Below, one piece after another: positions 1-64,000 of a stretch of DNA of 64,000 bases. Position 1 is the first letter of the stretch. Each line of letters begins with the position of its first letter. The notes under the pieces were generated by a model, which did not search any database, was not told the origin of the DNA, and saw only the letters and a list, made by a program, of their open reading frames with translations. A program made the position numbers and the translations under genes. The stretch comes from a virus: IMG/VR virus record IMGVR_UViG_3300027842_000015, positions 1 through 64,000 of that record; one strand, 5' to 3'.

Positions 1-17
1 TTTCATTACACCATGCC

Positions 18-272
18 CTAGTCTTGGCCAGGAGCACCACCAGCGCCCGTTCCCATTGGGGGTGCACCCATGGGCGGGGCACCCATACCACCACCAATGG
101 GCGGCGGGGGAGGCGTAGGCAATGGGGTTGCCTTAGCGTAATTGTTCATGCTCGGGGCACCCTGAGTTAGCGCACCGGGCTTCGGTTGCGAAGGAAAAGG
201 TTTTGCGCCTTTGCCAGCATGCTTGATCCTCTGACCGCCTTTTGAAAGAGGTGTCATATGTTTGATCATCAT
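18..272 (-). CDS. Small Pro/Gly-rich virion-module protein
   Basis: An 84-residue protein of unknown function. Its N-terminal half is basic (LSKGGQRIKHAGKGAKPF) and its C-terminal half is made of Pro-rich and Gly-Ala-Pro repeats (TPPPPP, then MGAPPMGAPPMG). The start at 272 is preceded on the minus strand by a good ribosome site (GGAG). It is the last gene of the portal-to-epimerase operon before the window edge. The N-terminal SKGG resembles the AxGG motif seen in other virion-module proteins here. No family was recognised; a role as a minor or scaffolding-associated protein is only a positional guess. Confidence 0.6.
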   Translation of the reverse strand: MMIKHMTPLSKGGQRIKHAGKGAKPFPSQPKPGALTQGAPSMNNYAKATPLPTPPPPPIGGGMGAPPMGAPPMGTGAGGAPGQD

Positions 273-328
273 GGAACTCTCCTGAGATATTCAGCCATTG
301 CGACGTTTTTCTAGGTCTTTATACGGCA

Positions 329-565
329 TTACGTCTCGCCACTAAGCCCTGTACTCCCAAACGAACTCTTGGACCCTTCAGCAGCGCCAAGAGGTTGTTC
401 TGCGCCCATCTCAGGTTTGGAATAGTCCCTACGAGAAACCTTCACCCGGGGGAAATTAGTAGGTGCTCGAACAGTTTCTTGAAATTTAGGACCACCACGG
501 GTAGACCCACTCTTGGGAACCCGTGGCGTACCTGACATGGAGACTTTCGAAGAAAAGCCGGCCAT
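329..565 (-). CDS. Small basic hypothetical protein
   Basis: A 78-residue Ser/Gly/Pro-rich basic protein with no recognised domain. The start ATG (565-563) overlaps the stop codon of the upstream gene by one base (TAATG), so translation is probably coupled. It lies in the virion operon between the 111-residue repeat protein and the terminal Pro/Gly-rich protein. Low complexity and no hydrophobic core suggest a disordered protein. No function is assigned. Confidence 0.6.
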   Translation of the reverse strand: MAGFSSKVSMSGTPRVPKSGSTRGGPKFQETVRAPTNFPRVKVSRRDYSKPEMGAEQPLGAAEGSKSSFGSTGLSGET

Positions 566-900
566 TAACGGGCGCTCGTAATACCGTCACGCGCGGGAAC
601 CGAACCCTGGTACCCGAACATCTTGGTTGAGCCGCCCATGGCGAACTTGTCACCGGTACCCTGAGACTGTTCCGGACCGTTATCGTGCTCAGTCACGCCG
701 GGTTTCTGCTCATCCGCATTCTGGTGACCAAACATCTTGTTCTTGCCACCAACAGCGAACGTAGCATCCTTCCCGCCAACCGCGTTACCCTCAGCCTTGC
801 CCTTAGGCAACTTGTAACCGGCTTCGCTGGAACCCTTGGAACCGGAACCCTTATGGACGTTATCGCCCTCGCCGTAACCGCCTTCACCGCCTTTAGCCAT
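565..900 (-). CDS. Gly-rich protein with FAxGG-KMFG repeats
   Basis: A 111-residue hydrophilic, Gly-rich, probably disordered protein. It holds two diverged repeats, FAVGGKNKMFGHQ and FAMGGSTKMFGYQ, plus AVGGKD and an N-terminal MAKGGEGG. The aromatic-Ala-x-Gly-Gly core also occurs in five other virion-module proteins of this window, which suggests a shared structural or sorting role. The start at 900 has an AGGAG ribosome site, part of which sits in a hairpin (909-934). The function is unknown. Confidence 0.65.
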   Translation of the reverse strand: MAKGGEGGYGEGDNVHKGSGSKGSSEAGYKLPKGKAEGNAVGGKDATFAVGGKNKMFGHQNADEQKPGVTEHDNGPEQSQGTGDKFAMGGSTKMFGYQGSVPARDGITSAR

Positions 901-908
901 GGAAATCT

Positions 909-934
909 CCTATGATCATGATCAAGATCATAGG
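909..934 (-). promoter_or_regulatory. Hairpin overlapping a ribosome binding site
   Basis: On the minus strand a 9-bp perfect stem (CCTATGATC pairing with GATCATAGG, 8-base loop) ends inside the AGGAG ribosome site of the gene starting at 900. Folding would hide part of the site. There is no U-tract, so it is not a simple terminator; translational control is inferred. Confidence 0.5.
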
Positions 935-947
935 TAGCACTGGCAGG

Positions 948-1952
948 TTAAAATATCCTGTCGGTCCAGGTCTTAGGGCAGTATGGCCGCTGGATTTCAA
1001 TAGGAAGATGGTACTTAAACGGCCTCGGGCCGCGGTCAACCATAGCTTTGGCCATTCTCTCAAGACCCTTAATAAGTGTCGTTTTCGTCTGATAACCTAG
1101 CAACTTGCGCGCCTTCTTAGATGAACAAAGCGCGATTTTTACTTCCTGAGGTCGCCCCGGCATGTAAACCGGTTCTAGCCTGCGAAAATCAATTACATCA
1201 GCAATAGCTGTCGCCAATTCATTAATCGTGACTGGTTGTTCATCCGGACCAATATTTATTACCTCGCCGGTAACATCTTTTTGAAAACCCATCTTCACCA
1301 AACAAGACAGACAATCATCAATAAACGAAAAACACCGCTGTTGGCGACCATCTCCATAAATGATTGGCTGCTTTCCCTGAAGCATTCGGTTCATCATGAT
1401 CGAAGCCACATTACGGAACGGATCATCATATTTCTGACGCGGACCGATGATGTTATGGGGCACAGCAATAACATACTCAGTCTTATGTGTCTCACATAGA
1501 TTAACCAGGATTTTTTCCGCTGCTACCTTGGCGATCCCATACGGGTCCTGCGGATAAGTCAGATGCCACTCTTCAAATGGCGGTTGTCCGGCGCCATACC
1601 GTGCCATCGACGAACAATGTACAATCCGCTTTACATTAGCCTGAATAGCGGCAGAGAAAACAGCCGCGGATGCACCTACAATGCTCTCGACTACGGTGTA
1701 CGGCGAAAAGACGCTAAGACCTTCATACGCAAGAGCGGCACAATGGTATACAAGGTCTACATCTTTCATAATAGATGGCCGCTCAACTAACCATTGGCAA
1801 TCCATTACTCGACAATCAACACCAGTCGGAATATTATCTTCTTCACCACCAATCATGTTGTCGATACCAACAACCGTGTGACCATCCTTCAACATCGCAT
1901 CTGCAAGGTGACTACCAAGAAATCCGGCAACGCCAGTGATTAGGACCTTCAT
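948..1952 (-). CDS. NAD-dependent sugar epimerase/dehydratase (extended SDR)
   Basis: This 334-residue protein is an extended short-chain dehydrogenase of the UDP-glucose 4-epimerase type, which acts on nucleotide sugars in the cytoplasm. The Rossmann motif GVAGFLG is at residues 7-13, the catalytic Ser lies in the HCSSMARYG segment (about 112-120), and the Tyr-x3-Lys pair is Y138/K142. The length is normal for the family. The start ATG overlaps the methyltransferase stop (ATGA). It is the last enzyme of the glycan cassette, so it probably supplies or tailors a sugar donor for the glycosyltransferase upstream. Substrate cannot be read from the sequence. Confidence 0.9.
   Translation of the reverse strand: MKVLITGVAGFLGSHLADAMLKDGHTVVGIDNMIGGEEDNIPTGVDCRVMDCQWLVERPSIMKDVDLVYHCAALAYEGLSVFSPYTVVESIVGASAAVFSAAIQANVKRIVHCSSMARYGAGQPPFEEWHLTYPQDPYGIAKVAAEKILVNLCETHKTEYVIAVPHNIIGPRQKYDDPFRNVASIMMNRMLQGKQPIIYGDGRQQRCFSFIDDCLSCLVKMGFQKDVTGEVINIGPDEQPVTINELATAIADVIDFRRLEPVYMPGRPQEVKIALCSSKKARKLLGYQTKTTLIKGLERMAKAMVDRGPRPFKYHLPIEIQRPYCPKTWTDRIF
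1259..1273. repeat. 15-bp palindrome, TTACCT-N3-CGGTAA
   Basis: One mismatch. Inside the epimerase gene. Confidence 0.7.
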
Positions 1953-2566
1953 CCGACAAATCCCTGGTTATGCCGAACCACAAACAACCACTCGTGCGGC
2001 TGCACTTTCGGCCCAAGGCCACCAACGATCTTGATAGCCTCATACTCGTATCCCGGCGGAACAGCATCCTTGAGGGACTGGAGGCTTTCTTCCGGGCCGG
2101 TTCCTAGGTCCTCGATCACGTAGGACCCCCAAGGTGCTAAGAATGGCAAAAGTGTCTTTAGTGACGTAATCTGGTGCTCACGTACATGTGAACCGTCATC
2201 CACGATCAAGTCGAACAAAGGCGCGTCTTGGTCAAATTTCGACAATACTTCGACAAGCTGGCGCGGGTTATTCTGGTCAGCAATAAATACGCTGATACGT
2301 TCCTCAGCATGCTTAAGACAATCGGCGTTGCTATCGATCCCTACGACATGGGCATTAGGGAAATATTCCTTCCACATCCGGAGGCTTGATCCGGCATGAA
2401 CACCAATCTCCAATACGTGTTTGACTTCATCACGGTCTTCCGCAAACAAGCTGTGATATACCGGGGTGTAATTATGATTGGTATCGCTATCGCCACCGCC
2501 GTACCGGTAATGTTGGCCGCCTTTATCGGTTTCGTACTTTCGTGCAAGTTCACAAAGCGGGGTCAT
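1949..2566 (-). CDS. Class I SAM-dependent methyltransferase
   Basis: A 205-residue protein with a Rossmann-type SAM-binding start (LEIGVHAGSS, residues 52-61), an acidic residue after strand 2 (GIDS) and a DLIVDDGSH segment near residues 119-127. This arrangement is typical of small-molecule or sugar methyltransferases, including those in antibiotic and surface-glycan loci. It overlaps the upstream gene by 17 bases and shares ATGA with the epimerase. A role in methylating a sugar made or transferred by its neighbours is inferred; the acceptor is unknown. Confidence 0.85.
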   Translation of the reverse strand: MTPLCELARKYETDKGGQHYRYGGGDSDTNHNYTPVYHSLFAEDRDEVKHVLEIGVHAGSSLRMWKEYFPNAHVVGIDSNADCLKHAEERISVFIADQNNPRQLVEVLSKFDQDAPLFDLIVDDGSHVREHQITSLKTLLPFLAPWGSYVIEDLGTGPEESLQSLKDAVPPGYEYEAIKIVGGLGPKVQPHEWLFVVRHNQGFVG

Positions 2567-3260
2567 GTCTCACTCCTGGATAATTGTCTAGTTGAGAAGC
2601 ATCGTACTCGGCGGGGTACCATTGGAAAGGAAGCTTAGAATTTTGTTCGACCAAAGCCCAAATCGGCAAATCAAGTGGCACAGTCTTATGTCGAGAAATC
2701 CACTCTTTAAGGGTATTTTTGTACACAAGATCAATCGCCGGAATATAAGGGTCCGGCCAAATATGCGTAGAACCACAAAAGCGCCAGTTGTTGCAGTGGG
2801 GATATACTGTTCCTCTTTCAGCAATTCCAGGGAATGGAATATAGTTCATTGATTTTTGCGATAGAGAAACACGAGCGAGAAAAGTTTTCACGCTATTTTC
2901 AGTGACTGTATTATTACGCCACGCTCCCTGCTTCAAAATACCGTAATCCAACCAGCACCATACCTCTACATATGGGTGGGCTTTTGATGCTTGTTCCGCC
3001 CAAGTCGTGCGCTGATGTTGCACAATGTGCGACATAACATTGACTTCAGGCGATGGATACCGATCCGCAGGCACTGGCATATCAGGTGGGAGACCCACAC
3101 AATGAGGAAAAGCCCAACAATCCTCCAGCTTTCCACCTCCGACAAAAAACGTGTGACCCTCGCACGCCTTTGATAGCCGTTGCCCGAGTTCATGGTATTG
3201 ATCCTCCGACAGATGCTTAACAGGAAGAGGGATAAATCCAGTAACTACACCGACCTTCAT
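2550..3260 (-). CDS. YibB/HtrL-like glycan protein, paralogue 1
   Basis: A 236-residue protein starting at the ATG at 3260, which overlaps the stop of the next gene (ATGA). It is clearly related to its upstream neighbour: both begin with a KVxVVTGxI strand, carry a W-[IL]-DYGI motif mid-protein, and share a WRFCG segment before a C-terminal W-Y-x-A/Q block. The WxDYGI motif recalls the HtrL/YibB family of putative GT-A-like glycan proteins from lipopolysaccharide loci. Assignment to that family is tentative; the cassette context supports a glycan role. Confidence 0.7.
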   Translation of the reverse strand: MKVGVVTGFIPLPVKHLSEDQYHELGQRLSKACEGHTFFVGGGKLEDCWAFPHCVGLPPDMPVPADRYPSPEVNVMSHIVQHQRTTWAEQASKAHPYVEVWCWLDYGILKQGAWRNNTVTENSVKTFLARVSLSQKSMNYIPFPGIAERGTVYPHCNNWRFCGSTHIWPDPYIPAIDLVYKNTLKEWISRHKTVPLDLPIWALVEQNSKLPFQWYPAEYDASQLDNYPGVRHDPAL

Positions 3261-3919
3261 GGGGCACCTGTGAACATTGTTTCGTTGTGGTCTGCTTGAT
3301 ACCACGCCATGGGCACTTGGTCAAGAAGTTCTAACCGTGCAAGAGTATTCACTTCCCATTCAACATTACGGGTCTCGCTTATTCGTCGTGCCGCGGTACC
3401 CATGGCATACGCCGTAAACGGCTTTATCAGTGCACGAGGCACGACCATTACACCACCACAAAATCGCCAGCAGGGGTGTGCTGGATCGATATCTCGTTTC
3501 TTGGGCCAACAGCCGGGGAGTGTCACCTTGCCATAACTATCCACCCGGCTAAGGAATTTCTGAATTACCGGGGCGGTAATACTCGGAATATGCATAATTC
3601 CGTAATCGATCCAAACAAACGTATCCGCAGTGTCCATAGAATGCGCAACACGCAACCACTCAAATTTCTGGTGCTGTACGGCATGATAAGCGAGTGTGTT
3701 CTTGTCCGGGTTATCTGAAACAGAATGGGATACATTTGGCACACCCCGTAGAAAGTTAGCAAGCCACGTATCTTGAACTTTCTGCTGGTCACTATCGAAC
3801 ACAAGTGCTTCTACGTCGCCCAAGGACCCAAGTAATTGCTCACCGAGCGCCTTGTAATCGGTGGTTCCCCGAGGATGATTAGGGATATCGATATAACCCG
3901 TGACAACCTTTACTGCCAT
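3257..3919 (-). CDS. YibB/HtrL-like glycan protein, paralogue 2
   Basis: A 220-residue paralogue of the next gene, with FVWIDYGIMHI and CWRFCGG segments at matching positions. The start at 3919 (MAVKVVTG) was chosen for its AAGGG ribosome site and because it overlaps the glycosyltransferase end by only 10 bases. The aspartate of the IDYG motif could be a metal or nucleotide-sugar ligand if the fold is GT-A. Tandem duplication suggests two related transfer steps or subunits. It carries one perfect copy of the 15-bp palindrome (3565-3579). Confidence 0.7.
   Translation of the reverse strand: MAVKVVTGYIDIPNHPRGTTDYKALGEQLLGSLGDVEALVFDSDQQKVQDTWLANFLRGVPNVSHSVSDNPDKNTLAYHAVQHQKFEWLRVAHSMDTADTFVWIDYGIMHIPSITAPVIQKFLSRVDSYGKVTLPGCWPKKRDIDPAHPCWRFCGGVMVVPRALIKPFTAYAMGTAARRISETRNVEWEVNTLARLELLDQVPMAWYQADHNETMFTGAP
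3565..3579. repeat. 15-bp palindrome, perfect
   Basis: Inside YibB-like paralogue 2. Confidence 0.8.
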
Positions 3920-5868
3920 AGCAAATCCCTTACCTCGTGCTCGTCTATAGTTGCAAGCCAAGCTTCTCGGTCAAGCACACCAAACGAGACTATGAACTTA
4001 TCATTGTGGTGAGCAAGACCAGCAGCAAACTCAATTTGCTTTCCGAAGAACACAAACGGCTTCGACACCTTACGCAACACGTATTCTTTATCAAACCATA
4101 CAAACCGGTGTTGATAGTACCTCTTCCCATTTGTCGGGTCCGGACGTGCCTCATGAACGATTGCAATATACCCACCGTCAAACGGGACACATTGGCCACC
4201 ACCTGAAAACTGATCTACTGCAAGAATAGGTTCGTGTTTTACAACGAATTCTCCGTCACTTCTAACTACCCACCCAGGACGATACATGAACTTAAATCTT
4301 CTATCATCTAATATCGGCATCCAATTCTTTTCATTCTGTTTGGGTTCAACATCCATCCGGCGCCAATTAAATACCTCTCCAGTTTCTGGATTAATCTGCA
4401 TACAAAATTGTTCGCGCCATGCATTGGAATTCTGTTCAAGAACGCATCCATTAGTCCAAAGTTCTCCATGCCAAGGGATAAGTCTCATATCCTCAACATC
4501 GAGAATATCCTTGAATACCGGTGCAGGGAAACCGGTTGGACGTTGTAGTTCTACTACTTTTCCGACCACAAAATCCAGGCTAAAATCAGCCAAATAGTTA
4601 GTGGTGCGAATAGCATGATTGCCATTATAATCGTAGCTACCATCGGGTCTAATCCTATAGCTTACTGTACGCACGATTGCCTTGATCTTATCATCCACAA
4701 TCGCCACAGACGGATTTGAATTCACGAACTTGCTATCCGGATTTACCTCCGGAATTCTATAAGCCTTGAAAGACGGCGTGTAATTCTTAAGCGGTTGCAA
4801 ATACCAGAACACGTTCCGCCTAGCAGTCTCACGGACAACATCGGGCACCTTGCGCATAAGGGAAAGATTATCAGCAGCAGAAAAGCCAATATCACGTGTC
4901 TTATCATTATATGCCCCCAGTATAGACAGTTCTTCCATGAACCCATAATCATACACATGTTCCTCGACAAATAACAAATCTCCAGGCTTCTTTATCTTTG
5001 ACCCAGCTTGGGCAAAAAGCCAGCCGGTTTGTTGTGCGTCCTTTTGTTCTCGATAGTGCCTAGCAAGATCATAAAGCGGTTCCGCACGAGAAGGGCGGTC
5101 GTTATATGCATTCAACGCCCAACGTATAAATTCCCCTTCTTCACCCAAAGCACGATAACATCGTGCAATAGCTAGTCGGGCGTACCAGACTTCTTCGTCC
5201 CACCCTCCAACGTCAACTCGGCGTCGGTAGAATTCGATCGCCCGGGTATGGTCACCACTGTCACGATAAGTCTGGGCAAGATAAAATAGAGTGCGCCCGT
5301 CGTTAGGGTGGATACCAAGATACTCAGTAAGAAGTCGTGTATCACGCTCATATTTGTCACTCCTGTTAGAACCCGTAGCATGATCTCGGAACCACCAACA
5401 GTCAGTCGGTAACTTAGCCGGTGGTGCGTCAAGATATTCGTGCGTTACACCATGATACTTACGATCCGAGCCCTTTCGCAAAAGTCTTGCATTGTAATAC
5501 GCAAGCGATCCTTGACGCTGCAAAAGGCTATAACACTCTTCGGTAAGTTTTGGTAGCGGTCCATCGACTACCAGTTCCATGTCTGCATCGCAGAACATTA
5601 TGTAGTCAAACCCTGCGTGAAAACGTTGCGCATAAAACAACGCCTTATTGCGGGCTTGCTCAAAATTCTTGAACTCACCACCTACAATTTGATGGGGGAT
5701 ACTATACTTGTTAAACATCTCCCGCATGAACGCTTGCGATCCATCTGTGGACCCAGTGTCAAAAATTACCGCGGCGGTAATATGTGGGCACACACTCGCA
5801 AGCATGCGAGGTAGGTTCGAGATTTCATTCTTGATTATGGCATTAAGACAAATGCGTGGCTGCGGCAT
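3910..5868 (-). CDS. Glycosyltransferase family 2 - TPR - propeller-like fusion
   Basis: A 652-residue multidomain protein. Residues 5-110 are a family 2 glycosyltransferase: IIKNE, then FDTGSTDGS at 36-44, then the metal-binding DAD at 94-96 (FCDADME). Residues of about 180-330 contain helical repeats of TPR type (FYLAQTYRDSGDHTRAIEFY, then similar units). The C-terminal 270 residues show repeated beta-strand blocks like a glycoside-hydrolase-type propeller (LDVEDMRLIPWHGELW, HEPILAVDQFSGGG, GLAHHNDKFIVSFG). The enzyme probably transfers a sugar from a nucleotide donor, and the propeller may bind the acceptor glycan. It lies 32 bases after a collagen-like gene, so virion protein glycosylation is a reasonable inference. 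Confidence 0.85.
   Translation of the reverse strand: MPQPRICLNAIIKNEISNLPRMLASVCPHITAAVIFDTGSTDGSQAFMREMFNKYSIPHQIVGGEFKNFEQARNKALFYAQRFHAGFDYIMFCDADMELVVDGPLPKLTEECYSLLQRQGSLAYYNARLLRKGSDRKYHGVTHEYLDAPPAKLPTDCWWFRDHATGSNRSDKYERDTRLLTEYLGIHPNDGRTLFYLAQTYRDSGDHTRAIEFYRRRVDVGGWDEEVWYARLAIARCYRALGEEGEFIRWALNAYNDRPSRAEPLYDLARHYREQKDAQQTGWLFAQAGSKIKKPGDLLFVEEHVYDYGFMEELSILGAYNDKTRDIGFSAADNLSLMRKVPDVVRETARRNVFWYLQPLKNYTPSFKAYRIPEVNPDSKFVNSNPSVAIVDDKIKAIVRTVSYRIRPDGSYDYNGNHAIRTTNYLADFSLDFVVGKVVELQRPTGFPAPVFKDILDVEDMRLIPWHGELWTNGCVLEQNSNAWREQFCMQINPETGEVFNWRRMDVEPKQNEKNWMPILDDRRFKFMYRPGWVVRSDGEFVVKHEPILAVDQFSGGGQCVPFDGGYIAIVHEARPDPTNGKRYYQHRFVWFDKEYVLRKVSKPFVFFGKQIEFAAGLAHHNDKFIVSFGVLDREAWLATIDEHEVRDLLWQ
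5766..5780. repeat. 15-bp palindrome, perfect
   Basis: Inside the glycosyltransferase N-terminal domain. Confidence 0.8.
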
Positions 5869-5900
5869 GGAGTGGGGCTCCTGTTTCGCTATGTAATGCC

Positions 5901-6770
5901 TTATCCAGAAGAGATTGTCAAGGTCCCTTGCAAGGCATTCACACCAGTCGCACCGGGCGCAGCACCATCATAGAACGTGTCAGTATAATCAAGGTTCGAG
6001 ACCAATTTAAACCATACTGCACCGTTGATATGTGGGTCCCAAGTCGGCGGGATGAACAGCCCTCCCGTGGGACCGGTGACACCTTGAAGCGTATCCGCCC
6101 CATTAGCACCATCCCAAGCGCCACTGCCACCACTAGCAGTAATCCGGCGCACCGTTAGAAATGCGCCAAACACACCTGGGCCAGTAGGTCCAGTAGGACC
6201 GGTAAATCCAGTCGCACCGGTAACTCCAGGCCCAGTTGGACCAGTTCCCGGCCCAGTAGGTCCAGTAAACCCAGTCGGCAGAGTAGCACCGGAAGCAGTA
6301 GGTCCAGTAGGTCCAGAGTTACCATAAAGACCAGTAGGACCAGTCCACCCTGCACGAGCAGTAGGTCCAGTTGGCCCAGTTGGACCAGTAGAATTGGTAC
6401 CAGAAGGACCGGTTGGGCCAGAAATACCTTGTGCACCGGTAGGCGTAGTAAGGAAAAACCCTGTCGGACCTGCAACGCCAGTAGGCCCAGTAGGACCAGT
6501 AGACGGACCAGTATTTCCTGTATTCCCCGTGAAACCAGTTTTCCCAGTAGGACCAGCAGGGGCCGCGCCGGTAGGACCAGTTGAACCTGTCTTACCAGTA
6601 GGGCCAGTCGGGCCACCAACATTAGTAAAGCCAGCCGTGCAACCGCCAAGATTGACGATATCCACAACCTGCTTCATAATGTCGCGGATGTACCCACCCC
6701 ACGCCTTATCGTAATTTCGCGCGGAACGAATGCCAGGACCGTTAAATGCGCCAGTAGCACCGGTTGCCAT
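5901..6770 (-). CDS. Collagen-like virion protein 1
   Basis: A 289-residue protein. About 65 N-terminal residues ([21 protein letters not shown]) precede a Gly-x-y tract dominated by GPT and GAT triplets to about residue 190, followed by a globular C-terminal domain of about 100 residues. The start at 6770 is preceded by GGAG. The N-terminal segment resembles that of the next collagen-like gene (residues ...[15 protein letters not shown]), so the two are paralogues with a common anchoring region. It probably forms a trimeric fibre or surface appendage. The C-terminal block ending [12 protein letters not shown] also matches its neighbour. Confidence 0.85.
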
Positions 6771-6782
6771 TCCAATCTCCTA

Positions 6783-7400
6783 TTAACCAGCCGAGACGGT
6801 CAGCACACCTGCGTTGCTCCAAACCGCGCCCTTGATATGTGGATCGCTGGTTGGCGCTACAAAGAGCCAATTACCGCCCGCAGCACCGGTAGCACCAGTC
6901 GGTCCGGTCGCCCCAGTATTCGCACCAGTCGGGCCAGTCGCCGGGCTAGGACCGGTTGGGCCAGTAGGACCAGTAGGACCGGTCGAAGGACCAGTTACGC
7001 CAGTCGGGCCGGTCTGACCAGTCGGGCCGGTTGGCCCATTAGTCGCAGCGGGACCAGCCTGTCCCGTAGGACCAGTCATACCAGTAGCAGAAAGACCGGT
7101 GACGCCAGTAGGTCCAGTTGGACCAGTTGGTCCACCCGCCGGTCCCGTGGGACCAGTAACGCCAGTGTAACCAGTTGCAGGAGATGGACCAGTCGGTCCA
7201 GTATTACCAGTTGGTCCAGTCGGACCAGTAGGTCCGGTCGTACCAGTAGCACCACCGGTTGGGCCAGTAGGACCAGTATTCGCCTGCGGGCCAGTTGGAC
7301 CGCCAATGTTACCCGCATTGATCGCGTCCACAACCTGCTTAAGAACAGGGCCGATCGTCTGCAAATCGTAGAAACGCGAACTGCGAATGTTGTAGGTCAT
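6783..7400 (-). CDS. Collagen-like virion protein 2
   Basis: A 205-residue paralogue of the adjacent collagen-like protein. Residues 1-35 ([24 protein letters not shown]) are followed by roughly 130 residues of GPT/GNT/GAT triplets and a short C-terminal block ([23 protein letters not shown]) matching the neighbour's [12 protein letters not shown] segment. The repeat DNA is highly redundant, so copy-number change by slippage or recombination is likely. It is transcribed with portal and the glycan cassette. A trimeric fibre role is inferred. Confidence 0.85.
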
Positions 7401-7458
7401 GATCCTGTCTCCGAAGAATTCTTCACCTTGGTCTTACTTGGTCCAGGTAAACATACCG

Positions 7459-7833
7459 TTAGGGACGAATTTCCCAATCTACTGCACCGACCAAAGTTGG
7501 TGGACTTCCCTGAGTAAACAGAGTACCACAATTCAAATCCGTAGTTAGTGCATAAGCCAAACCGTTAACAAACTTCAGACCAGCCACAAAAGTAGCATCA
7601 AATTGGCAAGTTCCTTGCCCAGCCGTCGCAGCAAATGGGCAACCAAATTTCCAATTTGGTTTATCAGTACCAATAATAGGAAGACGCCCAAGATCATAAA
7701 GCGCAAGAACGGCAAGAATAGTGCCGTGGTTATACATAGAAACCGCATTAACCTTGCCAAAACCAATATGGACCAAATTAGGACCAGACGATCCAGAAAG
7801 ATCAATCGGAGCAAAACCAAAAACGTTAGACAT
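7459..7833 (-). CDS. Small virion-module protein downstream of portal
   Basis: A 124-residue protein of mixed beta-rich composition (NLVHIGFGKVNAVSMYNHGTILAVLALY is a hydrophobic core) with three cysteines. It begins 11 bases after the portal stop with a GGGAG ribosome site. No family was recognised. Its position between portal and the collagen-like genes suggests a decoration, cement or fibre-attachment protein, but this rests on position only. Confidence 0.7.
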   Translation of the reverse strand: MSNVFGFAPIDLSGSSGPNLVHIGFGKVNAVSMYNHGTILAVLALYDLGRLPIIGTDKPNWKFGCPFAATAGQGTCQFDATFVAGLKFVNGLAYALTTDLNCGTLFTQGSPPTLVGAVDWEIRP

Positions 7834-7844
7834 AGCTATCTCCC

Positions 7845-10208
7845 TTAACCGGCGCCACCTTGAATAGGTATAGCTCCAGGACCTTTAGAATTCCCTACTG
7901 TCGCAGTTTGTGGTCCCATATGGTTCGTACTCAACTGGCTTGGGCGTGAACCTTGGGCGCGGGCAGCGGCATGCGCCGGGCTTGAAGGCGGTCCTTGGGG
8001 CGCAGAGGGCTTTCCTGGCCCACCAGATTGGCCCTGAGAACCTCCTGGTGCCGGTTGGCCCGGCCCCCCACTTTGGCCGTCCCCTCCTGGAGCGGTCCCC
8101 AAGTGGACTGGCGGACCTAACGGCAAACGCTCATCCTGCGCCAACTGACCGGCAGTAAGCTCTTTAGTAATCTGCTGCACACCGGCCTGGACACCCGCCT
8201 GAACACCCTTGGAAACAGCCTGGGCTGCGGCGGCCGATTGTGCATTGTCTTGCTCTGCTTTCTGCATTTGGTCGAGTTTGTCATCATCCGGAACGATATC
8301 TTCGCCGCAGAGGCCAATCGTGCTCGACACTGCCCGCAGAACTTGGCCGCGACCCTTAAGCCCAACAATCTTCTGATCAACCGGGTTAGCAGTCGCCTGA
8401 AGGAACTCGATCTGGCGTTGACGCTGCGTCTCACGCTGGATTGCGACGTTCACACCTTGGACGCTCACCCTCTCCTCGCCAGTAAGCAAGCCACTCGTGT
8501 CGGTTAGCAAAATAAGATCGAAAAGCTGAAGCAGTGCTAGCTCCATCACTTCTCGGTCTACATTGGCGGATACAGTTTGAAGGATTTTTGATGCGTTGCC
8601 CATGAGCATCGCGAGCCCACTCGCCGTCCGGCCCGCGTTTCCACCAGCTTGTCCACCTATGTATTTTGGTATCGCGGATACATCGTCCGCCACTTCGGTC
8701 AAATACTGGAGCACCTTGACCAGCTTGTCCGAATTGTCCATAGGTTGGAAGAACCCCATAGGCTCCCGGGTCGCGGTTGTTCCAGTCAGGTAATTCTTGC
8801 GGATGTGCCACCGTTTCCATGGGAACATATCCTCTGTGTTCTCGTTAGGGTCCATCTGATCATCATCGATCCACACCTGAGGACCAGACGCAATCGAAAG
8901 ATTATTGATCAGCGAGCGCATCGTCGCGTTGGATGCTTCTTGGATATCGGAAAGGAGGTCGGTAAGTCCATTCCCCAATGGCGTTCCAGGCACCTTTTCA
9001 AACGACGTAATGAAATAAGGATGTCGCATACGGGGAGACGGCGAAAGCTGCGCCTTGATAACGTGAGAACCAATACACCAGACCTGAACGTGATAGTCTC
9101 GGAGTTCATCTTGCACTGCCAGCCCATAGTCTTGAAGAACTCGACCTTGGACATTACCATTAAACTCCATCATCGACAGCATGCCAGACCGGTTCCAAGC
9201 AGGATTTTCTCTGCTCTCAAGAACAGCCCGTTCAGCATCCGTCAGGTCCCAATTGTCATATAGACCACCGCGTCCATATTCATCAAGAACTGCCTGAATT
9301 TCAGCAGTGTTATATCCAGGCAAACCAAGAAGTTCATTCAATTCAGCACGGGTAACTTGCTTCTTCTCGATGATGTTCGCGTTCTCAATCGAAGCAACGC
9401 CTGGGGTCCACCACAAATCAAAAGGCGACACGCGCTCCCACGTCAACGTAGGCTTCATCTGAACGGTAGGCTGGCCTTGACCATTTTGGGGCCATGTTAC
9501 CGTTGGCACCATCCTGACGATTGGGCCTTTGATACAAGCAAACGGGAAAATTGGAAGATCAACAAGGAATTCAGCAAGAGCATGATAAAAACCGCCTTCC
9601 CTAAGAATTTCATCAATCTTATCCTCACTATCCCGTGCTTGATCGCTTGCTTTCTTTTTGGCCGCATCCGTAGCACTTTCAAGAAGTGCCATCTTACGCT
9701 TCTGCACGTCAACAGGTGATGGTGGTTGACCCATAGTCTGTTGGATCATTCCCGCTTCTTGCTGGACCAATTGGTCAATTTTTTGTTTAATTTCATCAGG
9801 AATTTGCGGGTCACTAGTCGGTTTCAATCCCCATGGCCGATCCGGACCCAGATAAATATCCCGCAAAAGAGAACTAGCTGCTCTACATTTTTGCGCAATC
9901 ATACGCATATAGACTTCAGACCCACCCCAACGGCGTATCTGTTGTAGCTTTGTCGCGTCATATTGTCCGTTAAAGGCGCGTAAAGCTATCAAAAGACGTT
10001 CAGACCAACCACTTTGTGTGTTACGATGGTTCCGGAATATCTCGTATTGCCCCTTGATATAAGACACCAAGGTTGACACATCCGGTTGCATCTGCGATTG
10101 TGCATTGGAATTGGCCTGCGCCTGCATAGACGCCTGCTTCTGTTGCTGGGCATCTAAAATAGCAGGGGGGACGACTTGAATTACACCGTTTTGCCCGAGA
10201 GCAGCCAT
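7845..10208 (-). CDS. Portal protein (P22-like)
   Basis: A 787-residue protein. It has the size and character of P22-type portal proteins of podoviruses: a helical N-terminal region (SERLLIALRAFNGQYD, residues about 65-80), a long alpha/beta middle with many Trp and Pro, and a disordered Gln/Pro/Gly-rich C-terminal tail of about 110 residues (PGGDGQSGGPGQPAPGG). Portal forms the dodecameric DNA channel at one capsid vertex. It is divergent from the terminase operon with only 37 bases between starts, so any promoters must lie partly within coding sequence. Confidence 0.85.
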   Translation of the reverse strand: MAALGQNGVIQVVPPAILDAQQQKQASMQAQANSNAQSQMQPDVSTLVSYIKGQYEIFRNHRNTQSGWSERLLIALRAFNGQYDATKLQQIRRWGGSEVYMRMIAQKCRAASSLLRDIYLGPDRPWGLKPTSDPQIPDEIKQKIDQLVQQEAGMIQQTMGQPPSPVDVQKRKMALLESATDAAKKKASDQARDSEDKIDEILREGGFYHALAEFLVDLPIFPFACIKGPIVRMVPTVTWPQNGQGQPTVQMKPTLTWERVSPFDLWWTPGVASIENANIIEKKQVTRAELNELLGLPGYNTAEIQAVLDEYGRGGLYDNWDLTDAERAVLESRENPAWNRSGMLSMMEFNGNVQGRVLQDYGLAVQDELRDYHVQVWCIGSHVIKAQLSPSPRMRHPYFITSFEKVPGTPLGNGLTDLLSDIQEASNATMRSLINNLSIASGPQVWIDDDQMDPNENTEDMFPWKRWHIRKNYLTGTTATREPMGFFQPMDNSDKLVKVLQYLTEVADDVSAIPKYIGGQAGGNAGRTASGLAMLMGNASKILQTVSANVDREVMELALLQLFDLILLTDTSGLLTGEERVSVQGVNVAIQRETQRQRQIEFLQATANPVDQKIVGLKGRGQVLRAVSSTIGLCGEDIVPDDDKLDQMQKAEQDNAQSAAAAQAVSKGVQAGVQAGVQQITKELTAGQLAQDERLPLGPPVHLGTAPGGDGQSGGPGQPAPGGSQGQSGGPGKPSAPQGPPSSPAHAAARAQGSRPSQLSTNHMGPQTATVGNSKGPGAIPIQGGAG

Positions 10209-10245
10209 GAAGAAATCCTTAGGGGAAATAGGTTAAGAACTCGTC

Positions 10246-10788
10246 ATGACCCAGATCGTACCCACAGTACCTATTACCGTCCCGGTAATTGAAGGCGCAC
10301 CACAACTTACCATTGTTCTAGTCGCTGGTCTAGCTAGAGAAATTGCAATGGGTATTCGGGAGCTACCCGATATCCTTGAGACCTACAAGCTATCGCCAGC
10401 AGCTTACGAAAAACTTAAGGATCACGAGGTCTTCATAAAGCTGGTTGACAGCGCCCGGATTGAATGGCATGCTGCGACCAATACCCCAGGGAGAACCCAG
10501 ATAGAAGCAGCGGCCGCCCTCGAACAGGCTATCCCGGTGGCCTACGCAAGAGCTATAAGCGGCAATGAGGCGATGAACCATGTCACCGATTTCCTCAAAC
10601 TTCTCGCAGATATCGGAGGCGTCAGAAAGGACCCAAGCAAAGCTTCCCCAGGCGAACGGTTCCAAATCAACATCAATCTTGGGGCCGATACGACAATCTC
10701 ACTCGATGGGTCTAAGATGCCCATCTCCGGTGATCCAGTCCTCCAGGCCCTTCCGGTGCCTGAGGTTGATAAAGAGGAACGCGTGTAG
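10246..10788 (+). CDS. Putative terminase small subunit
   Basis: A 180-residue, largely helical protein (AREIAMGIRELPDILETYKLS, ARIEWHAATNTPGRTQIEAA, then a GERFQININLGADTTISLD strand segment). It is first in a plus-strand operon that ends with the large terminase, the usual position of the small subunit, which recognises packaging DNA. The strand segment resembles the C-terminal oligomerisation or portal-docking tails of small terminases, but no clear helix-turn-helix was identified. One perfect TTACCG-N3-CGGTAA palindrome lies within its first 15 codons. Confidence 0.55.
   Translation: MTQIVPTVPITVPVIEGAPQLTIVLVAGLAREIAMGIRELPDILETYKLSPAAYEKLKDHEVFIKLVDSARIEWHAATNTPGRTQIEAAAALEQAIPVAYARAISGNEAMNHVTDFLKLLADIGGVRKDPSKASPGERFQININLGADTTISLDGSKMPISGDPVLQALPVPEVDKEERV
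10274..10288. repeat. 15-bp palindrome, perfect
   Basis: Codons 10-15 of the putative small terminase; reads ITVPV there. It is also 66 bases from the portal start. Confidence 0.8.
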
Positions 10789-11243
10789 TGGCTTATAATA
10801 CAAAAGAAAAAGAGCTAGAATATCGTCGCAAACGAAGAGAACAAATACGTAATGATCCTGAATTACGAGCTAGATACGCGGCATATGTAAGAAAATATAG
10901 GCATACACTAAAGGGGAAAGCCACGATACATAAATATCGTCAAACAAGTCCTTTGTATAAAGAACAAGTACGAAGACGGGCTACATATCCAAACGGAATA
11001 GCAAAACGACAAAGAGCGTATCAATCCGAAGCTGGAAGAGAAAAATCAAGACGAAGTTCAGCGCTATGGAAACAACGACACCCAAAAGAACATAAAATTA
11101 GAAATCGTGAATATTATATAACAAATCGAGAACGTATACTTGCCCAAAAAAGAGAATATAACTTGTTACATATGGAAGAACGACGCGCCAAAGAAAGAGA
11201 AAGGTACTGGATATGTCGCCAAAATCCACAACCGACTTGCTAA
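10788..11243 (+). CDS. Basic repeat protein, possible HNH-endonuclease relic
   Basis: A 151-residue, very basic protein with a GTG start overlapping the upstream stop region. It consists of Tyr/Arg/Lys-rich repeats (EYRRKRREQIRND, YVRKYRHTLKGKA, YYITNRERILAQKREYN), a pattern typical of the N-terminal DNA-binding part of many phage HNH homing endonucleases. The HNH catalytic motif and zinc knuckles are absent. The gene is more AT-rich than the terminase genes around it and overlaps the next by 31 bases. It may be a truncated mobile endonuclease or a DNA-binding accessory protein. Confidence 0.6.
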   Translation: MAYNTKEKELEYRRKRREQIRNDPELRARYAAYVRKYRHTLKGKATIHKYRQTSPLYKEQVRRRATYPNGIAKRQRAYQSEAGREKSRRSSALWKQRHPKEHKIRNREYYITNRERILAQKREYNLLHMEERRAKERERYWICRQNPQPTC

Positions 11244-12316
11244 ACGATGCTAATGAAGTTATTCGTCGTCAAGGAAATGAAATCACTGGGCTTAAATCAA
11301 CATTACGAAATGTTCAACGCGATGCTGATACTGCGGAAGAAATCCGTAAGGTAATCTTCCAAATCACTGAACATGACCCCAAACCGCCAGCGTGGGTAAC
11401 CGGATCAGGAGGACATAGTGGGCAACGTGGTTCTCCATGTACAATTTGGTCAGATTGGCATTATGGGGAAGTCATTGATCCATCTCAAGTAGGCGGCGCC
11501 AACAAATTCAATGCTGATATAGCCAAAAAGCGCGCGGAGAAGTTAGTCAACACTACTATCGATCTTTGTTACAACCACATGGGACGTGCTAAAGCTGTGT
11601 ATCCTGGTATTGTAGTGTGTCTCGGCGGTGATATGATCGGAGGCAACATTCATGAAGAACTTGCGGAAACGAATGACCGCACGCCGATGCAAGCAGTTAA
11701 CGATCTCACTGACTTGCTCGCCGGATGTATCGACACTATGGCCTCCAAATTCGGAAATGTTTTCCTCCCCTCAGTTGTCGGCAATCATGGACGTACTACG
11801 CCGAAACCCCGTCTCAAGAGCGCCGTCTTCCACTCATATGATTGGGGTATCTATTGCAACCTTACAAGATGTTTTAAGGGAAATAAACACGTCCAGTTCA
11901 TGATCCCCAATGAGATCGATGCACGCTTCAACGTGTACGGACATAGATATCTTCTCACTCATGGGGACAACTTAGGTGTCAAAGGCGGCGATGGGATCAT
12001 TGGCGCTATCGGGCCAATCATGCGCGGTAGCCTTAAGGTCCATGCCTCAGAAGCCGAAATCGGTCGCGATTTTGACACCGCCCTTATTTGTCACTGGCAT
12101 CAGTACATCACCTTACCGGGCTTAATCGTCAACAATGCTCTCAAAGGCTATGACGAGTACGCCCGACTTAGGCTACGAGCCAAATATAGCCGCCCCTCTC
12201 AGGCACTGTGGTTTACCCACCCGGAACACGGTATTACTGCCCACTGGCAAGTATACCTTGAACCTAAATTCAAAAAGGAAGAGGCATCCAAATCCTGGGT
12301 GTCCTGGAAAGCATAA
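11213..12316 (+). CDS. Calcineurin-like metallophosphoesterase
   Basis: A 367-residue protein with all five calcineurin-type metal motifs in order: SDWH (about residue 82), GGD (about 139), GNHGR (about 189), THGD (about 250) and CHWHQY (about 293). A short coiled-coil segment (NEVIRRQGNEITGLKSTLRN) precedes the enzyme. Such enzymes cleave phosphodiester bonds with two metals; nucleic acid or a nucleotide is the likely substrate. It sits between the putative small and the large terminase and ends where the large subunit begins, so a part in packaging or DNA-end processing is possible. Confidence 0.85.
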   Translation: MSPKSTTDLLNDANEVIRRQGNEITGLKSTLRNVQRDADTAEEIRKVIFQITEHDPKPPAWVTGSGGHSGQRGSPCTIWSDWHYGEVIDPSQVGGANKFNADIAKKRAEKLVNTTIDLCYNHMGRAKAVYPGIVVCLGGDMIGGNIHEELAETNDRTPMQAVNDLTDLLAGCIDTMASKFGNVFLPSVVGNHGRTTPKPRLKSAVFHSYDWGIYCNLTRCFKGNKHVQFMIPNEIDARFNVYGHRYLLTHGDNLGVKGGDGIIGAIGPIMRGSLKVHASEAEIGRDFDTALICHWHQYITLPGLIVNNALKGYDEYARLRLRAKYSRPSQALWFTHPEHGITAHWQVYLEPKFKKEEASKSWVSWKA

Positions 12317-13770
12317 TGTTTGATTATGACGCACCCCCGACCATCGCCCGCTTCTGTAAGTGTGAAAAATACGGAAGACTTATTGCAGGACCTGTTGGTT
12401 CTGGAAAAACTACGGGTGTTATTGTTGAACTCCTCAGGCGCGCATGGCAGCAAAAGCCGGGAGACGACGGGCTCAAATACACCCGCTTCGCCGTCACCCG
12501 TCAAACCCTCAAACAGTTGAAAGATACTGTTCTAAAGGACTGCGACACATGGCTGAATGCGAATGGTATCGGGGAATGGAAAGTTTCCGAAAGCTGTTAT
12601 CACATAAATTTCGACAGAGTGCGCTCAGAATGGATATTTCTGCCGTTAGAAGATGCGGCCGATCAGGGCAGATTACTCTCTATGCAGCTTACCGGCGCAT
12701 GGTTGAGCGAATGTATAGAGATGGACATATCGATCTTAGGACCGCTGAGTGGTCGTATCGGGCGTTATCCAAGTGGTACGAAGGGCGCCCCGACGTGGAA
12801 TGGAATTGTTGCGGATACGAACATGCCTCCGGAACTGACACCGTGGCACAAGTTCATGGAGGAACCAAGACCTGATTGGGCGATCTTCAAACAACCATCG
12901 GGGCTAGCCTGGAATGCCGAAAACCTTGACCATCTTCTTCAAACAGAAGAAACTCGCAAACTGCCTATTGGCCATCCTGATCGGATTGCTAGGGGTAGAG
13001 AGTATTATAATAGGATGGTTAGGGATCACGGGATTGATAGTGATTATGTTAAGCGATATGTGAAGGCAGAGTACGGTGATGACCCAACAGGACGAGCAGT
13101 ATTCCGTGAGACATTCCGTTCAAACTGGCACGTTGTTGACGATACAAACGTTATACCAGGATACCCTCTTATCGTCGGTCAAGATTTTGGTCGAGACCCA
13201 TGGTCGCTCATATGTCAACCTGACCATATGGGAAGACTTATCGTCCATGAAGAAGTACCGGCTGAAAACATCGGATTGGAAAAGCACTGTCAACAAAGTC
13301 TTAGAGGGAGACTTCTCCAAACTAAATACCTTGGTTGTAAAATTGCCCTAGTAGGAGACCCTGCCGGTGTCGCAAAATCAACCCACTCAGAAGAAACTTC
13401 CTTCGATCTCCTGGGAAGACTTGGATTTCCCTGTTTCGCTGCTCCCACAAATGATCTCGACCCCCGTTTACGAGCAGTTGAAAGCTTCCTTGGTCGCCAC
13501 ACGAATGGCGGCCCGTCAATGCTTATCAATCGTGAGGGATGCCCCCATCTTATCCGAGCACTGGCGGGCGGTTACCGTTTCGAATTCGCCACCCAAACAG
13601 GGTTGAGAAAGCCCACCCCGCGCAAAGATGAATATTCCCACGTAGCCGACACGCTACAGTATGTGTGTCTGGCATGCCACGGCGGCATGCTCTACGGAAT
13701 TGCACGAGAATTACAGGGGTCCGGGCGTAGGCAGAAACAATTAACTATGCCGTCAGGTGCATGGACTTAA
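12316..13770 (+). CDS. Terminase large subunit
   Basis: A 484-residue packaging motor. The Walker A loop is GPVGSGKTTG (about residues 26-35) and a Walker B-like stretch is LTGAWLSECIEMD. The C-terminal RNase H-like nuclease has its acidic residues in GQDFGRDP (about 287-294), ALVGDPAG (about 352) and EYSHVADTLQY (about 455). The protein pumps DNA into the prohead through the portal and cuts the concatemer. It is the last gene of the packaging operon and its 3' end overlaps the convergent gene by four bases. Confidence 0.93.
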   Translation: MFDYDAPPTIARFCKCEKYGRLIAGPVGSGKTTGVIVELLRRAWQQKPGDDGLKYTRFAVTRQTLKQLKDTVLKDCDTWLNANGIGEWKVSESCYHINFDRVRSEWIFLPLEDAADQGRLLSMQLTGAWLSECIEMDISILGPLSGRIGRYPSGTKGAPTWNGIVADTNMPPELTPWHKFMEEPRPDWAIFKQPSGLAWNAENLDHLLQTEETRKLPIGHPDRIARGREYYNRMVRDHGIDSDYVKRYVKAEYGDDPTGRAVFRETFRSNWHVVDDTNVIPGYPLIVGQDFGRDPWSLICQPDHMGRLIVHEEVPAENIGLEKHCQQSLRGRLLQTKYLGCKIALVGDPAGVAKSTHSEETSFDLLGRLGFPCFAAPTNDLDPRLRAVESFLGRHTNGGPSMLINREGCPHLIRALAGGYRFEFATQTGLRKPTPRKDEYSHVADTLQYVCLACHGGMLYGIARELQGSGRRQKQLTMPSGAWT

Positions 13771-14036
13771 TGCGGTGGCCAGAATTTCACCAAAAAACCT
13801 GACAATCCTGCCCCAATAATCGCCCCAATCGTGCCATAAACCCCTGAAATTCGCCATTGGGCGCGCTCAACTGTAGTAATGCGCTTTTCCTGACCTAAAA
13901 CTGATCTCTTAATTTCAGCTAAGTCTTCTTTAACCGATTTCTCAAACCGGTCCATGCGGTCGGGCAGCGTGGATACGACACCCGCGATCTCGCCAAGTTG
14001 AAATCTGGTATTCTCGCGGTCATTGCGCTCGACCAT
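13767..14036 (-). CDS. Small coiled-coil, one-TM membrane protein
   Basis: An 89-residue protein. Residues 10-55 are a charged amphipathic helix (DRMDRFEKSVKEDLAEIKRSV) and residues 63-82 are a single hydrophobic, Gly-rich span (ISGVYGTIGAIIGAGLSGFLV). This layout matches the XhlA/hemolysin-like accessory proteins found beside phage lysis genes, although the lysozyme here is about 2.5 kb away. A TTACCT-type palindrome (14050-14064) lies 13 bases upstream of the start. Confidence 0.6.
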   Translation of the reverse strand: MVERNDRENTRFQLGEIAGVVSTLPDRMDRFEKSVKEDLAEIKRSVLGQEKRITTVERAQWRISGVYGTIGAIIGAGLSGFLVKFWPPH

Positions 14037-14049
14037 GGAACCCTACCTG

Positions 14050-14064
14050 TTACCTAGACGGTAA
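14050..14064. repeat. 15-bp palindrome, TTACCT-N3-CGGTAA
   Basis: One mismatch. In the leader of the 89-residue membrane protein gene. Confidence 0.7.
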
Positions 14065-14074
14065 CATAGGAAGG

Positions 14075-14260
14075 TTAAGCAGGCGTCACTGGTTCTATAC
14101 GGCAACCAACGTAATAACTAGACCTATCATTATCTATTGTATTTAACATATTACCAGCGGCCTCAAGACACGCTTCAATTGAGGGCATCTCTATTTGATC
14201 GTTATGCATGATGGCGTTTTCGGACGACAGTTGTAAGAGTACGAGAATTACTTTCCACAT
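14075..14260 (-). CDS. Small secreted or periplasmic protein
   Basis: A 61-residue protein with a short hydrophobic N-terminus (WKVILVLLQLSSENAIM) like a signal sequence, and two cysteines (ACLEAA and VGCRIEP) that could form a disulfide in the periplasm. A GGAG ribosome site precedes the start. It overlaps the next upstream gene by 59 bases in another frame. The function is unknown. Confidence 0.5.
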   Translation of the reverse strand: MWKVILVLLQLSSENAIMHNDQIEMPSIEACLEAAGNMLNTIDNDRSSYYVGCRIEPVTPA

Positions 14261-14453
14261 GGCGTCCTCCTGTGTTGGGCACTGCCCAGTATTCCCAGAC
14301 CCCTAGTTCCCTACGGCGTTGTACTAGATGAACCTCACCTTTTTCATATCGTTTCCATAATCTGGTAGCAGTCATGTCCAGGTGTTTATTCCAATCAAGC
14401 AATCTATCGTACATCAGAAATCCAACATGATAAAGAATTGCATTCTTACGCAT
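14202..14453 (-). CDS. Hypothetical protein
   Basis: An 83-residue basic protein (RLWKRYEKGEVHLVQRRREL) of unknown function. Its start overlaps the end of the winged-helix gene by 8 bases, which supports the call. Its C-terminal 19 codons overlap the small secreted protein gene, so one of the two may end or begin elsewhere. Confidence 0.45.
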   Translation of the reverse strand: MRKNAILYHVGFLMYDRLLDWNKHLDMTATRLWKRYEKGEVHLVQRRRELGVWEYWAVPNTGGRHVESNSRTLTTVVRKRHHA

Positions 14454-14964
14454 TGATCAATTCCCAAAGTTTACTTCTGTGCTCTTCGCTCATATCATAC
14501 CCAATAGAGTGAATTGTATTCATTTTCAACCCCAAAGGGACAAGCTTTTTTCTGAGTTTACAAACCACAACATCGACAATTTTAATATCTGTCTCGTCGT
14601 CCGGATTTCCCCGATTATCTTCAACAGCCATATGAAGCTGCTCTCGCGATGCATGACCCCGCCGCAGAAGCACAAGCAAAATACTGCTCTCCAATTTCGT
14701 GGTCTTCAGTTTACGCGCCATACGCAAAATAGTCTCACGATCATCCTCCTGGATTTTATGAGGGGCCACAGTAGGAGTACGCTGATCTCGGGGAGTAAGC
14801 GGTGGCCAGTCTTCACGGGGCATTTCAATAAGACGCCCGGCATTTAGAGCGTTATTCACTGCCAATCTCAAATCAACAGGATCAGAACGAAAAATACGCT
14901 TGAGGGCTCCTATAGGAACACCTTCGTCAGCGGCTCGCACAATATACTCGCTAAGGTCCAACAT
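14446..14964 (-). CDS. Winged-helix transcription regulator (OmpR/CtrA-type DNA-binding domain)
   Basis: A 172-residue protein; the start at MLDLSEY was chosen because the upstream in-frame extension looks like a chance signal sequence. Residues from about 75 to 165 fit an OmpR-type winged helix: LESSILLVLLRRGHASREQL, DIKIVDVVVCKLRKKL (recognition helix), and IHSIGYDM (wing). The IVDVVVCKLRKKL/GIGY-like pattern is close to CtrA-family response regulators of alphaproteobacteria, but no receiver domain is present. As the only clear transcription factor in the window it is a candidate binder of the repeated palindrome. Its target is unknown. Confidence 0.7.
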   Translation of the reverse strand: MLDLSEYIVRAADEGVPIGALKRIFRSDPVDLRLAVNNALNAGRLIEMPREDWPPLTPRDQRTPTVAPHKIQEDDRETILRMARKLKTTKLESSILLVLLRRGHASREQLHMAVEDNRGNPDDETDIKIVDVVVCKLRKKLVPLGLKMNTIHSIGYDMSEEHRSKLWELINA

Positions 14965-15073
14965 AATAAACTCGGGTGGGTCCGCCACCAACGCCCCCAC
15001 TAGGCAGAGACTACTCGATGCCAGCGCTAGCGACGAACCCAACTCGCTAGACTAGTACGAATAAGTTAAAAAT

Positions 15074-15103
15074 CCCCTCCCCGCGGGGAGCAATAGGGAG
15101 GGG
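15074..15103 (-). terminator. Rho-independent terminator
   Basis: On the minus strand an 8-bp GC stem (CCCCTCCC with GGGAGGGG) is followed by ATTTTTAA. It lies just after the gene ending at 15116 and before the winged-helix gene. It would end the leftward transcript that starts near 19.1 kb. Confidence 0.75.
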
Positions 15104-15115
15104 CAAGGCAGACCG

Positions 15116-15361
15116 CTATGCGGTCGGAGGCGACTGTTTAACTGGTGAAATAGAGGTCTTATTAGCCTCTTCAAGAGCTATAATCCGGTTCTCCAGAACC
15201 AAGACATACCCCTTAAGATCGAGAAAGTCATTCTTAGCTACTGAGAACCACCCAGCAACCTCAGTCATGACATACCGGATGCCATGCTTACCTACCTGCC
15301 AGGAGAAGGTAGCCACGCCAAGCAATGCAAATGCACGCAGAGCCCAATCAGCCCAATTCAT
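15116..15361 (-). CDS. Small one-TM membrane protein
   Basis: An 81-residue protein. A hydrophobic span at residues 7-25 (ALRAFALLGVATFSWQVG) is followed by an amphipathic segment and a coiled-coil stretch (LKGYVLVLENRIIALEEAN). The start ATG overlaps the upstream stop (ATGA). The topology suits a class III holin or a lysis accessory protein; with the lysozyme about 1.2 kb upstream in the same direction, a lysis role is possible but unproven. Confidence 0.6.
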   Translation of the reverse strand: MNWADWALRAFALLGVATFSWQVGKHGIRYVMTEVAGWFSVAKNDFLDLKGYVLVLENRIIALEEANKTSISPVKQSPPTA

Positions 15362-15663
15362 GGTGTTACCTCTTCCTTTGGCTTGATCTCTTCCAAGAAT
15401 TCAAGCAATGTCTGTTTCGATGCAGATACGTCTACACCCAAACGCTCGCTATCGTCAAGTAGCTTGATGATCTTGGCAACGGTGAATTTGCAATAGGCTT
15501 CTCGAATAACTGGTAGTGCTTCTTGATCCAAAGGGAAAAATTTCTCGCCTGACATTCGCCACCCAAAACTAGCTATCCTTGCACGATCAGACAGATACGA
15601 TTGCAACTGTTCAATCTGCCGGCGCAGCACTTCAATCTTGGTTACCTGTTCGAATGTGATCAT
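15358..15663 (-). CDS. Hypothetical helical protein
   Basis: A 101-residue protein. The start at MITFEQV (15663) has an AAAGG ribosome site, while the longer frame lacks one. The sequence is mostly helical (KIEVLRRQIEQLQSYLSDRA, then AYCKFTVAKIIKLLDDSE) with an acidic end. It is probably a cytoplasmic oligomer. No family was recognised. About 94 bases without a clear gene separate it from the metalloprotease gene. Confidence 0.6.
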   Translation of the reverse strand: MITFEQVTKIEVLRRQIEQLQSYLSDRARIASFGWRMSGEKFFPLDQEALPVIREAYCKFTVAKIIKLLDDSERLGVDVSASKQTLLEFLEEIKPKEEVTP

Positions 15664-15757
15664 AAGTTTACCTTTCCAAGTGATTTTATATTCAGGGTTT
15701 TTAGTCCAAACAATTTCTCGTGCATATATAATACAATTCCATATTTCCCGTACTGTT

Positions 15758-16135
15758 TCAAAACTGACCTGGATCGAAGCCATGGATTTCACAAACCTCT
15801 AATGCGTATTTCTTGAATGTGGCATCATGTGACTTCTTGCCTCGATTTATACAGTTGTGACGTTGGTGTACATGTATCATCTCATGCGCCATTGTCAACA
15901 TTAAACTTGCCGTATGGTGATGGTGGGTACCCGAAATATCAAGTATAAATGAACACCTATCCCCTTCGTGTATTGTGCAATGGGTACACCCCATTGTCTT
16001 CCCAGTCCACTTTGCCGGTTTTGTAACTCTAAAAACTATATCCTCTCCGTTAGGCAAATTCCATTTATTAAATGGTTCTGTTTCTGATAAATAATCATAC
16101 GCTGCACGGATTATCTCGGGAGTAAGCTGCATCAT
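15758..16135 (-). CDS. SprT-like zinc metallopeptidase
   Basis: A 125-residue protein with the zinc motif HEMIH at residues 84-88 and a downstream HDATFKKYALEVCEIHG segment that could supply the third ligand. A THCTIHEGDRCSF segment and the GTHHHHTASLMLTMAHEMIH core fit the SprT/Spartan-type minimal metalloprotease fold. Such proteins degrade DNA-bound or damaged proteins; the target here is unknown. It shares ATGA with the gene upstream. Confidence 0.75.
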   Translation of the reverse strand: MMQLTPEIIRAAYDYLSETEPFNKWNLPNGEDIVFRVTKPAKWTGKTMGCTHCTIHEGDRCSFILDISGTHHHHTASLMLTMAHEMIHVHQRHNCINRGKKSHDATFKKYALEVCEIHGFDPGQF

Positions 16136-16452
16136 AACCTCTGAAGGTGCTTATTCAATAGTCCACTCAATAGCAACGATGCTCCGGGAGACGGTGGCGC
16201 CCAAACATACCTTGGGTATTGATACACATCCTTCTGCTCAGGGTGTGGCGAACGCATGGCGACATAGATCATATCCGGCTTAGGAATACGGTCATGCTCG
16301 ATATCGTTGATAAGTTCCCTGAGCACATCTACTGCACTCTGCCATGGTGCCTCCGGAGGCGGCCCAATTGCTGGGACCGCCTTCTTAGGAAAATTCAAAA
16401 TCTTCCCACCCTTAAAAACTTCGGGTCCAAGAGGAAGCTTATCATCCGACAT
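16132..16452 (-). CDS. Hypothetical protein
   Basis: A 106-residue Pro-rich protein. Its middle (AVDVLRELINDIEHDRIPKPDMIYVAMR) resembles short phage proteins that precede nucleotide- or peptide-processing genes, but no family is certain. The start has an AGGAG site preceded by the palindrome at 16467-16481. It lies between tRNA-Asn and the metalloprotease. Confidence 0.6.
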   Translation of the reverse strand: MSDDKLPLGPEVFKGGKILNFPKKAVPAIGPPPEAPWQSAVDVLRELINDIEHDRIPKPDMIYVAMRSPHPEQKDVYQYPRYVWAPPSPGASLLLSGLLNKHLQRL

Positions 16453-16466
16453 TACGTTCTCCTATG

Positions 16467-16481
16467 TTACCGTCACGGTAG
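16467..16481. repeat. 15-bp palindrome, TTACCG-N3-CGGTAG
   Basis: One mismatch. Intergenic: abuts the 3' end of tRNA-Asn and precedes the ribosome site of the gene starting at 16452. Confidence 0.75.
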
Positions 16482-16556
16482 TGGAGACAGGAGTTGGGAT
16501 TGAACCAACAACCAGCGGCTTAACAGACCGCCGCTCTACCACTGAGCTATCCTGTC
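16482..16556 (-). tRNA. tRNA-Asn (GTT)
   Basis: A complete cloverleaf reads on the minus strand. The acceptor GACAGGA pairs with TCCTGTC, the D arm contains AGTGGTAGAG, and the anticodon loop CTGTTAA gives GTT. The T arm is GTTGG-TTCAATC-CCAAC and an encoded CCA follows. The 5' end falls within the lysozyme stop codon and the 3' end abuts the palindrome at 16467-16481. Confidence 0.95.
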
Positions 16557-17322
16557 ACAGTCTCCAGAATGCTGCAAGAAGTTCTGATATCAGCCCACCG
16601 TGCGCCACTGCCGTGGTCGCAACAGGATGATCTGATCCCAACGGTTGCGTGGTGACAGGGTGTGACGGTGGCACTACTACCTGTCCTGGCGTTCCCGCGA
16701 ACTGAATACTCTTGTCGAGCAATTGCATTCGCTTTAGGATGGGGGCACATCCTTCCTGCACATCCACTGCGCTAGCGCGGTAAACATGATCAGCCACATA
16801 CTTGCCAGAAACATACTGATCACTACCACTCCAAACATAAGCACTGGGAACACCACGCATAGCATAACCCAGTCCATTGTACTCCTCCAATAGCGTGAGC
16901 GCGCCACCCGGCGTCCAGTCATGCCACAACGCAGCATGCGGTGCGCAGTCGATAAGCGCATCTAGAGCACACCGAAGCCACGCATTATTGAGATTGTTAT
17001 CGCCAGGATGATCAAGAAAAGGCCCACGGCCGGCAGGATCGTGACGGGAGACTTGATTGAGTGGGTCCCCCTGACCAAGCTGCTTATCCCATCGTGGCGG
17101 TCCGCCATATTCTCTCTCCGCAATTACCGCAATCACGAACCACGGCACAGGTTGATATCCAGCAGTCTGCAAGCGAGTAGTAACCGCTTGGAAGCGTGGT
17201 TTATTCTCAAGTGCTGTAAGACGTTTGGCTGCACTATCAAATGATAGAGTGCGCTTCGCGTCCAGCACCATCCGGTCCCACCGTTCCTGGTTCTTTTTGA
17301 TCAATGCAGGGATATCGGTCAT
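16555..17322 (-). CDS. Phage lysozyme (endolysin)
   Basis: A 255-residue protein starting at MTDIPAL, with GGAGAG seven bases upstream. Residues of about 55-190 match the phage lysozyme-like family whose members start with a VIAVIAEREYGG-type segment (Glu in AEREYGG is the likely catalytic acid), followed by a WTPGGALTLLEEYNGLGYAM stretch and a YVWSGSDQY segment. It would cut peptidoglycan at lysis. There is no signal peptide, so a holin should release it. The C-terminal 60 residues are Pro/Val/Thr-rich and end in LISELLAAFWRL, which could contact membrane. Confidence 0.85.
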   Translation of the reverse strand: MTDIPALIKKNQERWDRMVLDAKRTLSFDSAAKRLTALENKPRFQAVTTRLQTAGYQPVPWFVIAVIAEREYGGPPRWDKQLGQGDPLNQVSRHDPAGRGPFLDHPGDNNLNNAWLRCALDALIDCAPHAALWHDWTPGGALTLLEEYNGLGYAMRGVPSAYVWSGSDQYVSGKYVADHVYRASAVDVQEGCAPILKRMQLLDKSIQFAGTPGQVVVPPSHPVTTQPLGSDHPVATTAVAHGGLISELLAAFWRL

Positions 17323-17407
17323 CGTTCTCTCCAAACTTTCTCAATAGGTACCGGATATACTTTCCGTCTCTGAACAAGTCTTCAAGGTATTCCTCGTAGG
17401 GTGACAT
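17237..17407 (-). CDS. Possible short protein overlapping the lysozyme start
   Basis: A 56-residue frame beginning MSPYEEYLEDLFRDGKYIRY with a strong GGGAGGATGAT leader at 17408-17418. Its last 28 codons overlap the lysozyme start in another frame. The first 22 residues look protein-like, the rest less so. It may be a coupled leader peptide. Confidence 0.35.
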   Translation of the reverse strand: MSPYEEYLEDLFRDGKYIRYLLRKFGENDDRYPCIDQKEPGTVGPDGAGREAHSII

Positions 17408-17408
17408 A

Positions 17409-17807
17409 TCATCCTCCCGATGGAAGTACGTAGCAGAAGACCGTGTGACCTATCATCCAGACCCATCCATGACCTGTCGGGTTTCGCCGCAAGAAGTTCA
17501 AATCGGTAATGATCCTGTCTTTTGGAATGTGTACACGGGAACCAGTAGGAACTCCAATGCCGCCTTCGGTAATGGTGGCATAGAGTTCCCCATTCTCAGT
17601 CTCAAAGTCATCAGCTTCATATGCATCCGTGTCTTCTGCACAACAACTTTGGATCGAGTGCCAATCACCTGTCGGATCGCTCCCTGGCCTACGTGCATCC
17701 TCGAACCACTTCTGACGTTCAGGCGAAGACTGCGCCCACTTGCTGGGGTTACCTGCATACGCAAAAGTAGACAGAAGCAGGCAGGTTGTCAATATGACGC
17801 TACGCAT
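17409..17807 (-). CDS. Secreted hypothetical protein
   Basis: A 132-residue protein with a typical signal peptide (MRSVILTTCLLLSTFAYA, cleavage after AYA). The mature part has a CCAED cysteine pair, a THxVFCY-like end (IGHTVFCYVLPSGG) and a GSRVHIPKDRI strand block. The paired cysteines suggest a disulfide in the periplasm. Similar secreted proteins are, from memory, common in rhizobial genomes, which would fit transfer from the host. Function unknown; a lysis or superinfection role is possible. Confidence 0.7.
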   Translation of the reverse strand: MRSVILTTCLLLSTFAYAGNPSKWAQSSPERQKWFEDARRPGSDPTGDWHSIQSCCAEDTDAYEADDFETENGELYATITEGGIGVPTGSRVHIPKDRIITDLNFLRRNPTGHGWVWMIGHTVFCYVLPSGG

Positions 17808-17833
17808 TAGGTCACCTATGGTCGTGGTTCACC

Positions 17834-17911
17834 TTAATAAAGATGTTTCGAGAGAAACTTGTCCACTCTTAGCCAGAAGCTAAACCATATTTGTTTCAAT
17901 TTCTCAAACAT
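17834..17911 (-). CDS. Possible 25-residue amphipathic peptide
   Basis: A short frame reading MFEKLKQIWFSFWLRVDKF and ending SKHLY. It has an excellent AGGAGAAGG ribosome site, better than many longer genes here. The peptide forms an amphipathic helix rich in Trp, Phe and Lys. It lies between tRNA-Pro and the secreted protein gene. Size alone makes it uncertain. Confidence 0.4.
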   Translation of the reverse strand: MFEKLKQIWFSFWLRVDKFLSKHLY

Positions 17912-17926
17912 AACCTTCTCCTGTGA

Positions 17927-18000
17927 TCAGGGTGGCAGGATTTGAACCTACGACTGCATGGTTCCAGGCCATGCTCTCTACCGGGCTGAGTTACACCCTG
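17927..18000 (-). tRNA. tRNA-Pro (TGG)
   Basis: The minus strand folds as a cloverleaf with acceptor CAGGGTG/CACCCTG, D-loop AGCCCGGTA, anticodon stem CATGG/CCATG and T arm GTAGG-TTCAAAT-CCTGC. The loop CCTGGAA gives anticodon TGG, with C instead of the usual U at position 33. CCA is not encoded (ATCA follows). The body matches bacterial tRNA-Pro. Confidence 0.8.
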
Positions 18001-18006
18001 TTTTAG

Positions 18007-18249
18007 TTACTTAGCATGAACGACGACACGGTGCAACTTGAATTTCTTCCAGTAGTCTGTCACCTCAGTGAGGAACCCGGCAAGGTATTTATGGGGGACC
18101 TTGTACTCTCTATCCCTGATACCATCAGGGAAACCATATCCAGACCCTGTAAACTTTCCATAATGCTGATAAGCAACAGCATCTATTACCTTGTCAGTTT
18201 TGTCAACCTGTTTGTCGGAGTGGTGATAATATTCAACACAAACTCGCAT
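18007..18249 (-). CDS. Hypothetical protein
   Basis: An 80-residue protein (YYHHSDKQVDKTDKVIDAVA, then GSGYGFPDGIRDREY) with mixed charge and no membrane span. GGGAG precedes the start. It lies six bases from tRNA-Pro. The pattern resembles small phage proteins of unknown function; no domain is assigned. Confidence 0.6.
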   Translation of the reverse strand: MRVCVEYYHHSDKQVDKTDKVIDAVAYQHYGKFTGSGYGFPDGIRDREYKVPHKYLAGFLTEVTDYWKKFKLHRVVVHAK

Positions 18250-18285
18250 GGGGGTCTCCCGGTCTGGGCGTTGACTATCGGTATT

Positions 18286-18341
18286 GGGGGCACTGGTGAT
18301 GTTGTTACCTTTGATCGGATCATACCCGAACCAGTGCCCCC
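18286..18341. repeat. 12-bp inverted repeat in an intergenic leader
   Basis: GGGGGCACTGGT (18286-18297) is the perfect reverse complement of 18330-18341, with a 32-base loop. It lies in the 200-base gap between tRNA-Met and the 80-residue protein gene, where no convincing gene is seen. A transcript of either strand would form a strong stem; with no U-tract, an attenuator, processing site or small RNA is possible. Confidence 0.5.
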
Positions 18342-18449
18342 TGACCGTGCCCTACTGCCTTAACAGGGGGTGACACGGTTTGCGAGATTTTTGCTGAAGC
18401 TCTCGCGGGCATAGGATGTGTCTAGCATGAAATGGATAAGGCGTCAAGC

Positions 18450-18524
18450 TGGAAGCGGAGGCGGGATTTGAACCCGCGGCCTTGTGCTTATGAGGCACAC
18501 GAGCTACCACTGCTCTACTCCGCA
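18450..18524 (-). tRNA. tRNA-Met (CAT), initiator-like
   Basis: A complete cloverleaf on the minus strand: TGCGGAG acceptor, TAGAGCAG D-arm start as in initiator tRNAs, anticodon loop CTCATAA, T arm GCGGG-TTCAAAT-CCCGC, and an encoded CCA. Position 1 faces 72 as T:T, an unpaired end typical of initiators. However, the anticodon stem (TGTGC/GCACA) lacks the three G-C pairs of true initiators, so elongator Met or a lysidine-modified Ile tRNA cannot be excluded. Confidence 0.85.
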
Positions 18525-18655
18525 CTTAGACCGTGATACCGTTTACAGGTTAAAATAACCTTAAGGCTTCGATTTTTTACCAAATATATTTCCGAAAGGG
18601 GTCTTCGCGCGTAGACGGTGCCACCCTCGGACAGGGTAGCGGGGGGCAAAAGAAA

Positions 18656-18682
18656 ACCCGCCGCGGCCGGAGCCGGGCGGGT
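18656..18682 (-). terminator. Rho-independent terminator
   Basis: On the minus strand ACCCGCC pairs with GGCGGGT around a GC-rich loop, followed by TTTTCTTTTG. It lies about 90 bases after the stop of the 73-residue gene. It could reduce early leftward transcription before the tRNA and lysis genes. The bases from 18525 to 18655 hold no gene that I can see. Confidence 0.75.
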
Positions 18683-18768
18683 CGGACGGTGTCACCCGTA
18701 CCTATATCGCAGATATTCCCATCTCCAAAGCCTGAGGCGTCTCCACCGTCTCAGGCGTCTAGTGCGGC

Positions 18769-18990
18769 TCACGCCTTGACCACGTTGAGGCTGAACTTGA
18801 CCGGGCCTTGGACGATGAAGCCTCCGGTTGTGGCCACGAGAGACGGTGGCACCGTGTCCGCAGCCAAGCCCTTGGCGGCCGCCTTGGCAAGGGCAGACTT
18901 GCTCTGCGTGGCACCCTTAAGCGCCTTCTCACTAACATCGATAACGATGCACAGCTTGTTCCCGTCAACGATTTCGGCCTTGTAGGACAT
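18769..18990 (-). CDS. First leftward early gene, small hypothetical protein
   Basis: A 73-residue protein starting MSYKAEIVDGNKLCIVIDV, with a GGGAG ribosome site eight bases upstream. A strand-rich N-terminus is followed by a KSALAKAAAKGLAAD helix and a C-terminal strand block (GGFIVQGPVKFSLNVV). It is the first gene of the leftward transcript and ends close to a terminator, so it is probably strongly and separately expressed. Its leader holds the conserved element at 19028-19061. The function is unknown. Confidence 0.7.
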   Translation of the reverse strand: MSYKAEIVDGNKLCIVIDVSEKALKGATQSKSALAKAAAKGLAADTVPPSLVATTGGFIVQGPVKFSLNVVKA

Positions 18991-19027
18991 TGTGGACTCC
19001 CGTTGTGTTGTGGGCGGCGGGCTGCCG

Positions 19028-19061
19028 GCCCGACACCACTGGCGAGTTGGCGTTTGGTTAA
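19028..19061 (-). promoter_or_regulatory. Conserved leader element, left copy
   Basis: On the minus strand TTAACCAAACGCCAAC, two bases, then GCCAGTG and CGGGC. It matches the right copy (20114-20146), facing the other way. It lies 38 bases before the start of the 73-residue gene. It may be an RNA element or a protein site. Confidence 0.55.
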
Positions 19062-19099
19062 TGGCCATTAACGGTTGCGGTCGAACGGTGGCAATATAG

Positions 19100-19127
19100 A
19101 ACATATCATGATTATTGCGGTAGGCAA
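19100..19127 (-). promoter_or_regulatory. Candidate leftward promoter
   Basis: TTGCCT, a 16-base spacer and TATGTT read on the minus strand. This fits a weak sigma-70 promoter that would start transcription near 19093, upstream of the conserved leader element. An alternative -10 (TATATT) lies seven bases downstream. The call is tentative. Confidence 0.35.
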
Positions 19128-19179
19128 AAGGTTGTGGTCTCAATTAGACATAATTGACCGGTTGTAAAAACGCGATGGA

Positions 19180-19483
19180 TAATTATTCCGACCGTTGATT
19201 TTGCTACCGTTTCACCTTAATTGTATAATTTGCTAGTGTTTTTGAAATTACACCCTTAGTGCATGTGTTCGTACCACTTGGTGATGGCGTTGGGTAAGGT
19301 TTTATTACTGCAAGTCTAAAGACTATGGGACGAAAAATCCAAATATATAGAAATTAATAAATCCCTAACCAACGTCATCACCAAGTGGTACGAACAACAG
19401 TGTATAGGTGTTTAAAATGAAAAACACTAGCAAATTATACAATTGGCCAAAAAGGTGAAACGGTTCAACGGTCCGAATAATTA
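19180..19483. repeat. Large interrupted inverted repeat, divergent control region
   Basis: Two arms, 19180-19296 and 19366-19483, are imperfect reverse complements. Four blocks match: 19180-19198 with 19465-19483 (18 of 19), 19206-19218 with 19452-19464 (13 of 13), 19219-19243 with 19420-19444 (25 of 25) and 19266-19296 with 19366-19396 (29 of 31). The centre (19297-19365) is AT-rich. The region lies in the 621-base gap between the leftward and rightward early genes, with promoters just outside each arm. It could be a paired operator, paired promoters or a replication origin. No protein-coding frame is apparent. Confidence 0.85.
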
Positions 19484-19535
19484 CGCACCTCTTTTGTTCT
19501 CACACGCTAATTGAACAGCCAACGATACAATTAGG

Positions 19536-19564
19536 TTGACAACGCGATATGGCTCTGATATATA
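19536..19564 (+). promoter_or_regulatory. Rightward sigma-70-type early promoter
   Basis: TTGACA (19536-19541), a 17-base spacer and TATATA (19559-19564) form a near-consensus promoter. Transcription should start near 19571, 41 bases before the first early gene. The right arm of the inverted repeat lies 52 bases upstream. Confidence 0.8.
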
Positions 19565-19611
19565 GCGGTCTCCATCACCTAAATCCTGATGGTTAACTTA
19601 TGGAGATTAAA

Positions 19612-20103
19612 ATGCCTGCAAGTGCTCTTAGACCACGTTTAACCGATGAATGGACTATACCAGCAGAAGCTTTGCGCAATCGTATTGATAGATGTTTGCG
19701 TAAACTTGTACCATATAGAGAGTTAGTTTATGATCATTCCACGTGCGGCTTTTTTGTACGTATCATAAGTAAAGATGCACAACATATGACAAGACAAGGA
19801 CCATACTTATTTGAACACTTCGCTGGGCTCGCGCGTATGCTTGGCTTGTTCCATTTGAGTAATGGTGTTGACTTGCCACCTGTGACGGTTATAAGTCGCC
19901 AAGGCAAAGAGTATCCGGAGAAGCCGCTGCCAGCCCTGCTACAATTCAACGTTGTAACGCAAGCATATGCGGATATGGCAAGGCAATTGCAGGCGAGTGG
20001 CTTGTACACGGTGACACCTGTTACCGATGCGGTAACACAGGAAGAACTAATAGATTTCGATGATCTAACTCCAGAGCAACAACGCGCGTTACGGGGTTTT
20101 TAG
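19612..20103 (+). CDS. First rightward early gene, unknown function
   Basis: A 163-residue protein. The start at MPASALRP was preferred over the ATG at 19600 because GGAG lies six bases upstream of it and inside the longer frame. No recognised domain; the sequence looks globular and alpha/beta (DEWTIPAEALRNRIDRCLRK, CGFFVRIISKD, YLFEHFAGLARMLGL) with an acidic end. It is the first gene after a strong promoter, a usual place for host-takeover proteins. It carries one perfect palindrome (20021-20035). Confidence 0.7.
   Translation: MPASALRPRLTDEWTIPAEALRNRIDRCLRKLVPYRELVYDHSTCGFFVRIISKDAQHMTRQGPYLFEHFAGLARMLGLFHLSNGVDLPPVTVISRQGKEYPEKPLPALLQFNVVTQAYADMARQLQASGLYTVTPVTDAVTQEELIDFDDLTPEQQRALRGF
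20021..20035. repeat. 15-bp palindrome, perfect
   Basis: Inside the first rightward early gene. Confidence 0.8.
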
Positions 20104-20113
20104 GTACGGGGCG

Positions 20114-20146
20114 TTAACCAAACGCCAACCGGCCAGTGATACGGGC
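20114..20146 (+). promoter_or_regulatory. Conserved leader element, right copy
   Basis: TTAACCAAACGCCAAC, two bases, then GCCAGTG and CGGGC, matching the element at 19028-19061 in opposite orientation. It starts 10 bases after the first early gene and lies 45 bases before the next start, in a GC-rich leader. Confidence 0.55.
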
Positions 20147-20191
20147 GCCGCGCCGCGGCCCCGAATTTTACCTTGTGCAATGGAGGAAGAC

Positions 20192-20374
20192 ATGGCAAAG
20201 GAAATCGCGTTGGTCGAGCAGAATGAAATGGTGGCACGGTTTGACGCTCTTAGGACGCGCATTGGACACGGGCCTACTGGTGAAGCTGAGGCTATCCGTG
20301 AGCGACTTGACGCGCGCCTGTTGGCGCATATAGAGTTTCGTGCCGCTGAATTGATTGACGCGGTGCTGGCGTAA
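20192..20374 (+). CDS. Small helical early protein
   Basis: A 60-residue charged helical protein (ALVEQNEMVARFDALRTRIG, then EAEAIRERLDARLLAHIEFR). ATG at 20192 has GGAGG seven bases upstream, so the ATG at 20180 was not used. It is the second early gene and its leader carries the conserved element and a GC-rich stem. It could be a small dimeric regulator, but no motif proves this. Confidence 0.65.
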   Translation: MAKEIALVEQNEMVARFDALRTRIGHGPTGEAEAIRERLDARLLAHIEFRAAELIDAVLA

Positions 20375-20385
20375 AAAACGCCAGG

Positions 20386-20431
20386 GCAGGGGAGTGAAGC
20401 TGAGGGTGTAGCCCACCTAAGCCTCCCCTGC
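20386..20431 (+). promoter_or_regulatory. Intergenic stem-loop
   Basis: GCAGGGGAG pairs perfectly with CTCCCCTGC across a 28-base loop that may hold a small GGG/CCC stem. A second small hairpin (TGGCG/CGCCA) overlaps the stop codon just upstream. No U-tract follows, so it is probably an mRNA structure rather than a full terminator. Confidence 0.5.
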
Positions 20432-20457
20432 TTCCACCAATTCAACGGGAGATCACC

Positions 20458-20592
20458 ATGTACACTGATCGCAATTTTAAGACCAACGTTATGACTGTCA
20501 ACGGTATGCGTATATGCACGGTATCACGGTGGAAATGGTGGTACCGTGCACTCGTCGCCTCTATACACATTGAACTAGGGAGACTGACATGA
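20458..20592 (+). CDS. 44-residue early protein
   Basis: Reads MYTDRNFKTNVMTVNGMRIC, then a Trp-rich basic block (VSRWKWWYRALVASIHIELG). The ribosome site is GGGAG. It ends in an ATGA overlap with the next frame, which supports the call. Function unknown. Confidence 0.5.
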   Translation: MYTDRNFKTNVMTVNGMRICTVSRWKWWYRALVASIHIELGRLT

Positions 20593-20741
20593 ATACCTCG
20601 ATAACACCACGTGAGTGGTGCCAAGCGAACCGCCAATGGAAGCGGATTGACAATATCGACCATGCCAAATTCCAGCTTAGCAGGCCATCCAGCAACAAGG
20701 TGTTCTGGACTAGCGTACTGGAACTTCTAGGAGCGCAGTAA
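20589..20741 (+). CDS. 50-residue early protein
   Basis: Reads MNTSITPREWCQANRQWKRI onward, ending LELLGAQ. The start overlaps the preceding stop (ATGA) and its stop overlaps the following start by one base. The REWCQANRQWKR stretch is basic and could bind nucleic acid. No family was recognised. Confidence 0.55.
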   Translation: MNTSITPREWCQANRQWKRIDNIDHAKFQLSRPSSNKVFWTSVLELLGAQ

Positions 20742-21049
20742 TGAACTGGTCACGCGAACGGATCGAGGCAATGGAGCGATATGCGGCAAACGATCGCTCT
20801 GATCCCTTCACCTTGGCACGGTGCAAGCTGCACATGCGCAACAAGATTGTCGGCATGCGCCCTGTAATGCCTAAGGACCAACATATGCCATGGATAAGCG
20901 ATAGCGACCCCAGGCGAATGAGCACGCTTCGCCAGAGCGAAGATGCATTCTATGGTGCAACGGCGCATACTGAAATGCGCACGGTCGAGCAGGGTGATAT
21001 CAAACTTACCTTCCCGGTAACAGTTTATCGGAATATGACAAGGCCATGA
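20741..21049 (+). CDS. Early hypothetical protein
   Basis: A 102-residue polar, helix-rich protein (SRERIEAMERYAANDRSDPF, then HMRNKIVGMRPVMPKDQHMP). It is coupled at both ends, by a one-base overlap at the start and ATGA at the stop. A TTACCT-type palindrome (21006-21020) lies near its 3' end. No function is recognised. Confidence 0.6.
   Translation: MNWSRERIEAMERYAANDRSDPFTLARCKLHMRNKIVGMRPVMPKDQHMPWISDSDPRRMSTLRQSEDAFYGATAHTEMRTVEQGDIKLTFPVTVYRNMTRP
21006..21020. repeat. 15-bp palindrome, TTACCT-N3-CGGTAA
   Basis: One mismatch. Near the 3' end of the 102-residue early gene. Confidence 0.7.
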
Positions 21050-21114
21050 CCTTGGCGTGGGTATCGTCTGAGATGAATATTCGCAACGAAACTGAAAAGG
21101 TATGCCTGTCATGA
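21046..21114 (+). CDS. Possible 22-residue coupled peptide
   Basis: MTLAWVSSEMNIRNETEKVC and two more residues. Its start overlaps the previous stop (ATGA) and its stop overlaps the next start (ATGA). It may be a real microprotein or only a translational bridge that passes ribosomes along the operon. Confidence 0.35.
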   Translation: MTLAWVSSEMNIRNETEKVCLS

Positions 21115-21275
21115 CCATTCGACTTGTAGTGGATAACACCGCGCCAAAACTAACAGACGAGGAACTTGAAGACATGCTCTTTGATTTCTATGACGAGCGC
21201 ACGGATGGACGGAATGAAGGTATCAGTGATAATGATCGGCGCGCTATGCGTCGCTGGTTTAGAGGTGACAAATGA
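21111..21275 (+). CDS. 54-residue acidic early protein
   Basis: An acidic protein (TDEELEDMLFDFYDERTDGR) with a basic end (DRRAMRRWFRGDK). Both ends share ATGA overlaps with neighbours. The charge separation is distinctive. Function unknown. Confidence 0.55.
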   Translation: MTIRLVVDNTAPKLTDEELEDMLFDFYDERTDGRNEGISDNDRRAMRRWFRGDK

Positions 21276-21469
21276 GTATGTTCCAAAAGCGGCACTATGT
21301 AGAGGTCGCCAAGGTGCTTAAGAATGTACGACAATCACTACTTGTCACCGTAACCCCAGACACGACTACAGTGTGGAACCAAACTGTAGGGCATTTTATA
21401 AGCATGTTCCATGCGGATAGTCCTAGGTTTGATGTTCAAAGGTTTCACGATGCATGTATGGAGAACTAG
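21272..21469 (+). CDS. Conserved-type small phage protein
   Basis: A 65-residue protein beginning MSMFQKRHYVEVAKVLK and ending in DSPRFDVQRFHDACMEN. The combination of an N-terminal F-x-K-R-H-Y-x-x-V/I-A and a C-terminal PRFD-x-x-RF-x-x-AC block is one I recognise from many short phage proteins of unknown function. That supports a real gene. ATGA overlap at the start. Confidence 0.7.
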   Translation: MSMFQKRHYVEVAKVLKNVRQSLLVTVTPDTTTVWNQTVGHFISMFHADSPRFDVQRFHDACMEN

Positions 21470-21470
21470 C

Positions 21471-21764
21471 ATGATCTGTGATTGCTCAGTAGCGCCGGGT
21501 GAGGAGTGTGATTGCCCCGACATGGTACCGCTTACCGCGTCGGTAACAACGCCACAATTTGACAGGGTGCGGGCGCTTCATTGGTGCCCGAAATGCAAGA
21601 GCGCAAAAAATCAGGGCTTGCTTGTTTGCTGGTCCTGTAGTAACAGACTGAAGCGGGCTTATGATGGCACCTATGGCCCGCTCGAACGGTTGCTACCTCA
21701 ACTTGACGCATATCTGTTCGACCATAATGAAAGCAAGGCGCTATCGTGGTTAGGAGAGGCATGA
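21471..21764 (+). CDS. Cys-rich zinc-ribbon-like protein
   Basis: A 97-residue protein. The start at 21471, two bases after the previous stop, gives MICDCSVAPGEECDCPD, with three CxC or CxxP-type cysteines. A later CPKCKSAKNQGLLVCWSC block has CxxC-x(11)-CxxC spacing, typical of a zinc ribbon. It probably binds zinc and may contact nucleic acid or RNA polymerase; the role is not known. One perfect palindrome is at 21532-21546. Confidence 0.65.
   Translation: MICDCSVAPGEECDCPDMVPLTASVTTPQFDRVRALHWCPKCKSAKNQGLLVCWSCSNRLKRAYDGTYGPLERLLPQLDAYLFDHNESKALSWLGEA
21532..21546. repeat. 15-bp palindrome, perfect
   Basis: Inside the zinc-ribbon-like gene. Confidence 0.8.
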
Positions 21765-21913
21765 TGAAACTAGATCAAGAAGATGTGCAAACGATTGGGT
21801 TTCTTGTTTTGGTGGTAGCAATTACTGTAGGAGTATGGGTAGAATTAGGGTTTGGTTGGGGATTGGTTGCTTTTGGTTCCAGCGGCCTAATCGGACGAAA
21901 GCTTATGAATTGA
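21761..21913 (+). CDS. Small membrane protein
   Basis: A 50-residue protein with an acidic N-terminus (MMKLDQEDVQ) and one long or two short hydrophobic spans (TIGFLVLVVAITVGVWVELG, FGWGLVAFGSSG). ATGA overlap at the start. It is an early inner-membrane protein, possibly affecting superinfection or host physiology; function unknown. Confidence 0.55.
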   Translation: MMKLDQEDVQTIGFLVLVVAITVGVWVELGFGWGLVAFGSSGLIGRKLMN

Positions 21914-22053
21914 GTAATCTTTGGTTGGTTCTAGCCACTATTATAGTGATAGTGGTCACACTTGGAGGAATGAAGCATGACAAAGCCAGCAAACGACAAC
22001 AAGAAATCCAGTGGATGGACAAAGCCCGATCCGGAACAAGCAGCACAAGATGA
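21910..22053 (+). CDS. Possible one-TM peptide with TTG start
   Basis: A 47-residue frame (SNLWLVLATIIVIVVTLGG, then a Lys/Arg-rich tail). The TTG start overlaps the preceding stop, but there is no clear ribosome site and 77 bases overlap the next gene. The hydrophobic span argues for a protein, the overlap against. Confidence 0.3.
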   Translation: MSNLWLVLATIIVIVVTLGGMKHDKASKRQQEIQWMDKARSGTSSTR

Positions 22054-22321
22054 GGTAGAAAAGCTTAAAGATGAGGCAGGGGCTGGCACCCTGAATGAGG
22101 AACCACGAACGGTAGATGATAAAGAATTAAAGGCATATAAGCTTGGCCTTTGGTACGGCAAGCGACTAGGCCAGCTATATTCGCTACAGCGTACCGTGCC
22201 GCACATTGAGAAGCAGAATGCACGCCTTGCCAAGGCTGGTCGCAAGGTGGCACACCTAAAGAATGCGCTTCGTGCACAAATTGAAGCTAACGCGCTTTCT
22301 GCGGATGCGCTCGATGACTGA
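21977..22321 (+). CDS. Early helical protein
   Basis: A 114-residue charged protein. The first 45 residues are disordered (KPANDNKKSSGWTKPDPEQA); the rest is helical (LKAYKLGLWYGKRLGQLYSL, HIEKQNARLAKAGRKVAHLK). The ribosome site is TGGAGGAA. It overlaps the next start by eight bases. No family was recognised. Confidence 0.65.
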   Translation: MTKPANDNKKSSGWTKPDPEQAAQDEVEKLKDEAGAGTLNEEPRTVDDKELKAYKLGLWYGKRLGQLYSLQRTVPHIEKQNARLAKAGRKVAHLKNALRAQIEANALSADALDD

Positions 22322-22721
22322 TCTGGAAACCAAATTACGCGACATGTCAGATGCGGGATTACTCTCGCATTTGTCGGTATATGCGCAGTGGGGGGCACAC
22401 AAATCCCCCACTGTGTTCCGCGCCAGCGTCATAACAATCCATGGTCAAGGGCATCACGACAGCACTGATATAATCGAAGCAATCTTGACTGCCGTAGAGG
22501 ACGCTCCTAATCAAGCTAAGAGGCATACGCCAGTGGTACAAATACCTTCTGCGGTCCCTAGGGAAAAACCCGGTAGCGATCGATCCCAGGATGGAGTACC
22601 ACTGGCGCCTGCCCCTGTAGTGAGACAACCTGTCAAGCCTGACCGGCATCAAAACGACAGGAAAACTCCGCGGGGGCAGACTAATATCCCGGTGCCCAAC
22701 CTAATGGATCTATTCAAATGA
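22314..22721 (+). CDS. Early hypothetical protein with Pro-rich tail
   Basis: A 135-residue protein starting MTDLETKLRDMSDAGLLSHL, chosen because this ATG overlaps the preceding stop region by eight bases. An N-terminal globular part to about residue 70 is followed by a disordered Pro/Arg-rich tail ending IPVPNLMDLFK, a short hydrophobic motif that could bind a partner. Function unknown. Confidence 0.6.
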   Translation: MTDLETKLRDMSDAGLLSHLSVYAQWGAHKSPTVFRASVITIHGQGHHDSTDIIEAILTAVEDAPNQAKRHTPVVQIPSAVPREKPGSDRSQDGVPLAPAPVVRQPVKPDRHQNDRKTPRGQTNIPVPNLMDLFK

Positions 22722-22831
22722 AAGACGACACACAAATAACCCTGGTAGCCTATTTATTTTTCTTTCTAGTCCTTAGCTTCTGGGGTACAGTGCTTTATGT
22801 GGCATGGCATTTCGTTTCGAAAATGTGGTGA
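22718..22831 (+). CDS. 37-residue membrane peptide
   Basis: Reads MKDDTQITLVAYLFFFLVLS then FWGTVLYVAWHFVSKMW: an acidic N-terminus, one transmembrane span and a basic end. The start overlaps the previous stop (ATGA). It is the third membrane-type peptide in this early cluster. Confidence 0.5.
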   Translation: MKDDTQITLVAYLFFFLVLSFWGTVLYVAWHFVSKMW

Positions 22832-22836
22832 TAAAC

Positions 22837-22998
22837 ATGAGAGCAACAAAAGACGAATGGAAACGGCAAGCTAATTTCTTGCGAGAAGCTTCAATATCTA
22901 GGAATGATAATGTCCGGCTTTTAGCTATAACACGTGCTCTTGCATTCATGTTCGATGATATTGCAACCGGGGCACCGGAGAAACGAGATGACACGTAA
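22837..22998 (+). CDS. 53-residue early protein
   Basis: Starts MRATKDEWKRQANFLREASI and is helical with mixed charge (NDNVRLLAITRALAFMFDDI). It overlaps the next gene by 11 bases. The longer frame from 22804 begins inside the membrane-peptide gene and is less likely. Function unknown. Confidence 0.5.
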   Translation: MRATKDEWKRQANFLREASISRNDNVRLLAITRALAFMFDDIATGAPEKRDDT

Positions 22999-23206
22999 AG
23001 ATTGGGAAAGGATTGAGCGCATACTGAAAGCGTGTAAGATCACTACGGACAAAGATACGCCTATTCCGGAATATCCGAGTATGGAATGGATGAGGCGTAG
23101 GATTGCCTTGGAATTCATTTATGCCTTTGCATTATCGGGCGAGGCTGAAACAAAGTTTATGCACGCGGCCGGACTACCAGTAGAACAAGAAAGGACCTTC
23201 AAATGA
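22988..23206 (+). CDS. 72-residue early protein
   Basis: MTRKDWERIERILKACKITT and then a helical part (MEWMRRRIALEFIYAFALSG) ending HAAGLPVEQERTFK. Its stop overlaps a further 16-codon frame (23203-23253), which may act only as a coupling peptide. No family was recognised. Confidence 0.6.
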   Translation: MTRKDWERIERILKACKITTDKDTPIPEYPSMEWMRRRIALEFIYAFALSGEAETKFMHAAGLPVEQERTFK

Positions 23207-23281
23207 AACAGATTAACACTGAAGCGGTGGAAACAACGCTACAAATGATGTAGCTAACAAGCTTAGAAAGGGAGAATGGAA

Positions 23282-24046
23282 ATGACAAGCCCCACTACAT
23301 TGGTACACGATACCAAGAACGACACTCGCTTCGATGATTTGCTTGTTGAAAGTGAAAAGCTTGGCACACTTGCTGGGCAAGGTGAAGATGTACAAGTGAA
23401 GCATCTTCTGCTGGTTACACAAGCAGCCTTTGAGTGTGTGATCGATAACACAAAGAACAAGCATGGCGCCGACCGTGACGATGCCACTATTATCGCTGAA
23501 AAATACTGGCATGCTCGTCACCAAAATGTGATCTTCAATCCTAAGGCTGGCAACCAACGTAAGACAATTTCTTGCTTGCGCCAGTGCATCACAATGGGCG
23601 GATGGTCTAAAGGTGGCCCTAGCGAACCAATGGGCATGCTCAACCGCGCCATGACGATGTACAAAAACTTACGCAAGGTGCCAGGAAATACCAAGCGTAT
23701 GATCGATCCCGCTAATTACGTCATTTCGCTTGCTCGCAAGCTTAAGCGAAGCGACTATGTATTGGATGACTCCACCATGAACGACATGGCGTTCAAGAAA
23801 GACCCTGATATCGCCACAGTATCAGACGTGCTCGACAAAACCAGAGCCACTCTTAAGAAGCTACACGACGGCAAGCACCCTGCTGGGGTATGTAGCACGG
23901 TGCATGTGGAGAAAGCCATAAAGGCGATAACCGAAGAATTGAAGAGTATTGCTACCGATAAGAAGGCTGCTGAACACGCCGAAGCGGTAGCACTTGCTGC
24001 GGAAACCGTAGGTACAGCGGCCGATAAAGTGGAGGTAGTAGCATGA
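23282..24046 (+). CDS. Early hypothetical protein, helix-rich
   Basis: A 254-residue protein. The ATG at 23282 is preferred over that at 23276 because GGGAG is then seven bases upstream. It is mostly helical, with a basic centre (LARKLKRSDYVLDD) and an Ala-rich C-terminal helix (ATDKKAAEHAEAVALAAETV). A 55-base piece of its 3' end recurs 746 bases downstream (24682-24736). Its position just before the AAA+/VWA genes could indicate a related role, but no motif shows this. Confidence 0.7.
   Translation: MTSPTTLVHDTKNDTRFDDLLVESEKLGTLAGQGEDVQVKHLLLVTQAAFECVIDNTKNKHGADRDDATIIAEKYWHARHQNVIFNPKAGNQRKTISCLRQCITMGGWSKGGPSEPMGMLNRAMTMYKNLRKVPGNTKRMIDPANYVISLARKLKRSDYVLDDSTMNDMAFKKDPDIATVSDVLDKTRATLKKLHDGKHPAGVCSTVHVEKAIKAITEELKSIATDKKAAEHAEAVALAAETVGTAADKVEVVA
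23936..23990 (+). repeat. 55-bp direct repeat, copy 1
   Basis: 54 of 55 bases match 24682-24736. It encodes ELKSIATDKKAAEHAEAV of the 254-residue protein. The copies are 746 bases apart. Confidence 0.9.
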
Positions 24047-24234
24047 GTTACACACGATATGTAAGCATAGTTCGCGGAAAATATGTTATTGCACACGCGA
24101 ACCTAGTAATTTTCGAAGACCCTAACGAGTATGAAATAAAGGATTTTTTGGAGGAAATACGTGACATATTTGAAAATGCTAAGGCTGGCGATGCCGCGCC
24201 AGTGAGCGTTCCATCCGGCGCAGACAATGCATAA
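24043..24234 (+). CDS. 63-residue acidic early protein
   Basis: MSYTRYVSIVRGKYVIAHAN, then an acidic helix (DFLEEIRDIFENAKAG). ATGA overlap with the preceding gene. It is followed by a strong stem-loop and a palindrome. Function unknown. Confidence 0.6.
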   Translation: MSYTRYVSIVRGKYVIAHANLVIFEDPNEYEIKDFLEEIRDIFENAKAGDAAPVSVPSGADNA

Positions 24235-24254
24235 CCGTATGGGTTAAGCGCTCG

Positions 24255-24294
24255 CCGGGGGCAGGGGCTTACCTCCCGTTCACCCTGTCCCCGG
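24255..24294 (+). promoter_or_regulatory. 12-bp stem-loop before a palindrome and start codon
   Basis: CCGGGGGCAGGG pairs with CCCTGTCCCCGG (one G-U pair) around a 16-base loop. No U-tract follows; the palindrome at 24298-24312 and the ATG at 24315 come directly after. It may attenuate transcription or protect the mRNA end. Confidence 0.5.
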
Positions 24295-24297
24295 TTC

Positions 24298-24312
24298 TTA
24301 CCGTAGAGGTAA
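24298..24312. repeat. 15-bp palindrome, TTACCG-N3-AGGTAA
   Basis: One mismatch. Leader site: the C-to-A change creates the GAGG ribosome site of the gene starting at 24315. Confidence 0.75.
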
Positions 24313-24314
24313 CA

Positions 24315-24707
24315 ATGGCTCAATCGCGTAAGACACAAGTGATTTTGATGGGGCTATCGAAAGAGCTACGCCTTATTGCGCGTTCACGGTCATATAGGGT
24401 ACAGATAAAAGCGAAGGCTACTATTTATCAAGTACGATATGGTGGTATTCCTAGGGATACTATGGTATGGCATGATGTGCAAATAATCCCTCGCACTCGT
24501 AAACGGGAAGATATACCTTTTGAGGTAACTACTGCTGAGGCTGCATTTAGACGCCGTGAACAGGAGCTAACTAGTTGGGTTATTGGTGACCGAACTAAAG
24601 AGGTTATTAATAAGGTAATCACGAGGGTGGTCATTTCTGGAGCATATAATGGGTCTCAAGTTTGGGCCGCTATATGTTCCGGAATTGAAGAGTATTGCTA
24701 CCGATAA
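24315..24707 (+). CDS. Early protein with a recombined 3' end
   Basis: A 130-residue basic protein (SKELRLIARSRSYRVQIKAKAT, written in part) with a helical end (DRTKEVINKVITRVVISGAY). Its ribosome site is inside the palindrome at 24298-24312. The last eight codons run into the second copy of the 55-base repeat in a different frame from that used in copy 1, so the natural C-terminus may have been replaced. Function unknown. Confidence 0.6.
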   Translation: MAQSRKTQVILMGLSKELRLIARSRSYRVQIKAKATIYQVRYGGIPRDTMVWHDVQIIPRTRKREDIPFEVTTAEAAFRRREQELTSWVIGDRTKEVINKVITRVVISGAYNGSQVWAAICSGIEEYCYR

Positions 24708-24819
24708 GAAGGCTGCTGAACACGCCGAAGCAGTAGACATTTGGCTTTTAGGTTTGAGAGAACGGTTCATGGTCGAAATGGTGGAAAGCCAAATTTTCAG
24801 AAAACCTGGAAGCACATGA
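24649..24819 (+). CDS. Possible chimeric peptide created by the 55-bp duplication
   Basis: A 56-residue frame starting MGLKFGPLYVPELKSIATDK. It reads the repeat in the same frame as copy 1 and continues into DIWLLGLRERFMVEMVESQI. It ends in an ATGA overlap with another open frame. It overlaps the preceding gene by 59 bases. It may be a real fusion or a remnant. Confidence 0.35.
   Translation: MGLKFGPLYVPELKSIATDKKAAEHAEAVDIWLLGLRERFMVEMVESQIFRKPGST
24682..24736 (+). repeat. 55-bp direct repeat, copy 2
   Basis: Matches 23936-23990 at 54 of 55 bases. It interrupts the normal gene spacing and straddles the end of the 130-residue gene. Confidence 0.9.
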
Positions 24820-24894
24820 TTCAAAAGGCTCTAAATGTAAGCCCATACATTTGGAGCAATATTGAACGGGATGGGCTTATAAATGAGGTGATAT

Positions 24895-26076
24895 ATGGCA
24901 CTAAATCTGGTACAGGCAAAACGCGCAATGCTTCTCAACACTCAAGCTGGGAACGCTACGCTTCTGCGCAGCCCTTCGGGCTTTGGCAAAAGCACTATGC
25001 AAATGCAAGCTTTCTCGGAACTGCGCTCCAAGAACGCCAAGAACGGCAGAACTACAGGCTTAGGCGTCTTGTTTCTTGCTACACAGACACCCAGCGATTT
25101 GATTGGATTACCGTGGAAGGGAGAAAAGAAATTCCATTTGCCGGCTATTGATCCATCGACTGGGCAAAGTGAAGTTACCATCACGGTAACGGACCCGTCA
25201 TATCCGATGTGGATGCTTGACGTATTCACAGGTAAGCCTGCTACGTTGTTCGACCAGTTTGTGCTAATCATAGAGGAGTATGGCCAAGGTGAACCAGACA
25301 CAAAAAGAGCCGCTGCAGAAATTTTTCTCAACGGAGGCACTCCTCCGTTCTATCTACCTAAAGGGAGTGCAAGATGGGCGAGCACAAATACAGGTGCCCG
25401 CTATGGAGTTACTAAAGACTTTCTATTCGCTATCGCCAGACGAACAATCATCGATATTGCACAAGATATTGATGTCCTCGTTGATCACTGGGACAAACCA
25501 TATACGTTCCAAGGGCGCAACTGGCAAATGTCGGCAGTCTGGAAAGCCTGGGCGAAAACCGCAGGGTCGAGTGTCATCTTCGAAGCAGAACCAAAAGAAG
25601 ATGGTCCATGGTGTAATCCGCGCACTATGAGCGCTGCTGATCGGGTATACCAATGCCTGATCGAGGACAATGACGGGAAAGATGTAGACCCGGCTGACCC
25701 GCTATTGCTTGAACTGTTTAGTGGTACAATCGGTATGCCCGCTACACAATCATGCATCCAGCACCTGACATTTAGGTCACAGCTACCGTCTTATGACGAC
25801 GTGGTGACGGAACCGACTAAGACGCCTATCCCTGCCAAAGGCGACCTTCAAATGCTTATGGCATATGAACTTGCCAACCAGACTAGGGCTGATCATTTAG
25901 CGCCTGTGCTCACTTATATGCAGCGTAAGGAAATGCCGACTGATATGAGCCTCACGTTCATATCGGCATTGCTTCGACGTGACTACAAGTCTATGATCAA
26001 TCAACCGGCGATGCAGGCATGGATAAACAAGAACGGTGCAACGGTGGCACTTGTGGCCTCTTTAAGCCAGAACTAG
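24895..26076 (+). CDS. MoxR-type AAA+ ATPase
   Basis: A 393-residue ATPase. Walker A is SPSGFGKST (about residues 26-34) and Walker B is VLIIEEYGQG (about 123-132), followed by a sensor-like WASTNTGARYG (Asn in STNTG) and an arginine pair (AIARRTIID) where an Arg finger would be. The organisation fits the MoxR/RavA branch, which works with VWA proteins to remodel or load cofactors into targets. A metallopeptidase-VWA gene lies about 660 bases downstream, so the two probably form one machine. The base region before the start is crowded with overlapping frames. Confidence 0.85.
   Translation: MALNLVQAKRAMLLNTQAGNATLLRSPSGFGKSTMQMQAFSELRSKNAKNGRTTGLGVLFLATQTPSDLIGLPWKGEKKFHLPAIDPSTGQSEVTITVTDPSYPMWMLDVFTGKPATLFDQFVLIIEEYGQGEPDTKRAAAEIFLNGGTPPFYLPKGSARWASTNTGARYGVTKDFLFAIARRTIIDIAQDIDVLVDHWDKPYTFQGRNWQMSAVWKAWAKTAGSSVIFEAEPKEDGPWCNPRTMSAADRVYQCLIEDNDGKDVDPADPLLLELFSGTIGMPATQSCIQHLTFRSQLPSYDDVVTEPTKTPIPAKGDLQMLMAYELANQTRADHLAPVLTYMQRKEMPTDMSLTFISALLRRDYKSMINQPAMQAWINKNGATVALVASLSQN
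25175..25189. repeat. 15-bp palindrome, TTACCA-N3-CGGTAA
   Basis: One mismatch. Inside the AAA+ gene. Confidence 0.7.
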
Positions 26077-26144
26077 GAAGCGGTCTACGTAGAAGACGCT
26101 ATATACTTAAGAGGCAGTGTATAGCTGCCAGGGATAAGGCAATC

Positions 26145-26534
26145 ATGGCCGGCAAAGCTACATCGTTAGATATTGCCGGCCTTAACAACTTGATAGAGTG
26201 GAAAATATATCGCTGGGCAGAACACCGCGATAAGGCAAAGGAAGGAACGGAAATGCAAGACCAGATCACAATCGAATGCAGAATGGATTTCAAGGACAAG
26301 GACAAAATCCCTGAGGTCATCAAGCTGGCATGTTCCATGGCAAGGACACTTGCTGCGAACATTCAACTGTTGGACCCTGTGTGCAAACCCGAATGCGTGG
26401 TGTATACGGATAACTTCATGTCGCCCCCTGAAAAGATCAATATTTATCAGGACCTGATCGGCAAAGGCGACCAAGAGTTACAAGAGAGCGCAGGGATTAG
26501 CTCTGAACTGCTTGCGGCAGCAATGGAGAAATAA
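26145..26534 (+). CDS. Small protein between the AAA+ and VWA genes
   Basis: A 129-residue frame starting MAGKATSLDIAGLNNLIEWK, with AAGG upstream. A later start at 26251 (MQDQITIECRMDFKDKDKIP) has a better site (GGAAGGAACGG) and would give a compact 93-residue alpha/beta protein, so two overlapping products or a wrong start are possible. The position between the ATPase and VWA genes suggests an adaptor or substrate-binding subunit. No family was recognised. Confidence 0.55.
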   Translation: MAGKATSLDIAGLNNLIEWKIYRWAEHRDKAKEGTEMQDQITIECRMDFKDKDKIPEVIKLACSMARTLAANIQLLDPVCKPECVVYTDNFMSPPEKINIYQDLIGKGDQELQESAGISSELLAAAMEK

Positions 26535-26741
26535 ATGATGCTTCGTGTGGCTTGGCAATGGACAGGTAAGGATTGGTTTCATAGGGGCACTGTTACAGGA
26601 TATACAGAAGGTGAGGGCGGTACAAGGGTTATTGTGTTACGTGATCCACATCCGCCTAACTATCCAAGGCGCAATCTTGTTGCTTTATCTTTGGAAGAAG
26701 CAGTTCCGCAAGGTTGGAGAAGGGAGTATAAAATCACATGA
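26535..26741 (+). CDS. Small beta-rich protein
   Basis: A 68-residue protein (VAWQWTGKDWFHRGTVTGYT) with the look of a small SH3-like barrel. Its stop overlaps the start of the VWA gene (ATGA), so both are made together. It could be an accessory of the AAA+/VWA complex; that is inferred from position. Confidence 0.6.
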   Translation: MMLRVAWQWTGKDWFHRGTVTGYTEGEGGTRVIVLRDPHPPNYPRRNLVALSLEEAVPQGWRREYKIT

Positions 26742-28069
26742 ACAACTTGAAAAAGGTCAAACTCACGCCTGAACAAAAGCAGATGTGGACAGATACCATG
26801 TCGCTTATGGCCTGGACCGCTCCAGGCTTTAGGCATTTGTTCTACAAGCTTCTGAATAACAATGATGGGGATTATACCGCCTTGATGGCGGAATTCGGTA
26901 ACCCCTACACTGGCGATAAAGGTATCGCCTGTACAGATGGGCAGAATATTATCGTCAACCCTGAAACGTTCTTTCCTCAGAGTGGCAAAGGCGGATATTC
27001 GCTCAAAGAGCGCGTGTTTATCATGGCACATGAGGTAGCGCACAACGTCTATGACGACGTGGGGCTTATCCATAGGATGAAAAATGAAACCAATCTCAAA
27101 TGCACGGATGGCACGATATTCCCCTATGATGAAGGGACCATGCAGAAAGCGATGGACTACCGGATCAATGCCATGCTCGTGGAAAGTCGCATTGGGCATA
27201 TGCCGAAAGATGCGTTATATGATCCTGAAATCGCCAAAGGGAAAGATGGTGTCTTTGATATCTATGGCAAGGTCTATAAACAAGACCAGAATGGTGGCCC
27301 GAAAAACCCTGGTAGTCAGCCTGGACATGGCAATTCGCAAGGGCAGAATGGGTTTGATCCCGGTGGAGTACAGCCTCCTGGCACATCTACTGGTCAACAG
27401 CCTTCCCAAGCGGCCAATCAAAGAAACCCGCAGCAGTGGGCGGTAGAGTTATCTATCGCTAAAGCAATTGAGAGCAAACGGACGCAAGGGAAAATACCGG
27501 GTGCGTTGGGTCATATGTTCGATGAAATACTTGACCCGAAGGTACCTTGGCATGACCACATCACAACGATGGCCAAACGTATTTTGGGAAGCGGTTCGCT
27601 CAACTGGAAAAAGCCGGATAGGCGGTTTATTGGTCGCGACCTATGGGTACCATCCAGGAGTGGGGAAGGCGCGGGATGGCTTGTAATATGGGGAGACACG
27701 TCTGGCTCTATAGGTGACAGAGAGCTAAACCAATACCTGGGCGAACTGAAAGGTATGATCGATGAGTGTAAACCTAGCCGTCTTAGTGTTGTCTGGTGTG
27801 ATGCTGCTATTCACCGGATCGATGACATTACTGATGTGGCTGATCTGGATACAATTAAAGCAACTGGCGTCGGTGGCCGTGGAGGAACTGATATTACGCC
27901 AGTATTTGATTGGATTGCAGAACAACGGCAACACCCGGATATGTTCATAGGTCTCACTGACGGGTGCTTCACATGGCCTGAACAACCTGCATTTCCTATC
28001 GTGTGGGGTGCTGTCAACAGTAATCCTGAAGATTTTCCCTATGGGGAGGTAGCGGTGGTAAACACATGA
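26738..28069 (+). CDS. Metallopeptidase-like VWA protein
   Basis: A 443-residue protein with two recognisable parts. The N-terminal domain has a zinc-type HEVAH motif (about residues 98-102) within a FIMAHEVAHNVYDD helix. After a disordered Pro/Gly/Gln linker (about 190-235), the C-terminal von Willebrand A domain carries a complete metal site: DTSGS (about 320), the Thr in GGRGGTDI (about 383) and the Asp in GLTDGCF (about 407). This is the architecture of the VWA-like metallopeptidase family (DUF2201 type), often paired with MoxR ATPases. The pair may remodel a phage or host complex. Catalytic activity of the peptidase part is not proven. Confidence 0.85.
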   Translation: MNNLKKVKLTPEQKQMWTDTMSLMAWTAPGFRHLFYKLLNNNDGDYTALMAEFGNPYTGDKGIACTDGQNIIVNPETFFPQSGKGGYSLKERVFIMAHEVAHNVYDDVGLIHRMKNETNLKCTDGTIFPYDEGTMQKAMDYRINAMLVESRIGHMPKDALYDPEIAKGKDGVFDIYGKVYKQDQNGGPKNPGSQPGHGNSQGQNGFDPGGVQPPGTSTGQQPSQAANQRNPQQWAVELSIAKAIESKRTQGKIPGALGHMFDEILDPKVPWHDHITTMAKRILGSGSLNWKKPDRRFIGRDLWVPSRSGEGAGWLVIWGDTSGSIGDRELNQYLGELKGMIDECKPSRLSVVWCDAAIHRIDDITDVADLDTIKATGVGGRGGTDITPVFDWIAEQRQHPDMFIGLTDGCFTWPEQPAFPIVWGAVNSNPEDFPYGEVAVVNT

Positions 28070-28087
28070 TGGTAATGCTTAGTGTGT

Positions 28088-28102
28088 TTACCGTGGAGGT
28101 AA
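28088..28102. repeat. 15-bp palindrome, TTACCG-N3-AGGTAA
   Basis: One mismatch. Leader site: again the C-to-A change gives the GAGG ribosome site, here for the gene at 28106. Confidence 0.75.
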
Positions 28103-28105
28103 CAG

Positions 28106-28288
28106 ATGGATGTAACAGGTGCGCTTCTGTCCCTTGAAGAAATGGGACTGATACTTTATGATGAAGACGAGAACACTTTTACTCCTACGGAAGAAGGAAA
28201 AAAGCTAATAGATGGGAAAGAACGATGGTTCATTGCGTTTGAAAAGTTCAATCCTGGACATGTTTTCTGGGAAACTAGGAGCAACTAA
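28106..28288 (+). CDS. Small winged-helix-like protein
   Basis: A 60-residue acidic protein (ALLSLEEMGLILYDEDENTF, then TEEGKKLIDGK). The LLSLEEMGLI...F..T.EGK pattern resembles the second half of small winged-helix domains, but the domain is incomplete. The ribosome site is the GAGG inside the palindrome at 28088-28102. Function unknown. Confidence 0.55.
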   Translation: MDVTGALLSLEEMGLILYDEDENTFTPTEEGKKLIDGKERWFIAFEKFNPGHVFWETRSN

Positions 28289-28992
28289 TGCGAAAAAAGC
28301 ATCCCATTAAAGAAAAGACTGCATTTACGCGCACGGCCACGACAATGGTGGAGCACAATATTTTGCTAGCACGTAGCAAATACATGCATAGTATGATTGA
28401 CCCGTGGGATAAGAATATGGATTGGATATTACGTAGATTATTTCCTGGGCATATACTAGAATATCTAAGAATTGGGTATGAACATACGAGCGACTACGCT
28501 AGATCGCATAACTTTTGTTCATGGAATATTTTATCTGATGTTACCTTGCAAGTAAAAGCTGACTTTTGGCATAAACAAAAAATGCTCCCTCCTAGGGAGG
28601 AATATAAATCTGATCCTAAGATAGCTGTGCCCGAACTTGTAGCATATTGCATGAGTGTTCGCGAAATACTTTTTAATTACGCAAAAGTTTCTCATGTATT
28701 TGAGTGGTTTAATAATTGTGGTTCGAGTGCTGTTGCTATGCGCAGTTATTGCCCGTGGATACAAACTGTTCTCCCTAGTGAGTATCACCATTGTATGGAG
28801 GGCACGAAGTTCCGTGAGCCTGGGGGGCTTGCTTCTATGCTTAACCTAATAAAAGAGGTATCAGGCATCATGGGGAGAGCAAACCTAATACAGAATGATA
28901 TTCCTAACAAAAACAAGCAAGAATTAACTTTATATTTCAACCCCACAACAATAAACACGATACATGTTCCTAGTTATGTAATGGAGTGTTAG
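28288..28992 (+). CDS. Hypothetical protein, AT-rich
   Basis: A 234-residue protein with many aromatic residues (WDKNMDWILRRLFPGHILEY, then FEWFNNCGSSAVAMRSYCPW) and an amide-rich C-terminus. Its start overlaps the previous stop (TAATG). Codon use is more AT-rich than in the flanking VWA gene, which may indicate recent acquisition. I could not recognise a domain. It lies directly before the polymerase. Confidence 0.6.
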   Translation: MRKKHPIKEKTAFTRTATTMVEHNILLARSKYMHSMIDPWDKNMDWILRRLFPGHILEYLRIGYEHTSDYARSHNFCSWNILSDVTLQVKADFWHKQKMLPPREEYKSDPKIAVPELVAYCMSVREILFNYAKVSHVFEWFNNCGSSAVAMRSYCPWIQTVLPSEYHHCMEGTKFREPGGLASMLNLIKEVSGIMGRANLIQNDIPNKNKQELTLYFNPTTINTIHVPSYVMEC

Positions 28993-28993
28993 A

Positions 28994-29152
28994 ATGAGAT
29001 GGTACCAATGCCGTAGTTACCTTCTTGTTGTTCGAACGCTATATGCAACACAAAGCTGGGCGCATTCTGATTATGGAACGGAATATCTTAAAGAACACAT
29101 GTGGCCATGGTTAGTTTGGATGCGTGACGATAGAAGGATTGTTTGGTGCTAG
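28994..29152 (+). CDS. 52-residue Trp-rich protein
   Basis: MRWYQCRSYLLVVRTLYATQ and then seven or more Trp/His-rich residues (MWPWLVWMRDDRRIVWC). It overlaps the polymerase start by 10 bases. The composition is unusual but no family was recognised. Confidence 0.5.
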   Translation: MRWYQCRSYLLVVRTLYATQSWAHSDYGTEYLKEHMWPWLVWMRDDRRIVWC

Positions 29153-31104
29153 ATATAAAAGATTTCTTATTTCTTGATTTCGAGACCTATTACTCGCAGA
29201 CATTTTCTTTGCGTAAAATGACTATACCTGAATATATTTTGGACCCTCAGTTCGAAGTGAATATATGCGCGAGCGCAGTGAATAGCGCTCCGTCTGTAAT
29301 CATAGACGGACCTGACTTTGGTACATGGATATCTCAGTTTGACCCCCAAACTACCGCGACGGTAACATTCAACGCGCTTTTCGATAATAGCATTTTAGCT
29401 TGGCAGTACGGATGGGTGCCTGCGCTCATGCTCGATAGCATGAATATGGCGCGGGCATTGCGCGGGCATATTCTCCCCAGACTTGATCTAGCCAGCGTGT
29501 GCTCTGGTGTACTCGGCGTAGTACACGATAAGAGCGTAATTTCCAAAGTTATAAATATGCGCCGGGCAGATATCCTTAAAACCTATTTGTGGAAAGATTA
29601 CTGCGACTATGCCAATGCTGACAACGAGCGTTCTAGGGATATATTCAAGAAGCTGCTTCCGGAGCTTCCCCACTCCGAACGCAAGCTTATGGACCTTGTA
29701 ATCCGCGCGGCGGTTCAACCAAAATTTATGCTAGATAAGACGTTATTATGGAACCATCTTTGCGCAGTGCGCGCGCAGAAAGTGAAATTGCTCGAAGCAT
29801 GTGGTGCCAAGTTTATATTTAGAGAACCTACATCAGAAGAAATAAGACATGAGGTGAAGCGCATAGGTCTCATGTCCAATGTTGGTTTCAAAACCGCATT
29901 GGAGAATTTTGGTGTAGAGGTGGCAATGAAGCCCGGTGCCAACGGGCTAATACCTGCTTTTGCTAAAACTGACCAGTTCATGAAAGACCTTCAGGAACAT
30001 TGGGACCCTAGGGTACAAGCGCTCGCATGTGCGCGCTTGGGGATAAAAAGCACACTCGAAGAAACCCGCACGGAGCGATTGATAAAAATCGCTTCTCTTT
30101 CGTGGGACCGTTACCGCGACGGTAATCCGCGATTATATTCGGGCGGCGAAATGCCTGTGCCGTTACGCTATTCGGGTGCCCACACGCACAGGCTAAGTGG
30201 CGACTGGAAGCTAAATATGCAGAACATGCCGCGCGGTATGCCCGGCAAGCCTCCTATGTTGCGTAAGTCTCTTATCGCGCCACCTGGGCACGTGGTAATC
30301 GCAGGTGACCTTGCACAAATTGAAGCTAGGTTGGTGGCATGGTTGGCCGGTGCCATAGATTTGATTGCTGAGTTCGCCAAGGTTGGAGGTGACCCATATA
30401 GCGCATTCGCATCCATGATTTTTGGTATACTGGTCGATAAAAAATTGCACCCTATTCACAGGTTCATAGGTAAGACTGGTGTACTTGGTCTAGGTTATCA
30501 ATGTGGAGATGAAAAATTCTATAACATGGTGTTGATGCTAGCTCGCATTTTGGGTATTGACCTTTCAACCGTAGTGGCGTGGACGCCAAAATTAGCACAT
30601 CGTACAGTACGTACCTATCGTGATCGTTATTGGCAAATTCCAAATTTGTGGAACCGGTTACAATCCGCCACGCGTTCAGTATGGTCAAATCCTGCGGCGT
30701 CTAATATCAGGATCAACATAGGACCTGTTACGATTACCTATGCCGAGATAGAGGGGCCGAATGGTCTTTCTATGAAATATAAAAATCCTCGCCTTGATAA
30801 TGGGGAGTATATTTACAATTATGGATGGGGCACATATAAGATGTACGGTGGTAAGATGTTGGAGAATATTATCCAATTCCTTGCATATATCATCATTATG
30901 AATGCTGCGTTGAGACTTAACGATCTTGGATACCGTTTCGTGCTTCAAGCGCACGACGAACTAGTGTTCATTGCTCCGATAGATGATGAAGCCAATGCGA
31001 AGGCTATCATATATAGGGAGTTGACAAGGCGCCCGTCTTGGGGCAAAGATATCCCATTGGAAGCTGAGGTAAAATCTGGACCTACCTACGGAGATTGTAA
31101 GTGA
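29143..31104 (+). CDS. DNA polymerase, family A, with 3'-5' exonuclease domain
   Basis: A 653-residue polymerase I-type enzyme that copies phage DNA. The exonuclease begins with LDFETY (about residues 11-16; catalytic Asp and Glu). The palm shows motif A DLAQIEARLVAW (about 387-398), motif B RFIGKTGVLGLGYQ (about 440-453) and motif C QAHDELVF (about 601-608). No 5'-3' nuclease domain is present, as usual for phage replicases. The start is TTG or the GTG next to it. The gene holds two copies of the palindrome (29351, 30111) in different reading frames. Confidence 0.95.
   Translation: MVLDIKDFLFLDFETYYSQTFSLRKMTIPEYILDPQFEVNICASAVNSAPSVIIDGPDFGTWISQFDPQTTATVTFNALFDNSILAWQYGWVPALMLDSMNMARALRGHILPRLDLASVCSGVLGVVHDKSVISKVINMRRADILKTYLWKDYCDYANADNERSRDIFKKLLPELPHSERKLMDLVIRAAVQPKFMLDKTLLWNHLCAVRAQKVKLLEACGAKFIFREPTSEEIRHEVKRIGLMSNVGFKTALENFGVEVAMKPGANGLIPAFAKTDQFMKDLQEHWDPRVQALACARLGIKSTLEETRTERLIKIASLSWDRYRDGNPRLYSGGEMPVPLRYSGAHTHRLSGDWKLNMQNMPRGMPGKPPMLRKSLIAPPGHVVIAGDLAQIEARLVAWLAGAIDLIAEFAKVGGDPYSAFASMIFGILVDKKLHPIHRFIGKTGVLGLGYQCGDEKFYNMVLMLARILGIDLSTVVAWTPKLAHRTVRTYRDRYWQIPNLWNRLQSATRSVWSNPAASNIRINIGPVTITYAEIEGPNGLSMKYKNPRLDNGEYIYNYGWGTYKMYGGKMLENIIQFLAYIIIMNAALRLNDLGYRFVLQAHDELVFIAPIDDEANAKAIIYRELTRRPSWGKDIPLEAEVKSGPTYGDCK
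29351..29365. repeat. 15-bp palindrome, CTACCG-N3-CGGTAA
   Basis: One mismatch. In the exonuclease part of the polymerase gene; reads TTATVT. Confidence 0.7.
30111..30125. repeat. 15-bp palindrome, perfect
   Basis: In the polymerase gene but in another frame from the 29351 copy; reads RYRDGN. Confidence 0.8.
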
Positions 31105-31244
31105 ATAATCCTGGACAGGCGTTTGTTATTATGCTTTGTGTACTTGAAGCAGGTGCCACTATGTGGTACGCATGGGATGGGGATTGGAGACGAGCTATCT
31201 ATTGGGCTGCTGCAACTGTTATCTCTATCGTAGTGACATGGTGA
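31101..31244 (+). CDS. Small membrane protein
   Basis: A 47-residue protein with two hydrophobic spans (FVIMLCVLEAGATMWYAW and IYWAAATVISIVVTW) around a charged turn (DGDWRRA). The GTG start overlaps the polymerase stop (GTGA). Function unknown. Confidence 0.55.
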   Translation: MNNPGQAFVIMLCVLEAGATMWYAWDGDWRRAIYWAAATVISIVVTW

Positions 31245-31248
31245 CAAT

Positions 31249-31701
31249 ATGAAAGAAATCATCTATCTGATTGGTAGTCTTAGGCTTCCTGCTGTGCGTG
31301 AGTTTGCCGCTGAGCTACGTGAGCACAATTTCGAAGTGTTCGATGACTGGCATGCTGCTGGCGAACGTGCAGATGATATCTGGCAGGCATACGAACAGGA
31401 ACGCGGTCACACATATCTGGAAGCGCTTCAAAACTGGCATGCTAAGCATGTGTTCCATTTTGACTACACACATCTTTCACGGGCCGGCCTTGGGGTGTTG
31501 ATGTTACCTGCCGGTAAATCTGCGCACCTTGAACTGGGCTTCATGCTTGGCAGGGGGAAGCGTGGATATGTTCTGTTTGACAAAGAGCCTGAAAGATGGG
31601 ATGTTATGTATCAGTTTGCTACCGGGATTTTCACCGATAAGGACAAGCTTATCGAGGAACTGAAAAATCCTGGGAAGCAATGGGTAGGAGAATGCTCATG
31701 A
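31249..31701 (+). CDS. Nucleoside 2-deoxyribosyltransferase-like protein
   Basis: A 150-residue protein. The first strand IIYLIGSLR and the later AGLGVLMLPAGKSAHLELGF block (with the Glu of HLELG in the position of the catalytic acid) fit the deoxyribosyltransferase-like fold. Such enzymes move deoxyribose between bases or cleave nucleosides and nucleotides. A neighbour of the same superfamily follows at once (ATGA). Together with the downstream pyrophosphohydrolases it may reshape the nucleotide pool. Substrate unknown. Confidence 0.75.
   Translation: MKEIIYLIGSLRLPAVREFAAELREHNFEVFDDWHAAGERADDIWQAYEQERGHTYLEALQNWHAKHVFHFDYTHLSRAGLGVLMLPAGKSAHLELGFMLGRGKRGYVLFDKEPERWDVMYQFATGIFTDKDKLIEELKNPGKQWVGECS
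31504..31517. repeat. 14-bp variant of the palindrome
   Basis: TTACC-N4-GGTAA, one base shorter than the standard geometry. Inside the deoxyribosyltransferase-like gene. Confidence 0.4.
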
Positions 31702-32069
31702 AACTCTATCTTGCAGGTCCTATGACTGGTTACAAAGATTTCAATTTTCCAGCCTTCCACAAGGCTGCTGCTGAACTACGTGCCGCTGGGCATGTGGTTT
31801 TTTCTCCCGCTGAGAAGGACATCGAATCATATGGAGTAGACTTATTCAAAGGTGAAGGTAGTCAAAAGGCTATCGAAGGGAAATTCAACCTTCGCGGAGC
31901 CCTTGCACAAGATTTAGAATTCATCTGCCTGGAAGCTGATGGCATCGCACTGATGCTTGGTTGGGAACGGTCTAAAGGTGCCAATGCCGAGAATGCTACT
32001 GCGGTCGCCATTGGACTTAAGCGTATTTTCCAGGATATCGATGGCAATTGGGTAGGAGTGGGACAATGA
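31698..32069 (+). CDS. DUF4406-type nucleoside deoxyribosyltransferase-like protein
   Basis: A 123-residue protein starting MKLYLAGPMTGYKDFNFPAF, the signature opening of the DUF4406 family. An acidic DLEFICLEADGIALMLGWE block and a GANAENATAVAIG segment complete the fold. The start (31698) overlaps the upstream stop (ATGA). The family is common in phages beside nucleotide-metabolism genes; its activity is not well defined. Confidence 0.85.
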   Translation: MKLYLAGPMTGYKDFNFPAFHKAAAELRAAGHVVFSPAEKDIESYGVDLFKGEGSQKAIEGKFNLRGALAQDLEFICLEADGIALMLGWERSKGANAENATAVAIGLKRIFQDIDGNWVGVGQ

Positions 32070-32614
32070 CTGATGGGTATTGGGATAATTCCGGAAAACA
32101 TCATCCTGGTAAACCAACCAATCCCAAGGACGCTCTAGGTATCAAAAAGGTGCCTATGAGCACTATTCCGGCGCCTGTGATGGCAGAGCTAGGCGTTGCT
32201 ATGCTTGAAGGGGCAATGAAATATGGACGCCATAATTATCGTGTCATTGGTGTACGTGGCAGTGTGTATTACGATGCCGTTATGCGGCATATGCTGTCAT
32301 GGTGGGAAGGTGAAAATGTGGACCCGGATAGCGGGGTTAATCACATAGTTAAAGCCATTGCATCTTTAGTGGTTCTACGCGATGCTATGCAGCGAGGAAA
32401 TTGGGTTGATGATCGGCCACCGGCTTCACCTAATGGGTGGGTAGAACAATGCAACGAGCGTGTACAAAATCTTATCGAGAAATATCCTAATCCAATAAGG
32501 CCATACGTCAATGCCAACCAAACCCCTGAGCGAGCGGACACTAGCCGAAGTGGAACAGGGCAAGAAAATGGTGTTTCGCCACACGTACTCCCAGGAAATT
32601 ACCCGGTTACGTGA
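32066..32614 (+). CDS. dATP/dGTP diphosphohydrolase-type protein (DUF5664-like)
   Basis: A 182-residue protein. NPKDALGIKKVPMSTIP, then AELGVAMLEGAMKYGRHNYR, HMLSWWEGENVD and HIVKAIASLVVLRDAM match the phage family annotated as dATP/dGTP diphosphohydrolase N-terminal domain. Such enzymes hydrolyse dNTPs and in some phages help build modified genomes. No PurZ-like gene is seen here, so a modified base cannot be concluded. The C-terminal 35 codons overlap the next gene. Confidence 0.75.
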   Translation: MTDGYWDNSGKHHPGKPTNPKDALGIKKVPMSTIPAPVMAELGVAMLEGAMKYGRHNYRVIGVRGSVYYDAVMRHMLSWWEGENVDPDSGVNHIVKAIASLVVLRDAMQRGNWVDDRPPASPNGWVEQCNERVQNLIEKYPNPIRPYVNANQTPERADTSRSGTGQENGVSPHVLPGNYPVT

Positions 32615-32801
32615 AGCAGGTTTGAACATAGAGCCTGATACACCTGAATTGCTAGCATTCCATGTAGAGGTTGCCCGAGCATCAGGTGTCCTTCCTGAGA
32701 AAGGAAGATATAACTGTGGATGTTGCGGTCAAGAGCACGCATATGGAGAACGTTGCCCACAAATAGGTCACCACATAATAAATTGGAGTACAATAGTGTG
32801 A
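32511..32801 (+). CDS. Small Cys-rich protein
   Basis: A 96-residue protein with a late CGCCGQEHAYGERC cluster that could bind zinc. It overlaps the preceding gene by 104 bases, so a later start (32568, MVFRHTYSQEIT) is possible. Its stop overlaps the GTG start of the nuclease gene (GTGA). Function unknown. Confidence 0.55.
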   Translation: MPTKPLSERTLAEVEQGKKMVFRHTYSQEITRLREAGLNIEPDTPELLAFHVEVARASGVLPEKGRYNCGCCGQEHAYGERCPQIGHHIINWSTIV

Positions 32802-33490
32802 GTAAATTCAACTGGTCATATAGCAAACTTGACGGTTTTGAGACTTGCGCCAAACGGTATTACAACTACTCTGCTGCGCCATACGAGCAGCGGGTAAAAG
32901 ATACCGACACAGATAACATAAAATGGGGAAATGAAGTTCACGATGCCATGCGGGACGCCATAAAAGGCGGTAAACCATTGCCCGAGTACATGGCGCCATA
33001 CCAGCCTTGGGTAGATAGAGTTCTTGCCGGTCCTGGCGAGCTATTTGTGGAGCAGAAATATGGTCTTACTAACGATCTCTCGCCTTGTCCTTATTTCGCT
33101 CCTAATTTCTGGTACCGTGGCATCGCTGACGTGGTGCGTATCGATGGCCCTGTGGGTTTGGCAATAGACTGGAAAACAGGTAAGCCTAAAGAAGGATCAG
33201 TACAGCTTGGCCTTATGGCATTGTGCCTATTTCAACATTATCCGCGGCTCTCGGTCATAAGAACTGAATATGTGTGGTTGAACGAAGACCCTAATAGTCC
33301 AGAAGCGACCACTACCAAGGTATTTCGTCGTACTGAGATGCCTGAATTCGTGGCAAAGCTACTTCCTAGGGTACAAAAACTACAATGGGCACATGAGACG
33401 AGTACGTTCCCGCCTACTCCTGGCGGTCTTTGCGTTAGATACTGTAAGGTAGTAAGTTGCCCATATCACGGGAAAGGAACTAAGATATGA
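32798..33490 (+). CDS. RecB/Cas4-like PD-(D/E)XK nuclease
   Basis: A 230-residue protein with a GTG start overlapping the previous stop. The nuclease core is GIADVVRIDGP followed by AIDWKTGK (acidic residue and Asp-x-Lys). An early Cys (FETCAKRYYNY, about residue 17) and a C-terminal cluster (CVRYCKVVSCPYHG) fit the Fe-S binding four-cysteine pattern of Cas4/AddB-type nucleases. It probably processes DNA ends in recombination. No CRISPR array or Cas1 is nearby, so a CRISPR role is not supported. Confidence 0.85.
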   Translation: MSKFNWSYSKLDGFETCAKRYYNYSAAPYEQRVKDTDTDNIKWGNEVHDAMRDAIKGGKPLPEYMAPYQPWVDRVLAGPGELFVEQKYGLTNDLSPCPYFAPNFWYRGIADVVRIDGPVGLAIDWKTGKPKEGSVQLGLMALCLFQHYPRLSVIRTEYVWLNEDPNSPEATTTKVFRRTEMPEFVAKLLPRVQKLQWAHETSTFPPTPGGLCVRYCKVVSCPYHGKGTKI

Positions 33491-33846
33491 GCCCTCAAAG
33501 TAAAGCACAGGTATTCGAGCAATATGTGCATCAGAATTGGAAAAATAACCCTGCACCTGACTGGCGGGGTATGGCAATCATGGCATGCGGAGCCTGTGGT
33601 GAAACTGGTGAGTATATGGAGCATTTCAAGAAAGTGATCCGGGACTACAATGGGGATTTCCGAGCTTATCTTAATAGTTCTCCGATGAAGCGTCAGGAAG
33701 TTTTATACGAGTTTGGTGATGCACTCCATTATATGGTACGCATCATGCAGTATTTCGACTTCACGCTTGAACAAGCTATGGAAGCTAACATATATAAGCT
33801 TGATAAGCGATATGGCCAAGACCGACAATATAAGGTGAAATCATGA
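33487..33846 (+). CDS. MazG-like nucleotide pyrophosphohydrolase
   Basis: A 119-residue helical protein. GETGEYMEHFKK gives the first Glu pair and EFGDALHYM gives the later Glu-x-x-Asp, the metal motif of the MazG/all-alpha NTP pyrophosphatase fold. Such enzymes hydrolyse NTPs to NMPs and can lower alarmone or dNTP levels. It is coupled by ATGA at both ends. It is the second pyrophosphohydrolase-type gene in 2 kb. Confidence 0.8.
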   Translation: MSPQSKAQVFEQYVHQNWKNNPAPDWRGMAIMACGACGETGEYMEHFKKVIRDYNGDFRAYLNSSPMKRQEVLYEFGDALHYMVRIMQYFDFTLEQAMEANIYKLDKRYGQDRQYKVKS

Positions 33847-34151
33847 CCCCCGAAGGTAAGATCAAAAAGAAATTCAGTGCCGGACTGAAAGAGCTACAAG
33901 AGCGCTATGGCAAGCTAATGATCCGTATGCCTGTATCACGAGGTATGGGTAAGCCGCTTCTGGATTATCTACTTTGTGTCAAAGGTAAGTTTGTCTTAGT
34001 GGAGGCCAAGCGAGATGCTGATCACGGACTTACAACACAACAAAAAATCACTCGATTGGAGTGTATCGATGCAGGGGGTATAGTTTTTACAGTGTATGAT
34101 GATGAATCGATTGAAGCGGTACTATCAGTCATTGAAAATGAGATAGCATGA
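33843..34151 (+). CDS. VRR-NUC domain nuclease
   Basis: A 102-residue VRR-NUC protein. The core runs from GKPLLDYLL (first Asp) to FVLVEAKRD (Glu-x-Lys) and continues with a Q-x3-I-x-R-L-x-x-I-x-AGG segment and VFTVYDD. In the Fan1 and phage families this domain cuts branched or damaged DNA. It is coupled to MazG upstream and the SNF2 helicase downstream (ATGA both sides), so nuclease and helicase probably act together. Confidence 0.9.
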   Translation: MTPEGKIKKKFSAGLKELQERYGKLMIRMPVSRGMGKPLLDYLLCVKGKFVLVEAKRDADHGLTTQQKITRLECIDAGGIVFTVYDDESIEAVLSVIENEIA

Positions 34152-35719
34152 GTTCAGTAATCGTCTCCAAGCCCAATCAATCGCTCGCGGTCCCGCGTAC
34201 CAAGGGTATGATGGGCTTATTCCCTGACGGGAAGCCGCTAGAAAACCTATGGGTGATCAAGCATGGACTGGCGGAATATACTCTTCTTCGGCGTCTTGGT
34301 TTTGATCTCCCTAACCCCATTATTTGTTATTATGATTGGGCGGGTGGTACACCATTTCTGACCCAAAAGGTAACAGGGTCGCTTCTTACGGCTAACCCAA
34401 GAGCCTATGTCCTGAACGATATGGGTACCGGCAAGACCCGGGGCGCGCTGTGGTCCTGGGATTACCTTCGCGGTAACAGGTACTGCGGGAAACTTTTGGT
34501 TGTTTGCAAACTGTCGAATACTGATCTGGTGTGGGGCAAGGAAGCTTTTGGCGCGATCCCGCATCGCAAAGCCGTAATACTTACAGGCTCTAAGAAAAAG
34601 CGCCTAGAACGTCTTAATGATCCTGAGGCTGAGATTTTCATCGTCAACCATGACGGTGTAAAAGTTCTATATGAGGACCTTAAACAGCGCAAAGATATCG
34701 ATGTTCTATGTATTGACGAACTTGCCACGTTCCGTAATCCTAACCCGCGTTCTAAATTGATGGTTAGTCTTGCGCAACCGATGAAATTTGTATGGGGCAT
34801 GACTGGAAGCCCCATGCCTAATGATCCTGTGGACGTGTGGATGCAGTGTAAGATTATAACCCCGCACACTGTACCGCGTTGGCGCTCTCACGCCCGTGAC
34901 ATGCTTATGACCAAGAGGGGTGAGTATCTATGGGTTCCCAAAGAAGGCGCAATAGAGAAAGCATATTCTTGGATGGTTCCAGCAGTTAGGTTCACCATGG
35001 ATGATGTGCAGGAGTTACCCGAGCGTGTGGAGCGATATATCGATGTGCCACTTAGCCAAGAGCAGAGCGACACGTACACAAAAATCAAAAATGATTTTTT
35101 AGCCACCATGGACAATGGACAGAAGATCAATGCTGTGAATGCAGCCGCCGCTATGATCAAGTTGCTTCAAGTATCAGGTGGTTATGTGTACGATGACCAA
35201 AAGAACGTAGTGAAGCTTGAGTGTGACGGACGCAAACAGGTCCTACGTGATCTTGTTACGTCTGCCAGTCACAAGGTTTTGGTTTTCTGCCCATTCAGGC
35301 ATATGGTCGAAGGGCTGTCTGAACTGTTTGGTGGTGAGGACCCTATAGAACATGCTATCGTGCATGGAGATGTACCTGAGAAAGAACGTAATCAGATATT
35401 TCGAGATTTTCAGGATACTCCACGGTATAAGGCAATTCTAGCACACCCTGGTACAATGGCTCATGGGTTGACATTGACCGCAGCGGACACGATCATATGG
35501 TATTGCCCTATGCCATCACTAGAAATTTATGAGCAAGCGTGCGCAAGAATTCATAGAGTTGGACAAAAGCACCGGCATCAAATAATTCATTTGCAAGCGA
35601 CGCCAGTTGAACGTAAATTATATGCCTTGCTTCGACGTAAAGCAAAAATACAAGCGGAGTTTCTTTCTCTTTTTGCAGAGGCAACTGCAACTGCCCAAAG
35701 TGGAGTACAGGGAGCGTGA
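34148..35719 (+). CDS. SNF2-family DNA helicase/translocase
   Basis: A 523-residue helicase. Motif I is NDMGTGKTRG (about residues 90-99), motif II is the DEL box in CIDELATF (about 188), motif III is MTGSPMPN, and motif VI is ARIHRVGQKHRHQ (about 466-478), the hallmark of SNF2 proteins. It probably translocates on double-stranded DNA during replication or recombination. The VRR-NUC gene before it is coupled by ATGA, a pair common in phages. Confidence 0.93.
   Translation: MSSVIVSKPNQSLAVPRTKGMMGLFPDGKPLENLWVIKHGLAEYTLLRRLGFDLPNPIICYYDWAGGTPFLTQKVTGSLLTANPRAYVLNDMGTGKTRGALWSWDYLRGNRYCGKLLVVCKLSNTDLVWGKEAFGAIPHRKAVILTGSKKKRLERLNDPEAEIFIVNHDGVKVLYEDLKQRKDIDVLCIDELATFRNPNPRSKLMVSLAQPMKFVWGMTGSPMPNDPVDVWMQCKIITPHTVPRWRSHARDMLMTKRGEYLWVPKEGAIEKAYSWMVPAVRFTMDDVQELPERVERYIDVPLSQEQSDTYTKIKNDFLATMDNGQKINAVNAAAAMIKLLQVSGGYVYDDQKNVVKLECDGRKQVLRDLVTSASHKVLVFCPFRHMVEGLSELFGGEDPIEHAIVHGDVPEKERNQIFRDFQDTPRYKAILAHPGTMAHGLTLTAADTIIWYCPMPSLEIYEQACARIHRVGQKHRHQIIHLQATPVERKLYALLRRKAKIQAEFLSLFAEATATAQSGVQGA
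34462..34476. repeat. 15-bp palindrome, TTACCT-N3-CGGTAA
   Basis: One mismatch. Inside the SNF2 helicase gene; reads DYLRGN. Confidence 0.7.
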
Positions 35720-35720
35720 C

Positions 35721-35873
35721 ATGTGGATCACGGTAAAAGAGAGAATTACTAATTGTGGTGACTTGAAAGAAGCTTTGAAAACCGTGCCAGATGATGCTAT
35801 ACCGGAAATTGTATGTTTCCGGATATGGAAGAGGGAGCAAGACGAATGGCAGAACCAACAGAAGAAGGAATAG
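35721..35873 (+). CDS. 50-residue hypothetical protein
   Basis: MWITVKERITNCGDLKEALK and then an acidic-basic end (RIWKREQDEWQNQQKKE). It starts one base after the helicase stop and overlaps the next gene by 28 bases. Function unknown. Confidence 0.5.
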   Translation: MWITVKERITNCGDLKEALKTVPDDAIPEIVCFRIWKREQDEWQNQQKKE

Positions 35874-36277
35874 TCGCTAAGCGTACAGCACAGTACCTCG
35901 CGATCAAAGCCAAGCTGAAAGAGATGGATGACGAAAACGAGAAGAAGAAAAAGCCCCTACAGGAAATTAAGCAACTTTTGGAAGGGTACTTTGAAGAGGT
36001 GCTTACGCAAACAGGTGTTAAGACACTTGTGTCAAAAACTGGGACTATTCACTGGAATACACGACATTCATGCCCTCTTGAAGACCCACAGGAGTTCATG
36101 GATTTTGTGATCAAGTACAACCAGTTCGACTTGCTCGATCGGCGTGCCAATCCTACAGCCGTTAGAGAATATTGCAAAGAACATGGCGTCATCCCGCCCG
36201 GCGCTGATCCTAAGACCATACGTACTATCGGGGCGCGGGTACCGGGTGCAAAAGCCAAAGCAGGAGAAGACGAATGA
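35846..36277 (+). CDS. Phage recombination or Gp157-like coiled-coil protein
   Basis: A 143-residue protein. The N-terminal half is a charged coiled coil (LAIKAKLKEMDDENEKKKKP), and the second half is a compact domain (TLVSKTGTIHWNTRHSCPLE, then RANPTAVREYCKEHGVIPPG). The layout resembles Gp157/Gam-like phage proteins that bind DNA or nuclease partners. It follows the helicase and precedes the SSB-like gene. The family name is tentative. Confidence 0.6.
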   Translation: MAEPTEEGIVAKRTAQYLAIKAKLKEMDDENEKKKKPLQEIKQLLEGYFEEVLTQTGVKTLVSKTGTIHWNTRHSCPLEDPQEFMDFVIKYNQFDLLDRRANPTAVREYCKEHGVIPPGADPKTIRTIGARVPGAKAKAGEDE

Positions 36278-36429
36278 CCGTAAATGTTAAACAGCTTATG
36301 CCTCTTTTGGAAAAGCTAGACAATGTATTGGGAGATAATGAACTCCCAACAGAAGTTAAATTTTATGGCGCAGGAGCAATTCTAGCTATGATTAAAGCTG
36401 TACTTGAAAATGAGGAGAAAAACCAATGA
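36274..36429 (+). CDS. 51-residue hypothetical protein
   Basis: MTVNVKQLMPLLEKLDNVLG, then AGAILAMIKAVLENEEKNQ. It is helical, with ATGA overlaps at both ends. Function unknown. Confidence 0.55.
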   Translation: MTVNVKQLMPLLEKLDNVLGDNELPTEVKFYGAGAILAMIKAVLENEEKNQ

Positions 36430-37616
36430 CACAAGAACTTGCAAACACTGGTGGAGTGCCCGATTGGGCAAAGACGCGACCGCCCGCAGGCTTTGAGAGC
36501 CTTTCACCTGAGGAAAGCCTGGGCGAAGGCATTGGTTCTAGCTACCCAATTATCGGGTACAAGGGTAAAATTTGGTCAATTAGACACCAAGGTAACAACC
36601 ACATCCTTGTGCGGCCTGATGATGGCTCGCCTATGAGCTATATCGACGTGGTGATCCTTAGGTCACCTAAGGTGAAGGCCAAGTCGTATTATCCGGATGG
36701 GTTCGAAGAAAATTCCTCCGCTGGCAAGCGTCCTACCTGTGCCTCTATGGATGGTGTTCGCCCTGATCCGGACGTGATCCAAAAGCAGTCTGAACTTTGT
36801 GCAACTTGCAAGCACAACGAATTCTACACTGACAATAACGGTCGCAAGACCCGGGACTGCTCCGACTACAAGCGACTAGCTGTGCTAGTCATGCCCAACC
36901 AAACGGTGCGCCTGTTCGGTACGCCGCTTATGGAGCCGGCATTCTTGCGGGTGCCTCCTGCGTCTTTGCAAAAGCTTCTCACGTTTGGCGACAACATGGC
37001 GAAGCAGGGGTGGCCTTACTCGTCGTTCATCACGAGAATTTCGTTCGATCCACAGAAATCCCATCCCGAGTTCGATTTTAAGGCCCTTCAGGCGTTGACC
37101 CCGAAGGAAGCCCCGGTGATCATCCAGATGCGAGAGGATATGGCCTCTAAACGTATCACTGGGGAAGACGAGATTGCCCGACGTGAGCGCGTTGCTCTCG
37201 CGGGTCCAGGAACGGGTGGCGCCGGTCAAGGAACTGCCCCGGCACTGCCGGCACAGTCTCCAGCCCCCGTCCAGCAGGGTAGTGCTGGAGGGGTTACAGC
37301 AGTAGGCAGTCAAGCGCGTATAACGCCGCCTACCGTTGCACTCCCTCAGGCGGTGGCGACGCCTGAGCCAAATCCTGGGCTCGATGCGTTCACGGCGGGC
37401 GCTCCCGTTACCGCGAAGGTAACGGTCCCGGCTAACACGGTGGTGGACCTTCAGCCTAACGAACAGGGGGCATTCTCCATTGAGGTTCCTGTTGAGCCTA
37501 ACCTAAATCCGCAACCAGGGGCAATGGTTGGACAGACTGCCGCGGATGTTGGCGTAGATGCAGTAGATGATCCAGACCTTGATAGGAAAATTGCGGCTAT
37601 GCTTGCGACCCAGTAA
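36426..37616 (+). CDS. Putative single-stranded DNA-binding protein
   Basis: A 396-residue protein. Residues of about 30-215 form a beta-rich domain with four cysteines in zinc-type pairs (CASMDG, CATCKHN, CSDYKR). A Pro/Ala/Gly-rich disordered linker follows from about 260. The C-terminus is acidic (DAVDDPDLDRKIAAMLATQ), as in SSB proteins that recruit partners. It lies between recombination genes and the primase-helicase. The SSB role is inferred from this layout. The linker contains a palindrome (37408-37422). Confidence 0.6.
   Translation: MTQELANTGGVPDWAKTRPPAGFESLSPEESLGEGIGSSYPIIGYKGKIWSIRHQGNNHILVRPDDGSPMSYIDVVILRSPKVKAKSYYPDGFEENSSAGKRPTCASMDGVRPDPDVIQKQSELCATCKHNEFYTDNNGRKTRDCSDYKRLAVLVMPNQTVRLFGTPLMEPAFLRVPPASLQKLLTFGDNMAKQGWPYSSFITRISFDPQKSHPEFDFKALQALTPKEAPVIIQMREDMASKRITGEDEIARRERVALAGPGTGGAGQGTAPALPAQSPAPVQQGSAGGVTAVGSQARITPPTVALPQAVATPEPNPGLDAFTAGAPVTAKVTVPANTVVDLQPNEQGAFSIEVPVEPNLNPQPGAMVGQTAADVGVDAVDDPDLDRKIAAMLATQ
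37408..37422. repeat. 15-bp palindrome, TTACCG-N3-AGGTAA
   Basis: One mismatch. In the linker of the SSB-like gene. Confidence 0.7.
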
Positions 37617-37627
37617 GGGTATGTGGT

Positions 37628-40600
37628 TTGAGTACAAACATTCGCGACTTCCTGCTTCGCGTATTACCTTGGCCCGGGGACGATCTCCCCGGGTTCTTAA
37701 ATGTGCATGTTCAAGGTAAAATAGATGGCAAATCGTTTTGGTCTGGTGCGCCAACACGAAACGTAGACCAATTTCTGCAAGCGGTTTACACATATCGTAG
37801 TTGGCCTACGCCACCGGACATTTATTTCTGTTTGTCCCGCCAGTCTCATGTGAAAACTATCGGAGACAGACAGAAGGCTGCCAAATCCCAACAGAATGCA
37901 TTAGCCCTAAAAGCCATATGGTTAGACGTTGACGTGAAACCTAAGGCGTTCCAAACCATAGCGGAGGCACTAGATGCCGTCAAAGAGTTCTATACTAAAA
38001 ATTCTTTGCCTAAGCCTTCTGCTTACGTGGCCTCTGGCGGCGGTCTTCATGTTTATTGGATATCTGATCGCGCACTAGCTCCGCAAGAGTGGCAACCATA
38101 TGCGGAAGGGCTTAAGGCTCTAGCGATAGAGTTCTTTGGTGGCAAAATCGATGCTGGTGTAATTGCGGATAGCGCACGAGTATTGCGCGTACCCGGTACA
38201 CGCAACTATAAGTACGACCCACCGAAAGATGTGAAACTACTTGGCATAGGAGGCGACTATGACTTTTCTCAAGCTTTATCTACTTTGCCGTTATTGGTTA
38301 CGCCAAATAGTTTTAGACATACTATACCCAATAATCACATACTTACCGGTAAGCCTGACGCTGCCTTTGTTTCACTATCTGTCGAAAGTTGCGGAGAAGG
38401 ACTTAGAGCGTTGGAACCGTTACCTCCGCTCGATCCAACCGAAATGGTCCGACAGTGCGGACACTTCCGAGAAGCACTAACAACCGGTGGCAAAGACTTC
38501 TCGCAAGGTCTTTGGAACCTAACCACTCTTGCGTCTACGTTTTTGGAGGATGGCCATGCACTTGCACATAGGATGGCTAGGGGTCACAGCGGATATACGT
38601 ATGACGAGACTGAAGCGCTTTGGGAACGGAAGCTTGCTGAACGCCAATCTATCGGTTTGGGTTGGCCCTCGTGTTCCTCTATTCAGGGCGAAGGTTGCAA
38701 ACATTGTGCAACCTGTCCGATCTTGGCTAGAAACAAGTCACCCCTCAATCTGGCGAGAATTCCAGTACGGCAATCCGCCAGTGGACGGGTTAATATTTTA
38801 TCCACGCCCGTGGCGACATATGTGGCACCTAGCCAAGTTGGAACGTCAAGGGTTTTGGTACCCTTAACAGACGCGGATATGCCTGATCCTTCGTACACTG
38901 TAATCAACGACATAATCCACAAAATAATCGAACATAGCTCACGTGGTGAAGCTCCTGATATCAAGCACTTGCCACTTTTCCACTGCAAACTATACGATCC
39001 GTGGGTACAGGCATGGCCTGATGCGTTGAATTTTATTACCTCGGCTGACAAGGGTTCCTATGCTGAGGTATGTTTGGAAAAGAAAAAGATGACCGCAATG
39101 GAACTCGAACGTGTTCTTTTAGATGCACGGGTACTACATGTTCCTGAGAACATGAAATATGTGAGGAGTTTTATCATGTCGTGGCTTGGAAAATTACAGA
39201 ACGCAGCCGCCGCTCATACCAACGTGCCATTCGGATGGCATATGGATGGTAACACTTGCAAGGGGTTCTCCTACGGGAGTATCTTATACAAACCCGATGG
39301 GTCACGTGGACCAGTTGGTCTAATCGATCCCAAATTGCGCGCGAAATATGGTCCTACTGGTGACGTTGATTGTTGGTGGGAAGCATACAGAACCATTCGT
39401 AATCAAGAACGCATCGGTCTACAGGTTGTCATGGCTTCCGCATTCGCTGCCCCACTGATGTTTGGTTCTGGGCAATATTGTGTGCTTATGTCTGTGTTCG
39501 GAGATAGTGGCGCGAATAAGTCCTCCGCAGCGCGGGTAGCCGCCGCGGTGTGGGGTAGCCCTAAGCTGACCAAGGAAAACGAGAACGCCACGGAGAAGTC
39601 TGTACTTCAAACCCTTGGGCAGATCAAGCATCTTCCCTATTTCTGGGATGAAATCAAAAATGATCAAGCCCAAAAGAAAGCATATAATGTCCTGTATATG
39701 GGGACAGGTGGTGCAGAAGGTAGCCGTCTTAATGCGGATGTAACCCAGCGAGATAAGGGAGATTGGCAAACGATTGTGGGTATTTTCTCCAATCCTTGTT
39801 TTGGGAATTACATCTTGAAGGAAAATCCCAATACTACTGCTGGTCTTATGCGTGTATTCGAGTGGGAGGAAAAAGAACCTCCTAAAGGTGGCCCTGGCCA
39901 GATTAGCGTAAGTGACGCTGACCGCATCTTCGACAAGCTGGATCGAAATTTTGGTCAAATTGGAAAAGAGTATTCAGCTTTCCTGGGAGCTAATCACGAT
40001 CTTGTGTATCAACATGTATCACAGGAAGGCCGTTGGTTCGAAAAAGCCGTTGAAGACCCCAAGAGGAATACTAATGCTGAGCGTTTTTGGATTGCATTTG
40101 CATCCGCGATACAAAGCGGTGCGGAATTTGCGAACCAGTATATCGGAACCGACTTTGACCTAGACGAAATGCGAATATTCCTTGTTCAGAAAATCCTTGC
40201 CATGCGCGCTCGTAGCCGAGAAGAAAATGTGCAAGGGGGCAGTGCCGAACATACTGAAGATATGCTCACTAATTTTCTGAAATATGAGGAACGTGCCACT
40301 TGTGCTACGAAAGGGGCACCGCCACTGAAACCCGGTACTCCCGGGATTATAAATATCGACCACGCCCCACAGAATGGCGTAGCTGTGCAAGTTCAATGGA
40401 TAAACGGTCCTAATCCCGAGCTACGTTTCTCTAAGAAAGAGTTTTACCGGTGGCTGGGACAACCCGACGTAAAAGGTGACACTCGCGCAATTATGGAAGG
40501 TTTAAAGAAGCACTATGGCGCGATTGTAAAGCGTGGCACGTTGGCGGCCGGTACCAATCTCGCACATGGCGCAGAACCGCTTGTATTTATGCCAGTTCCA

Positions 40601-40687
40601 AATGGAGATGGTATTGGAGAGATGATGCCTGATAAACCAGTGGATATGTCTGTGATGCTAGCTAACCCTGATGCCGTCAAATCGTGA
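37628..40687 (+). CDS. Primase-helicase (AEP-type primase plus DUF927-like ATPase)
   Basis: A 1,019-residue protein with TTG start. The N-terminal part has archaeo-eukaryotic primase features: WLDVDVK (about residues 98-104, catalytic Asp-x-Asp) and ASGGGLHVYW (about 135-144). The C-terminal part is a superfamily 3-like or DUF927-type helicase: Walker A GDSGANKSS (about 625-633), then FWDEIKND as Walker B, and a TTAGLMRVFEW segment. The enzyme would make primers and unwind the fork for the family A polymerase. Its last 30 bases overlap the convergent fibre gene. Confidence 0.9.
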   Translation: MSTNIRDFLLRVLPWPGDDLPGFLNVHVQGKIDGKSFWSGAPTRNVDQFLQAVYTYRSWPTPPDIYFCLSRQSHVKTIGDRQKAAKSQQNALALKAIWLDVDVKPKAFQTIAEALDAVKEFYTKNSLPKPSAYVASGGGLHVYWISDRALAPQEWQPYAEGLKALAIEFFGGKIDAGVIADSARVLRVPGTRNYKYDPPKDVKLLGIGGDYDFSQALSTLPLLVTPNSFRHTIPNNHILTGKPDAAFVSLSVESCGEGLRALEPLPPLDPTEMVRQCGHFREALTTGGKDFSQGLWNLTTLASTFLEDGHALAHRMARGHSGYTYDETEALWERKLAERQSIGLGWPSCSSIQGEGCKHCATCPILARNKSPLNLARIPVRQSASGRVNILSTPVATYVAPSQVGTSRVLVPLTDADMPDPSYTVINDIIHKIIEHSSRGEAPDIKHLPLFHCKLYDPWVQAWPDALNFITSADKGSYAEVCLEKKKMTAMELERVLLDARVLHVPENMKYVRSFIMSWLGKLQNAAAAHTNVPFGWHMDGNTCKGFSYGSILYKPDGSRGPVGLIDPKLRAKYGPTGDVDCWWEAYRTIRNQERIGLQVVMASAFAAPLMFGSGQYCVLMSVFGDSGANKSSAARVAAAVWGSPKLTKENENATEKSVLQTLGQIKHLPYFWDEIKNDQAQKKAYNVLYMGTGGAEGSRLNADVTQRDKGDWQTIVGIFSNPCFGNYILKENPNTTAGLMRVFEWEEKEPPKGGPGQISVSDADRIFDKLDRNFGQIGKEYSAFLGANHDLVYQHVSQEGRWFEKAVEDPKRNTNAERFWIAFASAIQSGAEFANQYIGTDFDLDEMRIFLVQKILAMRARSREENVQGGSAEHTEDMLTNFLKYEERATCATKGAPPLKPGTPGIINIDHAPQNGVAVQVQWINGPNPELRFSKKEFYRWLGQPDVKGDTRAIMEGLKKHYGAIVKRGTLAAGTNLAHGAEPLVFMPVPNGDGIGEMMPDKPVDMSVMLANPDAVKS

Positions 40688-42388
40688 ACCAGTTTGAATA
40701 CTACCACCACCGGACAATCCAGCAGGATTTGGTGTCATAGCAACAGTATAGTTACCCGTTCCAGCAGTATTGGCAATACCTGCAATAGTCCAATAATTAA
40801 TAACTGATGTACCGGATGCAGTTGTTCTGGCAATAACAGTATTGCCGTTTACTAAAAGTACAAGGTCTATAAAATTAGAACCTGTACTCCACGATATTTC
40901 AATCATTGCTGTAATAGTTACGTGACCAGTTATGGGGGTCCATGTACTTGTACTAGTGTTATAAGACCCTTCACTGTCAACGTTCGAAGTACCGAAATTT
41001 ATAGTATGAAAACCCGCTGCGCCATTAAGACTTTGCGTAGTAGATGGAATAGCAATAAATACTCCAGATGTGCTTGTTGGACCTGTGGCACCGGTAGGTC
41101 CTGTCGATCCTGTATTACCGGTAGCTCCTGTGTTAGTTGAAGAACCTGGAGACCCTGTTGGCCCTGTTACACCTGATTGCCCTGTACCGACACAAACGTA
41201 TCCACCATTATTCCAAAACCCTCCAGTCGGTAGACCGGTTGGACCGGTGGGTAGAGTTTGCACTGCAAATGTTCCAGTAGGACCTGTAGGGGCCACAATA
41301 AGGGATATATTCGTGTCGGTGCCATTTGCGCCTATAACAGGAGCGGAACCAGTTACACCGTTATTCAAAGTAATATAGTTCTGTGTGGAGAAACCTGTAT
41401 TCACCATCTGTACTATTTTGTTACCATTTGAATTTTGGTAATTCATAGTATTGTTTTGCAGATATAGAGAAGCCCCCTGCCCTGCGCCGGTTACCCCGGA
41501 AGTTATATAGAACGCTTCGTTATTATTACCGTCGTACCAGGATATATGGTGTAGTAAACCCAGCGAAATAGCACGGGAACGACCTAACGCTCCAGGGGTA
41601 AGAGCGTTCCCGAATATAATAATCCCTCGGTTCCAGGTGTTACCGTTTACACCTTGTCCTATTGTTATTGCTGTGTTGTTGGGGTTGGTATGAGCGCCAC
41701 CATAACTATCGTCGCCCGTATCGAACTGTATGCCTATTGATCCCGTAGTAGCAAAATCAGGTGTGCTTTCAAATGCTGCGCTACCGCTAGCACTTGGAGT
41801 TCCACTTACAGACGTTTTGTTTTTTACAACAAGCTCTACTCCATACCCATAGGCCCCTTTTTCATACTGGCATTCTATGTATGCCCCCCATCCAGAACGT
41901 CCTATAGCGCTGTTAGCTATGGTATACCCAGCGATACCAGCAGCAGTGACAGATGGTGAAACACTATCTCCATCTTTAGCTTGTGAAAGCCCAGATATTG
42001 CAATATCGCCTCTAGTAGCCATAGAGGTAAGGTTGCTGTCCCGTGGTATCCAGTTTGCTCCGTAGGAAGGTGAAACAATCCAGCCCCCTGTTGCTCCTAC
42101 ACGGTTTGCGCTATAGTTATCAGCAGCACCGATAAATACTCGCTCTCCGATACGCCAAATTACTGGCGTGCCATTGTCAACATCGGCCCAAAAAACAGAC
42201 GAAGGATATGTAGGTTGCCCTGCGGAAGGGATACCAAGCTGCTGGGCAAGTGTGTTAGTTAAATAGTTTTGTGCGGCATCGAGTTGGTATATAAGGTCAT
42301 AACACTGTTGGACAGGTCCCCCCACAGAGTTACTTTCAACCGGGCTATAATATTGATCCAATCGACTTTTAGGGGGTAGTACGCTCAT
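40658..42388 (-). CDS. Large tail fibre with short collagen-like segment
   Basis: A 576-residue protein. Residues 1-90 are an N-terminal, probably virion-attaching part (LDQYYSPVESNSVGGPVQQC, then IPSAGQPTYPSSVFWADVDN). The middle is Gly/Ser/Asn-rich and beta-rich, followed by short collagen-like GPTG stretches (about residues 370-445), and a globular C-terminal domain of about 130 residues. The layout fits a fibre or tailspike whose tip binds the host. It is the last gene of the minus-strand virion operon. Its 3' end overlaps the primase-helicase. Confidence 0.8.
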   Translation of the reverse strand: MSVLPPKSRLDQYYSPVESNSVGGPVQQCYDLIYQLDAAQNYLTNTLAQQLGIPSAGQPTYPSSVFWADVDNGTPVIWRIGERVFIGAADNYSANRVGATGGWIVSPSYGANWIPRDSNLTSMATRGDIAISGLSQAKDGDSVSPSVTAAGIAGYTIANSAIGRSGWGAYIECQYEKGAYGYGVELVVKNKTSVSGTPSASGSAAFESTPDFATTGSIGIQFDTGDDSYGGAHTNPNNTAITIGQGVNGNTWNRGIIIFGNALTPGALGRSRAISLGLLHHISWYDGNNNEAFYITSGVTGAGQGASLYLQNNTMNYQNSNGNKIVQMVNTGFSTQNYITLNNGVTGSAPVIGANGTDTNISLIVAPTGPTGTFAVQTLPTGPTGLPTGGFWNNGGYVCVGTGQSGVTGPTGSPGSSTNTGATGNTGSTGPTGATGPTSTSGVFIAIPSTTQSLNGAAGFHTINFGTSNVDSEGSYNTSTSTWTPITGHVTITAMIEISWSTGSNFIDLVLLVNGNTVIARTTASGTSVINYWTIAGIANTAGTGNYTVAMTPNPAGLSGGGSIQTGSRFDGIRVS

Positions 42389-42391
42389 AAG

Positions 42392-42652
42392 CTACCCCTT
42401 GGCATCACTGCGCCGGAATTTCCCGCTGGCATCGTGAACCGGCTTACCTTTACGGTAACGATTTTCACTTTCAGGTCCTAGCAACGTAGCACGCCGCGGA
42501 AGTACACCCTCTTGTGGTTGCAAAGTTTCCTCGAAACCTTTGGCATCAGTCTTATAGTCGTCACCCTTGCTGCATTCACCAATAGCACGAATAGCAGTAG
42601 TGGCAATACGCTCAATCTTTGCCGCTATGGACTGGTTTAGACTGTTTCGCAT
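42392..42652 (-). CDS. Small basic virion-module protein
   Basis: An 86-residue protein starting MRNSLNQSIAAKIERIATTA. A longer frame would start with TTG at 42691, inside a strong hairpin, and is less likely. The C-terminus is basic (PVHDASGKFRRSDAKG). It carries one palindrome (42444-42458). Function unknown. Confidence 0.5.
   Translation of the reverse strand: MRNSLNQSIAAKIERIATTAIRAIGECSKGDDYKTDAKGFEETLQPQEGVLPRRATLLGPESENRYRKGKPVHDASGKFRRSDAKG
42444..42458. repeat. 15-bp palindrome, TTACCT-N3-CGGTAA
   Basis: One mismatch. Inside the small basic virion gene. Confidence 0.7.
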
Positions 42653-42671
42653 CTTGACAACCCACCATTTA

Positions 42672-42700
42672 CCGAGTAACTTGCTTAGCAAGTTACTCGG
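42672..42700. promoter_or_regulatory. 13-bp perfect hairpin in the virion operon
   Basis: CCGAGTAACTTGC, three bases, then GCAAGTTACTCGG. The 13-bp perfect stem with a three-base loop sits between two minus-strand genes. No U-tract follows on either strand, so an RNase processing or mRNA-stability element is more likely than termination. Confidence 0.65.
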
Positions 42701-42704
42701 GCAG

Positions 42705-42908
42705 TCACCGACGTTGAAGAAATTTCTTGCACCAATCTTCTGGATGAATAGGGTCTTTCACGATTTCACAGTGCCACCCACCACCGGTTTCATAATGTTT
42801 ACATTCTGAACAATGGTGGGGTCCTTTAGCCGGATGTTCATATCCGACTTCCTCGTGAGAATATTTCTCCCTACATACGCTACACTTGCAGCCAGGAGAA
42901 TGCTTCAT
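42705..42908 (-). CDS. Zinc-binding small protein
   Basis: A 67-residue protein with many zinc-type cysteines and histidines: CKCSVCREKYSH, then HHCSECKHY, then GWHCEIVKD and DWCKKF. It could hold two zinc ions. It may bind nucleic acid or act as a structural cofactor. No family is certain; the spacing of the CxxC pairs supports a real protein. Confidence 0.65.
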   Translation of the reverse strand: MKHSPGCKCSVCREKYSHEEVGYEHPAKGPHHCSECKHYETGGGWHCEIVKDPIHPEDWCKKFLQRR

Positions 42909-42910
42909 AA

Positions 42911-43225
42911 TTACTGTCTCGGCATGACGGTCTTAAGAGACTTGTCCTTGCCAGGGTGCTTTTTGCTCCCCTTGGCGTACTCCTGAGGCGAACCTGGAGC
43001 AGCATCCATTTTGCGGAATTTACTATCACCTCCATGAGGGTTATCCGCCGAAAATGGGTCAGGCTCTTTCATGAACTCACGCCGACGCCCTAGTACCTCG
43101 CCACCCTTGGCATAGCAAGTCTCTTCGACCGCGCCACCCTTGGCGTACTTTTTGCCAGGGTTCTGGTGTTTCGCCATTAGACCTTCAAAGAGGGCCTTGT
43201 CTTGTGCTGCATCATCGTGTGCCAT
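42911..43225 (-). CDS. Virion-module protein with YAKGG motifs
   Basis: A 104-residue basic, disordered protein starting MAHDDAAQDKALFEGLMAKH. GAAAGG precedes this start; the longer frame lacks a site. It contains KYAKGGAVEE and CYAKGGEVLG, two copies of the aromatic-Ala-x-Gly-Gly motif, and EYAKGSKK. It lies next to a relative with KFAKGGTVK. It could be packaged with internal virion proteins, but no function is known. Confidence 0.6.
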   Translation of the reverse strand: MAHDDAAQDKALFEGLMAKHQNPGKKYAKGGAVEETCYAKGGEVLGRRREFMKEPDPFSADNPHGGDSKFRKMDAAPGSPQEYAKGSKKHPGKDKSLKTVMPRQ

Positions 43226-43229
43226 GATA

Positions 43230-43616
43230 TTAACCTTTCTTGGCGTAGTTGCGTGGACCTTGTTTTCGACCATCTGGCGGCGGCGGGTAAGAAGACGAAG
43301 TGCCTGTGGTAGGGATGCTACCTATTTCACCGCCCATATTATAACCTTGTCCATGGCTATCTTCGTTTTCACTTGTTTTAATTGGGGGTTTTGGCGGTGG
43401 TTTAGGTGGAGGCGGTCCTTGTCTAGTCTTCCCTAGTTCTTGCAAGGCTGCATCCATATCGCTAAAATCTGGTTTTACCGTGCCACCTTTGGCAAATTTC
43501 TTACCTTTATCCGCGTTAACAAAGTCCTGCCCTACCGACTTCGGGATACCCAAAGTCGAGTGGCCATGAGCGGCGGCCTCCATGGCTCGGTGCTGTGGTC
43601 CACTTACGCTAGGCAT
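43230..43616 (-). CDS. Virion-module protein with FAKGG motif and Pro-rich tail
   Basis: A 128-residue protein starting MPSVSGPQHRAMEAAAHGHS, a start chosen because it comes just after the large upstream gene's stop. It has KKFAKGGTVKPDF, a PPPPKPPPKPP stretch and a YNMGGEIGS segment. Its ribosome site overlaps a perfect palindrome (43619-43633). It probably belongs with the internal virion proteins. Confidence 0.6.
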   Translation of the reverse strand: MPSVSGPQHRAMEAAAHGHSTLGIPKSVGQDFVNADKGKKFAKGGTVKPDFSDMDAALQELGKTRQGPPPPKPPPKPPIKTSENEDSHGQGYNMGGEIGSIPTTGTSSSYPPPPDGRKQGPRNYAKKG

Positions 43617-43618
43617 TT

Positions 43619-43633
43619 TTACCGTCCCGGTAA
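43619..43633. repeat. 15-bp palindrome, perfect
   Basis: Covers the stop codon of the giant polyvalent gene and the ribosome-site region of the gene starting at 43616. Confidence 0.8.
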
Positions 43634-46600
43634 CGGTTTGCCAGGATGCAACCGTTGCCATTCTTGAGTTAACGCAAGCCGTGATTTACCACGAACAGGT
43701 GAATTTCCCATTGCATACTTAAAAAATTGACTATCGCTCATTTGCCCCACAAGTTCTCTTTGAACTGTGGGATCGAGCCGGCTGAATTGATAAGTATCTA
43801 AGCTTCCACGTGTTTCACGGGCAATCGTCACTGGATTAACGCCGGCTTTTATAAGTCGCTGCTGGGCATTTTTCTCTGTTTCAGTATCACCTTGCTTCCT
43901 TGCAGTGGTTAAGTCTGCAAGGGCGCTGCGGCGTTCTTGGTCACGCGCACGGTTCTCATATGGCTTTTCGCCAGCCCCAGGACCCTGATAATAGAGATGG
44001 GAAATGCGGTTCTGTAGCGCATCCTTGGACACATACCCAGGAGCAGGTCCAAACCCCGAGGCAGCAAGAACCTTGTCCCTAGCGCCTCCACCGGTCTGTT
44101 GAGCCCGTTCCATACTAGACATAGAAATTGGGTTAAATGCATCGCCTAACACACGCCCAGCCAATTGCCCCCATTGCTTAAACCAATTCGCTTGAGGGTC
44201 ATAAAGCTGGTATCCGAAGAAGTCTCTGTTGTTATAGGCTTCAACCACTGGCTCAAATACCATCTTGTTCCACAACATTTGGCCTAGGCCACCTGCAACT
44301 GACCCCCGTTCTTGCATATGTGCCAGGGCTTGAATTGGCTCTCTGGTATAGAACATAGTTGAAAGACGGCGTGGTGATCCATCAGGGTTTTGACCGCCAG
44401 CCCGAGGGAACACATAATCCATAGGGGTTGTAGGTAATTGCCCGCTAAGGGCATAAGACATTATACCTGCCATACCCATAGTGATCGCGGCGTAAGATGA
44501 AACGTATGCAGCCTTACTTGAAGCATCAGCGACCACACGCCCTGCCATATTCCGTGGGCCGACATATGGCGCTGCCGCGCCTCGTACAGCGCTAATACCT
44601 GCTCCACCAAACTCTCTCGCAAAACCAAGGTTCCACCCTAAAGATAGAAAACTACCAATACTGGCATCTTTGGCGTAGCGGTTCCAGAAAAGACCACCAT
44701 AGAACATTTCACCATATCGGTTATCCACCTGTTTGGCGATAGTACGGAGAGCTAGTCTACGCATATCTGGATCATTAATTGCTTCTGGGTGTGCTTGCAT
44801 ATATGCAGCAGCACTACGGTAGTATGAAGCCATCTTCAGATTAGGTATCCAATCGGAAAAGATTGGCCCCATAGCCTTTTCTACAGCAACACGGCCAGCC
44901 GCGGGTATCCATTTTGTCCAATCATTTTCGTTCCACGCCTTAGCAAAATCTCGTTGGGCACTAATCACCTCTTCATGAGACATAGTACCTTTGAAGCCGC
45001 CTTCATCGGCCCATCGTGTAGTTTCTTCCTGCCACGGAGTTTTGGCTTCCCATGGAGTATTAAGTGCTTCTCTGACTTGTTTGCCTATGAATTCGGGGTG
45101 GAACGTACCACCGACTTTACCGAAAGCAAATAGAGGATCACCAATATTTTTGCCCATTTCTCTTAGGCCACCAGCAAATCCACCTTCAGTCCATCCACGT
45201 GCAAAGTTATCTGCTTGTAGCACACCAGCCGCGATGTGAAGCGGATGGAATGCGCTCAAAGACATTTTGATTGGGGTCCAGATATTTTTGAGGTTCATCC
45301 ACCCACGGAAGATAGAACCCACTGCCCTTTCATCAGCCCAAAGCCCCTTAGCGTCTACACCGTTTTTCCATAACGCTTGCACATCGGGAGCAAGGGTCCA
45401 GTTCTCTCTATTCGGTGCACCAATTTGTTGCCACGTACCAGTAACATTTGGAGATTTATCCCCAATAGGATAGGCCAGTCCCATAGAATTCAATTCATGC
45501 AGAAGTTGCATTTTTAATTGCATATCCGCACTAGCCATAAGGCGACGAGTTACTACTTCTGCCGGGTTTGTAAATTTGAGTTTATACCCAGCAGTAAGGG
45601 CGTCATTAATAGTTTGAAAATCACGCTGTTTCTGGAACCACGTTGGTCCGTATCTTTTGAACATATTCTCTTTATAGGCGTTGTAGTCTGCTTCATTCTC
45701 AAAAATATGAGACATGTAATTCTCTACATATTCAGCTTGAGAACCCCATATCTGTTCGGAATTATATGCGTTATCAAGCATACCCTTAAACCGGGATGCC
45801 ACTGCATCTTTCCATGGAGCATCTTGTGGTTTACCCTGTTCGTATCGGGTCATGAAGCTTATTTGATCATATGGTGACATATTGTTAAATGCATACCACT
45901 CACCATCAAGGGCATCACGGAATTGCTCGTTTAGACGTGCATTTTGTACTTGTCGTTTTGCAAAAAAAGGTTCAGCATATTGAGCACGTTGGGAGAACAT
46001 CTCTGGCATGATGTTTCGCACAACCCAATCGTTGATCGGCTTAGCTCTTGCCAAGAGAGCACCTTTGATCTTCTCATAATCAAGCGAAGCTTTTTCGTCA
46101 TTGAAAAAATTCTTGATCATTTCTGGTGTAGCGATTTTAGCCGGATCGGCATTCTTAAGTGTCTCACGACCAAATCGTTGCCATGCAGCTTTATATGCTT
46201 TATCGGCTGCCTCTTGTTCCCATACGTTATGATATCCAACTTCGTCATGTGCATTGGCTGCGTTTTTAGTTGGCGCAGCAGAGGTTTCACTGTCAGGAGG
46301 TTTTACCGTGGCGGTATTTTCATCCAGCCAATGTTCGTGATCCAGGTCTTTCATGTTATCGGCTAGACGCGCATGTTCGTCCAGCCGATCAACCATTTCG
46401 TCTTCAACAGTATTAGCCACCCCACCACGAGATGCTGTTTCATTTTCACCAGCAGTAATTGCCTCTTCACCTATACGCTGGTTGAGATTTTGATTTTCGT
46501 TCGCACCACGAAGTTCCGCGCCTTTAGCTCCCAGGCGAGCATCTGTTTCCATACTCATGAACTCAGAAATCATTTTCGGTGTAATATGTTTGGCATTAAC

Positions 46601-49600
46601 AAATCTTTGCGCCGTGCGCAACCATTCTTGTGCGGCGGTTCGTTTAACGGGAAGGGGTGAAAGTGGGTCTTTACCAAGATTTTCTTGCTTGGCGAATTCC
46701 AGCGCATCAGATAGACGGCGCTTGAACAAATCTTGGTCTACCTGGGTAGTCGGGACTTTGTTACTAGTTGGTTTGAATTTATCAAACGCCGCTTGTGCAG
46801 CCTGAGCAGCGAATTGCTTCTGTCGTGCAACTTTAGTGCTTTCAGCAGCAACGGTCACTTCGCCTAGATTAGCCTGCTGTTGCAGGCTTTCACGTCTAGT
46901 TTGTGCGGCACCTTCCTCCGGATTTTCCTTCTTTTCTATTTTATCCATTATGCGAGTTACACGTTTCATCTCTTCTGGGGATACCGCACCATGTTCCTCA
47001 ATCTTGGCACTCAAATCTTGAAGGATTTTACGTGCCTGCGGTTCAATAGCAGGGTTCTTCTCCACTGCATCGGCAACATCGCCAAGATCGCGTGCGCGCA
47101 ACTTTGCCGCGGTATCAGCGACTGCACCTTCCACGATCCCCGTTTCAGGGTGGGTAGGGATTTCGGTACCAATGGGTTGCTTTGTTACCGTCCCGGTAGT
47201 TTCTGGTTTAGAACCAAATCCCCGCTCATATGCGGCCACCATATCCGGATTGGTGAATTGGCGATATTCTCTACCTGCTTCTTTATCAGCAACACCTACC
47301 TGATAAGCAGCTTGGGTATCCCTGTTAGTTTCCGGAAAACTTCGCACATTTTCAGGGGTAGGTGGAACCCCATTAAGTTCTTCTTCAGTAGGCTCACCAC
47401 CACGACGGGCCTCAAGTTCCGGCAATGGTTTCCTTGTTGCACCCGCAGATGAGAAATTAATACGTTCACCTCCTGGCTCTGGCGGTGGAACAGTTTCTCC
47501 ATTATCGTTAGCTGCTTCCCCTTCAAACGGAACGCGCATACTCTTCTGCATGCGCTTATCAGCAGCCTTTAATCCACGTGGAGGTGTATTCCGCCCAGGA
47601 CCGTTATCCTGCACAGGCTTTTCTTGCGCCCTAAGACGTAACGCTTCATCAGCAGTAATATTACGTCCTGCTGATGTTCCGAAGCCACCTTTATCAGTTG
47701 GATTGATATTTCCCTTATAAAGAACTTTTTCACCAGTTAAGGCTTGCTGTAACTCTTGACTTATGTTTCCAGTAGTCGGGTCCAGGGTTTCCGCAGTTGG
47801 ATGGTCACCCGCTCCACTCGACGTAGGATGCACGTTGCTATCGGTCGTGGTGCGGTAGTCGCGCTCACTCCCTGCCGGATAGCTTTGCGGGTTACCGATA
47901 TTCGTGTCTTTACGCGGAGGCGCCATCTCATGAGAAGTGCTAAGCGTTGACATAGGGTCATACCCAGCATGTCCAGGAGTAGCAGCGCTCTTATCCGCCG
48001 TAATACCTTCATCAGTCTTCGTGGGAATATCATTTTCGGCACTGGGGGCAGTATTATCTGGTGGCCGAGTTCCAGGGCGTGTGACTTCCCAGTCTTCCCT
48101 AGGCATCTCATAGATTGGTCGAATATTTTCCTGAGGCGTTCCAGGACGTGGTGCAGCAGCTTGTGCGACCACTTGATCAGTTCCGCCAGGAGTTGCTTCA
48201 CCTTCTGGCGACACAGTGTAATCTGGTGGGGCTGGGAGAGCCTTCATAGGCTCACCACCTTTTGCCATGTCCGGGCGGCCAGCCCGAATACCTACTTTCG
48301 CAGCAAGACGCGAGCCCAGTTGTCCCAGTGGTTCACCCACACGGTTGAGACTTGGGAAGGCTGCACCTGCTGCCGCAGCCATAGCGATATCGGCTGGATC
48401 GAGTTCACCAGTATGAAGGTACTCGCTACCTGCTTCGATAGCCGCTTGACCGCCAGCCATGGCAGCACGCTGAACACCAGTAATCGCGGCACCGCCTGGG
48501 CTCATACCCACAAGGCTACCAGCGATATCCGCCGCAGTGGCGAGGTTAGGATGTTCAGCTTGGAACGCCGCAGCTTGTTCAGGATCAGGGGTGATCCCGA
48601 GTTTATCCATGAACCAGTCTTGGATTTTACGTAGACTTACGTTGGATGCGATGCCACCTACGGCTGCACCTGCAAGAGTACCAATAGGACCACCAACCAT
48701 AGTACCAAGTTCAGCACCGCCAATCATACCTGGAATAGACCCTAACCCTGGCAACACTGCTTGTGCGCCTCGTTTTAGGGCTTCGCCGGCTACGCTATAT
48801 TCAGGACGTTGAACTTCTTGATTTACCGGTGTAAATCCTTGCGCAATAGCATCTTCTTGAGAAACTTCTTGGTTTACAGGTGTAAACCCTTGCGCAATAG
48901 CATCATCTTCGGAAATACCTTCATCATCCCCCTCAATCTCACCGCCTTCAGCGTATTTCTTTATATCAGGAGCAGTGTCACCTTCGCGAGTGAGTTTATT
49001 TTGTTCCTTAGTAGGGAACGGACCTTTATAAAGATTACGAGGTGGGTGCGGATTTTTCTCTTTTTGAGTGATAGATGCCAGTTTATGCATCTGTTCTTGA
49101 TATCCGTTCCAATCAATCCCATCAGCTTCAACCGCAGCACGTTCAGCCTTAAGAGCAAGTCGATGCGCGGGTTCGTATTTCATACCCGCATCCATATGCT
49201 TGCGTTCTTCGCTCTCGTGAACCGCAAGATATTTAGCTGGGTCAAAGGATTTACCTTTGACTATCATCTGCTTGGGAACGCGCTTATCTATATAGAGGCA
49301 CTTGTGATTTTCGCTTTCTCCTGCAAGGTAAGGATCATCGTTGGTTCGGTTGACACGCAAGGTACCCAAAGGCCGGGTGCGCCGACCTTTCTCCACCCAC
49401 GACCGAAACTTGTGTGCAGGCATGGTAGTAACCGCCCCCACGCGGTCCTTTCCACGGCCATCGCTAAATCCTCTGTGGTAATGGTCAAGGGCGTGTTGAC
49501 GGGACTGGAACCCGATAAGTGCTTTGTGCTCGTCGAATTTTCCAGTATCTGCGTCCACTTGGTCAACCACGTGAACGTTTGGGTTTCCTGGGTGTGGTCC

Positions 49601-49912
49601 AAGGTACGTATCAACATGATCTCCATCTGCGCCTTTGGTACCACGGATATAACCATAGTGCGCGGGCATTGTCACGCTCCATGGCTTACCGTCTTTACCC
49701 TTGCCTGAACGCTTCGCCCCCTTCGGTGTCTCAATAGAAAGGTCCATCCCGTGCACTCGCACGTGACCCTTACGGTAATTCCCTGCTTCTTTTTGGGCTT
49801 CTGTAGGTGCAACCGCTCCACCGGTTGCGAACGATCTCACTGCACCGGCAGAATTAAGCAGTGCCGACGTGGGACCATCACTCAGGGCGGCTAATCTTGT
49901 TTGATCGCTCAT
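43619..49912 (-). CDS. Giant polyvalent internal virion protein
   Basis: A 2,097-residue protein. Residues of about 45-175 resemble the phage inorganic-pyrophosphatase-like domain of polyvalent proteins (VTMPAHYGYIRGTKGADGDH, then HVDTYLGP). Residues 230-260 contain an HESEE motif (H232, E233) and an AHRLALKAER helix, like a minimal metallopeptidase segment. A Gly/Ala-rich hydrophobic region (about 385-480) could enter membranes. The rest is mostly helical with several disordered linkers. FATGGAV (28-34), YAEGGEI (about 323) and MAKGGEP carry the AxGG motif. Such proteins are packaged and ejected with DNA. Domain borders are approximate; activity is not shown. Confidence 0.75.
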   Translation of the reverse strand: MSDQTRLAALSDGPTSALLNSAGAVRSFATGGAVAPTEAQKEAGNYRKGHVRVHGMDLSIETPKGAKRSGKGKDGKPWSVTMPAHYGYIRGTKGADGDHVDTYLGPHPGNPNVHVVDQVDADTGKFDEHKALIGFQSRQHALDHYHRGFSDGRGKDRVGAVTTMPAHKFRSWVEKGRRTRPLGTLRVNRTNDDPYLAGESENHKCLYIDKRVPKQMIVKGKSFDPAKYLAVHESEERKHMDAGMKYEPAHRLALKAERAAVEADGIDWNGYQEQMHKLASITQKEKNPHPPRNLYKGPFPTKEQNKLTREGDTAPDIKKYAEGGEIEGDDEGISEDDAIAQGFTPVNQEVSQEDAIAQGFTPVNQEVQRPEYSVAGEALKRGAQAVLPGLGSIPGMIGGAELGTMVGGPIGTLAGAAVGGIASNVSLRKIQDWFMDKLGITPDPEQAAAFQAEHPNLATAADIAGSLVGMSPGGAAITGVQRAAMAGGQAAIEAGSEYLHTGELDPADIAMAAAAGAAFPSLNRVGEPLGQLGSRLAAKVGIRAGRPDMAKGGEPMKALPAPPDYTVSPEGEATPGGTDQVVAQAAAPRPGTPQENIRPIYEMPREDWEVTRPGTRPPDNTAPSAENDIPTKTDEGITADKSAATPGHAGYDPMSTLSTSHEMAPPRKDTNIGNPQSYPAGSERDYRTTTDSNVHPTSSGAGDHPTAETLDPTTGNISQELQQALTGEKVLYKGNINPTDKGGFGTSAGRNITADEALRLRAQEKPVQDNGPGRNTPPRGLKAADKRMQKSMRVPFEGEAANDNGETVPPPEPGGERINFSSAGATRKPLPELEARRGGEPTEEELNGVPPTPENVRSFPETNRDTQAAYQVGVADKEAGREYRQFTNPDMVAAYERGFGSKPETTGTVTKQPIGTEIPTHPETGIVEGAVADTAAKLRARDLGDVADAVEKNPAIEPQARKILQDLSAKIEEHGAVSPEEMKRVTRIMDKIEKKENPEEGAAQTRRESLQQQANLGEVTVAAESTKVARQKQFAAQAAQAAFDKFKPTSNKVPTTQVDQDLFKRRLSDALEFAKQENLGKDPLSPLPVKRTAAQEWLRTAQRFVNAKHITPKMISEFMSMETDARLGAKGAELRGANENQNLNQRIGEEAITAGENETASRGGVANTVEDEMVDRLDEHARLADNMKDLDHEHWLDENTATVKPPDSETSAAPTKNAANAHDEVGYHNVWEQEAADKAYKAAWQRFGRETLKNADPAKIATPEMIKNFFNDEKASLDYEKIKGALLARAKPINDWVVRNIMPEMFSQRAQYAEPFFAKRQVQNARLNEQFRDALDGEWYAFNNMSPYDQISFMTRYEQGKPQDAPWKDAVASRFKGMLDNAYNSEQIWGSQAEYVENYMSHIFENEADYNAYKENMFKRYGPTWFQKQRDFQTINDALTAGYKLKFTNPAEVVTRRLMASADMQLKMQLLHELNSMGLAYPIGDKSPNVTGTWQQIGAPNRENWTLAPDVQALWKNGVDAKGLWADERAVGSIFRGWMNLKNIWTPIKMSLSAFHPLHIAAGVLQADNFARGWTEGGFAGGLREMGKNIGDPLFAFGKVGGTFHPEFIGKQVREALNTPWEAKTPWQEETTRWADEGGFKGTMSHEEVISAQRDFAKAWNENDWTKWIPAAGRVAVEKAMGPIFSDWIPNLKMASYYRSAAAYMQAHPEAINDPDMRRLALRTIAKQVDNRYGEMFYGGLFWNRYAKDASIGSFLSLGWNLGFAREFGGAGISAVRGAAAPYVGPRNMAGRVVADASSKAAYVSSYAAITMGMAGIMSYALSGQLPTTPMDYVFPRAGGQNPDGSPRRLSTMFYTREPIQALAHMQERGSVAGGLGQMLWNKMVFEPVVEAYNNRDFFGYQLYDPQANWFKQWGQLAGRVLGDAFNPISMSSMERAQQTGGGARDKVLAASGFGPAPGYVSKDALQNRISHLYYQGPGAGEKPYENRARDQERRSALADLTTARKQGDTETEKNAQQRLIKAGVNPVTIARETRGSLDTYQFSRLDPTVQRELVGQMSDSQFFKYAMGNSPVRGKSRLALTQEWQRLHPGKPLPGR
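46313..46327. repeat. 15-bp palindrome, TTACCG-N3-CGGTAT
   Basis: One mismatch. Inside the giant polyvalent gene. Confidence 0.7.
47185..47199. repeat. 15-bp palindrome, TTACCG-N3-CGGTAG
   Basis: One mismatch. Inside the giant polyvalent gene. Confidence 0.7.
48813..48914 (-). repeat. 51-bp tandem duplication in the polyvalent gene
   Basis: Two 51-base units (48813-48863 and 48864-48914) encode DAIAQGFTPVNQEV twice in a row, with a few synonymous changes. The unit resembles short linear repeats in other phage ejection proteins. Confidence 0.75.
49774..49788. repeat. Weak variant of the palindrome
   Basis: TGACCC-N3-CGGTAA, two mismatches, both in the left half. Inside the giant polyvalent gene near its 5' end. 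Confidence 0.3.
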
Positions 49913-51762
49913 TGAATTGGCTTGAGGTTTTTATCGTAGTATTTTCCATCTTTTTGATAGACTGCACCAGGAGGTGCAACTTGCGCCGCACCTTGCCCAC
50001 CTTTGACTTGAGGCCCCTGCGTTGGTGCCTGTTGAGGTTGATAGGGGGCGAGTAAGTCTTTAAGGCTTGATCCCATACGTTTAAGTTGGGCATCTGCTTG
50101 ATCCTCTGTCGTGGTACCGTTTACCAGTCCCCTTAGAACTATATCTTTTTGACGTGCTTGTCTCAAATCCTCTGCATTTGCGTTGGACGAAAGTATTTTG
50201 TCGTTAGCCGCTTTAGCTTGAGCTTTAGTACGCTCATTGTAATTGTTTCCACGAACATCGGTTTCATAGCGTTTAGTTTCACCGCGCATACCTTCTACTT
50301 CTTTACGACTTTCGGCGTTTGTTTCGGCAACATTCTGACGGGAACCACCAATAATTCCAGCGTATTGGGCACGATTTATGCCCTGTTGCTTAGCAACTGC
50401 CAATTCCTGTGCATACTTTTCCTTTGTAGCAACTTGTCCTGCAAGAAATTGCATTCGTTGTCCACTTTGAGAAATCCAAGGAAACATTTGATGTGCTAAA
50501 TTGAACATAGCTTGGTTTATACCAAGCGCTTTTAGATTGTCTGGGACCACCCCATTAGGCCCTGGTGCCACACCTTGCGAAGAAGGATCAGCCCATTGGT
50601 CGTGGTTTTCGTTAGACAACTTAGCTAGTACAGATGCGGGGTCATTAATAAGTCCATATGCAAAACCGGAACCACCCCGTGCTAGTTCCCTAAATTGGGG
50701 TCCTGTAAGATTAAAATGCACAACATCTTTATCATTGGGATTTGTTATCGTGGCGGTAACCCCACCTTCTTGGCCAATCCCAAATTGGAGGTTTTCCTCT
50801 GTGGGGAGATATCGAACGGCCTTATTCATTCCATCTACAGCAGCGCGCAGGTTGTTACCATCATATGCCGCAGTAACCCACGATCTTGCACTATCCCAGG
50901 CTGCAATGCGGTTTTGTAGGTAGCTAAGTCCTGGTTCTGGACCACCTCTTTGAAATGCTAATTCTAGTCCTTTTTTAGCTTCGTTAGCTTCTGATCCATC
51001 TTGATTGACACTTGTAGAAATAGCTTCCGCAGTGGGGTGATCCATTACTTGGCCATGATATTGCCCCGCTGGATCGCCGTTATATTTTTGCGCAGCATAA
51101 TCAATTAATTCCTGTGATAACCTTTTTGCTACGTTCCCATACCCCCCAGGAAGGGCGTTTGCAATTCCACCGACAAGATTACCTGCCGCTTTAGTCATGT
51201 TTCCGGGAGAAAATGGACTTTCCTGGCTTGGACCTTGATCGACTGGTCCTTGGCCACTTGTATCCTCTTGCGCGTTTTCTTGGCGAGCAGCAGCAATCTT
51301 TCCTTCTTGGGATTGCTTAAATGCGCCACCAAGACCGGACTTGTTAAGTGCTTCCTCGCGAGTATTTAGAGCTTGTTCATTAGGCGTAAACGGTCCTTGC
51401 TGTTCACCACTTGCACCGGTTTGACCACCACTCATCATGGTATTGGGCGTCTCATCAGTATTTTCGCTTTCAGACATACGTGGGAGAGCACCGGTAGTAT
51501 CATCCACCGTGCCACCATCCTCAAACCCACGACCGATTGCGTTATACCCTGCTTGATCTGCCATACTACCCTCTGGTACTTGCGGATTGTATCCTATAGC
51601 ATTTTTGAACCTGTCACTTATATTCTGTACGGCATCGCCAATACTAAGTGCTCCTTCATGACGAAACAAAGGCGCCACATACTGTGTCAAATCCGTTGGA
51701 TCAGAAATTGCATCCTCTCTATGGAGAACTTTTTCAGGCTGTTCGTCTTCATTGAGTTTCAT
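49909..51762 (-). CDS. Internal virion protein (putative)
   Basis: A 617-residue protein. It has a disordered N-terminal third that includes GFEDGGTVDD, a globular middle (residues about 230-400), and a long charged helical region (SRKEVEGMRGETKRYETDVR, then NANAEDLRQARQKDIVLRGL) before a Pro/Gln-rich tail. ATGA links it to the giant polyvalent gene. It probably belongs to the set of internal proteins ejected with DNA. No named family was recognised. Confidence 0.65.
   Translation of the reverse strand: MKLNEDEQPEKVLHREDAISDPTDLTQYVAPLFRHEGALSIGDAVQNISDRFKNAIGYNPQVPEGSMADQAGYNAIGRGFEDGGTVDDTTGALPRMSESENTDETPNTMMSGGQTGASGEQQGPFTPNEQALNTREEALNKSGLGGAFKQSQEGKIAAARQENAQEDTSGQGPVDQGPSQESPFSPGNMTKAAGNLVGGIANALPGGYGNVAKRLSQELIDYAAQKYNGDPAGQYHGQVMDHPTAEAISTSVNQDGSEANEAKKGLELAFQRGGPEPGLSYLQNRIAAWDSARSWVTAAYDGNNLRAAVDGMNKAVRYLPTEENLQFGIGQEGGVTATITNPNDKDVVHFNLTGPQFRELARGGSGFAYGLINDPASVLAKLSNENHDQWADPSSQGVAPGPNGVVPDNLKALGINQAMFNLAHQMFPWISQSGQRMQFLAGQVATKEKYAQELAVAKQQGINRAQYAGIIGGSRQNVAETNAESRKEVEGMRGETKRYETDVRGNNYNERTKAQAKAANDKILSSNANAEDLRQARQKDIVLRGLVNGTTTEDQADAQLKRMGSSLKDLLAPYQPQQAPTQGPQVKGGQGAAQVAPPGAVYQKDGKYYDKNLKPIQ
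50745..50759. repeat. 15-bp palindrome, TTATCG-N3-CGGTAA
   Basis: One mismatch. Inside the 617-residue internal protein gene. Confidence 0.7.
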
Positions 51763-51763
51763 T

Positions 51764-53149
51764 TTACCTACTCATGGGTATGGCGCCCCCACGGGCTTTC
51801 CGATTGATATCGTCAAAGAACTTACGTCCCTTCATTGCAACGGCAGCACGTGTCATTACATGCTCGCCGGCATTGAGGCGCACAGGTTCGCCTGTCTGTT
51901 GTACTTTAGCCCGCACATCATCCACTTTGCGTCCACGGGTAGGACTTTTAGACACCGGAATAGCACCACCTTCAGCATATCCACTATCGTTATATGCTGG
52001 CTGTGAGAAATCGGGGGATGAACTACCGCTGCTATCGTTGGAAAAATTTCCAGGGTCTTGGTAAGATTGATCGGCTGGAAGCGCACCTTGATCGAACCCA
52101 GGTGTCGGCATATAGGTATCGCCAGCATTAGGATCAACTGGCGATCCACCATACTGGTTTGCATCATATGGAGCAGACTGCGTATCCGCCCCGGGGTTCC
52201 CTTGATCATATCCAGTTGGGTCTATATTAGCCGAAGGTGGATAACCACCGCCACCTCCACCACCGGGATAACCCCCGCCACCGCCACCACCCCCGCCACC
52301 GCCCCTGCTACTACCACCACCCCCTGAATTTGGAGACGTAGCAGGCCATGGCGGTTCATTAGACAGCCCGCTTCGGCCCCCACCGCCACCACTACTTCCG
52401 CCGCCACCTCCAAGATTAGGCATAGGTGGAAACGATTGTGCTTGGTGTAATTGCTGGGCAATACCACCCAATTGGGTGGGTGACCCCATCATGTTTACGC
52501 CTTCTTGGGCGTTAGCCAATTTGGCATTCTCACCAGCGGTAGCCGCCCCCTGCGCAGCGTTGTAGGCCGCAGTAGCTTGGCTTGGCATAACGGAACCCAA
52601 CTGTAGAGCCTCGGACCGAAGGCCCCTACCCGTAGCTTCGGTCGCCTGTTCCGCCTGAAAACCTGCACCGGCTTGCGCCGCAGCGGCTTGGGTTCGTTCA
52701 GCAGCGTCCAATGCCGCGTAACGGCCTGACGATGGATCAATGCCAAACGACTGTAAATCTGCAAGAGCGGCGTTGCGCGCACCATTGAACTGTTGGGCAA
52801 CCCCGCTTTCAGCGGCGCCCATAGCTTGCTGAATACGCGCTTGAGAGGAGTAATTGTTCGCATCGGTCACCAGTTGCTGATATTCAGGCGCAAAAAGCGT
52901 CTGGTACTGAGACATTAACTGATTTCCAGCCCCTGTCAAGTTACTATACAAATTCATCAGGTTACCGACAACCTGATCGGTAAGCTGGCTATTTTGAGCA
53001 AATTGCTGCTGCCCCCATGCATACTGCTGCTGCATAAGCTGCTCAGCATACAAGGAAACTGAAGTTAATCCGGATGTAGTGCTACCAGGAGGTACCCCCG
53101 GTCCACGCCCAACGTTTGGATCGTATACCGTTGAAAAATTGAAAGCCAT
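51764..53149 (-). CDS. Internal virion protein with poly-Gly linkers
   Basis: A 461-residue protein. Residues 30-210 are Gln/Ala-rich helices (YAEQLMQQQYAWGQQQFAQN, then ANNYSSQARIQQAMGAAESG) like those of podovirus internal core proteins. Residues of about 235-310 are nearly pure Gly/Ser. The C-terminal region has SGYAEGGAIPV and RKARGGAIPMSR, again with the AxGG motif, before a short end. It is likely assembled inside the capsid with its two downstream neighbours and ejected at infection. Confidence 0.7.
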   Translation of the reverse strand: MAFNFSTVYDPNVGRGPGVPPGSTTSGLTSVSLYAEQLMQQQYAWGQQQFAQNSQLTDQVVGNLMNLYSNLTGAGNQLMSQYQTLFAPEYQQLVTDANNYSSQARIQQAMGAAESGVAQQFNGARNAALADLQSFGIDPSSGRYAALDAAERTQAAAAQAGAGFQAEQATEATGRGLRSEALQLGSVMPSQATAAYNAAQGAATAGENAKLANAQEGVNMMGSPTQLGGIAQQLHQAQSFPPMPNLGGGGGSSGGGGGRSGLSNEPPWPATSPNSGGGGSSRGGGGGGGGGGGYPGGGGGGGYPPSANIDPTGYDQGNPGADTQSAPYDANQYGGSPVDPNAGDTYMPTPGFDQGALPADQSYQDPGNFSNDSSGSSSPDFSQPAYNDSGYAEGGAIPVSKSPTRGRKVDDVRAKVQQTGEPVRLNAGEHVMTRAAVAMKGRKFFDDINRKARGGAIPMSR

Positions 53150-53179
53150 TGGTTTACCTTTTGCGCCGAGAGTACAACC

Positions 53180-53193
53180 CTATTGATCAATAG
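53180..53193. repeat. 14-bp perfect palindrome
   Basis: CTATTGATCAATAG lies in the 64-base gap between the internal core protein and the next gene. It differs from the repeated 15-bp palindrome. It could be an operator or mere chance. Confidence 0.35.
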
Positions 53194-53213
53194 ACTGAAA
53201 GGGTAAACTTTCT

Positions 53214-53711
53214 CTATTTCCAAACATAGTCTTGAACGGTACAACCAGGAGGTGTGTTACCTATATTTGCAGCGGCTGTGGTTGCCGTAAGCTTGTCTAA
53301 ATAAAGTCCTCCAGCATATTTAATTTGTCCCGGGCCACTAGGGTCAGTCTCTGTCCAAGTCATAATTAATGACATTGGTAGAAGCGCTCCGAATGGAGTT
53401 CCAATTCGACTAAAGTATCCTGGCGGGCTATTGGTGTGTCCCGTAACAAGCGGCGTAAGAACTGGAGGGGGTAACAAACCTCCTAAACCGAAATCCAAAC
53501 ATGGAGAGCCATACGGAAAATTAAACGTATGAGAGGACCCGGGAGGTTGAAATTGTACAGTCCCTAACGCATCATTACCTAACAACACAACATACACTAT
53601 AGGAGGATATCCAGGCGGTATCTTGTTATTAGGAAAATGTATAGCGGTTATTTTACTAAATGGTCCAAGTGTACTTGGAGTAATACTTACAGTCACAACT
53701 TCCACTCCCAA
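53214..53711 (-). CDS. Tail or virion protein, unknown family
   Basis: A 165-residue beta-rich protein with Pro/Gly loops (GSSHTFNFPYGSPCLDFGLG) and a conserved-looking cis-Pro-rich core. It overlaps the previous gene by 19 bases. The KITAIHFPNNKIPPG and YFSRIGTPFGALLPM segments have a beta-sandwich feel. Its position between the hub and internal proteins suggests a tail accessory. No function is assigned. Confidence 0.6.
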   Translation of the reverse strand: MGVEVVTVSITPSTLGPFSKITAIHFPNNKIPPGYPPIVYVVLLGNDALGTVQFQPPGSSHTFNFPYGSPCLDFGLGGLLPPPVLTPLVTGHTNSPPGYFSRIGTPFGALLPMSLIMTWTETDPSGPGQIKYAGGLYLDKLTATTAAANIGNTPPGCTVQDYVWK

Positions 53712-54118
53712 AGTTCACCTGTAACATTATCTTTCATTACAAGACCGGTAATCTGTTGGTATGTTAAGCTAGCCCCACTATTACTGTCTTTAACTGTTAC
53801 CGATGACTTGGTACGAGACTGTTCTGTAAATCGTCCAGTTTGTCCTTTTGGTTGTGTCTTTTTGTCCTGAGGATTAGGTGTATTACTCGGCTGTTGTTTT
53901 GGCGATTGAAATACTGGACGACCTCCTCCTTGGTTTTCATTGTTAGGAGACGGAACTTGCCCCGCAAGCCGGCGCGTGACCTCTACTAATGCGTTCATAG
54001 TAGACGCCATACCTTCAGGCGTCCCATCATATGTAGGGATAGCCGGCAGTTGAGGCGCGGCGGGCTGGTCAGTGCTCTGCCCCTGATCGCCTGTCAAGAA
54101 TATGCTTGGTTGGGTCAT
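53693..54118 (-). CDS. Hypothetical virion protein
   Basis: A 141-residue protein. The first 95 residues are Pro/Gln-rich and disordered with one short helix ([20 protein letters not shown]). The last 45 residues form a compact beta segment ending in ELWEWKL. It shares ATGA with the collagen-like gene. Function unknown; a fibre-linking role is possible. Confidence 0.6.
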
Positions 54119-54417
54119 GGTCCAGTTGGTCCTGTGGCTCCAGTTGGACCAGTAGGTCCAGTCGTTCCAGATGGCCCAGTAACGCCTACTTTACCTGCTG
54201 CCCCAGTAGGTCCGGTTGGTCCGGTTGGTCCGGTTGGTCCGATGTAACCCATTGTTCCTGTATCCCCTGTAGGTCCTGTCTGTCCTATAGCTCCCATCGG
54301 TCCAACGAAACCGGTAGGACCGGTAATTCCCATAGCACCACTCAAAACAACTATCATATCAAAAAGTTGCTGGTTTACTCCACCTGGATAAAATTGATCG
54401 AGAACTGGCCATGGCAT
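54115..54417 (-). CDS. Short collagen-like protein
   Basis: A 100-residue protein: about 30 N-terminal residues ([20 protein letters not shown]) and then a collagen-like GPT/GAT tract to the end. There is no C-terminal globular domain, unlike the other collagen-like genes. The N-terminal part could anchor it to the tail hub encoded just upstream. A fibre-stalk role is inferred. Confidence 0.75.
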
Positions 54418-54424
54418 GGCTCAC

Positions 54425-57400
54425 TCATTTCATTAGCCCCAACTCTTTCACAGTTGTTGCCATCTTCATATTTGTAACCGATACGACACCTTCGATCTCA
54501 AGTTGCCACGTTGAATATTTCTGTGCAGCGGCGACACGCATCAATTCCTCAGATGTACGAATTTCACGTTCTGTAATATATAAACCATCAGCAATCACAC
54601 GCACTACACCAAACATGCCTGTCACGTAACTCATTTGCGCAACCGTACCAGGATGCTCTTGAAATGGGACAGTAGTGCGTTGAGGTGGAGGCGATTGTGG
54701 GCCTCCAGGAGGAATGTCGAACCAAAGTCGAAATGCTGCAAAGTTTTCTTTGTGCGGTCCTTGAAATTTCTTGGATCGCCAAAGGAACGGTGTAATGGAT
54801 GGGGATTGGTCGGTGAAGTCGTAGTAATAGATGCCACTTCCTGCAACCAAGAATGCAACGCCGCTCCAAGGATCAGAAAGAACATTATCAATGTTAATAG
54901 AAATTGGGCTAGTGAGAGGACTAAAACCAATCCTATGCCCACCAACTTGAGGCCAAAGAGTGAAGCTATTTCGATCGGCCTCGCTAAGTTCCAGTGTGAA
55001 ACCCGATTGCGCAACTGAATTATCCACTTGCCCATTTGTCACTCCCGTCGAAGCAAACGCAAAATACGTGCTCACATTCTTAACAGCACGAATGAACTTC
55101 TGCGGGGTGTATTTAGCCCATTGCTCCCGGGTAATCCAGCTTTGGGTTATATTACCTACGCTGCCGGCACCGCCCACCTTGATCAGCCCATTGGCGCTAG
55201 CGTAATAAACACCGTTATCGGTAGAGAGCACGCTACCTCGTGAAATGCATGGTTCAGGCAGAGGTATGCGTGATTGCGTAATAGTGTTAGGGTTTACTCC
55301 TGTGAATGTCTGCGGGTTCTTTACTGTAGCAGCTACAAGCGTTACACCGGTTACACCAAGTCCCACGATTGGGTAATCGGTAGTGACTACATATTGTGAT
55401 GGCCATGCATGAGGGCGATATGGCTCACAGAACCAAACCTCGTTCCCCACAAATCCAGCCATCATTCCATTCGGCATGGATATCATACCCTGGAGAGTAG
55501 CCGGTGGACCAAACCAATTCGTCGATGGTAAGATAAGGTTGCCTGCGACCACATCATCCGTGACTGCATCAATAAATGTCGTCGCACTTGCCGCCACTGA
55601 CCCCACATAGAAGAAAACGGTTCCGCCCTGGACCGAAGCCATGGTGCGATAGATATTGGCTTTGACAATATTGCGGAGTGTACCCATGTCTTGGGCAAGG
55701 GGTGGCTGCAAACCGACCACCCATGTCGCGTTGTTAAATGAGGTGAGGAGTGCTGGAGGGCTCGGCGGACCTTCTTCATTGTACGCGGTGACCCACGTGT
55801 ACACATATGCTCTTGTCTCCTGTATTGCTGCTGAACTAGCAGTTACATCCCCCCATAGCTGCAAATCGGGGTAATTTGCTGTCATCGCTGGCGCTTGCAG
55901 TGTACCAGTCGCGGTATCAGTTGGATAATTGACCGTGGGATTACCGTTTACAAGAATTATAGGGAAGGTGCCAGAGAACCCTTGTGTCGCGGTATCAGAT
56001 AGAGAAAACTGAAGTCCTGTTGGAGAAACCCCGTTAGGCTGTCCTACGCACACAACACCAATCCAATACTGGGTATTAGGCAACAGCGTTGGTGGTGTAG
56101 TAAACGGGGAAACAACTTTCATAGGTGCCGTAAGTGGACCTGTCGGTAACTGGGGAGTACCGAATGCGATAATGTCGCCTGCGTTACCGGCAGCGTTCGA
56201 TGCACACAGAATACCAAACAGAGAAAACTGTATCCCGGTAGGCAACTGCGCGACCATGAAACTAATATCATTAAGCGCTACCTGAACAGTAGTAGAGACG
56301 GGATAGAGAATAATAGTCGGGTTACCAGTAGGGATGATCTGGGTATTTGTATTTGATGTACCAGGGAACCCGATCTGTGTAGGCGTTCCGCCGCCAATAA
56401 TGGACAAAGCTGGAGCAATCGGTGGGGCTGGGACACCCAGGTAAAAGGCGGGTAATGACCTCGATATGCGGTCGTATGTATTGTACTGTGGGGGTACAGA
56501 TGGGCTCGCAAAATAATACCTCTGGAACGTATCGTCCACCACCGGAGTTCGAAGTACATCCGTATCCTGGTCCAAAAACTCCAGCCATGTCGATGCTCCA
56601 GTAAATGTAGTATCAGAGGTCTGGTTCGCGCCACCAGTAAACACTGCACTGGCCCAGGACATACGGACGCCTGCGGTACTCTCAGATACTGGCGTTTTAT
56701 TGAAAGCCGTCCCAAAAGCTGGCGCCTGTAGCGTAATTACCGTCCCGGTAATACTGTTGAGTGGATCGTTGGAGTTCAGTGTGGCCGCGGTACCCCATAT
56801 CTGCCAATTTGGCTGGCCAAGGTTATACCTCGTTTGCAAAGAGCCAACGGTCGTTCCACCGGTAGTCACCCCACTAAGTGACGTTGTTTGGAAGGGGTTC
56901 GGGGGACCGTTGGCATAGGTGTTTGAGTTAGACACCGCCACCGTTCCGTTGCTCGAAAGCTGGAGCGGAATAGCGGTATCCATGATAAAGCCAAGCCAGT
57001 ACGTGCGGCCTGCCTGAAGCGTAAGTGGTGTACTTAGAATGCTGGAAACAGCCGTTCCAGCAACGCATCCAACCACTTCACCACCCGTGCCCAGAAGCGA
57101 GGACGGGATGTTGACATATGCCGTGCCGGCCGTGTTGATCGTGTTGACGTTGTCATAGAACACCCCCTTGAATTTGGCACCGCCGACCGTGGCCTGCGGC
57201 ACACAGTTGATAGCACTAACGCTCATAGTCGCGTATGGGGTAACCGGAACAAGGACGATGGTGTTTGCCCCAGGCGTATTTGTGGTGCCTTGGAGCGCGA
57301 ATGGGAACCCTATATACGGGTTCGCACTAGTCGTGGCAGGATTGGCAGGGGTATTATTCCCTACAACTGCCACATCAGAAGAACCTGAATTTATGGCTTG

Positions 57401-57757
57401 GAAAAGTGCCTGCGCAGACTTTGCAGTCGTGCCGCCAATAAACACATCATATGGGTTTACAGGCGTAGTAACGAACTTATAGGTGATCTCGCCAATAGTT
57501 ACCGTATCCCCGGCTAAGGGGTTACCGAGGAAAGAGAGTACATCCCCGGCTATGCCCTGGGTTATGGTGGGGATACGGTAAGCAGATTTAGCGGCCGAGT
57601 TAGTTAGGGCACGTAGTAACTTTGGCACACGCCAGCCGATACACGCACCTGAGTATAGATACGTGTTTCGGCTTAACGATGCTTGGTCCTCAGGAAGGAA
57701 ACGGGCATCCCAGGCCGGTAGCATACCGCCAAACTTATCGACCCTGACACCACCCAT
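54425..57757 (-). CDS. Tail hub / tubular protein B-like
   Basis: A 1,110-residue protein. The opening VDKFGGMLPAWDARFLPED and AQASLSRNTYLYSG-like segment, the Tyr/Gly/Asn-rich strands, and the repeated NEEGPPSPPALL and AYVYTWVTAYNEEG-type segments resemble podovirus tail-hub (tubular protein B / gp10-like) proteins. Two inserted Gly/Thr/Val-rich domains (about residues 130-330 and 460-620) have a beta-sandwich composition. The protein would form the tail nozzle through which DNA leaves. It contains one perfect palindrome (56737-56751). Confidence 0.75.
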   Translation of the reverse strand: MGGVRVDKFGGMLPAWDARFLPEDQASLSRNTYLYSGACIGWRVPKLLRALTNSAAKSAYRIPTITQGIAGDVLSFLGNPLAGDTVTIGEITYKFVTTPVNPYDVFIGGTTAKSAQALFQAINSGSSDVAVVGNNTPANPATTSANPYIGFPFALQGTTNTPGANTIVLVPVTPYATMSVSAINCVPQATVGGAKFKGVFYDNVNTINTAGTAYVNIPSSLLGTGGEVVGCVAGTAVSSILSTPLTLQAGRTYWLGFIMDTAIPLQLSSNGTVAVSNSNTYANGPPNPFQTTSLSGVTTGGTTVGSLQTRYNLGQPNWQIWGTAATLNSNDPLNSITGTVITLQAPAFGTAFNKTPVSESTAGVRMSWASAVFTGGANQTSDTTFTGASTWLEFLDQDTDVLRTPVVDDTFQRYYFASPSVPPQYNTYDRISRSLPAFYLGVPAPPIAPALSIIGGGTPTQIGFPGTSNTNTQIIPTGNPTIILYPVSTTVQVALNDISFMVAQLPTGIQFSLFGILCASNAAGNAGDIIAFGTPQLPTGPLTAPMKVVSPFTTPPTLLPNTQYWIGVVCVGQPNGVSPTGLQFSLSDTATQGFSGTFPIILVNGNPTVNYPTDTATGTLQAPAMTANYPDLQLWGDVTASSAAIQETRAYVYTWVTAYNEEGPPSPPALLTSFNNATWVVGLQPPLAQDMGTLRNIVKANIYRTMASVQGGTVFFYVGSVAASATTFIDAVTDDVVAGNLILPSTNWFGPPATLQGMISMPNGMMAGFVGNEVWFCEPYRPHAWPSQYVVTTDYPIVGLGVTGVTLVAATVKNPQTFTGVNPNTITQSRIPLPEPCISRGSVLSTDNGVYYASANGLIKVGGAGSVGNITQSWITREQWAKYTPQKFIRAVKNVSTYFAFASTGVTNGQVDNSVAQSGFTLELSEADRNSFTLWPQVGGHRIGFSPLTSPISINIDNVLSDPWSGVAFLVAGSGIYYYDFTDQSPSITPFLWRSKKFQGPHKENFAAFRLWFDIPPGGPQSPPPQRTTVPFQEHPGTVAQMSYVTGMFGVVRVIADGLYITEREIRTSEELMRVAAAQKYSTWQLEIEGVVSVTNMKMATTVKELGLMK
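56737..56751. repeat. 15-bp palindrome, perfect
   Basis: Inside the tail-hub gene. Confidence 0.8.
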
Positions 57758-57764
57758 CTAACCC

Positions 57765-58127
57765 TCACTTAGGGGCATTACTCCCTACACGCCTCATGAG
57801 CGCGCCAAGCTGCTGATTGACAGCCATACCATTAACGCTTGTCACTCTATCGGCTGTAACCATATTTGGCCTGAAGACTTCTACGTTATAGCCTTGTGCA
57901 CGCCGCTCGGCCTCAGAAATAATCCTTGGCGGACGATTGGCCATGTCACGTTGAGCCTGAGCGACACGCTTCTTACCGGCTTCTATTTCAAGTTCTCGCG
58001 TGGTCTTGGCACGCTCTGGCTCAACATAAGCTTGTCCAGTAGGTTCCGGCTCAGGCTTCTTCACGTATTCAATACTGGTAGGCGTCTGTAGCGCTTCGAA
58101 AGCACCTTCATCGCTAACTTCCGGCAT
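57765..58127 (-). CDS. Small virion-module protein
   Basis: A 120-residue protein starting MPEVSDEGAFEALQTPTSIE, with GAGG upstream. The middle is a charged helix (AKTTRELEIEAGKKRVAQAQ) and the end is AVNQQLGALMRRVGSNAPK. It lies between the hub and a short conserved gene. Function unknown. Confidence 0.6.
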   Translation of the reverse strand: MPEVSDEGAFEALQTPTSIEYVKKPEPEPTGQAYVEPERAKTTRELEIEAGKKRVAQAQRDMANRPPRIISEAERRAQGYNVEVFRPNMVTADRVTSVNGMAVNQQLGALMRRVGSNAPK

Positions 58128-58137
58128 GGGGATATCC

Positions 58138-58317
58138 TCACTTACCCTTGTGGTTCCAGTGCTTGGCATTCTCAGCAAACGTAGCCCGCTTGCGAACTGC
58201 CGGGTTTGGCGAATTCTTAGCACTTGCCAGCTTGCCGGACGGAATAGGCTTACCCTGAGGCACGCCTAGGTTCTTATGAAGCAGTCCTTCGTGACTTTTC
58301 TTAATATGAATAGCCAT
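58138..58317 (-). CDS. Short conserved-type phage protein
   Basis: A 59-residue basic protein starting MAIHIKKSHEGLLHKNLGVP. The I-H-I-K-x-S-H-x-G-L-L-H-K opening and the RKRATFAENAKHW end are ones I recognise from many podophage genomes, where it lies among tail genes. It is probably a capsid or tail component of unknown role. GGAG precedes the start. Confidence 0.75.
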   Translation of the reverse strand: MAIHIKKSHEGLLHKNLGVPQGKPIPSGKLASAKNSPNPAVRKRATFAENAKHWNHKGK

Positions 58318-58326
58318 GTGGGTCTC

Positions 58327-58701
58327 CTATGTGGATTTGGACATTCCATGCCCAAAGTAGAATACGACAATCATCATATAGATGGTTGCCAAGGTTCCCC
58401 CAAGCGCGGGGGTGGATGTAGCTCCACCCATTATCACATTATCCCAAACAACGCAACGCCAAGTATACAGTACAAACGGGACCGCAAAAAGAGGCGGAAT
58501 AGCAGCGACAAACCACCATCTTGTTTGTACTTGCCCCTGCATCTGGAGTACAGCAACAGCGGTATCCCGATCACACCCCAACTTAGCCTGGATTTGCTGC
58601 GTCTGGGCATCATAGTGCGCCTTCACCCATGTCTGTCCAAGCCCAGTAAGCCCTGGCACAACCGAAAAGAACTGACCTAGAATTCCAAGAAGAGCTATCA
58701 T
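58327..58701 (-). CDS. Putative 3-TM holin (GTA-type)
   Basis: A 124-residue protein with an N-terminal hydrophobic segment (MIALLGILGQFFSVVPGLTG), a charged middle (VKAHYDAQTQQIQAKLGCDR) and two C-terminal spans (WFVAAIPPLFAVPFVLYTW and LATIYMMIVVFYFGHGM). The layout and the QxR-W-W segment fit the three-TM holins of gene transfer agents and related phages. It would form lesions releasing the lysozyme encoded about 41 kb away. It shares ATGA with the next holin-like gene. Confidence 0.7.
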   Translation of the reverse strand: MIALLGILGQFFSVVPGLTGLGQTWVKAHYDAQTQQIQAKLGCDRDTAVAVLQMQGQVQTRWWFVAAIPPLFAVPFVLYTWRCVVWDNVIMGGATSTPALGGTLATIYMMIVVFYFGHGMSKST

Positions 58702-58928
58702 TGTGGGTCCCTCTTTAGGGTGCGCAAGCGAGCACCCAGAGTTAGAGCAGCAATCGCAAAGGTATAGCGACCTAAATAAGCAGGGGGCACATATTGCGCA
58801 AGCCCCAGACTTTGGGCCACATCAGGAAACTGATAAAGCGCCTCCATGACGACACCAACCCATGCGAGTATGTGAGACCATGCCACCGTGAGAGAGTTCC
58901 AATGGAACGCTTTGATCTTTGTCCACAT
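58698..58928 (-). CDS. Second holin-like membrane protein
   Basis: A 76-residue protein with two hydrophobic spans (WSHILAWVGVVMEALYQF and RYTFAIAALTLGARL) and a basic end. Its stop overlaps the start of the 3-TM holin (ATGA), so a holin-antiholin pair is possible. It lies between fibre genes and the tail module. Function inferred from topology. Confidence 0.6.
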   Translation of the reverse strand: MWTKIKAFHWNSLTVAWSHILAWVGVVMEALYQFPDVAQSLGLAQYVPPAYLGRYTFAIAALTLGARLRTLKRDPQ

Positions 58929-58936
58929 GTTTCACC

Positions 58937-59982
58937 TTATGGTACACTCGTTATATGGTAGTAAACGATCGGCATATTATTCGCGCCGATAACCTTTGTA
59001 AAGCTTGTTGCTCCGGTAAAAGTAGGCCATGTCGAATAAGATTGACCACCTAGCGATAGACCAGCATAATTTTGGCTGTTGTTGCTGGCAAGATTAGATA
59101 AAGAACTATCCCCTACCAAATTAGCAGCAGCAGCCATAGCTGTGTGGAAACTATACACGTCACAAGAATTTGAACTGAAAAACATAGCAAACCAATAAAG
59201 TGTTCCTTGTGTTACTTGGACATTAGCCCCAAGAGCACCAGAAAACACTGTATTGCTGGATGTGGTATTAAGATCACCTGTATTACTTAGAACGCTTCCT
59301 GTTGGCAGACCATCGGCAGCGCTAGCATAAAGACCGCATTGAACCTTGGTACCGGCATTGCCAACGTGGCATTCTCCCCCTAGTTGATCAATCGTCATAG
59401 TCTGAGGGGCAACCCATGGGAAAAGATATACCGTATTTAACGTACCACCACCCATACCGCTTGATTGACCAAATGGTCCAGGCAAATACCATGCACCAGC
59501 AGTTGCTCCTGCAAAAGCTGCATACGTCTTTGATCCACCGGCACCGGCACCGGTTGGCCCCGTTGCACCTGTATTCACCGCGGACCCTTGCGGTCCAGTT
59601 GGTCCAATAGTACCAGTTGGTCCAGTAGGCCCAGTTGGTCCAGTCGAACCAGTATTCGTAGCTTGCCCCCCTTGCCCTGTAGGGCCACTTGGGCCTGTGT
59701 TCCCAGTGAACCCAGTAGGACCAGTAGGTCCGGCAATACCTTGACCACCAGCCGCGCCAGTAGGGCCTGTATTGCCAGTAAACCCTGTCGCGCCTGTATT
59801 GGTTGCGAACCCAGCAGGGCCTGTATTTCCTGTATTCCCAGTCGGTCCAGTTGGTCCAGTTACACCAGTTGCTCCTGTCACCGCTGCACCGGTCGCACCA
59901 GTTGCTCCTGTCGGCCCGGTGTTACCCGTAGGTCCAACCACACGCTGGGGCATAGGAACGAGCCAGATACGTTGAACAGGCA

Positions 59983-59983
<1 letters not shown>
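58937..59983 (-). CDS. Collagen-like fibre A with receptor-type C-terminal domain
   Basis: A 348-residue protein: a short N-terminal peptide ([19 protein letters not shown]), a GPT/GNT/GAT collagen-like tract to about residue 150, then a globular domain of about 195 residues ([20 protein letters not shown], then VYYHITSVP at the end). The C-terminal domain clearly matches that of the gene at 60579-61850 (TIDQLG, ALSNTG/VLSNTG, LGANVQV, YHVTSVP). It probably forms the host-binding tip of a fibre. Confidence 0.85.
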
Positions 59984-62236
<2,253 letters not shown>

Positions 62237-62237
62237 T

Positions 62238-63050
62238 TTACAGGTTCCACCATTGCCCAGTTGACACTACCCAACCTTTTTGAGATCGAGTACGGAAGTT
62301 TTGTGGGTATGCCCACGCTTGCGACCCGTTAGTATTCTGGCGCATCGCTGCCACACGTGCGATATTCACCCCTTGACGGAAATATTGATAGTTCAATGAA
62401 CCATTTTTGGGGTCTGAGTATGGCCGGTTAGGCTGAAGCATCAACTTACCCTTGATACCCGCCAGCAAATATGGCTCATATTTGTCCATAATGGATTGCG
62501 GTATGTCTGGCAAATCTGGGTCCTGTGGCCTATCAACACTCTTGACCACTACCGCAAAAACAGGAGTAGTTACGCTCTGCGGATATTGGATTTGCAGTAT
62601 ATTTAGCTGTGGCATAGCCGCCGTGATAAAAATACCGTTTAAATCAAGTACGCCGGTAAGTGCGATAATCTTCCCCGCAGGAGTTGGATCACCAAGGCTT
62701 TGGGGTTGACCCGGCACAAGCTGGTATAATACCACTCCAGGCAATAGAAGTCCTGGAATTTGCTCGATCCACACCTTGCTGTCGTTAAAAAATTCAACAA
62801 ATACATCATACATCGCCATACGGATCATGGCATCACTGGCACCTACTAGCTCAATTCGTGCTCGCTTGTATAGGTAACCAGTGTGGGGTTCAACCGGTAC
62901 TACCGTTCCAGCAGCAGGACCGCTGGCCCCTGTCACCCCAAAGAACGCAGGGCCAGTTACCGCCCCGGTAATCCCAAGAAATGCTGGTCCGCTGGCACCG
63001 GTAGCGCCAGTAGGACCAAGCCAAAATTCATTCCAGCCGTCGTCTGACAT
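62238..63050 (-). CDS. Head-tail or tail tubular A-like protein with short collagen-like N-terminus
   Basis: A 270-residue protein. The first 45 residues include [11 protein letters not shown] and GITGAVTGP collagen-like units; the remainder is alpha/beta (YDVFVEFFNDSKVWIEQIPG, then IPQSIMDKYEPYLLAGIKGK and RPYSDPKNGSLNYQYFRQG). The C-terminal half resembles podovirus head-tail connector or tubular A-type proteins. An interface role between capsid and tail is inferred. One perfect palindrome is at 62957-62971. Confidence 0.6.
   Translation of the reverse strand: MSDDGWNEFWLGPTGATGASGPAFLGITGAVTGPAFFGVTGASGPAAGTVVPVEPHTGYLYKRARIELVGASDAMIRMAMYDVFVEFFNDSKVWIEQIPGLLLPGVVLYQLVPGQPQSLGDPTPAGKIIALTGVLDLNGIFITAAMPQLNILQIQYPQSVTTPVFAVVVKSVDRPQDPDLPDIPQSIMDKYEPYLLAGIKGKLMLQPNRPYSDPKNGSLNYQYFRQGVNIARVAAMRQNTNGSQAWAYPQNFRTRSQKGWVVSTGQWWNL
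62957..62971. repeat. 15-bp palindrome, perfect
   Basis: Near the 5' end of the connector-like gene. Confidence 0.8.
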
Positions 63051-63052
63051 TT

Positions 63053-63493
63053 TTAACCCTTAGGTGGTGCCATACCCGCGGTAGATTTAGTCGCAAGCAA
63101 GATATTCTCGAAAGTCATCAACCGTGCAAGAGCGCGCTCATCTTCGATATCTTCTTGATCCCGTTGCATGGCGTGGCCGACAATCCCAAACACAAGCGCC
63201 CGACGAAATGGTTGCTCGATTGGAACCCATGTAGTCCAGGTCGGATTATCGTCATCGTCAAAATTTGCATCGACCCCGGGCACAAGAGTAGAAGCTGCAT
63301 CGTTCCATTCATATTGGGGTATGTTATCAAGATAATCGATAAGAAGATCAGGACGAAGCCTACGCACATCCATCATCGTTAGATTGAGAGCATTAATCAA
63401 ATCGGACGTGGAGTAACGATATGGGACGACTTGATCCTGCAAGAGAGTGCGCGCGTCGTCTAGGTAATCGCCCACAATGTCGAACGCCATCAC
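63053..63493 (-). CDS. Head-tail adaptor protein (DUF6682-like)
   Basis: A 146-residue helical protein (MAFDIVGDYLDDARTLLQDQ, then YSTSDLINALNLTMMDVRRL). The DARTLLQD...YS..DLI..LN..M.DVRRLRPDLL pattern matches small phage adaptors that sit under the portal. It directly follows the capsid gene and a terminator. The ATG at codon 2 may be the true start. Confidence 0.75.
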   Translation of the reverse strand: MMAFDIVGDYLDDARTLLQDQVVPYRYSTSDLINALNLTMMDVRRLRPDLLIDYLDNIPQYEWNDAASTLVPGVDANFDDDDNPTWTTWVPIEQPFRRALVFGIVGHAMQRDQEDIEDERALARLMTFENILLATKSTAGMAPPKG

Positions 63494-63508
63494 TTACCTC
63501 ATAAGAAA

Positions 63509-63532
63509 GCCCCCCGTTATTACACGGGGGGC
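63509..63532 (-). terminator. Rho-independent terminator after the capsid gene
   Basis: GCCCCCCGT and ACGGGGGGC form a 9-bp stem with a six-base loop; on the minus strand TTTCTT follows. It would end or reduce transcription after the highly expressed capsid gene, so downstream tail genes are made in smaller amounts. Confidence 0.85.
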
Positions 63533-63560
63533 CTTAAGTTCGTGTTAAAGGCTAGCTCTA

Positions 63561-64000
63561 TTACGAGCCAGGGGTAACCTGCGCCTGGACCAACGCCTTG
63601 CCGTCCACGACTTGATAGCCATAGACCTGGAGGCCACGGAGCACCTGACCAAAGGTCAGTTCGCTGCGCAGCGTCTCGACCTTTGAAATCTGGCTAGCGA
63701 ACGTGAGCCCGTGCGCATGACCTGCATAGATCGGCCACTCCCCCGCAGCGAAGTTCACGCTATCCGTGCTGTTGTTCGGCAACAGGTTGCTGATGTACAG
63801 CGTGAACCGGTCAACCATGCCCAGCCGCCCATTACGCAACATGCTAACGCTGTCACCAGACAGATAAGCCTGACGAAGTTCAGACTGCTTGACCATACGA
63901 CCAGCCCACGCCGGCATGACGACCCAGCGGCCGACTTCCGGAATGTTCTGCTCGTCAAGCACCTGACCCATACGCATGAGCACGTCGAGCAATTCAACTT
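63561..64000 (-). CDS. Major capsid protein, C-terminal part (cut by the window edge)
   Basis: The frame is open to the right edge, giving the last 146 or so codons. It includes VLMRMGQVLDEQNIPEVGRW, VVMPAWAGRMVKQSELRQAY and YAGHAHGLTFASQISKVETL, and ends with GYQVVDGKALVQAQVTPGS. The size, the aromatic-rich end and the position just before a terminator and the adaptor fit a podovirus coat protein. The fold and N-terminus are outside the window. Confidence 0.75.
   Translation of the reverse strand, partial: VELLDVLMRMGQVLDEQNIPEVGRWVVMPAWAGRMVKQSELRQAYLSGDSVSMLRNGRLGMVDRFTLYISNLLPNNSTDSVNFAAGEWPIYAGHAHGLTFASQISKVETLRSELTFGQVLRGLQVYGYQVVDGKALVQAQVTPGS

Follow-up and report, generated by a model that had tools for sequence, protein, structure and literature searches.

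Several described systems join a replicative helicase to the recognition of its origin, or place repeated initiator sites between genes. In phage P4, the alpha protein combines primase, helicase and origin-binding parts in one polypeptide, and origins of the herpesvirus/SV40 type consist of inverted initiator sites and an AT-rich centre served by an initiator with helicase activity. Phage origins can also lie in divergent intergenic regions with a transcription-linked start, as in the lactococcal phage c2. SaPI Rep recognises the iterons of its origin through its C-terminal domain, and a relationship of the DUF927 protein Cch to SaPIBovI Rep has been described (PMC7581432). In the Vibrio cholerae PLE, the replication origin consists of repeats in a non-coding stretch that separates divergent operons (PMC7145576). 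Here we analysed an interrupted inverted repeat at a strand switch in an uncultivated phage (positions 19180-19483), a region for which a literature search found no describing publications. Judging from sequence comparison, it is probably a replication origin of the phage, bidirectional and of the iteron type, beside an early promoter, with arms that are predicted sites for the C-terminal region of a primase-helicase. The start of genome copying is thus the most likely role of this mirror-image region.

The window, that is, the whole stretch of 64,000 nucleotides that was analysed, is part of a virus record of 66,098 bases (IMG/VR record IMGVR_UViG_3300027842_000015). Its genome encodes a portal-like protein, a terminase, a family-A DNA polymerase, an SNF2-type helicase, a 1019-aa primase-helicase with DUF927 and a 2097-aa protein with an InPase domain, which is found also in a DarB-like family. 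The family is podovirus-like, with genomes of 66 kb; its cultured relatives are RHph_TM27A and other Rhizobium phages akin to it, with Pseudomonas phage Rollin further removed. A terminase scan led to 80 IMG/VR loci, and 18 longer records, read in pieces, were oriented on the DNA polymerase for comparison. The terminase block (10246-13770 in the window) is inverted between two clades, lying on the plus strand in the window, G001, G004, G006, G010 and others and on the minus strand in G007, G008 and G014-G018. The DNA polymerase match is in two parts in two records (G005:C1:29393-31739, with a gap of ~437 bp, and G019:C1:47214-49036, in adjacent pieces), for which an insertion, an intron and an assembly error are candidate explanations.

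Two reverse-complement arms in blocks, one of them matching at 25 of 25 positions, had been reported in a preliminary description of this DNA and were confirmed by direct reading, repeat search and blastn; the AT-rich centre between them was borne out as well (Table 1). The repeat search recovered the arm pairs 19266-19307/19355-19396 (42 nt, 90%), 19219-19258/19405-19444 (40 nt, 85%) and 19168-19198/19465-19495 (31 nt, 81%), and blastn of the region against its own complement gave 73% identity (E 6.6e-44). The palindrome (self-complementarity) score was 238, compared with 23.8 ± 4.5 and a maximum of 45 in 1000 dinucleotide shuffles, and the next-best score anywhere in the window was 53. Of all the elements, the end block is best matched in the closest relative, G001, in both of its arms, and the motif related to the 13-bp block is present in the region of several relatives, often in divergent orientation. 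An exact-DNA search of viral contigs with the inner block gave no match.

Within the window the arms are 71% alike, whereas they are 51-59% like the arms of G001; this suggests that the arms of one genome change in concert. This likeness, and the length of the complementary arms, would also suit a structured nucleic acid under selection as a cruciform, hairpin or RNA stem, the telomere of a linear replicon, or a small transposable element; we consider this group of readings highly improbable. Specifically, indels separate the blocks of the window arms, relatives keep only short inverted sites with poorly paired DNA between them, the genomic place is conserved, and no Rfam match was obtained within the region. 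A mobile element was rejected because blastn found no second copy of the repeat in the virus record, and a telomere of the N15 linear-plasmid prophage type because the palindrome is not continuous through the centre, with 47 bp separating the arms.

Table 1. Coordinates of the inverted-repeat region and of associated genes (positions in the window).
Feature	Position	Strand	Remarks
Left arm	19180-19307	+	Blocks 19180-19198, 19206-19218, 19219-19243, 19266-19307
Right arm	19355-19483	-	Blocks 19355-19396, 19420-19444, 19452-19464, 19465-19483
Centre, 47 bp	19308-19354	.	~68% AT; proposed (putative) unwinding element
25-bp block AATTGTATAATTTGCTAGTGTTTTT	19219-19243	+	Exact reverse complement at 19420-19444
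13/13 block ACCGTTTCACCTT	19206-19218	-	Mate 19452-19464; related to motif AAGGTGAAAAGG(T)
End block TAATTATTCCGACCGTTGA	19180-19198	+	Mate 19465-19483
Sigma70-like promoter TTGACA-N17-TATATA	19536-19564	+	Outside right arm; TATATA at 19559; 10/12 matches
First leftward ORF	18769-18990	-	Similar-looking small ORFs there in several relatives (by eye)
First rightward gene, 167 aa	19600-20103	+	No family match
Winged-helix-like protein	14446-15042	-	Weak Trans_reg_C; end of leftward operon; 17/18 relatives
Primase-helicase	37628-40687	+	N-terminal primase-type PHROG match, DUF927 AAA+ helicase, C-terminal region; proposed initiator

A gapped inverted repeat of ~180-340 bp was found at the minus/plus strand switch in the window and in ten relatives (G001, G002, G005, G006, G007, G011, G014, G015, G016 and G017). 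Apart from G007, where its place is given by the strand switch, it lies 8-13 kb upstream of the DNA polymerase wherever the record contains that gene. By strength it ranks first or second in its own record in 10 of these 11 genomes and third in G011. When the loci and the window were cut into 14,509 segments of 450 bp, those with a palindrome score of at least 60 were mostly at the equivalent place. The sequences of the repeat differ among relatives, except for the window/G001 pair and short shared repeats. Conservation of the arms in relatives, which had been named as a point on which the earlier reading could fail, therefore held for the layout in all ten, with recognisable sequence only in G001. 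A clear long inverted repeat was not seen in G004, G010, G012, G018, G019, G021 or RHph_TM27A; despite this, G010, G012, G018 and G019 carry short repeats at the switch. RHph_TM27A (MN988461) has an AT-rich gap without annotated genes at ~19355-20125, a candidate origin. Tyrosine-integrase-like genes were observed beside the region in L161 (~4300-4945 and 5290-5345), where the gene comes with a tRNA 3'-end-like sequence that is a possible attachment site, and in G017 (rotated 17162-18205); some members of the family may be temperate.

Many relatives carry their own repeat of 8-12 bp at the switch, which is rare elsewhere in the genome: ACCGCGTCC in G002, CCACCATTTTCC in G005, TAAGTGTCCA in G007, AGAAATGCTG in G011, TAATTGGTCC in G014, TATTAGCTGT in G016, TAAATGTCCA in G015, G017 and G018, CATTCGCCAA in G012, TAATGATCCA in G010 and CACGTTGCCA in G019. 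As a rule the copies face each other across an AT-rich centre, and the copies in the two arms are opposed in most genomes with a long inverted repeat. Of 13 regions, 10 contain a second motif, AAGGTGAAAAGGT (with at most two mismatches), which is often divergently placed. The window region holds six copies of AACGGT as well as its inverted blocks; it has no repeated 9-mer, and no clear short tandem repeat was found in the region of the window or of G001. In Rollin, 25-bp palindromes (AAAAGGTAG..CTACCTTTT) lie at the start of the record, in the gap before the rightward genes. At 22.8-26.9 kb of G012 (rotated), a repeat array, an HTH-like ORF and a further ORF are duplicated in tandem.

The distribution of these repeats was compared with that of the primase-helicase. 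DUF927 (Pfam PF06048) was matched in 16/16 members scanned, and the helicase part has homologues in SCCmec Cch (5DGK, E 3.4e-18) and in the pathogenicity-island protein 8TCH (E 1.9e-15). G015, G017 and G018 share both a repeat and a type of middle and C-terminal parts, which are 48-58% identical among the three genomes (88% between G017 and G018) and ~19-39% identical to all others. The N-terminal part, which does not track the repeat type, is 49-68% identical within the clade of G015 and its relatives (88% between G017 and G018). An out-of-sample genome, G028, was obtained through terminase similarity. Its strand-switch region (L169 ~3880-4160) contains the repeat of G015/17/18, AAATGTCC, in inverted copies on the two sides of an AT-rich stretch. 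The middle and C-terminal parts of its primase-helicase are 48-49% and 41-44% identical to those of G015/17/18 and at most 35% and 28% identical to others (residuals >3 sd), whereas the N-terminal part is 34-44% identical to all compared. When 61 genes of G015 were ranked by how far their similarity to G017 and G028 exceeds that to any genome not sharing the repeat, the helicase/C-terminal segment came first, at +0.32 bits per residue, against -0.33 for its own N-terminal part.

G007 is a contrary case: its repeat is one base off that of G015, yet its C-terminal fragment is only 28% like that of G015, so that the sharing of C-terminal type expected from near-identical repeats failed there. G008 shares its C-terminal type with G014, and the G008 contig seems to be without the origin region. 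The comparison covers a small number of genomes and a pattern first seen post hoc, and the association comes from one group because several members with the protein are available for a single repeat type. For that one repeat type, co-inheritance with the helicase/C-terminal part was observed. Since the repeats change with the helicase/C-terminal half, the primase-helicase is the protein to test as their reader. The predicted structure of its C-terminal half has an AlphaFold pLDDT of 37. In G016 the primase-helicase frame breaks near rotated 43093, close to a short duplicated stretch; this may be a sequencing or assembly error. The preliminary description had offered a replication origin as one of two options, and the conserved position, the lineage repeats inverted around an AT-rich centre and the co-inheritance with the helicase/C-terminal part all support it. 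Against it count the G007 case, the window and G001 regions that show no clear short tandem repeat, the relatives in which a clear long inverted repeat was not seen, and the 18 kb between the repeat and the gene of the proposed initiator.

The other option was that one protein controls both operons. As a divergent operator, the region would bind a phage regulator at inverted lineage-specific sites, and so control a leftward and a rightward unit. The position between divergent genes fits such an operator, as do the winged-helix-like protein found across the relatives (Table 1) and an ORF of Cro/CI-like appearance that adjoins the repeat array of G012. The near-consensus promoter described earlier is indeed present, with TTGACA at 19536, 52 bp beyond the right arm. 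However, no promoter was found outside the left arm, where a weaker candidate had been proposed, and no leftward promoter was consistent across the relatives examined. The winged-helix-like protein, the one DNA-binding regulator seen throughout the family, does not explain the changing repeats, since its putative recognition helix is kept nearly constant across the family. The repeat type of G015/17/18/28 goes instead with the helicase/C-terminal segment, and the repeats are concentrated in one region. Control of both operons by one protein is therefore without specific support, and we regard the operator as unlikely. By eye, the winged-helix-like protein resembles CtrA-type DNA-binding domains; CtrA-like boxes (TTAA-N7-TTAA) were tried as its sites and rejected, as 4/38 in the regions were too few.

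The genes on either side of the switch were also considered. The switch itself lies where it had been placed, between leftward and rightward genes, but the label "early" is unsupported for the leftward ones, because a small ORF, tRNA genes and what may be a lysis gene make up the leftward neighbours of the arm. There are three tRNAs on this side, and the protein at 16555-17334 resembles a lysis enzyme by eye, without a family match. Small ORFs adjoining the switch in several relatives look like GDTLVLTIDIS..SGKTKVLATTSGF. On the rightward side are replication genes. DNA similar to the first of the rightward genes adjoins the origin region of L003 (the G001 record), and a scan for relatives of its 167-aa protein found none.

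With a near-consensus rightward promoter present, the region may be origin and early promoter together. A stronger form of this, in which transcription from the early promoter starts or modulates the origin and the repeats serve both roles, seems to us quite improbable. A promoter is found near the right arm in the window, in G001 (TTGACT-N17-TATAAC, close to the arm) and in G006, but the DNA beside the right arm showed no comparable promoter in G002, G005, G007, G014 or G016, all of which keep the repeat.

A GC-skew switch at 19.3 kb had been suggested as a check on the origin. The switch is present, and skew extremes lie near the repeat, but it is not diagnostic. Specifically, the sign is opposite in G014-G018 compared with the window, G001, G004 and G006, and the 4-fold sites have a skew that goes with gene strand in several genomes, with a mixed picture in others. 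Consequently, GC skew was rejected as proof of an origin.

For the replication origin that we prefer, the following mechanism can be proposed. In each arm, the C-terminal region of the primase-helicase would bind at predicted sites. With the arms opposed around the AT-rich centre, a pair of initiator rings could load, one in each direction, and melt the centre. Two forks would then start, with the primase supplied by the same polypeptide. We infer the initiator binding, the melting, the bidirectionality and the bases of the sites in the window from the arrangement of these elements. Origins are rarely known for uncultivated phages; here the candidate region spans 0.3 kb and a putative initiator can be named. 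Some ten repeat types found in nature could be paired with their own C-terminal parts, and the combination of a strand switch, concentrated inverted short repeats and an AT-rich centre provides a search layout for other phages with a DUF927 helicase.

More tentatively, the family could diversify its origin specificity as plasmids and SaPIs do, with the helicase/C-terminal half exchanged as a module together with repeats that lie 18 kb from the gene; we hold this as possible, though on balance doubtful. If true, the members would fall into distinct replicon types, none of which starts the replication of another, and this might serve to escape satellites or co-infecting relatives. Modular exchange would be relevant to the question of why some related phages interfere with each other's replication and others do not.

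Compared with the systems described above, the likeness to herpesvirus and SV40 origins is an analogy of layout, and no sequence relationship is claimed. The PLE shares the position of repeats between divergent operons, but its initiator is a RepA_N protein and not a helicase. Like P4 alpha, the phage polypeptide combines primase, helicase and proposed origin-binding parts. With SaPI Rep and Cch the phage shares a homologous DUF927-type AAA+ helicase. Short repeats at the proposed origin are a likeness that is clear in many relatives; the window itself has inverted blocks and AACGGT there, and no repeated 9-mer. The C-terminal part may read the repeats, as reported for SaPI Rep. Unlike in SaPIs, the helicase is fused to a primase-like part, and the arms form a long inverted repeat in a family of 66-kb tailed phages. 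The SaPI origin lies directly downstream of rep, whereas the phage repeat is at 19.3 kb and the gene at 37.6-40.7 kb. Because the repeat is not directly downstream of the gene, we describe the putative phage origin as SaPI-like in its working rather than as a member of the SaPI type.
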